DNA from: a virus
Length of the DNA stretch: 26,376 nucleotides
Direction: 5' to 3' (one strand)
IMG/VR virus record: IMGVR_UViG_3300046007_003321
Location: 1 to 26,376 of that record
Shown here: positions 1-26,376 of the stretch, one piece after another
Numbering within the stretch: the stretch's first letter is position 1
How the letters are laid out: every line of letters starts with the position of its first letter
Notes under the pieces: model-generated
The model's database searches: none
What the model saw: the letters and a program-made list of their open reading frames with translations, nothing else
What the model was told of the DNA's origin: nothing
Program-made: the position numbers and the translations under genes

Positions 1-42
1 TCCGGGGACTCCGCCGAAAAACTGCATAAGCGGATTTGGCAT
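1..42 (-). CDS. Unknown virion-like protein, N-terminal fragment (cut by window edge)
   Basis: Only the first 14 codons are present (MPNPLMQFFGGVPG), after which the gene leaves the window. The ATG shares one base with the TAA of the upstream gene (TAATG), the coupling used throughout this operon, so the start is credible despite the short length. The MQFFGG stretch recalls the SQFFGG, SQLFGG and EALFGG segments of the two larger neighbours upstream, suggesting a related family of virion or ejection proteins. Function is unknown. Confidence 0.55.
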   Translation of the reverse strand, partial: MPNPLMQFFGGVPG

Positions 43-464
43 TAGCTCATTCCTCCGAAGAGGGCCTCGAACGGATTGAAATAGTTCTGCATCATCTGCA
101 CATCCGATGCGCGCTTGCGAGCCTCCCAGGCAGGGTCACTCTGCACCTGACGATTCTGCAGGTCACGACTGTACTGGTTCAGTCCCCAGTTTTCGCCAGC
201 GTTCTGGTTCTGGAAGCGGAAGTTCTCGTTAGCAAACCGATCCGCCATGCCCATCGTCGGCCGAGCCATGTGCGCACTCGCTGCCGCTTGGCCGTACTGG
301 CTTGCCGCAGGGGCCATCGAGCCCGCGAAGCCGCTCTGCGGATTGGTCGTTGCCTTGTATTGAAAACGCGGATTGCCCCACAGTTGGCTCAGCCCGTTGC
401 CGATATTGGTATCGGTCGACTGCTGCGAGAAGATCGGCGTGTAGTTGAATGGCGAGTTATACAT
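42..464 (-). CDS. Asn/Gln/Ala-rich virion-associated protein, unknown function
   Basis: The protein has 140 residues from an ATG whose ATGTATAA overlaps the stop of the preceding gene by 8 bases; an in-frame ATG 21 bases upstream gives an unconvincing Cys-rich start. The sequence is rich in Asn, Gln, Ala and Met, has no obvious membrane segment, and becomes charged and helical towards its C-terminus (RKRASDVQMMQNYFNPFEAL). It ends in LFGGMS. No family recognised. The position at the end of the tail operon and the composition suggest a minor virion or DNA-ejection protein, but this is inference. Confidence 0.7.
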   Translation of the reverse strand: MYNSPFNYTPIFSQQSTDTNIGNGLSQLWGNPRFQYKATTNPQSGFAGSMAPAASQYGQAAASAHMARPTMGMADRFANENFRFQNQNAGENWGLNQYSRDLQNRQVQSDPAWEARKRASDVQMMQNYFNPFEALFGGMS

Positions 465-903
465 TGAACATCTGACCCCACACATCAGGGAACATCTGGT
501 TCATGAACTGCATGTACTGCGGGATGTTGTCCCGGTTGGTTATCATCGCCTGCCGATTCGCTTGCGTCATCGCGTTGTTGAATCCACTGGTCGCGTCGAA
601 GTAGCGGTCGCCAAGCTGAGCACCAGCTTGGGTGCGAGCGAACTGACCTTGAGCTTCTTGCTGACCGAGTGCTCGGTTGGCTTCGTTCTGCTGACCAGCC
701 AGTGCGTTTCCGTAGCTGATGCCCATCTGGTTCTGCATGCCTTGACGCACGCCCGGCGTGGCGTTGGCTCGCTGCTGAGCATACTTCGGCATGCCTCGCA
801 TGAAGTTGCCCCACAGCGCAGACGCACCTTGGCCAGCAGCGTTTATCTGGTCGCCGAAACCTGGGGCGATTGGTCCGTTGCTGATTGTGGTGTTATAGTT
901 CAT
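457..903 (-). CDS. Ala/Gln-rich helical virion-associated protein, unknown function
   Basis: 148 residues. The ATG forms an ATGA overlap with the stop of the upstream gene, which fixes the start at 903 rather than at the earlier Arg/Trp-rich extension. The middle (roughly residues 45-115) is a run of Ala/Gln/Asn-rich amphipathic helix with many QQ, QA and AN pairs; the end is Met/Gln/Phe-rich (QYMQFMNQMF). Such composition is common in internal virion or ejection proteins of short-tailed phages. No conserved domain is recognised, so the role is inferred from position and composition. Confidence 0.72.
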   Translation of the reverse strand: MNYNTTISNGPIAPGFGDQINAAGQGASALWGNFMRGMPKYAQQRANATPGVRQGMQNQMGISYGNALAGQQNEANRALGQQEAQGQFARTQAGAQLGDRYFDATSGFNNAMTQANRQAMITNRDNIPQYMQFMNQMFPDVWGQMFNV

Positions 904-1706
904 GCGGGTGCCTGCGGGCCAAAGGCTTGCTGGTTGCCGAAGTTGAGCCGATAGTTCGGTGCTCGATACTGCCCGCCACCGCCGCCGCCGAATAGCTGCG
1001 ACCACAGTGGGGCGTATTGCTGTAGCATCTGGCTACGCATCGGGCCGTCTTGATCCCACTTCTGTCGCTTGTACACATCCATTGCCTTCTGCTTCTCGAT
1101 ATCCATGTCCCACGGCGCGAACGCACCGACGCCGTTCTGGACGGACATTCCGCCACCTTGCGGGTAGTAGTATGGCGTTGGGCTCTGCCCGCCGAAGCCG
1201 GGCTGGCTGCCTCCACCACCAAAGAATTGAGAAAACGGTCCCATTGCTTGTTTCTCCAGTTTTTCGCGGCTCTCGCCGCCATACATTGCAGGCCCCATGT
1301 AGTTGTATGGGCCAGGATTCTTCTCACTGTACGGTGCTAGCGGGCCAATGCCCGCCTCGGTCATGCGGTCAGCGGCGGCTTGCAGTCCCTGCCCGATCTG
1401 CTGGCTAGCGCCTTGCATCTGGCGACCAAGATTAGCCGGGTCTTGAACCAAGTCTGCCATCTGCCCAGGCATCGCCTGATCCCACACTCCGCCCCTGGCT
1501 TGCGGCTGCTGTCGTCCACCGTACTGTTGCTGGCCGCCGTACTGTTGCTGGTTCGCAGCGTTCTGGAATACGCCCATCGCTTTGCGGGCCTGATAGGCTG
1601 AGGCGATGTCGGCGTTGCCAACCCGCTTACCGGCGGCGGCGTCAAGCGATTCCTGCGATGCAGGGCCGGAGCCGTACACCGCTTTCCACCAGTCGTAATC
1701 AGCCAT
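900..1706 (-). CDS. Gln/Gly/Pro-rich virion-associated protein
   Basis: 268 residues, start ATG preceded by GGAGAATACG. After a short globular N-terminus (MADYDWWKAVYGSG, then an Ala-rich helix to about residue 50) comes a low-complexity zone with a perfect QQQYGG duplication (about residues 53-64), then Gly/Pro/Tyr-rich stretches with two oligoglycine runs, each behind an aromatic segment (SQFFGGGG and SQLFGGGGGG). No enzymatic motif is visible. It is the first of four consecutive genes with this composition and follows a 54-base gap containing an AT-rich palindrome, so it may head a sub-operon. A virion or ejection role is inferred. Confidence 0.72.
   Translation of the reverse strand: MADYDWWKAVYGSGPASQESLDAAAGKRVGNADIASAYQARKAMGVFQNAANQQQYGGQQQYGGRQQPQARGGVWDQAMPGQMADLVQDPANLGRQMQGASQQIGQGLQAAADRMTEAGIGPLAPYSEKNPGPYNYMGPAMYGGESREKLEKQAMGPFSQFFGGGGSQPGFGGQSPTPYYYPQGGGMSVQNGVGAFAPWDMDIEKQKAMDVYKRQKWDQDGPMRSQMLQQYAPLWSQLFGGGGGGQYRAPNYRLNFGNQQAFGPQAPA
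1516..1551 (-). repeat. 18-bp tandem duplication encoding QQQYGG twice
   Basis: Two adjacent 18-base units, identical except for one base (CCACCGTACTGTTGCTGG and CCGCCGTACTGTTGCTGG on the plus strand). Because the unit is 6 codons, copy number can change without a frameshift. Confidence 0.85.
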
Positions 1707-1732
1707 CGTATTCTCCGGTTTGACAGTTGCTT

Positions 1733-1750
1733 TATTTTATCAGTAAAATA
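1733..1750 (-). promoter_or_regulatory. AT-rich palindrome with extended -10-like element
   Basis: A perfect 7-base inverted repeat, TATTTTA-TCAG-TAAAATA, lies in one of the few gaps of the tail operon (1707-1760). On the minus strand it contains TGATAAAAT, which fits an extended -10 promoter element (TGnTAtAAT), but no good -35 hexamer is present. It could equally be a weak hairpin or a protein-binding site. There is no T-run suited to a terminator. Confidence 0.3.
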
Positions 1751-1760
1751 CGGCCTTTGG

Positions 1761-2834
1761 CTACCCACTGTCGAGGTCGCAGGTGGCTGAGCCTTCGCCA
1801 GGATAACCGCTCTGTGCCGATGTTATCGGGATTGAGTAAGCTGACATTGCGGTTCCGTCCAGTGAACCTGCGGCAATGTTGTAGTCAAGCGTTCCAGGCG
1901 ACACCTCCGCACCGAAGCGAGGCACGCCACCGCGCCCCTCAACCCACATCGCCCAATTGCTGCCTGAATTGGCAATCCACAGATTAATCTCGTCGTACTG
2001 AGTGCTGCCGTCAGATCGAAGCGACGGCACTCCTCGCCATTGCCAGTTGTTGCGCTGTGTCTGCCACAGTTCGTACGTCCCATCGCCCGGCCACGCATCG
2101 CCGATCTTGCTAGGGTCGAAGTTGTTCTCGTTAAAGTATGTGGCAATGGTTCCGCTGATCGTAAGCTTCAGTAGCGGCGCGATCCCGTTGCCAAACGCGG
2201 TGTTCGGTGTGCTAATTGTATTAGCTGACGTTCCGTACTGAACGACGTAGCCGCTCTTGATCGAAACACCAGCAGTGGCGTTGCACACATACCCCGCAGT
2301 GGCGTTCAGTGCAGATGGAGAGCCGTAAGTCAACGCAAACGGAGAATTGTAGTGACCGCACACCCACACCAGCCCAGCAGATGTGCTGTAAATTTGACCA
2401 AACCCAGTGCTAACATACCCTGACGGTGGTGTGATCCATACCCTGGCAAGTGTATTTGGAGCGCCATCGACCAACTTAGACTGACCGGCCCAGCCGTCAT
2501 AGACAGTTCCGTTCATGTCAACTTTGAACGTACGCCCACCGCCACCGGTCTGGATATGCAGACCCATCAACCCATCAGTGACTGGAACATCATACACGCC
2601 GACGTACGGATACTTACGGCATGTGGTTATCAGCCGACACGAAGCGCCGTCGGTCAGCGAGATTGTTCCACCGCTGAATGTCGCTGTCGATACGCTCTGC
2701 ACCCAGTTCCGATCCGTGGCCAGCATCGCATAGGTTGGCAAGCCGGTATCAGAGGTCGATCCAGACTGCTCCTTAAATCGTTCAAGCGAAGTTTCAAATG
2801 ATCCAGTCAGCGATACCCTGCCGAGTGCGGTCAT
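1761..2834 (-). CDS. Putative tail/virion structural protein, unknown function
   Basis: 357 residues; the ATG shares a base with the stop of the upstream gene (TGATG). The sequence is rich in Gly, Ser, Thr, Tyr and Trp with few charged residues, typical of an all-beta extracellular virion protein. The N-terminal 30 residues are helical and charged (SLERFKEQSG), as might attach to the particle. There is no membrane segment or catalytic motif. The C-terminal third carries Trp-rich segments (WQTQRNNWQWRG, SNWAMWVEGRGG) that could form a sugar-binding face. The neighbouring structural genes support a tail-fibre or appendage role, not a specific function. Confidence 0.72.
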   Translation of the reverse strand: MTALGRVSLTGSFETSLERFKEQSGSTSDTGLPTYAMLATDRNWVQSVSTATFSGGTISLTDGASCRLITTCRKYPYVGVYDVPVTDGLMGLHIQTGGGGRTFKVDMNGTVYDGWAGQSKLVDGAPNTLARVWITPPSGYVSTGFGQIYSTSAGLVWVCGHYNSPFALTYGSPSALNATAGYVCNATAGVSIKSGYVVQYGTSANTISTPNTAFGNGIAPLLKLTISGTIATYFNENNFDPSKIGDAWPGDGTYELWQTQRNNWQWRGVPSLRSDGSTQYDEINLWIANSGSNWAMWVEGRGGVPRFGAEVSPGTLDYNIAAGSLDGTAMSAYSIPITSAQSGYPGEGSATCDLDSG

Positions 2835-3538
2835 CAGTTCGCCTTAGCCCCCACAGTTACCCATCGGTTGCCGTCAAGCTCACGTTGCACCCAGATTCGA
2901 TATCCGCTTGGAATGGTCTCGCCGCCACTTTGAAACGCAGCGTACACAGTCAGTGACACGATTGGCGATGCCTCAACCCAGGTGCCGCCAGAGTACGTTG
3001 CCACTCTTGCAGACGCCGAGCCGTCAACAGCCAAGTCTCCTTGCAGGATGGCTACGTACCCGCCGCCCCCGCCGCCAATTGACCCACCGCTTCCCGAGCC
3101 TCCGTCAGGGCCAGCGCCAATGACAACGTACCTGTCGCCATTGCGGGACACTCCGACTCGCGTGCCACTCGTAATCGTAGCTCCGTCATCCATGAGCGGT
3201 CCTGGCCATACGTCGATAGCTCCGCCGTACGAGTAGCCGCTAGGTGACCACTCAAGCAGACTAGCCTTAGCTGACTGATATGGCGAAGATGCAGTCAAGT
3301 CACCGTTGAGTACAGCGAATTCATTCGCCCCGCCAGCCGATGAGTTTGATCCCTGCGGCGCTGCAATCGTAGGGGGCTGCGAGAACTTCACAGGTCCGTA
3401 GAACTCAGCCGCGCCACGCTGCACGCTCTTGGCCATGCACTGGCCGATCACACCGGCAAGCGAGATAGCCTGCTTGGCTGGCATTCCAGAGGCGATTAAC
3501 TGGTTCGTGATGTCACCGCCGCGATCACCGAACGACAT
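2834..3538 (-). CDS. Virion protein with duplicated ~67-residue domain
   Basis: 234 residues; ATG in a TGATG overlap with the upstream gene. An N-terminal helical part (to about residue 55) is followed by two copies of one domain, about residues 74-141 and 161-231. They are joined by an almost pure Gly/Ser linker (GSGSGGSIGGGGGG). The copies align at VLNGDL / ILQGDL, at the SA(K)A motif, at the Thr-Ile-x-SG-x-R turn and at the ends RYVVIGA / RWVTVGA. This looks like an internal duplication of a small beta domain in an appendage or fibre-tip protein. No named family assigned. Confidence 0.75.
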   Translation of the reverse strand: MSFGDRGGDITNQLIASGMPAKQAISLAGVIGQCMAKSVQRGAAEFYGPVKFSQPPTIAAPQGSNSSAGGANEFAVLNGDLTASSPYQSAKASLLEWSPSGYSYGGAIDVWPGPLMDDGATITSGTRVGVSRNGDRYVVIGAGPDGGSGSGGSIGGGGGGYVAILQGDLAVDGSASARVATYSGGTWVEASPIVSLTVYAAFQSGGETIPSGYRIWVQRELDGNRWVTVGAKAN

Positions 3539-5892
3539 CAGTACCCCCTCGCTGTGATCGTTGAGATTTCAAGGCGACCAGCGCACGCGATAGTCTGGAT
3601 GTCAAACGACACCGCGCGATCACTGCTGCCGAACTCAATCCCAGGGCTGCTGATAATCAGCCGCGACAGGCCGACGTTGCTAGCCATGTCACTGCGATCA
3701 AGCATGCAGTTCGTCCAGGCGTACGTGTCGCCAGCTACGATCTTCGGCACAGCATCGCCAGTCTCTGGCACATCTTGCACAAACGCTCTTGGTGTCGTAG
3801 ACCAGTCAGCATAGTGACGCACGGCAAAGCCACCAATGTCTGAGTAATCAGCAGCAGTCATGCCGCTCGGTGTTGACAGCGGCTTGTAGCGAATGTCAAG
3901 CGACTGACCAGCCCAGCCCCCGTCAGGGATTTCGTACATTCCTGAACGCCACAGCGCGTACACGCCGCCCACAACCACCTTGTCTGCAGCCGCAGGCGTG
4001 GTGTCCCATGCAATCAGATTGGCGGCAGTTCCATTCGATGAACCAAGGTTCACGGTAGCCAGCGTGGCTGATGTGGTCGACACCGACTGAATGGTGCGGA
4101 CCTGCCAGCGACCAGAGCCTGTGCCGACCAGCAGCGATGCACCAGTCTTGAGCAACGCCGTTGAGATTGAAGCCCCAGGCACAGCCGTTTCGTCAGTTAA
4201 GTCAAACACACCACTCTCGTCGACAAGTGTGTAAGAGCCATCTTCGCTTTCAAGGTAGTATCCAGATGCGATGTCAGTCGACGGAGCCGACAGCACTGCC
4301 GAGCTTGTGCCTGCGGACACGACATTCCATACCGACGCCGATGAGCAGCCATCGGAAACTACGTCGGGATGCTTTGACAGCAGTAGACCGTTCCAAGACC
4401 CGAGAGTAAATTTGTCGATTGAACTGTCGGTGTACCCGCGCACATTAGTCGCTGCTCCGACTGACCACGGAAGCCATTCGATGAACCACCGCTGCTTAAT
4501 GTAATCGTAGCAGAGCGCTCGGCGCGGGCGTCCAGAGGAGTCGACCTGGGACGGGGCGTCAGTGTCGTTAAGCGTGACGAAGAACTTGGCGATGCGGTCT
4601 CTGAGGTCGACGGACACGAAGAACTTGTCTGAGTCACTGAAGCGCACCTTTCCATCTCGGAAGTAGTTTTGAACCGCCACGCCCATGCTTTCATCGACGC
4701 CCTGCGCGCCGATCATGTACGGGCCATAGCGATCCATAGCGAAAACCATGTCGCCAGCCTGCGCCCAGCAGCGGTTGCTGAACGCGCCGCGGGCAGCGAT
4801 CTGCTGGATGTTAGCGTCCAGGTGCGGCTGCTTGACGTAGCTCATGCGGAAGCACGAACGCTCACGGAACAGGATCATTCCGTACACATTAGGGCACGCA
4901 CCCACAAGCCGGTCGCCGCTGCCTTGGATTGGCAGGCGGTTCTGTGCCACCGGCACAGACTCTGGCTCGTCCTGCTCCGAGTAGTAGACCGTGTTGGCCT
5001 CTTGGTTGCCGCCGCTGATGCAGAATGTCAATCCAGACCACGCGGCTGTCGACGCAAACCCACCGACACTAGCGCTGCCAACTATGGTGGCCGTCGTCGC
5101 GTTAATGCGGTGGGCTAGCTCGTACTCGTAAAGCGAATTGCCAGTCGTCGACTGCACAGTAAGCAGGCGGCCAACGATGTCGTCCGGTAGCGAGGCGGTA
5201 AACGACACCGTTGAGCCGCCGTTTGTTCCGGCCAGCGTTCCTTGCGACCACTTGCGGTCGACAAGGTAGAACATGCGATCTTGATACCACGCGCACACCT
5301 CTTTGACTGGCGGAACGCCGTACCGAAGTGCGTTCGCAGTGCCGTCGCTATTTTCTAGTAGCAGTTCACCGCGAGTGCTTAGTTGTGCGTCGGTGAATGT
5401 GTCATCGTAGCTGGTTCCAATCGAGGCCGACACCGTGCCGACAGAGTACAGCACGCTCGGAGAGTTCACGAGTGTGCGGAGAAACTCAATGCCAGTGGCT
5501 TGCGATGCCGTCAGCTTGTCGCCAGCCATTGCTGCAGTGGCAAGCAGTGGAGTCGACGCCCAGGTGAGCTTGTAATTAGCAGCCGTGGTGGCTACGCTTT
5601 GCAGTGGGAAGATGATGTCGCTGTAGTTTCCGGTGGTATCAAAGTATCGGATCGTCGTGCCGTATGTGCCTTGACCTAGCCCCGATGCCACGGTGCCGTT
5701 GAGCGACGCAAACGCAACAGTCGAAGAAGGCGCATCCAGTCCAGCCAGATAGAGATTACCAGTTCCGATAACATATTTGCGCGCACGGTCCACCCCATTT
5801 GACATGAAGATTTCGCCACCCGGCGTGCGTGCAAAGCACAGCGGGGCGTCGGTGCTTAGTATCGATTTTGCGATCAGTTCATGGACTGCCAT
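3538..5892 (-). CDS. Tail tubular protein B / tail nozzle-like protein
   Basis: 784 residues. ATG at 5892 shares a base with the upstream TGA (TGATG) and has GGAG at the right distance; a TTG one codon earlier is less likely. The centre (about residues 290-470) has the pattern typical of short-tailed-phage nozzle proteins (T7 gp12 / P22 gp10 type): an NTVYYSEQDEPES segment, then GDRLVGACP, ILFRERSCFRMSY, GDMVFAMDRYGPYMIG and DKFFVSVDLRDRIAKFFV, consistent with propeller-like beta sheets. It sits immediately after the gp11-like adaptor and a small linking gene, the expected order. It would form the distal end of the short tail through which DNA leaves. Family assignment is by pattern, not alignment. 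Confidence 0.75.
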   Translation of the reverse strand: MAVHELIAKSILSTDAPLCFARTPGGEIFMSNGVDRARKYVIGTGNLYLAGLDAPSSTVAFASLNGTVASGLGQGTYGTTIRYFDTTGNYSDIIFPLQSVATTAANYKLTWASTPLLATAAMAGDKLTASQATGIEFLRTLVNSPSVLYSVGTVSASIGTSYDDTFTDAQLSTRGELLLENSDGTANALRYGVPPVKEVCAWYQDRMFYLVDRKWSQGTLAGTNGGSTVSFTASLPDDIVGRLLTVQSTTGNSLYEYELAHRINATTATIVGSASVGGFASTAAWSGLTFCISGGNQEANTVYYSEQDEPESVPVAQNRLPIQGSGDRLVGACPNVYGMILFRERSCFRMSYVKQPHLDANIQQIAARGAFSNRCWAQAGDMVFAMDRYGPYMIGAQGVDESMGVAVQNYFRDGKVRFSDSDKFFVSVDLRDRIAKFFVTLNDTDAPSQVDSSGRPRRALCYDYIKQRWFIEWLPWSVGAATNVRGYTDSSIDKFTLGSWNGLLLSKHPDVVSDGCSSASVWNVVSAGTSSAVLSAPSTDIASGYYLESEDGSYTLVDESGVFDLTDETAVPGASISTALLKTGASLLVGTGSGRWQVRTIQSVSTTSATLATVNLGSSNGTAANLIAWDTTPAAADKVVVGGVYALWRSGMYEIPDGGWAGQSLDIRYKPLSTPSGMTAADYSDIGGFAVRHYADWSTTPRAFVQDVPETGDAVPKIVAGDTYAWTNCMLDRSDMASNVGLSRLIISSPGIEFGSSDRAVSFDIQTIACAGRLEISTITARGY

Positions 5893-6227
5893 CAAACACT
5901 CCGGTGATAGTCACGCATGCCGGTGAGTCGCACAAGTCTGCCGTTATCCATCTGCACGAGAACGTCGTCCCGGCCCTGGTTCATCTGAGACTCAAATGCG
6001 ATCATCGAAACCACATGACCTAAGTTGGCGGCTGTGTCGGCGTCAAGCTGGCCTTGGTCTGTCGTTTGAATTACATAGCCATCGCGGGTTCGCAGCTTAC
6101 CTGGAACCGTACAGTCAAAGTTAATCTGCAGTCGCGCAACAGGCCCCAGGTCCAGCGGATCAGCGTTGGACACCATGCCTGGGAAGTCAGTCGAAGGCTT
6201 GCTTCGCTTATAAGATTCCTGTTCCAT
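5892..6227 (-). CDS. Small protein between tail-tube A-like and B-like genes
   Basis: 111 residues, ATG preceded by AGGTGTGGGTCG and overlapping the upstream gene by 20 bases. The sequence is hydrophilic with short beta-like stretches (ARLQINFDCTVPGKLRTRDG, DDVLVQMDNGRLVRLTG) and no membrane segment. Its location between the two tail-tube candidates and the tight overlaps on both sides suggest a tail-assembly or tail-structural role. No family recognised. Confidence 0.7.
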   Translation of the reverse strand: MEQESYKRSKPSTDFPGMVSNADPLDLGPVARLQINFDCTVPGKLRTRDGYVIQTTDQGQLDADTAANLGHVVSMIAFESQMNQGRDDVLVQMDNGRLVRLTGMRDYHRSV

Positions 6228-7359
6228 CGACCCACACCTGTCTTACGCTGTGATTCATGTTGAAATCGTACGCGCTGCGGCCAGTCATCGATCGCTGCTC
6301 TGCGTTCTTCGCCACGTTAATGGCGGCATAATACTCAGCCTGTGCCTGCTGAACTTGCGGGAGGCTCAGGTTTAGGCACAGCTTGTATATGCACCCACGC
6401 CAGAACATCTCCATCATGTTTTGGCTGAAGTCAATCGGGTCTGAGATCGTGTACTTGCGACCAGACAGCGACCCAAGCGTGGACGCCGCGACCAGTGCTG
6501 TCGACGAAGTGTATGTTTTGATGTACGCCTGATAAGCGTATGGATTGTTGCCGCCGATCCCATCAGGGTTGTTTGTGGCGTCACCAATGCGAATGATCGA
6601 CCCCACCATATCCGACGAGAATGACGTACTGCTGCCAGTAATTGCAGTTCCGCTGGATGTAATGGTGCCAGCACGGTCAGTGGTTCCAAATCCAGTCCGC
6701 TTTATCTGTCGCGGCATGCGGAGCATGGTGAAATCCACGGTGCCGTTCGTGTCTGGGAACGGGTACACATGGATCGCCATGCGAGACGAGTCGATGATGT
6801 CAGGCATCACCGTCCACCACTGCGGCTCTCCGGTCGAGTCGCCGTAGCGGGTCAATTCACCCCACTGAGCAGGCGTCACGTACGTGGCCCACGACTGCAT
6901 GCCGTTCTCAGCCATCGGCATCGACATCTCTCGGAAGTCGCTCGGTAGCTGATAGACGCCCTTGACAATCGTAAACGCAGTTCCAGTTGTGATGTCCTGG
7001 AACGGGCGCATGATATCGTCCGCAGCCAGTACGGTGTCGCTGGTCCGCTCAGTGATGCGGTGCTTGGCGTTGCCGATAATCAGAGTGGCACCGGCAGCCC
7101 ATGCTGGCCACGAGCCTGAGTCAATGGTGAAGTTGCCGCCAGTGTACGAACACGTACCCGTCGTGGCCCCGTAATAGGTCAGGCGGTACGGTCGCTGCAG
7201 ATAGTTCCATCGCCGCGCAACGGCAATCTCTTCGTACGCTTGGATTACAGACTGCCGGAACGCGCGCACATTACCTGTGTTCGCGTTGCCGCCAGTGTAG
7301 TCCTGCAGACGGTCGATTGCGTCCTGATACGTGTAAACGCGGTCAGATGTGATCGGCAT
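6208..7359 (-). CDS. Tail tubular protein A / head-to-tail adaptor-like protein
   Basis: 383 residues with the ATG in a TAATG overlap with the upstream gene. The helical N-terminus (AIDRLQDYTGG..., AFRQSVIQAYEEIAVARRWNY) and the C-terminal helix pair (SQNMMEMFWRGCIYKLCLNL, then VQQAQAEYYAAINVAKNAEQ) flank a beta-rich middle, the architecture of T7 gp11-type adaptors that dock below the portal. VYQLPSDFREMSMPM resembles the conserved 'LP.DF..m' segment of this group. Around residues 230-300 there is an inserted Thr/Ser/Gly-rich beta module (GTITSSGTAITGSSTSFSS). Linked genes: the nozzle-like protein lies two genes downstream. Confidence 0.72.
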   Translation of the reverse strand: MPITSDRVYTYQDAIDRLQDYTGGNANTGNVRAFRQSVIQAYEEIAVARRWNYLQRPYRLTYYGATTGTCSYTGGNFTIDSGSWPAWAAGATLIIGNAKHRITERTSDTVLAADDIMRPFQDITTGTAFTIVKGVYQLPSDFREMSMPMAENGMQSWATYVTPAQWGELTRYGDSTGEPQWWTVMPDIIDSSRMAIHVYPFPDTNGTVDFTMLRMPRQIKRTGFGTTDRAGTITSSGTAITGSSTSFSSDMVGSIIRIGDATNNPDGIGGNNPYAYQAYIKTYTSSTALVAASTLGSLSGRKYTISDPIDFSQNMMEMFWRGCIYKLCLNLSLPQVQQAQAEYYAAINVAKNAEQRSMTGRSAYDFNMNHSVRQVWVDGTGIL

Positions 7360-7691
7360 TAGCTCTGAGGCTCCGCGATAAATTTGATGACACCAGAGAT
7401 GGTTCCGCTGCCAACCTGCTCAAGCGACAGCCCCTTGCCGACTGCCGTTGGGCTGAGCCATCCAGCGGGCGAGTACGGCAGCACGAAACCAGCCGAGCAA
7501 TTGAGCGTAGGCGTCAGCGCCGTGCCGTCGCTGTCCTTAAACAGTAACTGCGAAGCGCCAGCCGTAAGCAGCAGTGCCTGCGACAGGTGGACGCGAGCGC
7601 CGCTGGTTGCGGCCTTTACAGTGATTGTACCAGCCGCAGTCGAGTTGATCTGCGCGGTTTCCATTTCGCCTCTGACAGGTGCAAGTTGCAT
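7359..7691 (-). CDS. Small beta-rich virion protein
   Basis: 110 residues from an ATG in a TAATG overlap with the upstream gene; a second in-frame ATG (residue 10, METAQINS) is an alternative start. The protein is rich in Ala, Gly, Ser, Thr and Leu and predicted to be beta-rich (AGTITVKAATSG, GTISGVIKFIAE), without Cys clusters, membrane segments or catalytic motifs. Its shape and position among tail genes suggest a small appendage, cement or tail-spike subunit. No family identified. Confidence 0.7.
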   Translation of the reverse strand: MQLAPVRGEMETAQINSTAAGTITVKAATSGARVHLSQALLLTAGASQLLFKDSDGTALTPTLNCSAGFVLPYSPAGWLSPTAVGKGLSLEQVGSGTISGVIKFIAEPQS

Positions 7692-8371
7692 TATCCGACT
7701 CCAAGTAAAGTGATGTTTTTGTACGAGCCGCTATCTGGATCGGCTGGCGAACCTTCTTGCAGAACGCTGACGCTGATGGTCACAGATTTCGTAAGGCTAT
7801 TGGTTCCAAAGCCCATCTGGGCAATGTCGGTATTGGCAACGCTACCGTCAAATTCAAATGAAAAAGATGGCCATGCGCCACTCCCGACCACTGCTGCGCC
7901 GCCACCCATCATTGAGCTTATTGCAAGTGCAATCGTGGTTGCGTCAGCATTCCAGGCAAGCGAACTCGTTTCCCCGTACCCAAAAATTGAAATCGTGTAC
8001 GTTCCGCCATCAATACCAGAATCAATCGCTAGCGTCTGAATCTCGTTGTTGCCACCGCCACCATCTTGCGTAGTGCCAAATGTCGCACCGCCAGCAGCAG
8101 TCAGCGTGTTGTCCTGGTACGACAGCATGAGCATGTCGGTGTTGGCTAGTTCGCCGACAAATTCAACGGTGAACCCATCGGCATACGAGCCAGAACAAGA
8201 GACATTTAATTGACTGCTAATTGCCGCTATCTGTGCAAGATATCCTGGCAAGTCAGCCGCTCCAGATATCTCGCTCATTGAGCTTGCCGAAGCATTTCCG
8301 TCGTAGGCTGGCCTCCACAAACCAGCCGTAGGCACCGCGCTGAACGTGTATTTCTGAATTTCATTAGCCAT
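7691..8371 (-). CDS. Virion protein with tandem repeat-type beta domains
   Basis: 226 residues; overlaps the upstream gene by 8 bases. The second half (about residues 108-200) matches a repeat type I know from environmental phages and large bacterial surface proteins: NEIQT-x-I at the start, GGTYTISIFG, AWNADATTIALAIS, then FEFDGSVANTDIAQM. The first half (about residues 5-92) is a diverged copy: KYTFSA, then LPGYLAQIAAISSQ, then VEFVGELANTDMLML. A Gly/Asn linker (DGGGGNNE) separates them. Such domains usually act as stalk or spacer units in adhesive proteins. An exposed tail or capsid protein is likely; binding partner unknown. Confidence 0.75.
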   Translation of the reverse strand: MANEIQKYTFSAVPTAGLWRPAYDGNASASSMSEISGAADLPGYLAQIAAISSQLNVSCSGSYADGFTVEFVGELANTDMLMLSYQDNTLTAAGGATFGTTQDGGGGNNEIQTLAIDSGIDGGTYTISIFGYGETSSLAWNADATTIALAISSMMGGGAAVVGSGAWPSFSFEFDGSVANTDIAQMGFGTNSLTKSVTISVSVLQEGSPADPDSGSYKNITLLGVG

Positions 8372-8834
8372 TCTCGGCCTCCTGTCGATTCTGCTCGACC
8401 ATTACTTTTGCCATGTAGTCGGCCAGGACTTGATATGCGGTCGAGTATGTCACTGAGTGCTTTGTTCCGTCAGCTTCGTAGAACGGAACGAGCGGTGAGT
8501 TGTCGTTGGCAAGTGCGAGCAGATCAGCGATATCTTTTGCCGTTCCCATTCGCGTCTGGTCTTTCTCGGTCCACCGCATTACCCATCCATTATCGAGCGT
8601 TACGCCAGTTTCTTGCTCTTGCAGGTGGCGCTCAGCGGTTGTTAATGGCGGATTGTCGACAGTGTTCTTTTCATCTTGGGTCATCTCAACAACAAAGTCG
8701 CCGCTGACTTTAAGGTACTTCCACGGCACACCGTCTGGTAGAACTGGGTTTATCAACCACTGCTCAGGCGGATAATCCGGCGTGTTCGCAAACGGAATAA
8801 TACCACCAGTGGATCGGTTTACGACTAGAGACAT
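8364..8834 (-). CDS. Tail-fibre-associated protein, unknown function
   Basis: 156 residues; the ATG has a clear GGAGGG Shine-Dalgarno and overlaps the upstream lectin-like gene by 10 bases. The N-terminal half is beta/Pro-rich (IIPFANTPDYPPEQWLINP, WKYLKVSGDFVVEMTQDE); the C-terminal half is helical (AKDIADLLALANDN, TAYQVLADYMAKVMVEQNRQ). The overall look is that of the short fibre-linked or fibre-assembly proteins that sit beside receptor-binding genes. No enzymatic motif. Confidence in the gene is high, in the role low. Confidence 0.72.
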   Translation of the reverse strand: MSLVVNRSTGGIIPFANTPDYPPEQWLINPVLPDGVPWKYLKVSGDFVVEMTQDEKNTVDNPPLTTAERHLQEQETGVTLDNGWVMRWTEKDQTRMGTAKDIADLLALANDNSPLVPFYEADGTKHSVTYSTAYQVLADYMAKVMVEQNRQEAENG

Positions 8835-9526
8835 TGCGCAGACCCTCCAATGCAGATTCGCGGCGACAGCATTGATGCCGATGTGCTCGCCATATTGTTT
8901 CCAGTTAGGTAGTGAACTCGCTGCATGTCCGCTTCATTGTTTGTCGCTGACGTATCATTTCCGTTTAACGCCCAATAATGCAACCTGCCCCGCTGCGGAG
9001 ACGACGGCTTGAACATTAACTCGTTAATCTCTTTCGTCGTTAGCGCTACATTGTACAGTGACACATGGGAGATTGCGTTGCCTGCCGACGTATTGACAGG
9101 AGTAAGGTCTAGTCGCCCAACACTACCATATACAGCCAGCGAACTCGATGTCGCGGTCGGATTGCCTGTGGTCCCTGCACTCGTAACATCTACTCCGTTA
9201 ATGAACACCTTCATCTTAGCCGTATCTGATTCGTTTGCATTAAACACACCAGCCACGTGAACCCACCCAGTCGATGTATTGGCCGCACTTTGCCGCGTCT
9301 TCGTGCTTCCATTACGAACGTCCATGTAAAGAACATTGTCGGTCCACCAATATAGCGTGATGGCATTATTGCCACCGTTCGTTATTCCGTACGGAATGAT
9401 GTATGTTCCGGTTGCAGCGCGGTACACCCACGCGACAATCGTGAAACCACTGAGTCCCTGGTAGTCGGTGCCTGTGGCAGACTCCCGGTAGAAGCTGCTT
9501 CCGTCGAAAATTCTACATCCAGCCAT
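8825..9526 (-). CDS. LamG / concanavalin-like lectin domain protein
   Basis: 233 residues occupied almost entirely by one LamG-3-type jelly-roll. Visible landmarks are the first strand with the FTIVAWVYR motif (residues about 28-36), LYMDVRNGS, the GWVHVAGVFNA strand (about 87-97), KMKVFINGVDV with the following turn, and the closing segments GRLDL, AISHVSLYNVALTTKEI. The family binds carbohydrates or glycoproteins, often with Ca2+. Directly downstream of the HTH-motif tail fibre, it is probably a receptor-recognition subunit. There is no signal peptide, as expected for a virion protein. Domain call is strong; receptor unknown. Confidence 0.82.
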   Translation of the reverse strand: MAGCRIFDGSSFYRESATGTDYQGLSGFTIVAWVYRAATGTYIIPYGITNGGNNAITLYWWTDNVLYMDVRNGSTKTRQSAANTSTGWVHVAGVFNANESDTAKMKVFINGVDVTSAGTTGNPTATSSSLAVYGSVGRLDLTPVNTSAGNAISHVSLYNVALTTKEINELMFKPSSPQRGRLHYWALNGNDTSATNNEADMQRVHYLTGNNMASTSASMLSPRICIGGSAQCL

Positions 9527-9528
9527 GA

Positions 9529-10992
9529 TTAACTCGTGGGTATGTCGATGTAGAAATAGTCAAGCAACGCATCGCCGCTTGCATCGCCGCTTGCTCCTGG
9601 GTCACGCGACACGCGAAATCGTACCGTGTCTCCGCTCGCCCAGCCTAGCGCCGACGCTGTAGTTGACCAGCCAATTGAAAACTGAGTCGTTGTTGCACCT
9701 GGGACGACGGTGGCCACCGAATCATACTCGGTGTATGCACCCGTCCACGCCTCTCCGCCAGCGGACTCGCGTTCACCAATCGTCCACCCGACGCTTCCGC
9801 TAGTAGCTGACCGCATGCCGCCAACGACGTTGAATAGGACAGTGCCGGATGTGTTAATGTTGTATGGAACTTGAAACGAACCGTATGCGTACGTCTCTGT
9901 AGTGTCGTCGAAACCACGGCACAGCCTCGCCGTTGTAGCGTCACCTAGATTCAGGAGCGATGCGCCGTTCGTACCAAGCGAATCAAGTGCCGTTGCCGAG
10001 AACATGACTCTCGCAGCCGTTGCGCCTCCGCTGCCAGTCCCCGGCGTAATGGCAGTGAACGCACCGCCAGTAGTCCAGCCAAGGCACTGACCAACGGTGC
10101 CTGCATTGCCCTTTGCCAGCAATCCACCTGCGCCGGTTCCACCGATGTACTGACCGGCGGTGTACGTGTCACCAGTGAGCGACGACAGGCCGTGCGTGTG
10201 CGATGACGTTGCGAATGCAGATGCGTGGCTTCCGTCGAGCATGTCTGCACTAAGATACGTCACGGTTGGCGCAACCGACGACATAACAAACGGTTGGGCC
10301 GCACCCCAATTGTTAAAACATGCTCGACCATTGCTATCAATATAGGTATTTGCCAATGCGCCAACGAAGTCAGCGACACTGCCCGTCTGACTCAACCCAT
10401 TCCCAACATGCAAAACAGTGGCAGATTGGCTCGCAGCGCCAACCATTCTCATTGCATTACTGGTAGCGTTGAGCGGCGTTACAAGATTGCGAGTAAGCGT
10501 ACTTGGAGAGAGTACAGCAAATGTCGATGCAGCAACCGTAGATGCGGAACCGAGTCCGGTGATATCCGCAGTAGTGTGAGTGTGGCTTGCTGCCGCGAAC
10601 GTGCTTGCGGATACAGTTGCAGCAGAGCCGAGTCCTGAGATAGCGGCGGCAGCGTGGGTATGCCCAGGCATCGACGGAGTGATTGCCGTGATTGCGCCGC
10701 CAGTAGTCCATCCAAGCACGGTCCCAGATGCGCCTGCATCAACCTTCGACAGCAGTCCCGCGCCGCCAGTTCCTGCTATTAGTTGACCAGCAGTGAAAGT
10801 GTCGCCAGTCAGTGTGCTTAGTCCGTGCGTATGACCGAGCGCAGAGTAGTATCCGCCGAGGTAGCTGCGAAGCTCAGTCATAGTCAGCTTTGCAGACGTA
10901 CTGCCGCCAACGCGGCTAACCAGCAGCAAGTCGCCGCTGGCTAGGTCTGATCCGAGTACTGCTGTAAAGTCAGAAAACTTTGCTGTTGCCAT
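9529..10992 (-). CDS. Tail fibre protein with HTH metal-binding motifs and internal duplication
   Basis: 487 residues, ATG in a TAATG overlap. The N-terminal ~45 residues (KFSDFTAVLGSDLASGDLLLVSR...LTMTELRSYLG) resemble a virion-attachment module. His-Thr-His triplets occur at about residues 54, 111, 137 and 265, the repeated HxH pattern that binds metal in slender trimeric fibres of T4 gp37 type. A ~53-residue unit is duplicated (about 54-106 and 265-317; both contain LTGDT-x-TAGQ and GWTTGGA-x-TAITP). The C-terminal ~160 residues form a different, beta-rich putative head domain (VPYNINTSGTVLFNVVGG, DTVRFRVSRDP) that likely contacts the receptor. Host-range determinant by inference. Confidence 0.85.
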   Translation of the reverse strand: MATAKFSDFTAVLGSDLASGDLLLVSRVGGSTSAKLTMTELRSYLGGYYSALGHTHGLSTLTGDTFTAGQLIAGTGGAGLLSKVDAGASGTVLGWTTGGAITAITPSMPGHTHAAAAISGLGSAATVSASTFAAASHTHTTADITGLGSASTVAASTFAVLSPSTLTRNLVTPLNATSNAMRMVGAASQSATVLHVGNGLSQTGSVADFVGALANTYIDSNGRACFNNWGAAQPFVMSSVAPTVTYLSADMLDGSHASAFATSSHTHGLSSLTGDTYTAGQYIGGTGAGGLLAKGNAGTVGQCLGWTTGGAFTAITPGTGSGGATAARVMFSATALDSLGTNGASLLNLGDATTARLCRGFDDTTETYAYGSFQVPYNINTSGTVLFNVVGGMRSATSGSVGWTIGERESAGGEAWTGAYTEYDSVATVVPGATTTQFSIGWSTTASALGWASGDTVRFRVSRDPGASGDASGDALLDYFYIDIPTS

Positions 10993-11492
10993 TACCGCAT
11001 AGCTCCGTTGAGGCGTTCGCGAGTTTTCTCAACAACGTCTGCCTTCTCTTTAGGCTTCAGTTCCTTAAAGCCTTCGACCGCATTGACCTCTCTCGCTAAG
11101 ATGTCAGGTGCGATCTCGTACGGCTTCTCTTCTACCGAAACCACAGGCGGCGTGTAGTTTACTTTTCCTTCGACTTTCCAGCCGTGCTTTGCACACACGT
11201 TCTTGGCGTCGGCGTAATTGTCCACAAGTGCCTGCGGATCGAATTTCGTCGAGTATCCTTCTCGAACTAAACTTGCCATGTATCGCTTACCGTTCGGCTC
11301 AATGCCCATTGCGCGAGCTTCGCGAATGTACTTTTGGCGTAGCGATTCAGGCATGTCAGGGAACGGGTTTCCGCTGGCAACACCAGTCATTGATTCAGTC
11401 TTACTACCCGGCGCTTGGCGGCATGCCAGCATCTCCGCCAGGGCCGGGCTGCATCCGTTGTCCAGGGCCTTCTTGTACAGGTTCTTGTCCAT
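10992..11492 (-). CDS. Conserved portal-linked protein, unknown function
   Basis: 166 residues, hydrophilic, starting inside the portal gene (89-base overlap) with only a weak AAGGA far upstream of the ATG, so translation probably depends on ribosomes finishing the portal. Features: an N-terminal segment KKALDNGCSPALAEMLACRQ, a central RQKYIREARAMGI helix, a GYSTKFDPQALVDN motif and VCAKHGWKVEG, followed by an acidic/lysine-rich tail. I recall similar small proteins encoded beside portal genes in environmental short-tailed phages, but no function is known to me. The tail-fibre gene follows directly. Confidence 0.75.
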   Translation of the reverse strand: MDKNLYKKALDNGCSPALAEMLACRQAPGSKTESMTGVASGNPFPDMPESLRQKYIREARAMGIEPNGKRYMASLVREGYSTKFDPQALVDNYADAKNVCAKHGWKVEGKVNYTPPVVSVEEKPYEIAPDILAREVNAVEGFKELKPKEKADVVEKTRERLNGAMR

Positions 11493-13497
11493 TTGGAGGT
11501 GGTCCTTGTTGGCGTAAGTCTGGGGCCAGCATGTTGTTCCAGCCCTTCATAGTGCTGGCCTCACCAGCCATTGAGATGAAGTTGTTCATGGCAGTCGGGT
11601 CGCCGGTCTGCTGCCACAGCCCGATGTAGGCTGGCAACAGAATCTGCGTCCACTTCTCCATATCCTGCACCTGCTGGTCGCGGTTTGGCTTGCGGGCCGA
11701 ACCAGACTCAACGCGGTACTCCATCTCCGATGTGATCTTGTCAATGTCGTCGGTCGACACTAGCTCCATCCACAGTTGCGTGTACGGACCCATTGCTCCT
11801 GGGACCATCATGCCGCCGCCCATGTCGATCATCTGTGGCACAGGTTCGCCGAACACTGGGGCTACATCTTCGGCTGCCAGTAGGTAGCGATCCATGATCG
11901 CTTCGAGCTTAGCGCCTGCGCTCATCCAGTCATCGACGATGTTTGCCATGTCCTCTGGACGCACACTGAGCATCTCTCGTCGTACCGTGGCCTCGGCGGC
12001 AGACCGCATCTGGAAGTTCGTGCGACCGCTCATGTTAAGCTCGGTAACGCCAGTGGCGTCCTCGAACTCTCGCTTGAGCACACCGAGTAGGTTCCACAGT
12101 TCGCCGTTAACCTCTGGCATCTTCAGGAAGTCAGCAAGCTGATTCACTGTGCCGGGATGGCTGTTTTCAATCTCAAGTAGCTCAAGGTCTCCGCCGTGCA
12201 GGATGCGGTTCTTGATCTCTTCCTCAAGGTTCCGTGGCACAACGATGAACTGTCGGCTCGTGATGCGGATTCGCGTCATGATAAACGACAGAATCCAGTT
12301 GATGCACTTCTGGTAGCCCATTGCTGGAGTGATGTGTGCCATCGCCCACGGCGAACGCGGGACCGGATGGAACCCGAGCAGCACGCATGGCCACGGATTC
12401 GATGTGTTCTGGTGGAACGGCGCGGCCCACTCCATGCGGCGAATCACTTCGTCAGTGACATCAGCCTCTGGGTTGTTCACGACCGACTCGGGCAGGTTCA
12501 GCGGATACTCATGATCCGGCGATACCGCAAGGAATACGTTTGAACCGAACTTATCGAGGGCTTCGTTCTCTTTCTCCACATCCTGATTCTGTAGCGATGC
12601 CTTGACACGGTGGCCAACCCCCATTCGCGAATAGATTTCATAGTACACAATCGTGTCCGTGCTCTTGTGCTTGGCCACGAACAAGTCTTCTCGGTTGCTC
12701 GCGTCTGCGTCGGAGCTTTGCGAGAACTTCTGAGCCTTCAGGTCTCCTCGCTTGTAGCCGAACTCGTCCTCGACTTCATGCACAGGGCGCTCGCGTCGGC
12801 GGGCAATCCATTTGGCGTCGTTCAGGTTCTCGGCATCAGGGTCGATCAGAATATGATCGATAGATGTGAAGCCAAGACCGCTGACCTTGCTGTTGCCCTC
12901 GCCGAATAGCTCACACCACAGGCAGCCCATTCCCTTAATCAGCGCCTCGCAGACCGCAGCGCGTGCGCCTTCCCGCAGGTTCACTTCGCCGGGCGAGTAG
13001 TTCAAGACCCACTCGATTAGTCGAGCGCGAATCTCGTCCTCCATCTCCTTCGGCGAATCCTGCTGGTCGATGCTTGGCGGCGGGATCATCTGCGCCATCA
13101 TCTGCGGGTCCATGCCCGACTGCTGAGCGTACGCACTGACCTGCTCAAGCATTTTTGCGTACTGATACTTTGCTAGTAGTGCCTTGGGCAGATTCGGTCG
13201 GCGGGCGTTGACCACACGGTTCGGATTCCTGTGGTACAAGACCGGCAGGAAAATCTCCATCATGTTCGAGACAAGGTTGGCGGTAGCCTTGAAGCCCACG
13301 CCAGAGTCGCCTTGAAACTTAACCCGCAGTCCGCGCGATCCCGCAGAGTACGACTCATCAAACATGAAGGCGTGGTCGTCGCTGTAGAATCGCATGGCGT
13401 CTTCAGCGGCACGACCAAACTTGTCGTACTTGTGCTTGCCAGCAACCTTCAGCAACTCCACCCAACGCTTCGTAATGTTGATTAGAGTCGTTGACAT
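11404..13497 (-). CDS. Portal (head-to-tail connector) protein
   Basis: 697 residues, preceded by AGGTAAC and ATG. The length fits podovirus portals of the P22-like size class. N-terminal helices (ITKRWVELLKVAGKHKYDKFGRAA split around residues 8-32), a wing/stem region with NPNRVVNARRP, the CEALIKGMGCLWCELFG core helix and the long segment around IDHILIDPDAENLNDAKWIARR followed by RMEWAAPFHQ and PWPCVLLGFHPVPRSPW are typical of phage portals, as is the late helix GRTNFQMRSAAEATVRREM. The C-terminal ~40 residues are Pro/Gln/Gly-rich. It forms the dodecameric DNA gate and docks the terminase encoded two genes upstream. Confidence 0.85.
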   Translation of the reverse strand: MSTTLINITKRWVELLKVAGKHKYDKFGRAAEDAMRFYSDDHAFMFDESYSAGSRGLRVKFQGDSGVGFKATANLVSNMMEIFLPVLYHRNPNRVVNARRPNLPKALLAKYQYAKMLEQVSAYAQQSGMDPQMMAQMIPPPSIDQQDSPKEMEDEIRARLIEWVLNYSPGEVNLREGARAAVCEALIKGMGCLWCELFGEGNSKVSGLGFTSIDHILIDPDAENLNDAKWIARRRERPVHEVEDEFGYKRGDLKAQKFSQSSDADASNREDLFVAKHKSTDTIVYYEIYSRMGVGHRVKASLQNQDVEKENEALDKFGSNVFLAVSPDHEYPLNLPESVVNNPEADVTDEVIRRMEWAAPFHQNTSNPWPCVLLGFHPVPRSPWAMAHITPAMGYQKCINWILSFIMTRIRITSRQFIVVPRNLEEEIKNRILHGGDLELLEIENSHPGTVNQLADFLKMPEVNGELWNLLGVLKREFEDATGVTELNMSGRTNFQMRSAAEATVRREMLSVRPEDMANIVDDWMSAGAKLEAIMDRYLLAAEDVAPVFGEPVPQMIDMGGGMMVPGAMGPYTQLWMELVSTDDIDKITSEMEYRVESGSARKPNRDQQVQDMEKWTQILLPAYIGLWQQTGDPTAMNNFISMAGEASTMKGWNNMLAPDLRQQGPPPNGQEPVQEGPGQRMQPGPGGDAGMPPSAG

Positions 13498-13504
13498 CTG
13501 TTAC

Positions 13505-13927
13505 CTAGCTGCTAAGTGCTTTGTCTGCCTTCTGCGCCGGAGTCAGCTTCTCGCCACGAGCCTCGGCGTCACGCCAGCCAGTGTCGACTTTGACACCCTT
13601 CGGTGCCAGCGTCTGCGAGCTAATTGCAGCCTCAAGTGCCGCAAGCCGTGCCTCGATGTCTTGATCCTTGAGCGGAATTCGGAAAACTCCACCCTCGCCA
13701 TCGGCGATCAAGTTGTTCAAAAACACCGGGTCTTTCAGTTTTTCGTCCGCTTCGTGGCGTACACCAGAGCGAGGCGTAGCCTTGATGCTAGCGCCGTCCC
13801 AGTTCCACACCAGACACTCCAGAGTTTCATCGCCTGCATGCACGACCAACGCAGGGAAGTACGTGCCATAGCCTGGATGCGGTGAGTAATCAACGGTTGC
13901 GCCCTTAAGATTCGTAAAGTCTGACAT
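13505..13927 (-). CDS. Small acidic protein between terminase and portal, unknown function
   Basis: 140 residues. Start ATG with GGAGAC about 10 bases upstream; a 42-base gap separates it from the terminase. The first ~90 residues look like a compact beta domain (ATVDYSPHPGYGTYFPALVV, LECLVWNWDGASIKA) and the rest is an Ala/Glu/Lys-rich helical tail (EARLAALEAAISSQ). Placement between terminase and portal, and the tail suited to coiled-coil contacts, fit a packaging or portal-associated accessory protein, but nothing in the sequence names it. Confidence 0.75.
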   Translation of the reverse strand: MSDFTNLKGATVDYSPHPGYGTYFPALVVHAGDETLECLVWNWDGASIKATPRSGVRHEADEKLKDPVFLNNLIADGEGGVFRIPLKDQDIEARLAALEAAISSQTLAPKGVKVDTGWRDAEARGEKLTPAQKADKALSS

Positions 13928-13969
13928 TGCGTGGAGTCTCCGTGGAATGTGGAATGCTTAGTTATATCA

Positions 13970-16720
13970 TCAACTATCGTCAGTATTAAGCCACCTCGTG
14001 GACATGCGGACTTTCTTTCGCTTCTCAAACTCCTTGAAGATTTTCATGTCCTGCGGTGTCAAGGCAACAGTCGACGACGGCGGGGCGATGTAGTACAAGC
14101 CACCTTCGTCAAAGAAAGCGCATAGGTACTCTAGACAATCGCACAAGTCATGGACGGTGCGGCTCTCGCGGCGAGTGGTGTTCCGTTTGTCGTAGTACCG
14201 AGCCGTGATCTGATCGCAGGTCTTTGGCACACGCTCTGCGTGGAACTTGAGCTTGCCGGTATTCATCATGCGCTTAACTGATAACTCGCGGCTGGCGGGG
14301 ACATTGCATCCCCAGACCCAGCCGTGCCCCATCAGGCGAGACGGCCTAATTCCAGCCGCCTCGAAACACTCGGTATAATGGTCGCACACGCGGTTTGCCC
14401 GGCCCATAGACTTCTGGCCACCGGCCTGCTTGTCGATGACGAACGCCTCAAATCGATGGCCTTTGCATATCTCCGCGCACCGGCGAGCTAGCTGCGCGGC
14501 GTCCTCGTTGCGGCACTCGACCTCGGCGTAAACGTGCAAGGCATCGCACGACGGCGGCACAGCCCCGAAGATAGCGGCTGCATACTGAGAGCCGGGGTCA
14601 ACGACCATGACTCGCATCCAGTCGTCAGGCGGCTCAAATGCGTGTGTGCCGTGAGTCGTACGCGAGAACGTCGGGTACACGGCCCGGCCCTGGATTGCGT
14701 ACTTACCGTACCAGCGGACCTGCAGAACGTCATCGCCGAGCGCCTGGTAGTCTCGGAACAGGGCGTCCTTGGCGACTCGCGGGATGTATGGGTTGTCATC
14801 GATCAACAGCGTGTATTCGCTGATGCCCTCCTCACCAGCCAGCACACGCTTGTGTAGCTCATAGAACTGAGGCGTCGACGACTGCGGCGTGGCAGACCAC
14901 ATGAAGATACCATTGAATCGCAAGAGACGAGGAAGCGTCTCTTCAAACCACATCTTGTTCTCAATTTCCTCGTCGAAGTGCGCTAGGTGCAATTGGATAC
15001 CTTGCTTCGGCCTGCCGTTCGATGTGCAGAACAGAATCTCAGTGCCGTTGTTTAGCTGCACAAAGCTGGGGATCGCCTCTGCCTTGCTCTTGTAGCTGAT
15101 CGAGTCAATCGAGAGTGCAGGCAGTAGCGGCGGGGCCGGGAGCCATTCTTCTTTTCTCGCAAAGTCAAGTGGACAGACTTCTTTTGGATTGTTCGGATCA
15201 GGTCGCACTGAACGCCATGCGCCAGTAAGTTCGTCGCGAATAACCTCGAATGCGCCTGGAACACAGAGTTTGCCCCAGATGACTCGGCCAATCTGGTCCT
15301 CGTCGCGGGCAACTGACACTACCTTGAGGTTTTCTTTCGGCAGCTTGTTGAACGGGTCCATGCCACGGACGATGCGAGCGAACTCCGCTACAGCGTGGAC
15401 AGTGTTGTGGGTTACGATGAAATCTCGCGTGACGTACGTGCTGTCTGGAGAGTCGACGCTAATGCACGTACAGTCGCCAACCACATCCGGTGTAATCGAG
15501 TGAATCACGCGGTGGTTCGTGGTGGACTCTGCGGCTTTCCACAGGTCGCACTTTCGCTTCAAACTAAACGGGCAGTGATGCGGCATTCGCACTGTCATCA
15601 CAGTGCTCGGTCGGCCCTCTTTCTTAATGCCCTTGTGGGTGTACTTCGTAACTCGCCAGCGAGTCTTGCACTTGCCGCCGAGAGATCGCACGAGGAATTC
15701 AACGTCTTTGGCCAATTGCGGAGATGTCGTTGTGAACGTGGATGTTGCACTTTTGTCCGGCCTTCTCCCGACAGTGCCATCGGTGTCCATTAAGCCACGA
15801 AGAAGCGACAGCCTGTTCTCGTATGAGTCGTACAGATACTCTTCTGGGATATGCTTCTCGTACGACCGCTTGCCCTGCAGGCCGAGCTTTCGCATATACG
15901 GAACCATGCCTCTGATTCGGTAGCTAATCTTGCTGGCCAGCTTAATCGAGCAATCGCTAGGCATCAGCGACTCTACTGACTCGATTATCTCATTATCTGC
16001 TGTCGTTATGATGACAGTCTGGTTTGACATCCCGCCGTCACCAATCAAACAGCCAAGCAGGTACGGGTGAACGTCGTGTTCTCGTTTCGAGAACTGAACT
16101 TCGCATACCGGAATGACGGCGCGATCAATTGGCGGAATGACACCATCCGATTTGCACGACTTCATTAGCTCGTCGGTGTCGACGACTTTCCATGTCTCGT
16201 TTCCTCGGTGCTTGCCAAACCGACTGGAACCTGCGCATACCTTCCATAAGTGCTCGCCGCCACACACTGTGCTCGTGCCTTCGTCAAATGTGACTCGGTA
16301 CGTCTGCTTCTGCTTGTGCTTAAAGACTGCGGTTACGCGGCAATCCTTGCCATCTCCGCCAACAATCGAATCGCCCACAGCAAGATCGCCAATCGGCTTC
16401 CATCCGGTCGGAGTCAGCACAGGTTCGCTGTCCAACTGCATCTTCCCTGCTTGATTAGACCCTGCCAAAAGACGGATTCGATCCATCGAAGAGTAGAAAT
16501 CTTCAACTGCTGGCAGTGGCTTAAAACACGCCAGCGCGTCCTTCATTGACGCCGCGTACGCAGCGAGCACACGAAGTGCATACTCGGCGTACTGCTTGGG
16601 CATGAAGCCATCGACGAGCAGGTTCGATGGCGCTGATTTGCGTTCGCGCGGAAGCTCTCGCTTGGCCTCTACCGGCGTAAGCTCGCGAATCTTTTCGAGC
16701 GATAGATATTGGTCAATCAA
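13970..16720 (-). CDS. terL: Terminase large subunit (packaging ATPase-nuclease) interrupted by an intein
   Basis: 916 residues including a 346-residue intein (94-439); the spliced product would be 570, a normal TerL size. Extein motifs: Walker A GSNQAGK(93)-[intein]-T(440), Walker B around HLAHFDEE (about 578-585), coupling motif MWSATPQ (about 607-613), and a C-terminal RNase H-like nuclease with acidic residues in VVDPGS (D708), FVIDKQ (D763) and VHDLCDCLEY (D858/D861). It pumps DNA into the prohead through the portal and cuts concatemers. The start is a TTG overlapping the upstream stop by 8 bases, without a strong ribosome site; Met40 would be too late for the N-terminal region. The P-loop is broken until the intein splices. 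Confidence 0.93.
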   Translation of the reverse strand: MIDQYLSLEKIRELTPVEAKRELPRERKSAPSNLLVDGFMPKQYAEYALRVLAAYAASMKDALACFKPLPAVEDFYSSMDRIRLLAGSNQAGKMQLDSEPVLTPTGWKPIGDLAVGDSIVGGDGKDCRVTAVFKHKQKQTYRVTFDEGTSTVCGGEHLWKVCAGSSRFGKHRGNETWKVVDTDELMKSCKSDGVIPPIDRAVIPVCEVQFSKREHDVHPYLLGCLIGDGGMSNQTVIITTADNEIIESVESLMPSDCSIKLASKISYRIRGMVPYMRKLGLQGKRSYEKHIPEEYLYDSYENRLSLLRGLMDTDGTVGRRPDKSATSTFTTTSPQLAKDVEFLVRSLGGKCKTRWRVTKYTHKGIKKEGRPSTVMTVRMPHHCPFSLKRKCDLWKAAESTTNHRVIHSITPDVVGDCTCISVDSPDSTYVTRDFIVTHNTVHAVAEFARIVRGMDPFNKLPKENLKVVSVARDEDQIGRVIWGKLCVPGAFEVIRDELTGAWRSVRPDPNNPKEVCPLDFARKEEWLPAPPLLPALSIDSISYKSKAEAIPSFVQLNNGTEILFCTSNGRPKQGIQLHLAHFDEEIENKMWFEETLPRLLRFNGIFMWSATPQSSTPQFYELHKRVLAGEEGISEYTLLIDDNPYIPRVAKDALFRDYQALGDDVLQVRWYGKYAIQGRAVYPTFSRTTHGTHAFEPPDDWMRVMVVDPGSQYAAAIFGAVPPSCDALHVYAEVECRNEDAAQLARRCAEICKGHRFEAFVIDKQAGGQKSMGRANRVCDHYTECFEAAGIRPSRLMGHGWVWGCNVPASRELSVKRMMNTGKLKFHAERVPKTCDQITARYYDKRNTTRRESRTVHDLCDCLEYLCAFFDEGGLYYIAPPSSTVALTPQDMKIFKEFEKRKKVRMSTRWLNTDDS
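15404..16441 (-). mobile_element. Class 3 (WCT) intein with LAGLIDADG endonuclease in the terminase P-loop
   Basis: Residues 94-439 of the terminase precursor. It begins with Met-Gln-Leu-Asp instead of Cys or Ser, followed by a canonical block A (SEPVLTPTGWKPIGDL). The three class 3 markers are present: Trp159 just after the block B His (GGEHLW), Cys419 at block F position 4 (CISVDSPDS), and Thr440 as the first C-extein residue after VTHN. Class 3 inteins start splicing from the block F Cys. A two-motif LAGLIDADG homing endonuclease sits in the middle (LLGCLIGDGG near 221-230 and LLRGLMDTDG near 306-315). Both motifs keep their acidic residue, so the endonuclease may be active. Confidence 0.92.
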
Positions 16721-17009
16721 GTTTCATGGTCCGAATGACCGCTTCGAGGTCTTCCTTGTCCAGGCCAGCGAGTGGATCAGCGGGGCCACCGGATTGCTTG
16801 TCGCTTTCCTTGACAAGATCAATGACCGAAGTTAAGAGGCGAGCACGGACTTGCGTGCCCGGCTCCATTGTCTGGTACTCAACGAACACTTCGTTGGCGA
16901 GGTTCTGCATGCCGCCGAACTTTCCGACGAGCATGCGAGCGAACGACTTCACGCTCATCTCGTCTTCAGCGTTCTTAATCATGTCCTCAATGGACTTAGG
17001 CTTTGTCAT
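16713..17009 (-). CDS. Probable terminase small subunit
   Basis: 98 residues, ATG in an ATGA overlap with the upstream gene and overlapping the terminase large-subunit start by 8 bases. Predicted almost wholly helical: SIEDMIKNAEDEMSVKSFAR, then MQNLANEVFVEYQTM, then RARLLTSVIDLVKESDKQSG and a final acidic helix (DKEDLEAVIRTMK). Small size, helical make-up and position directly before terL are what is expected of a DNA-recognising TerS, which also stimulates the TerL ATPase. No classical helix-turn-helix is obvious, so the call rests on synteny and architecture. Confidence 0.6.
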   Translation of the reverse strand: MTKPKSIEDMIKNAEDEMSVKSFARMLVGKFGGMQNLANEVFVEYQTMEPGTQVRARLLTSVIDLVKESDKQSGGPADPLAGLDKEDLEAVIRTMKLD

Positions 17010-17353
17010 TTCGCCTCCCATGCAAGGGCTTGCTTGCTCATCTCGGGCATGATCGTTGCCGACATCGGATAGTTCTCTGGATACCACATGCACATCTGCG
17101 ATGCGGCCTCCTTCGTGAGAATCTCAAGGCCCTTCGTCATCGGCCTCTTTGAGCCAATGCCGTACAGTGCCATCGCCTTCATAATCAGGTCGGGGCACTT
17201 GTGATGCTGCGATCCAGACTTGTGGTCCCACGCCATCAACAGCAGGCGAACGCAGCGACGAGCAGACTCCCTGCCGACCCGAAGCTGATGATTAGCCGGG
17301 TGCATGATCGGGCACATGCCAACGATGAAGTCCAAGAACTGACTGCAGTCCAC
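17006..17353 (-). CDS. Conserved small phage protein, unknown function
   Basis: 115 residues from a GTG two bases after the upstream stop, with a good GGAGG Shine-Dalgarno nine bases before it; the longer open frame upstream overlaps the metalloprotein gene and reads poorly. The protein is rich in Met, Cys and His (VGMCPIMHP, GSQHHKCPDLIMKAM, ASQMCMWYPENYP), with a basic helix RESARRCVRLLLMAWDHK. No known motif. It is coupled by ATGA to the probable terminase small subunit, so it might act in packaging; a metal site is possible from the Cys/His content but not shown. Confidence 0.68.
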   Translation of the reverse strand: MDCSQFLDFIVGMCPIMHPANHQLRVGRESARRCVRLLLMAWDHKSGSQHHKCPDLIMKAMALYGIGSKRPMTKGLEILTKEAASQMCMWYPENYPMSATIMPEMSKQALAWEAK

Positions 17354-17354
17354 C

Positions 17355-17690
17355 TTAATCCTCCAGCAGCCACGAGGTTTCAATCTCGTGCTTAATGGCC
17401 CCGAAAATACTGTCCCGCTCCTCGCACCAAGTGCCGCCAGATATGTGCCAGCGTAGCACATGCGCCCACTCGTGCCACAATGTTTGCATCGTCTGATCGA
17501 CCGTTAAGTTGTTCCGTATCTTGATTGTCACGCTCGTAACGTGCCCATCCTCCATCGCAGCGAAAGACATACCAACGGAATCGGTCAGGCTCCCGGTCGG
17601 GGCGCACAGCATCACACGCACCGGCAGCCGTGTTGGCCACCTGCGGTTGAGCCACGCAATCCACTCTCGCAAAAGCTTCCTGTTGGTCAT
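17355..17690 (-). CDS. Zincin-like HExxH metalloprotein
   Basis: 111 residues; ATG in an ATGA overlap with the gene before. It contains HEWAHVLRWH (about residues 73-82), i.e. the HExxH zinc motif with a helical context (TMQTLWHEWAH). A downstream acidic segment (CEERDS...KHEIE) could supply the third ligand. The upstream part is a small alpha/beta region (RLPVRVMLCAP, TSVTIKIRNNL). Small proteins with a 'HEWAH' motif are recurrent in phages and resemble SprT-like or minimal metallopeptidase domains. No signal peptide, so it should act in the cytoplasm or virion. Substrate unknown. Confidence 0.78.
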   Translation of the reverse strand: MTNRKLLREWIAWLNRRWPTRLPVRVMLCAPTGSLTDSVGMSFAAMEDGHVTSVTIKIRNNLTVDQTMQTLWHEWAHVLRWHISGGTWCEERDSIFGAIKHEIETSWLLED

Positions 17691-17956
17691 TTGCTTCCAC
17701 TGATGATCTCGCCTAATTTATCAAGATGCTTGTACTGCTCCGTCGCGTCTCCGATCAATCGGCCACGAATGCGAACCACTTCGACCTTTCCGCCCGGTAC
17801 GGTATCGACGTACAGCCGAGTCTCGTCGCCTTCGGTGACAGGGATGACAATCGCTTTGCCAAGTGTGATGTACGATTGCGATTGCTGCGCGGGCTGGTGG
17901 TTCGTGAAGAACACGACCGCCATGCCTGCTGCGAAACCGATAAGTAGCTCTTTCAT
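17687..17956 (-). CDS. Small membrane-anchored protein
   Basis: 89 residues; the ATG is in an ATGA overlap with the preceding 51-residue gene, which excludes the longer Arg/Gly-rich upstream extension. Residues about 4-18 (LLIGFAAGMAVVFFT) form one membrane segment or uncleaved signal, followed by a soluble beta-rich domain (YITLGKAIVIPVTEGDET, KVEVVRIRGRLIG) and a charged end (EQYKHLDKLGEI). A periplasmic orientation is expected. It belongs to a run of single-span small proteins that may include the holin and spanin functions; which does what cannot be told from sequence. Confidence 0.72.
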   Translation of the reverse strand: MKELLIGFAAGMAVVFFTNHQPAQQSQSYITLGKAIVIPVTEGDETRLYVDTVPGGKVEVVRIRGRLIGDATEQYKHLDKLGEIISGSK

Positions 17957-18108
17957 TTGCGAAACGCCTCTATGACTTTTGCGATTGCCAGGATTCCGAG
18001 CGCGACAGCGCCGATCACTACGCCAACCGCCACCGCCTGCACGCAATCAACCATCTGCGGGATCAGGTGCAGGTACTCTCGAATCAGGTCTAGCACTGGT
18101 CGGTTCAT
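17953..18108 (-). CDS. 51-residue single-span membrane protein (holin-like size)
   Basis: A short gene tied on both sides by ATGA overlaps (with the 113-residue protein before and the 89-residue protein after). The protein starts MNRPVLDLIREYLHLIPQ, contains one long hydrophobic helix (about residues 24-44, VQAVAVGVVIGAVALGILAI) and ends with a basic patch (EAFRK). Size and topology fit a small holin, antiholin or other membrane peptide. No specific family is recognised. The exact double coupling makes it very likely real. Confidence 0.72.
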   Translation of the reverse strand: MNRPVLDLIREYLHLIPQMVDCVQAVAVGVVIGAVALGILAIAKVIEAFRK

Positions 18109-18446
18109 TTTGGCAGGACCGCGATTGGCTTGCGGTCTTCCTTCATGATATCAAGTATTTGGTTTACGTGCTTCTCGTGCCTGTCGTTCGACTCGTGAAA
18201 GGATGCGATCACTTTATCCAGCGACTTGTCGTACGCGACAGCCTGCTTCTCGTATCCTGAATTGATCTCTTTCAGGTGTGATGGTATCACATACTCCGCC
18301 GTGTAGTAACCTATGCCCATTACGGCAATCAGCATTACTACAGCTAGCACGGCGACTGGCGGCTGGCCGAACAGCCAATTCGCCCCGGCGCGTGCTACCT
18401 CTTCTGTCGCGTTTCCTAGTGCCTTACTTGCGTCTGTCGTGCTCAC
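18105..18446 (-). CDS. Membrane protein with periplasmic coiled coil (spanin/holin-accessory-like)
   Basis: 113 residues from a GTG that overlaps the upstream TGA by four bases (GTGA) with GGAGGCAGG in front; the longer upstream frame is rejected. A short amphipathic N-terminus (TTDASKALGNATEEVARAG) leads to one membrane helix (about residues 31-48, VAVLAVVMLIAVMGIGYY), then a long charged helical region (HLKEINSGYEKQAVAYDKSL, SFHESNDRHEKHVNQI) ending in ILDIMKEDRKP. One N-terminal span plus an external coiled coil is the layout of inner-membrane spanins (Rz-like), but an outer-membrane partner lipoprotein is not obvious. Role inferred. Confidence 0.68.
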   Translation of the reverse strand: MSTTDASKALGNATEEVARAGANWLFGQPPVAVLAVVMLIAVMGIGYYTAEYVIPSHLKEINSGYEKQAVAYDKSLDKVIASFHESNDRHEKHVNQILDIMKEDRKPIAVLPK

Positions 18447-18763
18447 TGATCCTGCCTCCGATGGAGTACCTCGACCTTCCGTGGCAAGATTACTGTTCGC
18501 TTTTCGTCCATCCATTGCCCGATGATGCGACAACGTGACGCAACGCGAATGCCTTCTTTTGTCTCTCGGTCAATCATGTGGTGCGCAGTGATCGTTCGCA
18601 CATTCGTCTCCCACACGCCATTGCCAACCGAGTAGTCCATGAACCACCCGCTGATGCGATGCACCTCATTGCCACCCCACGGTGCCCAGTGATCTACGTC
18701 CACGACGATATCGCAGTGGTCAACGGCAATGGGATGCCACAGTGCCAAGAGCAGAAATATCAT
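18443..18763 (-). CDS. Small protein with hydrophobic N-terminus, unknown function
   Basis: 106 residues; the ATG makes an ATGA overlap with the peptidase gene upstream. The first ~14 residues (MIFLLLALWHPIAV) are hydrophobic and may be a signal peptide, although no basic residue precedes them. The rest is polar and rich in Asp, His, Trp and Arg (DIVVDVDHWAPWGG, TITAHHMIDRETKEG). No conserved motif is recognised. As it is translationally coupled between the secreted-type peptidase and the spanin-like gene, it probably belongs to the same export or lysis function. Confidence 0.65.
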   Translation of the reverse strand: MIFLLLALWHPIAVDHCDIVVDVDHWAPWGGNEVHRISGWFMDYSVGNGVWETNVRTITAHHMIDRETKEGIRVASRCRIIGQWMDEKRTVILPRKVEVLHRRQDQ

Positions 18764-20568
18764 GGCATCACCACCGCTCGGATAGCGAAAGCCTCTTGTG
18801 CGGCCTGAGCAATTGTGCCTTCAGAGTCAATGCCGAAGCCGTACTCTAAGTCACCGCCAGCGACACCCCACTTACCCCACGAGTTAGCGTACTTGACGTA
18901 CAGCTTGCCGTCCTTAATGAACGCGCGGACGTAGCAGATGGAGTGGCCTTGGCGACCGACGACCACAGGCATGTTGAGCAGCAAGCATGTGATAAGCTGC
19001 TTCGTGCCACGCACAGAGAAGAACTCGGTGCAGCGGAAGTGCTTGGCGGTCGGCTGCCAGTCCGATGGATACGGCGTGCTCCAGCCGGTGTTCGGCATTA
19101 CCTTGTCGCCGAAGCGAGCGCGGTTCTGCTCGTTGTCTAGCGGCAAGATGCCTCGCTCTTTCATTTCCATGATGCCATCAGACACCATAGCGCCACTGCC
19201 AGGGCTTGAGCCGATCCGCTTGTACAAGCTCATCGCCGACAAGTGGATCACATTGCTCTTGCCAAACTGCTTCGCCTGCACAATCTCTTGCGATTGCGCA
19301 GTGGCGTTGGCGACACAGTTACCTGAGATCAGCACGGTTCCATTACGGCGAGTAATAAGCGTGCTATTAGCAACTGTGGCGCAGTACACCTTGCCAGTGT
19401 ACTTGCGAGTCTCGATGTGCAGCTTGCGACACAAGGTCAATTCGTCGGTCTTCGAGATCGACAGGACGTATTGCTCGCCACCAGATACTCGGCGACCGTC
19501 GTTCATGACGGAAGATCGCGGCGGCTTAATTCCAATCTTTCCTCGCTTACCAATGCGAAGGTGCAACTCCTGTAAATCGTCAATAAGCTGCTTGCTTGAA
19601 CTGAAGAACTGCGGATTACCAGCCTCGGCTCGCGCGTGAGTCTGATCTCCGAAGTATTCCATGAACAAACGAATCTGTCGCTCGCTAGCCACCTTGATTA
19701 GGTCTGGCACCTTCTTGTGGCGAGCGCCGAAGCCCTTGCCGTCGTACATGTTGTGCAACAGCCACTTTCGTAGCGCATGAGCGCCATATCGATAGAAAAC
19801 GCCTGGACGACTCGGCTGCTCAGTGAATCCTGTTCGATCGGCAAGTTCCTTGATCTTTTGGTAGCGAGACTTATTAAAGCAGCAGAAGCCAACACTGTTG
19901 CCAGATGAGGTCGGCTTACTGGCATATCCATCGGATACCAGTACCGAGATGAGTGCGATCAAGTCGTCGCCACGATACTCGCGGTCTCCTTCGATTCCAA
20001 GCTCAATAAGCTCTGTGCCGATATGGCCAGTCGGCGCTGACATGAGGCCAGCACACCAACCGAGCTTTCCGGCTTCAGTAAACGTGTAATTGCTTGCGAG
20101 CTTGCGATCTGGCTCTGACCACTTGCGCACATACATGCGGTGGTTTGGCGTCACACCGAAGTCGACGCGACTGTTCTTGCTGTACACAATGTCGCCATCG
20201 TAGTCGTACACGTGCTTTTGCTGTGGTGCCTGGAATTCAAGCAGGCCAGTCTCTTGGTTCACGGTGCCAAGCAGGTCGCTCCAGTTGTACTCAGGCCACG
20301 GCACCCACCCTTTCTCGGTGAGGACTTCGGTATCGTCGAGGTGACAGCTCCCTTCGTTCGCCTGGCTATAAATCCGCGTCACCAGATAGTCGAGCGACGA
20401 CTTCTCAAGCTCCTGCTTCGCCATCAACGCTGGCCAGTCGCCTTCGTTGATGATCTGCACGGAGTCGCCGACGTTCATACAGACGTTCATCGAGCCCATG
20501 CCAGCGAAACCACCGGCATAGTTCGGGTCTTTTGTGAAGTCAACGTCAACAAATTTGTCGTCAAACAT
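18760..20568 (-). CDS. Papain-family (C1A) cysteine peptidase interrupted by an intein at its catalytic Cys
   Basis: 602 residues including a 343-residue intein (75-417); spliced length 259. Joined exteins read NEGS-CVANATAQ, equivalent to the papain 'GSCWAF' active-site helix with Cys418 as nucleophile. The other catalytic residues are His542 (GRQGHSICYV) and Asn562 in the diagnostic ANSWGKWGVAGG. No propeptide or cleavable signal is evident, although an N-terminal 74-residue lead precedes the site. Start ATG in a TAATG overlap. It lies among small secreted and membrane genes; the likely role is a cytoplasmic or lysis/entry protease, but a virion maturation role is possible. Until the intein splices the enzyme cannot be active. 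Confidence 0.9.
   Translation of the reverse strand: MFDDKFVDVDFTKDPNYAGGFAGMGSMNVCMNVGDSVQIINEGDWPALMAKQELEKSSLDYLVTRIYSQANEGSCHLDDTEVLTEKGWVPWPEYNWSDLLGTVNQETGLLEFQAPQQKHVYDYDGDIVYSKNSRVDFGVTPNHRMYVRKWSEPDRKLASNYTFTEAGKLGWCAGLMSAPTGHIGTELIELGIEGDREYRGDDLIALISVLVSDGYASKPTSSGNSVGFCCFNKSRYQKIKELADRTGFTEQPSRPGVFYRYGAHALRKWLLHNMYDGKGFGARHKKVPDLIKVASERQIRLFMEYFGDQTHARAEAGNPQFFSSSKQLIDDLQELHLRIGKRGKIGIKPPRSSVMNDGRRVSGGEQYVLSISKTDELTLCRKLHIETRKYTGKVYCATVANSTLITRRNGTVLISGNCVANATAQSQEIVQAKQFGKSNVIHLSAMSLYKRIGSSPGSGAMVSDGIMEMKERGILPLDNEQNRARFGDKVMPNTGWSTPYPSDWQPTAKHFRCTEFFSVRGTKQLITCLLLNMPVVVGRQGHSICYVRAFIKDGKLYVKYANSWGKWGVAGGDLEYGFGIDSEGTIAQAAQEAFAIRAVVMP
19318..20346 (-). mobile_element. Class 1-type intein with degenerate LAGLIDADG domain inside the C1A peptidase
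   Basis: Residues 75-417 of the peptidase precursor. The N-terminus is Cys75 (CHLDDTEVLTEKGW, block A), block B has TPNHRMYV (His143), block F/G reads VYCATVANSTLITRRNG then VLISGN followed by extein Cys418. The terminal Asn is present but the usual penultimate His is Gly (SGN); block F position 4 is Cys396 rather than the common Asp. The central region carries LAGLIDADG-like motifs (ALISVLVSDGYA near 205-216; RQIRLFMEYFGDQT near 297-310). The second is poorly matched at the Gly/acidic positions, so endonuclease activity is doubtful. It differs in class from the terminase intein. Confidence 0.9.
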
Positions 20569-20954
20569 TAGCTACCCTTTGACAGTGCAATGATCTCGGC
20601 AGCGGTCTGCGGGCACGGCTTGCGGAGAATAAGAGATTCGCCAGTCTCGTTGGCGATGATAAGCTCGGGCACGGCGTACGGCTTAAACCGCTCCAAGATT
20701 GGCAGCGGCTTGTCGTCGTAGCCAACCGTGTCCTTGTCTAAGAAAAGATACTTGTGCCCGCCGTCAGCGATGTATTTCGCAGCATCACCGCTATTTAGAG
20801 ACACGGCAAGATTGCCGATCCACGGAGTGTCGCTCCCGCTCTCGTGGACAACCATGATCGTCTGCTTGCCTGACGGCACGACGACACCGCCGCCACCCTG
20901 CGCGAACGCAAAGAGCAGCACCAATCCAATAATGATGATGCCTTTAGCGTTCAT
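20568..20954 (-). CDS. Secreted thioredoxin-fold-like protein lacking a CxxC
   Basis: 128 residues; ATG in a TAATG overlap with the upstream gene. Signal peptide: a basic N-terminus (MNAK), hydrophobic core GIIIIGLVLLFAFA and a probable cut near AFAQG. The mature part has an alternating beta/alpha order with TIMVVHESGSDTPW at the thioredoxin active-site position but no Cys pair, then KYLFLDKDT, and a cis-Pro-like YAVPELIIANETGE strand-turn. This suggests a non-redox thioredoxin-fold protein exported by the host. It lies two genes downstream of the CPNC thioredoxin-like protein and just before the peptidase. Fold assignment is moderate; function unknown. Confidence 0.65.
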   Translation of the reverse strand: MNAKGIIIIGLVLLFAFAQGGGGVVVPSGKQTIMVVHESGSDTPWIGNLAVSLNSGDAAKYIADGGHKYLFLDKDTVGYDDKPLPILERFKPYAVPELIIANETGESLILRKPCPQTAAEIIALSKGS

Positions 20955-21193
20955 TACTTCTTCAGTGCCTCAATTTTGGCGTCGAGTGCTGCAAGCTGCT
21001 CCGAGATCGAAGCGACATTCTGCTTTAACTGGTCAGCACTGAACACCTTGCCACGAACCCACGCAATCATCTTGTCGCCCACATCGGGCACAAGATACGT
21101 GAGCAGAATAATGAGCGTGCAACCAAGTGCGTACCACTTGGTAATGAACGCAATGATGCCAGCGAGATTCAACGCGCCATTCAGGATTTCCAT
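20954..21193 (-). CDS. Small membrane protein with C-terminal coiled coil (holin-like)
   Basis: 79 residues with a good AGGAG Shine-Dalgarno, nine bases after the thioredoxin-like gene. There are one or two hydrophobic segments (GALNLAGIIAFITKWYA and LGCTLIILLTYLVP, about residues 6-36), then a soluble end with an amphipathic helix (ADQLKQNVASISEQLAALDA) suited to oligomerisation. This is a typical holin-like layout: short, membrane part first, charged C-terminus (ALKK). It sits in a cluster of membrane and export genes, which supports a lysis role, but a structural membrane protein cannot be excluded. Confidence 0.68.
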   Translation of the reverse strand: MEILNGALNLAGIIAFITKWYALGCTLIILLTYLVPDVGDKMIAWVRGKVFSADQLKQNVASISEQLAALDAKIEALKK

Positions 21194-21202
21194 CTTACTC
21201 TC

Positions 21203-21586
21203 CTATTTTGTAGCCGCACTTGACGAACCACTCGCCAGCATGGCTGCTTTGATTTTATTCGTGTCAGCGCCTACGATGCGGGCCGACTCTTCATAGCCAC
21301 TGCCATTCCACTGGTACACTATCACGGTCGGCAGTGCCCGCACCTTGAGCCCCGATGTGTACTGACTCTTGTCGTCAAGCTCGACGCACGCGGCGTTTGA
21401 CTTGACCGCACACTCGCGGAACACCTTCCTTGCTTCCGGGCAGTTTGGGCACCACTCAGCGCCGACGTACACGCAGAACTTACCGGCCAGCTTCCCCGAC
21501 TCATACGCCACAGCGTACGGATCGCGTGTCACCGGAGCAGGCTGCGTGTTCTGCATACACACGAGCATGACGAGTTCAAAAAGCAT
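21203..21586 (-). CDS. Thioredoxin-like protein with CPNC active site
   Basis: 127 residues from ATG 21586, which overlaps the upstream holin-like gene by 11 bases; the longer N-terminal extension reads through that gene and is rejected. The first ~11 residues (MLFELVMLVCM) are hydrophobic and could anchor or export the protein. The redox motif is GAEWCPNCPEARK (about residues 43-55). The fold continues with CVELDDKS, VRALPTVIVYQWNG (cis-Pro in the LPT position) and a final helix. It would reduce or shuffle disulfides, probably outside the cytoplasm. Phage thioredoxins usually act in replication; an exported one next to the peptidase suggests a partner role there. Confidence 0.82.
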   Translation of the reverse strand: MLFELVMLVCMQNTQPAPVTRDPYAVAYESGKLAGKFCVYVGAEWCPNCPEARKVFRECAVKSNAACVELDDKSQYTSGLKVRALPTVIVYQWNGSGYEESARIVGADTNKIKAAMLASGSSSAATK

Positions 21587-21752
21587 TGGTGTACTTCCGC
21601 AGCGCGTTGGCTGCAATCGAGAGGACAGCCACGGCAATCGGCTGGTAAACGCCGAAGTCAGCGCCGCTGACGTATTGTGTGGCGTAGGTTAGAATCGCGC
21701 CAGCCGCAGCGACGGCAGCGCCCTTGAGAACGGACTTGACTTCATCACTCAT
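21576..21752 (-). CDS. 58-residue holin-like membrane protein
   Basis: Short gene coupled on both sides: ATGA overlap with the gene before and an 11-base overlap with the thioredoxin-like gene after. The protein runs MSDEVKSVLKGAAVAAAGAI, then LTYATQYVSG, then ADFGVYQPIAVAVLSIAANA and ends LRKYTNAF. Two Ala/Val/Leu-rich hydrophobic segments (about residues 11-24 and 37-50) are separated by a polar turn, as in small two-span holins with both ends facing the cytoplasm and a basic C-terminus. No family name assigned. Confidence 0.7.
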   Translation of the reverse strand: MSDEVKSVLKGAAVAAAGAILTYATQYVSGADFGVYQPIAVAVLSIAANALRKYTNAF

Positions 21753-22069
21753 CGACGTAGCCTCACGTTATTGATTGGCATGGCGTTCCGTCGCTCGTAG
21801 TAGGTATCCTCGTCCCAGGCCGCGCGGCACTCAGCGGCACGCTTCTTGATTTGGGTCGGCGTCGGGCAGCCAGCCGGGATGATCTCATTGTAGAGAGCCA
21901 TCTCATTCTCGCTCATGCGACGCACTTCAGAAACTGGTGCCGACCATTTTTTTCCAGTTTCTAAGTTGTAGGCGGTGACTCGCTCGGCGGAGGCGTCGGT
22001 GACTGTGCCCCATCCACCGGGTCCGATGACGTAATCTCTTGGGGCGTAACCGCCTTGTCCTTTTCGCAC
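21749..22069 (-). CDS. Small hydrophilic protein, unknown function (start uncertain)
   Basis: The stop and C-terminal part are secure (AYNLETGKKWSAPVSEVRRM, then PAGCPTPTQIKKRAAECRAA), coupled by ATGA to the holin-like gene. The start is not: I chose the GTG at 22069, which has AAGGGG five bases upstream; ATGs at 22096 and 22129 are alternatives, and all lie inside the preceding Cys-rich gene. The protein has a Gly-rich beta segment (RDYVIGPGGWGTV) resembling a small barrel and a helical, charged end. No recognised family. See the finding on stacked overlaps in this region. Confidence 0.6.
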   Translation of the reverse strand: MRKGQGGYAPRDYVIGPGGWGTVTDASAERVTAYNLETGKKWSAPVSEVRRMSENEMALYNEIIPAGCPTPTQIKKRAAECRAAWDEDTYYERRNAMPINNVRLRR

Positions 22070-22386
22070 AGCCACCCCTTGCCGCCACACTGGCATTGGT
22101 GACTCAGAGTTTTGATGCAAGATTGGCATATTCGCTGCGGCTCCGAAGCACGGATTTCTGTGATTGCACTAAGCATGCACGACAGCACGTAATCCCAGTC
22201 AACTGGAACTACGCAGTCGTATCGCTTCCTGCAGCGGACAGCCTCCTTTGCCAGGGCCTTCAGGGACTTGCAGAGGTAATCTGCGTTATCCCGGAACTTG
22301 AACGCCTGGCGATTCTTCAGTGGTATGACGAATTGCCTGTCGTCGAGTATCTTCTTGAAATGCGCTACGAAATCTTTCTTGGGCAT
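21961..22386 (-). CDS. Cys-rich putative zinc-binding protein
   Basis: 141 residues from an ATG with GAGG six bases upstream; it starts 100 bases inside the preceding frame. An N-terminal helical, lysine-rich part (PKKDFVAHFKKILDDRQFVI, then YLCKSLKALAKEAVRCRKRY) is followed by VDWDYVLSCMLSAITE and a Cys cluster, CQSC-x7-CQC-x6-C (CQSCIKTLSHQCQCGGKGWL, then C), which looks like a zinc ribbon. The C-terminus is a Ser/Pro-rich tail that overlaps the next gene. A nucleic-acid or protein-binding role is plausible; function unknown. Confidence 0.68.
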   Translation of the reverse strand: MPKKDFVAHFKKILDDRQFVIPLKNRQAFKFRDNADYLCKSLKALAKEAVRCRKRYDCVVPVDWDYVLSCMLSAITEIRASEPQRICQSCIKTLSHQCQCGGKGWLCEKDKAVTPQEITSSDPVDGAQSPTPPPSESPPTT

Positions 22387-22519
22387 CGGTTTCCTCGGAA
22401 AAGAGACGCCTAGTGAACTGCTCGTTGATACTTTCAAGCATCGAATGGTACAGATCGGCCCACCGCTCGATGGCTTGCGCCATCGTTTCCTTCTCATCCT
22501 CGTCAAACAGCGTCTTCAT
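22286..22519 (-). CDS. Small acidic helical protein with MKTLFDE leader
   Basis: 77 residues, start ATG behind a perfect AGGAGGT, directly after the capsid-unit terminator. It starts MKTLFDEDEKE, the same leader found on two unrelated small genes near the right edge. Residues 10-45 form an amphipathic acidic helix (MAQAIERWADLYHSMLESIN). From about residue 48 the sequence turns into Arg/Thr/Pro-rich text (RRQAIRHTTEESPG) while the overlapping next frame becomes convincingly coding, so the real protein may end earlier or continue by a frameshift into that frame. Function unknown. Confidence 0.65.
   Translation of the reverse strand: MKTLFDEDEKETMAQAIERWADLYHSMLESINEQFTRRLFSEETDAQERFRSAFQEDTRRQAIRHTTEESPGVQVPG
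22493..22519 (-). repeat. MKTLFDE leader repeat, copy 3
   Basis: Begins ATGAAGACGCTGTTTGACGA and encodes MKTLFDEDE. Unlike the other two copies it follows a perfect AGGAGGT ribosome site and lies about 3.2 kb away, beyond the capsid unit. Confidence 0.85.
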
Positions 22520-22535
22520 AATACCTCCTGCGCAT

Positions 22536-22578
22536 AAAAAAACCCCACACCTGGATTATAGCCCAAGTGTGGGGTTTT
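22536..22578 (-). terminator. Strong Rho-independent terminator after the capsid unit
   Basis: On the minus strand a 16-bp stem (one G-U pair) with an 8-base loop GCTATAAT is followed by at least seven U (arms 22563-22578 and 22539-22554). The core is AAAACCCCACACTTGG paired to its complement. It lies 8 bases beyond the decoration-protein stop and ends just before the ribosome site of the next gene, so it separates capsid and accessory units. Confidence 0.92.
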
Positions 22579-22586
22579 GCAAGGGA

Positions 22587-23120
22587 CTAGGCCACGTAAT
22601 CGCCGCCATCTTGGATGACGAACGCGCCGGTCGCGCTGTTGGCAGCACCGGCAGTCACGCACTTCCCGATCACCATCGTGCCTGCAGCCGTGGGGCTACC
22701 GGACTTAAGAGTACCGCTTGCGTCCCAATGGACAGCTGCGGCAGTGGCTACGCCAGTACCGTCAACTTTACCATTCTGGACGAAGCCGCTCTTAATGCCC
22801 CAGAACAAGTCGTACTGCGCGATCGGAGTCGTGCCGTACTCTGGGTCAACCATGATACCGTATGCACCGACCGCATCAACGAGGCCGTTGATTCGACGGT
22901 CAATAAAGCCAGCAACTGGCTTAGCGCCGTAACCGGCGCTAGTCAGGGCTGTGCCCATATTGCGAAGGCAGATAAGCGTGGTCTCTCGACCAGTCGCACT
23001 ATCTTTCACAATGGCGGTTTTGCCTTCCAGGTTAATACCAGCGTTGGTACTGGCCAGGGTGGTGTCGCCGCCAAAGTAGGTATCACCTCGCGCAAAAGGC
23101 ATTGGATCGCCTAATGACAT
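22587..23120 (-). CDS. Probable capsid decoration / minor head protein
   Basis: 177 residues. ATG at 23120 is preceded by AGAGAGG; the upstream in-frame extension overlaps the major capsid gene and has no ribosome site. The protein is Gly/Ala/Thr-rich and low in charge, with beta-type segments (GKTAIVKDSATGRETTLICL, GAYGIMVDPEYGTTPIAQYD, TGAFVIQDGGDY). The NGxVDGTGVATAAAV stretch and TAAGTMVIGKCVTAG repeat a small-barrel pattern common in head-decoration proteins. Being directly downstream of the major capsid gene and sharing its terminator, it is probably made in amounts comparable with the capsid protein. No family verified. Confidence 0.72.
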   Translation of the reverse strand: MSLGDPMPFARGDTYFGGDTTLASTNAGINLEGKTAIVKDSATGRETTLICLRNMGTALTSAGYGAKPVAGFIDRRINGLVDAVGAYGIMVDPEYGTTPIAQYDLFWGIKSGFVQNGKVDGTGVATAAAVHWDASGTLKSGSPTAAGTMVIGKCVTAGAANSATGAFVIQDGGDYVA

Positions 23121-23145
23121 TGGAAACCTCTCTTTGTTAGTTTGA

Positions 23146-24234
23146 CTAGGAGATATTGGCAAACTTGCATTGGCTTCGCGGATTGACGAGCCGCAAATTG
23201 CCAAAGAAGTCGATTGCGACACGATCGCTCAACGATTCCAAGTTGAAATCGCTGTTGCTCTTGAACAACTGATCCTGCCACGAGTGCAGTTCAATTTCGT
23301 CAAGACACAGGCCGTAGCCGACGCCCGCAGTCAAGCCGTGCTCCCAGTACACATCAACGCCATTGACGTTGAGCGATTGGAAGCCAGCCGAAGTCTTCTG
23401 GACGCTTTGGCCACGCTGAACATGAATCTGCTCCTTAGCCTCAAGAGCGTCGCTCAATTGGCGGAACATGTTCTTTTCGAGCAAGAACATGTCAAGGTTG
23501 CTGCCGTTTCGCTCGGTGTTAATCGATGCGAACCGGAGGGCTTCGAGACACGTATTTGCCCAAGTCTTCGTGCTGTTCGACCAGCCACCAGACGAGGCAG
23601 CCAGCGAAGCACCGTAGTCAACAACCAACGGGCTCCAGAAGTCGTAGTGACTGTCACCGTAGCCGTCAGGCCACGTACCAGTCCACGTACCACCGTAGTT
23701 AGCGCGAGCCGTCGAAAGACCAGCGTAAGTGTCAGCGTTGATGCCGACGAGAGCAGCAGCGCCGTCGTCAGTCGCAGCGAACACCGACTCCAAACCGTGA
23801 ATGCGGTTCGTGCTTGCAGCCGCATTGCCGTCAACATTGAGCAACTGCTCAGCGAACTGATCGCGAATGTCCGCAATCAAGTCCTTGACCATCGCCGTGT
23901 ACTTGTTGACAATTGCCTCTTTGCCAGAGCACATCAGCTTGTCGGCCTTGGTGCCTGACTGCGAAACAACATACGCACGCATCGGCAAGGTAGCCGACTT
24001 GTGTTGATCCAGTCGCGAAAACGTGATCGAGTCCGAATCATCAAACGGAGTCAATGGAGCACGCTTGTGCTTCACTTTCCATTCGATGTTCTTGCCGGTG
24101 CATCCGTTGGTGATACGACCCTTGCTTTGAAGCATCGCGAGGAAAACTCGCTTGCGCAAAATAGCCAAGGTCTCGCCACGGATGTAGCGGTTGATCGTGA
24201 TATTCGCATGGATCGAGTTACTGCCAAAACTCAT
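23146..24234 (-). CDS. Major capsid protein (HK97-type fold, inferred)
   Basis: 362 residues. ATG at 24234 has GGAGAG eight bases before it; a GTG 15 bases earlier is not preceded by a ribosome site. Evidence for the role is position (scaffold immediately before, decoration-type gene after), length and pattern: an N-terminal helical arm (NITINRYIRGETLAILRKRV), then ATLPMRAYVVSQSGTK (E-loop/spine-like), a long helix IVNKYTAMVKDLIADIRDQF, and C-terminal GVDVYWEHGLTAGVGYGLCLDEIELHSW resembling the P/A-domain strands of phage coat proteins. It forms the icosahedral shell. Translation may be controlled by the folded leader described separately. Confidence 0.85.
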   Translation of the reverse strand: MSFGSNSIHANITINRYIRGETLAILRKRVFLAMLQSKGRITNGCTGKNIEWKVKHKRAPLTPFDDSDSITFSRLDQHKSATLPMRAYVVSQSGTKADKLMCSGKEAIVNKYTAMVKDLIADIRDQFAEQLLNVDGNAAASTNRIHGLESVFAATDDGAAALVGINADTYAGLSTARANYGGTWTGTWPDGYGDSHYDFWSPLVVDYGASLAASSGGWSNSTKTWANTCLEALRFASINTERNGSNLDMFLLEKNMFRQLSDALEAKEQIHVQRGQSVQKTSAGFQSLNVNGVDVYWEHGLTAGVGYGLCLDEIELHSWQDQLFKSNSDFNLESLSDRVAIDFFGNLRLVNPRSQCKFANIS

Positions 24235-24243
24235 GGCTAGACT

Positions 24244-24377
24244 CTCCACTTTGGAATTGATAAAACTTGCGGAGGTGTGGAGATGCCGTAAAGATCAAAT
24301 GCTTTCGGGCCGCGATGCGGGTGTCCGATTGCATTTAATCCGCCGTCTTCGGCTCTCGCCTCCACTAAACGAGAGCC
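24244..24377 (-). ncRNA. Candidate structured leader / translational switch upstream of the capsid gene
   Basis: In the 152-base gap before the capsid start, the minus-strand RNA can form P1 (8 bp, 24370-24377 with 24351-24358; 11-base loop UUUAGUGGAGG). P2 is a nested hairpin: AAAUGC/GCAUUU at 24331-24336 and 24297-24302, inner CGG/CCG and CCGC/GCGG with an AUC loop. The single-stranded CUCCAC at 24277-24282 is complementary to the P1 loop GUGGAG (24360-24365), giving a pseudoknot. It is equally complementary to GUGGAG at 24244-24249, which contains the capsid Shine-Dalgarno (7 bp with the next A-U pair). The pairings exclude each other. No ligand or known riboswitch family is recognised; folding was judged by eye. 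Confidence 0.5.
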
Positions 24378-24386
24378 AGCCGACAG

Positions 24387-25385
24387 CTATTTCTGTTCGC
24401 CTGGGTCAATGATCGCCAAGAGTTCCTTGGCAAGGTCAGTGCCAGCAGGCCACGGATCGTCTGCCGCAGGTGTCCGCGCCGCAGTATTTGGGCGTCGGGC
24501 AGCAGCAGCCGGTCTTGTCTGTCGTTGCTGCGCACCACGCGAGGCGGTGGCAGCGGGGTTGTAACCCAATTCAATGATCGTTCTGGCCTTAGCCATTTCC
24601 ATCTGCATCCCAAGGTCTGGGATGGCAGGCATTCCGGTGTCCGGATTGACGGCACTAAACACGGCGAGGTGCTTCTTCAGAACCTCACCTTCCTTGGTCA
24701 GCTTTCCGCTGTCCATCTTTCCGCCATCAAACGCCCAGGACGCTTCTCGCTGAGCTAGCGTTGCCGCCTGCTCGTGGATCGCGCGGGCCTGACGCTCTTG
24801 TTCAACTGACTGAAACCGCTGGTCAGCAATTCTCGTTGCTTCCTCGCGGATCAGTTCTCGAAGCTTGTCGCCACCGGATTCGAGCAGCACATCCACTGGA
24901 TTGTGGATCAGTCGCTTGCCCTGGTCTTGCACAAACTTCTGGTACTTTCGCACCTTGCTGACCACATTCGGGTCAGCGCCTGGCTTCGGAGCCATCGTTT
25001 CTGGGTCGAAGTGGTTAAGCCACTCGTCGTCCCAGTCTGGATTCTTCTTGTCTTCTGCGGTCGGCGATTCGGCTGGTTTCGTGTACCGCTTTGCCAGCAC
25101 TTCGTACACGGCTTGCGGATTGGTAAGCAACTGCTTGCCAATCTCAGCCTCTTCGTCCCGCTTGCCCACCATCGAGTAGGCGTTCACGAGGCCCTTGATC
25201 GCCTCGTCTTTTGTCTTGTATTTCTGCGACAGGTCTACATGGTAGTTCTGCGCGATCTCAGCAAAGAAGTCATCCTGAGCCGGGGCCTCGACCTCTGGCG
25301 CAACCTCGACTTCCGGTGCCTCGACTTCTTCGCCCAATAGTTCTGTATCGAGGTCAAAATCGTCTTCGACTACTTCATCAGACAT
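24387..25385 (-). CDS. Capsid scaffolding protein
   Basis: 332 residues, hydrophilic. The N-terminus is strongly acidic with repeating Glu/Val/Pro text (ELLGEEVEAPEVEVAPEVEA), followed by helical regions (KDEAIKGLVNAYSMVGKRDE, LLTNPQAVYEVLAKRY), a long coiled-coil-like stretch (LRELIREEATRIADQRFQSV, QERQARAIHEQAATLAQRE) and a C-terminal Ala/Arg-rich segment (ATASRGAQQRQTRPAAAARR) typical of the coat-binding end of scaffolds. It directs prohead assembly with the capsid protein encoded next and is normally removed from the mature head. A weak AGGG serves as ribosome site. Confidence 0.85.
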   Translation of the reverse strand: MSDEVVEDDFDLDTELLGEEVEAPEVEVAPEVEAPAQDDFFAEIAQNYHVDLSQKYKTKDEAIKGLVNAYSMVGKRDEEAEIGKQLLTNPQAVYEVLAKRYTKPAESPTAEDKKNPDWDDEWLNHFDPETMAPKPGADPNVVSKVRKYQKFVQDQGKRLIHNPVDVLLESGGDKLRELIREEATRIADQRFQSVEQERQARAIHEQAATLAQREASWAFDGGKMDSGKLTKEGEVLKKHLAVFSAVNPDTGMPAIPDLGMQMEMAKARTIIELGYNPAATASRGAQQRQTRPAAAARRPNTAARTPAADDPWPAGTDLAKELLAIIDPGEQK

Positions 25386-25396
25386 GACAGTACCCT

Positions 25397-25411
25397 AGTG
25401 GAGTGGAGTGG
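25397..25411 (-). repeat. Three CCACT units in the scaffold gene leader
   Basis: On the minus strand the scaffold leader contains CCACTCCACTCCACT, just upstream of its AGGG ribosome site. The unit includes CUCCAC twice, the same hexamer that could mask the capsid Shine-Dalgarno. A spacer repeat or binding site is possible. Confidence 0.6.
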
Positions 25412-25461
25412 ATTATTAGATACTATCACGATCAACTTACTGATGGATACCCACCGCGCAT

Positions 25462-25487
25462 AAAAAAGTCCACCATTTCTGGTGGAC
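25462..25487 (-). terminator. Rho-independent terminator before the capsid unit
   Basis: On the minus strand the stem GTCCACCA / TGGTGGAC (8 bp) closes a GAAA tetraloop and is followed by six U. It lies just after the stop of the shifted reading frame of the small gene at 25515-25716, and about 75 bases before the scaffold start, so it ends transcription of the right-hand gene group. Confidence 0.9.
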
Positions 25488-25578
25488 AAAGCCGATCAGG
25501 TGAACGGCTGGAAACTATCCGATGTAAAAACCGACGTACTTTCCGTCTGATTGCTGACGAATCCTATATGTGGCTATG

Positions 25579-25716
25579 CTATGCGACCTCGTAAACGTAA
25601 TCGCCTGAGCCAAAGTCACCAAACGGCCTCCACCTATCCATCGTTATCACTTTGCCGTCAGCAGGCCCGCATGTAAGCCTGACGCTGATCTCCTCCTCGT
25701 CAAACAGCGTTTTCAT
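25579..25716 (-). CDS. Small protein with MKTLFDE leader, probably frameshifted
   Basis: 45 residues: MKTLFDEEEISVRLTCGPAD, then GKVITMDRWRPFGDFGSGDY and VYEVA before a TAG. The ATG overlaps the preceding gene by 17 bases. The CGPADGKV segment with a following YVYEV looks like the first part of a small beta protein that should run further. In the +1 frame the DNA continues to 25515 as SHSIATYRIRQQSDGKYVGF and ends YIG, just before the terminator. Either a sequencing or natural frameshift truncated it, or frames change in a programmed way. Function unknown. Confidence 0.6.
   Translation of the reverse strand: MKTLFDEEEISVRLTCGPADGKVITMDRWRPFGDFGSGDYVYEVA
25690..25716 (-). repeat. MKTLFDE leader repeat, copy 2
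   Basis: Begins ATGAAAACGCTGTTTGACGA and encodes MKTLFDEEE. Confidence 0.85.
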
Positions 25717-26014
25717 TGTGCACCCACATGGCGGTGATTACGAAGCATCGACGCACTTCGTCGCGACCAAGGCAAAGACTTACAGGGCCGGAAGTCGCGC
25801 TGAGAAGCTCTTGAACATGACTGTCGATAACACCCATCGGGTGTCGGCTTAGTACGACTTGCACAAACGGAATGTAGACTGCGCTCGACATGAATCGATC
25901 TCGCGGTCTGACTGTCGGAAATATCGGCTCTGGATAGCGACGATTAAACTCGCTTATAAACCGGTCGCGACTGGTTATCGGTCGCGGCTCATCCTCGTCA
26001 AACAACGTCTTCAT
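25700..26014 (-). CDS. Unknown small protein with MKTLFDE leader
   Basis: 104 residues. I start at ATG 26014, which has AGGAG about ten bases upstream and gives the MKTLFDEDE leader seen on two other genes; a GTG-type start 39 bases earlier lies in the gene before. The rest is basic and polar with a repeated RDRF element (TSRDRFISEFNRRY, then RPRDRFMSS), followed by hydrophobic strands (AVYIPFVQVVLSRHP, RRCFVITAMWV). No conserved domain recognised. It overlaps the preceding gene by 17 bases and the following one by 17. Confidence 0.68.
   Translation of the reverse strand: MKTLFDEDEPRPITSRDRFISEFNRRYPEPIFPTVRPRDRFMSSAVYIPFVQVVLSRHPMGVIDSHVQELLSATSGPVSLCLGRDEVRRCFVITAMWVHNENAV
25988..26014 (-). 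repeat. MKTLFDE leader repeat, copy 1
   Basis: Begins ATGAAGACGTTGTTTGACGA and encodes MKTLFDEDE. It differs from the copy at 22493-22519 at a single base within 27. Confidence 0.85.
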
Positions 26015-26375
26015 ATCTCGATGATGCTCCTGGCATCCTCCCGTTTCGGCCACTGAAACACTCGACTCCTAAGTTTTCTAGCATCCAATCTCTCGCCTGC
26101 TGGCTCGTGAACAACTGACGCCGCTTTCGACGACTATTGTTCACTGGCTTCGACTGAGCGCACTCGCGAATCATATCCGGCGACATGGATTGAATCAAGG
26201 CCGAATACTCACACACCGGACCAAAATTCCAGGCATAGTCTGACGGGACTCGGAACCACGACGACGCTGCCATCAGACGATCAATCGAGGCGAATGAGTC
26301 GATGCCAACGCCGTCGCAGTCCCACTTGTCTCCGCAGCAATCAATCTGGAGATGGGTTGTACGCAGGTTGTGCAT
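25998..26375 (-). CDS. Cys-containing protein of unknown function (possibly cut at the right edge)
   Basis: 125 residues from an ATG that begins one base inside the window, so the true start may lie outside. Near the N-terminus a CCGDKWDC group (about residues 13-20) could be half of a zinc site. It is followed by a Trp/Phe-rich segment (SSWFRVPSDYAWNFGPVC), a basic stretch (NNSRRKRRQLF) and an amphipathic helix (TSQQARDWMLENLG). No family recognised. It overlaps the next gene by 17 bases, which supports its reality. Confidence 0.62.
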   Translation of the reverse strand: MHNLRTTHLQIDCCGDKWDCDGVGIDSFASIDRLMAASSWFRVPSDYAWNFGPVCEYSALIQSMSPDMIRECAQSKPVNNSRRKRRQLFTSQQARDWMLENLGVECFSGRNGRMPGASSRYEDVV

Positions 26376-26376
26376 T

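Follow-up and report, generated by a model that had tools for sequence, protein, structure and literature searches.

The T7 gene 10 transcript carries a short hairpin at its 5' end with a stabilising role, and the MS2-type coat-protein operator of RNA phages is a protein-bound hairpin with a single-nucleotide bulge at the replicase start. Podophages, including the abundant pelagiphages, need far more capsid than scaffold protein from adjacent genes, and to our knowledge the post-transcriptional setting of this capsid:scaffold output is largely unexplored beyond T7 and T4. In the leader of T4 gene 32, a translational operator acting in cis, a pseudoknot lies about 67 nt before the start (PMC3014915).

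In this study, a capsid leader RNA was analysed in one IMG/VR virus record of 26,376 nt (hereafter the window) and compared with these systems. By analogy, this leader would work most like the T4 gene 32 operator, in whose family it is not placed: both are phage mRNA leaders on a gene for a protein made in structural amounts, with an upstream pseudoknot in T4 and a possible one in the window, but the phage group and the gene are different, the A+U-rich repeats bound by gp32 are a property of the T4 leader, and the T4 leader is without the wobble-bulge module defined below. The likeness is one of mode of working, and no homology is claimed. The T7 gene 10 leader likewise has a hairpin in a podophage scaffold-capsid gap just upstream of a strong ribosome site, but this gap is of 93 nt, has its own phi10 promoter and holds a simple hairpin, in which the module was not seen by eye. 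The MS2 operator, compared by description only, shares the concept of a capsid-related hairpin with a fixed, protein-bound bulge, and differs in its RNA phage origin, its replicase-start position and its single-nucleotide bulge, against a 3-nt bulge in the capsid leaders. With translational riboswitches and RNA thermometers the window leader has in common that it can hide its Shine-Dalgarno (SD) segment by pairing; however, this pairing is not kept in relatives and no Rfam class matches.

The capsid leader and its conservation in related phages

The genes around the leader all lie on the minus strand. The major capsid protein gene (23146-24234) is of the podophage type, with a match to NCBIfam NF033394.1 above the cut-off and to phrog_9953, and 5' of it lies an acidic ORF (25385-24387) called scaffold-like from its position and composition only, for which family searches gave no match. 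The gap between the two, from the UAG ending the scaffold-like ORF (24389-24387) to the capsid AUG at 24234, is noncoding. No close homologue of the capsid protein was found in 84,980 prokaryote genomes or among annotated phages. On the other side of the capsid gene, an intrinsic-terminator-like hairpin, CCCACACTTGGGCTATAATCCAGGTGTGGGGTTTTTTT, is found at about 22525-22579 of the minus strand, immediately before an ORF whose start lies at 22519.

A preliminary description of this DNA had proposed that two hairpins and a CUCCAC element in the gap form an on/off switch of capsid translation, and had named alternative helices that form no better than in shuffled sequence as evidence to the contrary. 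Both hairpins, the element and its two complementarities were found on the minus strand, and the leader (24386-24220) has a predicted fold of -64.3 kcal/mol (z -3.48), a value reached by none of 200 dinucleotide shuffles. In this predicted fold, a closing helix, P0 (24342-24387; GCUGUC at 24387-24382 with GACGGC at 24347-24342), surrounds hairpin P1 (24351-24377), the stem of which (24377-24370 with 24358-24351) bears the 11-nt loop UUUAGUGGAGG at 24369-24359. Hairpin P2 (24293-24340; stem 24340-24331 with 24302-24293, lower stem GAUUAAAUGC with GCAUUUGAUC) contains the internal-loop module GG-A-CAC-[CCGC AUC GCGG]-C-CC, matched by descriptor at 24307-24326 in orientation A. The 3' element (24269-24282) comprises CUCCAC (24282-24277) and CCUCCGC (24275-24269), each complementary to the P1 loop, and the capsid SD segment GUGGAGA (24243-24249), a feature of the window and its closest relative only, can pair with UCUCCAC. 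CUCCAC makes six pairs plus a G-U with the P1 loop and seven with the SD segment, and the duplexes of the 3' element reach -14.5 kcal/mol with the SD segment (0 of 500 shuffles as good) and -12.9 kcal/mol with the P1 loop (7 of 500). The loop has a second, equal partner in CCUCCGC (-11.1 versus -11.0 kcal/mol for CUCCAC). A nested model without pseudoknot keeps the window SD almost always paired (probability of being unpaired 0.01).

Homologous leaders were collected through a capsid-protein search of viral contigs, which gave relatives at 92% (L003) and 67% identity (L002 and L013), the leaders of the latter two being also present in L009 and L012. The structured RNA is kept in all three distinct relatives (L003, L002 and L012), and hence in four phages including the window. 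The P1 loop is identical in all four, while the sequence of its stem has changed almost wholly with pairing retained: 96.9% of cells are paired, 5 of 8 pairs have changed on both sides, and the covariation score of 0.854, against 0.351 in shuffles and reached by none of 500, comes from four similar sequences, two of them close, a set too small by itself for a formal covariation test. Compensatory change is also seen in P0 of L003 (GCUGCU/AGCGGC), where L002 and L012 have GCUG/CAGC, and the P2 stem has another sequence in L002 and L012 and is still paired, with its tip GGAYACCCGC...CGGCCC retained across the relatives. YCCAC and CUCCGC of the 3' element are retained in the four phages at near-constant spacing, and the complementarity between P1 loop and 3' element holds in each (-10.9 to -12.9 kcal/mol; 6 to 29 of 500 shuffles as good), the invariant loop giving no covariation. 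Some 40 unrelated places that match the loop pattern have a P1 stem of 0-3 bp, against 7-9 bp in the four members.

Pattern searches extending beyond the relatives were rejected as sources of further members. In genomes and viral contigs, non-relative matches to GTTTAGTGGAGGC...CCCGC were chance ones without a P1 stem, those to AGTGGAGG...ACCCGCnnnGCGG were also due to chance, and a pattern of P1 loop plus 3' element recovered only the relatives and three chance matches. One chance motif match, in L044 (13367-13430, minus strand), falls in a region that looks, by eye, like a CRISPR tracrRNA.

The wobble-bulge module of podophage capsid leaders

The internal loop of P2, which recurs in many podophage capsid leaders, is the most widely conserved part of the leader and had been omitted from the preliminary description. 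A scan with the P2 tip, GGACACCCGCNNNGCGGCCC, returned, besides the relatives, seven loci in which this hairpin is again flanked by a scaffold-like ORF and a major capsid gene, the capsids being from other families (phrog_3437 and phrog_267). Annotated podophage gaps were then gathered via capsid homology, independent of the motif, and a first descriptor (CCC / GGAYAM in either orientation, with flanking pairs) was present in 10 of 21 against 0.39 expected from shuffles. Because some of these gaps had suggested the descriptor in the first place, it was frozen and tested on 80 new loci picked by capsid protein alone, where it matched 19 capsid upstream regions, compared with 10 of 1146 same-strand and 12 of 1303 reverse-strand control windows. 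When the loop sequence was not presumed, ACAA/C and AUAA/C were among the most enriched 4x1 internal loops, beside a second set including GUAG/U.

The 16 base combinations at the position extending the CC/GG stem were counted once per gap in 57 non-redundant leaders. Only G.U (22 versus 2.6 expected) and A.C (17 versus 2.8) were strongly enriched, whereas the Watson-Crick pair A-U was not (6 versus 4.3) and G-C only slightly so (5 versus 2.4). A.C and G.U wobbles are near-isosteric, and the position therefore looks like a required non-Watson-Crick pair beside a 3-nt bulge. The module was accordingly defined as a CC/GG stem, an A.C or G.U wobble and a 3-nt YAR-type bulge, with flanking stems; bulge sequences are UAG, UAA and CAA, and CAC in the window. 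There, the wobble is A24324.C24309 and the stems are GG/CC and CCGC/GCGG, in agreement with this definition; the third bulge base is C, as in ctgrD200 and L076, and the module is located inside the scaffold-capsid gap, some 90 nt before the capsid AUG. The gaps of L003, L002 and L012 also hold the module, with one copy per full contig, and in the window copy A stands alone, a second copy in the opposite orientation not being found.

With both wobble forms allowed, the module occurs in 37 of the 57 leaders: 30 have orientation A, 28 orientation B and 21 both, against 15, 19 and 2 of 832 control windows, respectively. In leaders with two copies, which are thus no required feature of the family, A precedes B with a spacing of 36-57 or 100 nt, and the module typically stands about 60 and 105-140 nt before the capsid AUG. 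Part of the data had already been seen when the G.U form was defined, and the loci used for this were the same 80; its sole out-of-sample test, Vibrio phage K292, supports it with two module copies. Carriers include pelagiphages, Vibrio phage K292, T7-like phages of cyano-, beta- and alphaproteobacterial hosts, and the window clade. As a MAFFT alignment of all A-copy hairpins misplaced the 3' side, pair counts were made on equal-length subsets: the stems of orientation A are 93.5% paired with a covariation score reached by none of 500 shuffles, the pairs beyond GG/CC having been outside the search pattern, and orientation B stems likewise pass the covariation test. In L176 and L184, an A copy with an A.C wobble (AUAA) and a B copy with a G.U wobble (GUAG) stand upstream of the same capsid gene, and the two forms are thus interchangeable within one RNA.

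Descriptor matches are confined to the capsid leader in the genomes inspected: three of the A.C form in Pelagibacter phage Baldr (39.5 kb), two of the A.C form in L076, and a single match on both strands of the window (26.4 kb). The module is absent from 20 of the 57 non-redundant leaders and from all 23 distant phrog_9953 capsid relatives (L004, L014-L036), in which the gaps are mostly short; taken with T7, these leaders indicate that capsid expression does not in general depend on it. Comparison with Rfam (4227 families) gave zero covariance-model matches at gathering for the window, in agreement with the earlier statement that no known class could be recognised, and for the related leaders zero at gathering and zero at E<=2 in 13 loci; one unrelated sub-threshold match lies downstream. 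A full-text literature search, in which most subscription papers and preprints fall outside the coverage, returned no report of such an element. The capsid leader family is absent from Rfam and in this sense uncatalogued, and an earlier report is possible. Structure, covariation, restriction to capsid leaders and conservation across capsid families are established at the level of sequence.

Readings of the leader RNA

The switch originally proposed would have the 3' element pair either with the P1 loop, leaving the SD free, or with the SD, turning translation off, the choice being set by ligand, protein or temperature. Both helices are available in the window and in L003, where the SD helix also amounts to -14.5 kcal/mol (3 of 500 shuffles as good). 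L002, with SD GAGGA, and L012, with SD AGGA, form no strong helix (-7.1 and -3.4 kcal/mol; 170 and 241 of 500 shuffles as good), so that the alternative SD-sequestering helix of an anti-SD switch is, in these two, no better than shuffles; nor was the marginally stable SD helix of an RNA thermometer found, opening of the window SD costing 11 kcal/mol (37 C) before any pseudoknot gain and the SD of L012 being half open. SD occlusion is restricted to the window and its closest relative as a local addition, and the on/off switch is therefore not the conserved function; the loss of this complementarity in homologous leaders is largely what the preliminary description had itself named as counter-evidence. 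The two states were also said to exclude each other. Since the loop has a second partner, a pseudoknot via CCUCCGC is possible while CUCCAC pairs with the SD, and the exclusive two-state logic is neither conserved nor forced. A P1 hairpin of this kind is, moreover, missing in most phages with the P2 module. Of the translational-switch reading there stands a conserved structured RNA before the capsid gene; its SD occlusion fails in L002 and L012, and as a whole we regard it as improbable. Far less credible is a programmed read-through of the UAG that would make the gap coding: the frame after the scaffold UAG (24389-24237) stays open over 49 codons in both the window and L003, ends beside the capsid SD and bears the sole L003 length change, of 3 nt, but it is broken in L002 and L012, the stems covary as RNA and the distance from UAG to P0 varies, and read-through was rejected on account of the frame broken in two relatives. 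A self-cleaving ribozyme or intron remnant could account for a compact fold with an invariant loop, a possible pseudoknot and an internal loop in which certain residues are fixed; nevertheless, none of the Rfam models, among them those of ribozymes and introns, gave a match and no conserved cleavage-site context was recognised, which leaves this a very improbable origin.

Two readings give the leader a role in capsid mRNA or protein supply. As a nuclease barrier or cleavage guide, it would protect the capsid mRNA in the manner of a 5' stabilising hairpin such as that of T7 gene 10; the hairpins are strong and immediately 5' of the most expressed late cistron, and they occupy a similar position in phages that infect very different hosts, in agreement with a physical role independent of the host. 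A generic barrier, however, would need neither a fixed wobble and bulge sequence nor two copies in opposite orientation, and we find mRNA stability or processing a doubtful main function. Autoregulation, in which the capsid or the scaffold protein, once unassembled subunits build up, would bind the module as a repressor of capsid translation, is in agreement with the occurrence of the module at the capsid leader only, with inverted duplicate sites that suit an oligomeric protein and with the T4 gp32 precedent (PMC3014915). Against it, the capsid families accompanied by the module have no detectable mutual similarity (hhalign probability 0.1 between the profiles of the window clade and the phrog_3437 type, from shallow alignments), and the capsid protein is thus not an obvious ligand; this too we judge unlikely, if a little less so.

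The folded leader RNA before the capsid gene probably helps to set the amount of capsid protein. The simplest reading of a fixed wobble-bulge site that is often present as an inverted duplicate, at defined distances from the ribosome site, is that of a docking site, and on balance we lean towards an uncatalogued family of cis-acting podophage capsid-mRNA leaders in which the wobble-bulge module would most likely be a docking site that sets capsid expression. Under this docking model, the scaffold-capsid gap would yield a leader RNA that is folded and acts in cis on the major capsid cistron. In this RNA, an obligatory A.C or G.U wobble extends the CC/GG stem and is followed by the YAR-type bulge, in one copy or in two of opposite orientation. 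The module would be bound, most likely by a protein, and docking would set capsid translation or mRNA lifetime relative to the scaffold cistron of the same transcript. In the window clade, the added P1 hairpin with its invariant loop may form a pseudoknot with CCUCCGC/CUCCAC beside the ribosome site. A strict A.C or G.U wobble by a short bulge, kept through full stem turnover, would be a new RNA structural module, and its recurrence in very different phages, confined to capsid leaders, offers a concrete and testable handle on capsid output.

UCCAC tags in the leaders of other assembly genes

Further sequences complementary to the P1 loop are present in the window, all on the minus strand: UCCACUCCACUCCACU (25397-25412) upstream of the scaffold start, and three UCCAC copies (13931-13953) in the leader of the ORF that precedes the portal gene. 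CUCCAC(U) occurs at the same place upstream of the scaffold gene in L003, L002 and L012, and UCCAC tags are present in the orthologous pre-portal-ORF leaders of all three. The P1 loop AGUGGAG might pair with the tags of the scaffold and pre-portal leaders and coordinate three assembly genes. Tags are found in every scaffold, capsid and pre-portal leader of the four genomes, and a 6-nt complement of the loop lies within 60 nt upstream of only 1 of 24 other window genes; on the other hand, given the tags, permuted loops match as well in 0.036 (by count) or 0.012 (by total length) of cases, the tags may be promoter or translation signals in their own right, and the idea is post hoc and restricted to the window clade. 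Judged from complementarity, loop-tag pairing is suggestive only, and coordination of the three genes through it appears rather unlikely. More tentative than the docking model is the wider proposal that these leaders may represent a new mRNA-leader class spanning several podophage lineages, with an undescribed wobble-bulge module, often in two inverted copies, that would exert post-transcriptional control of capsid output, and with a P1 loop that in the window clade would also contact the scaffold and pre-portal tags.

The ORF of the terminase large subunit (13970-16720, minus strand; 916 aa) contains an intein-like insert that includes a LAGLIDADG homing endonuclease domain, and the ORF in the corresponding position of L012 is 917 aa long. 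A 602-aa ORF (18760-20568, minus strand), with a weak match to phrog_85 (thymidylate synthase) over residues 64-151 only, reads as a putative peptidase-like protein split by an intein-like insert. Among the tail genes, one (8825-9526, minus strand) codes for a product in which a concanavalin A-like lectin/glucanase domain (Laminin_G_3) is present.
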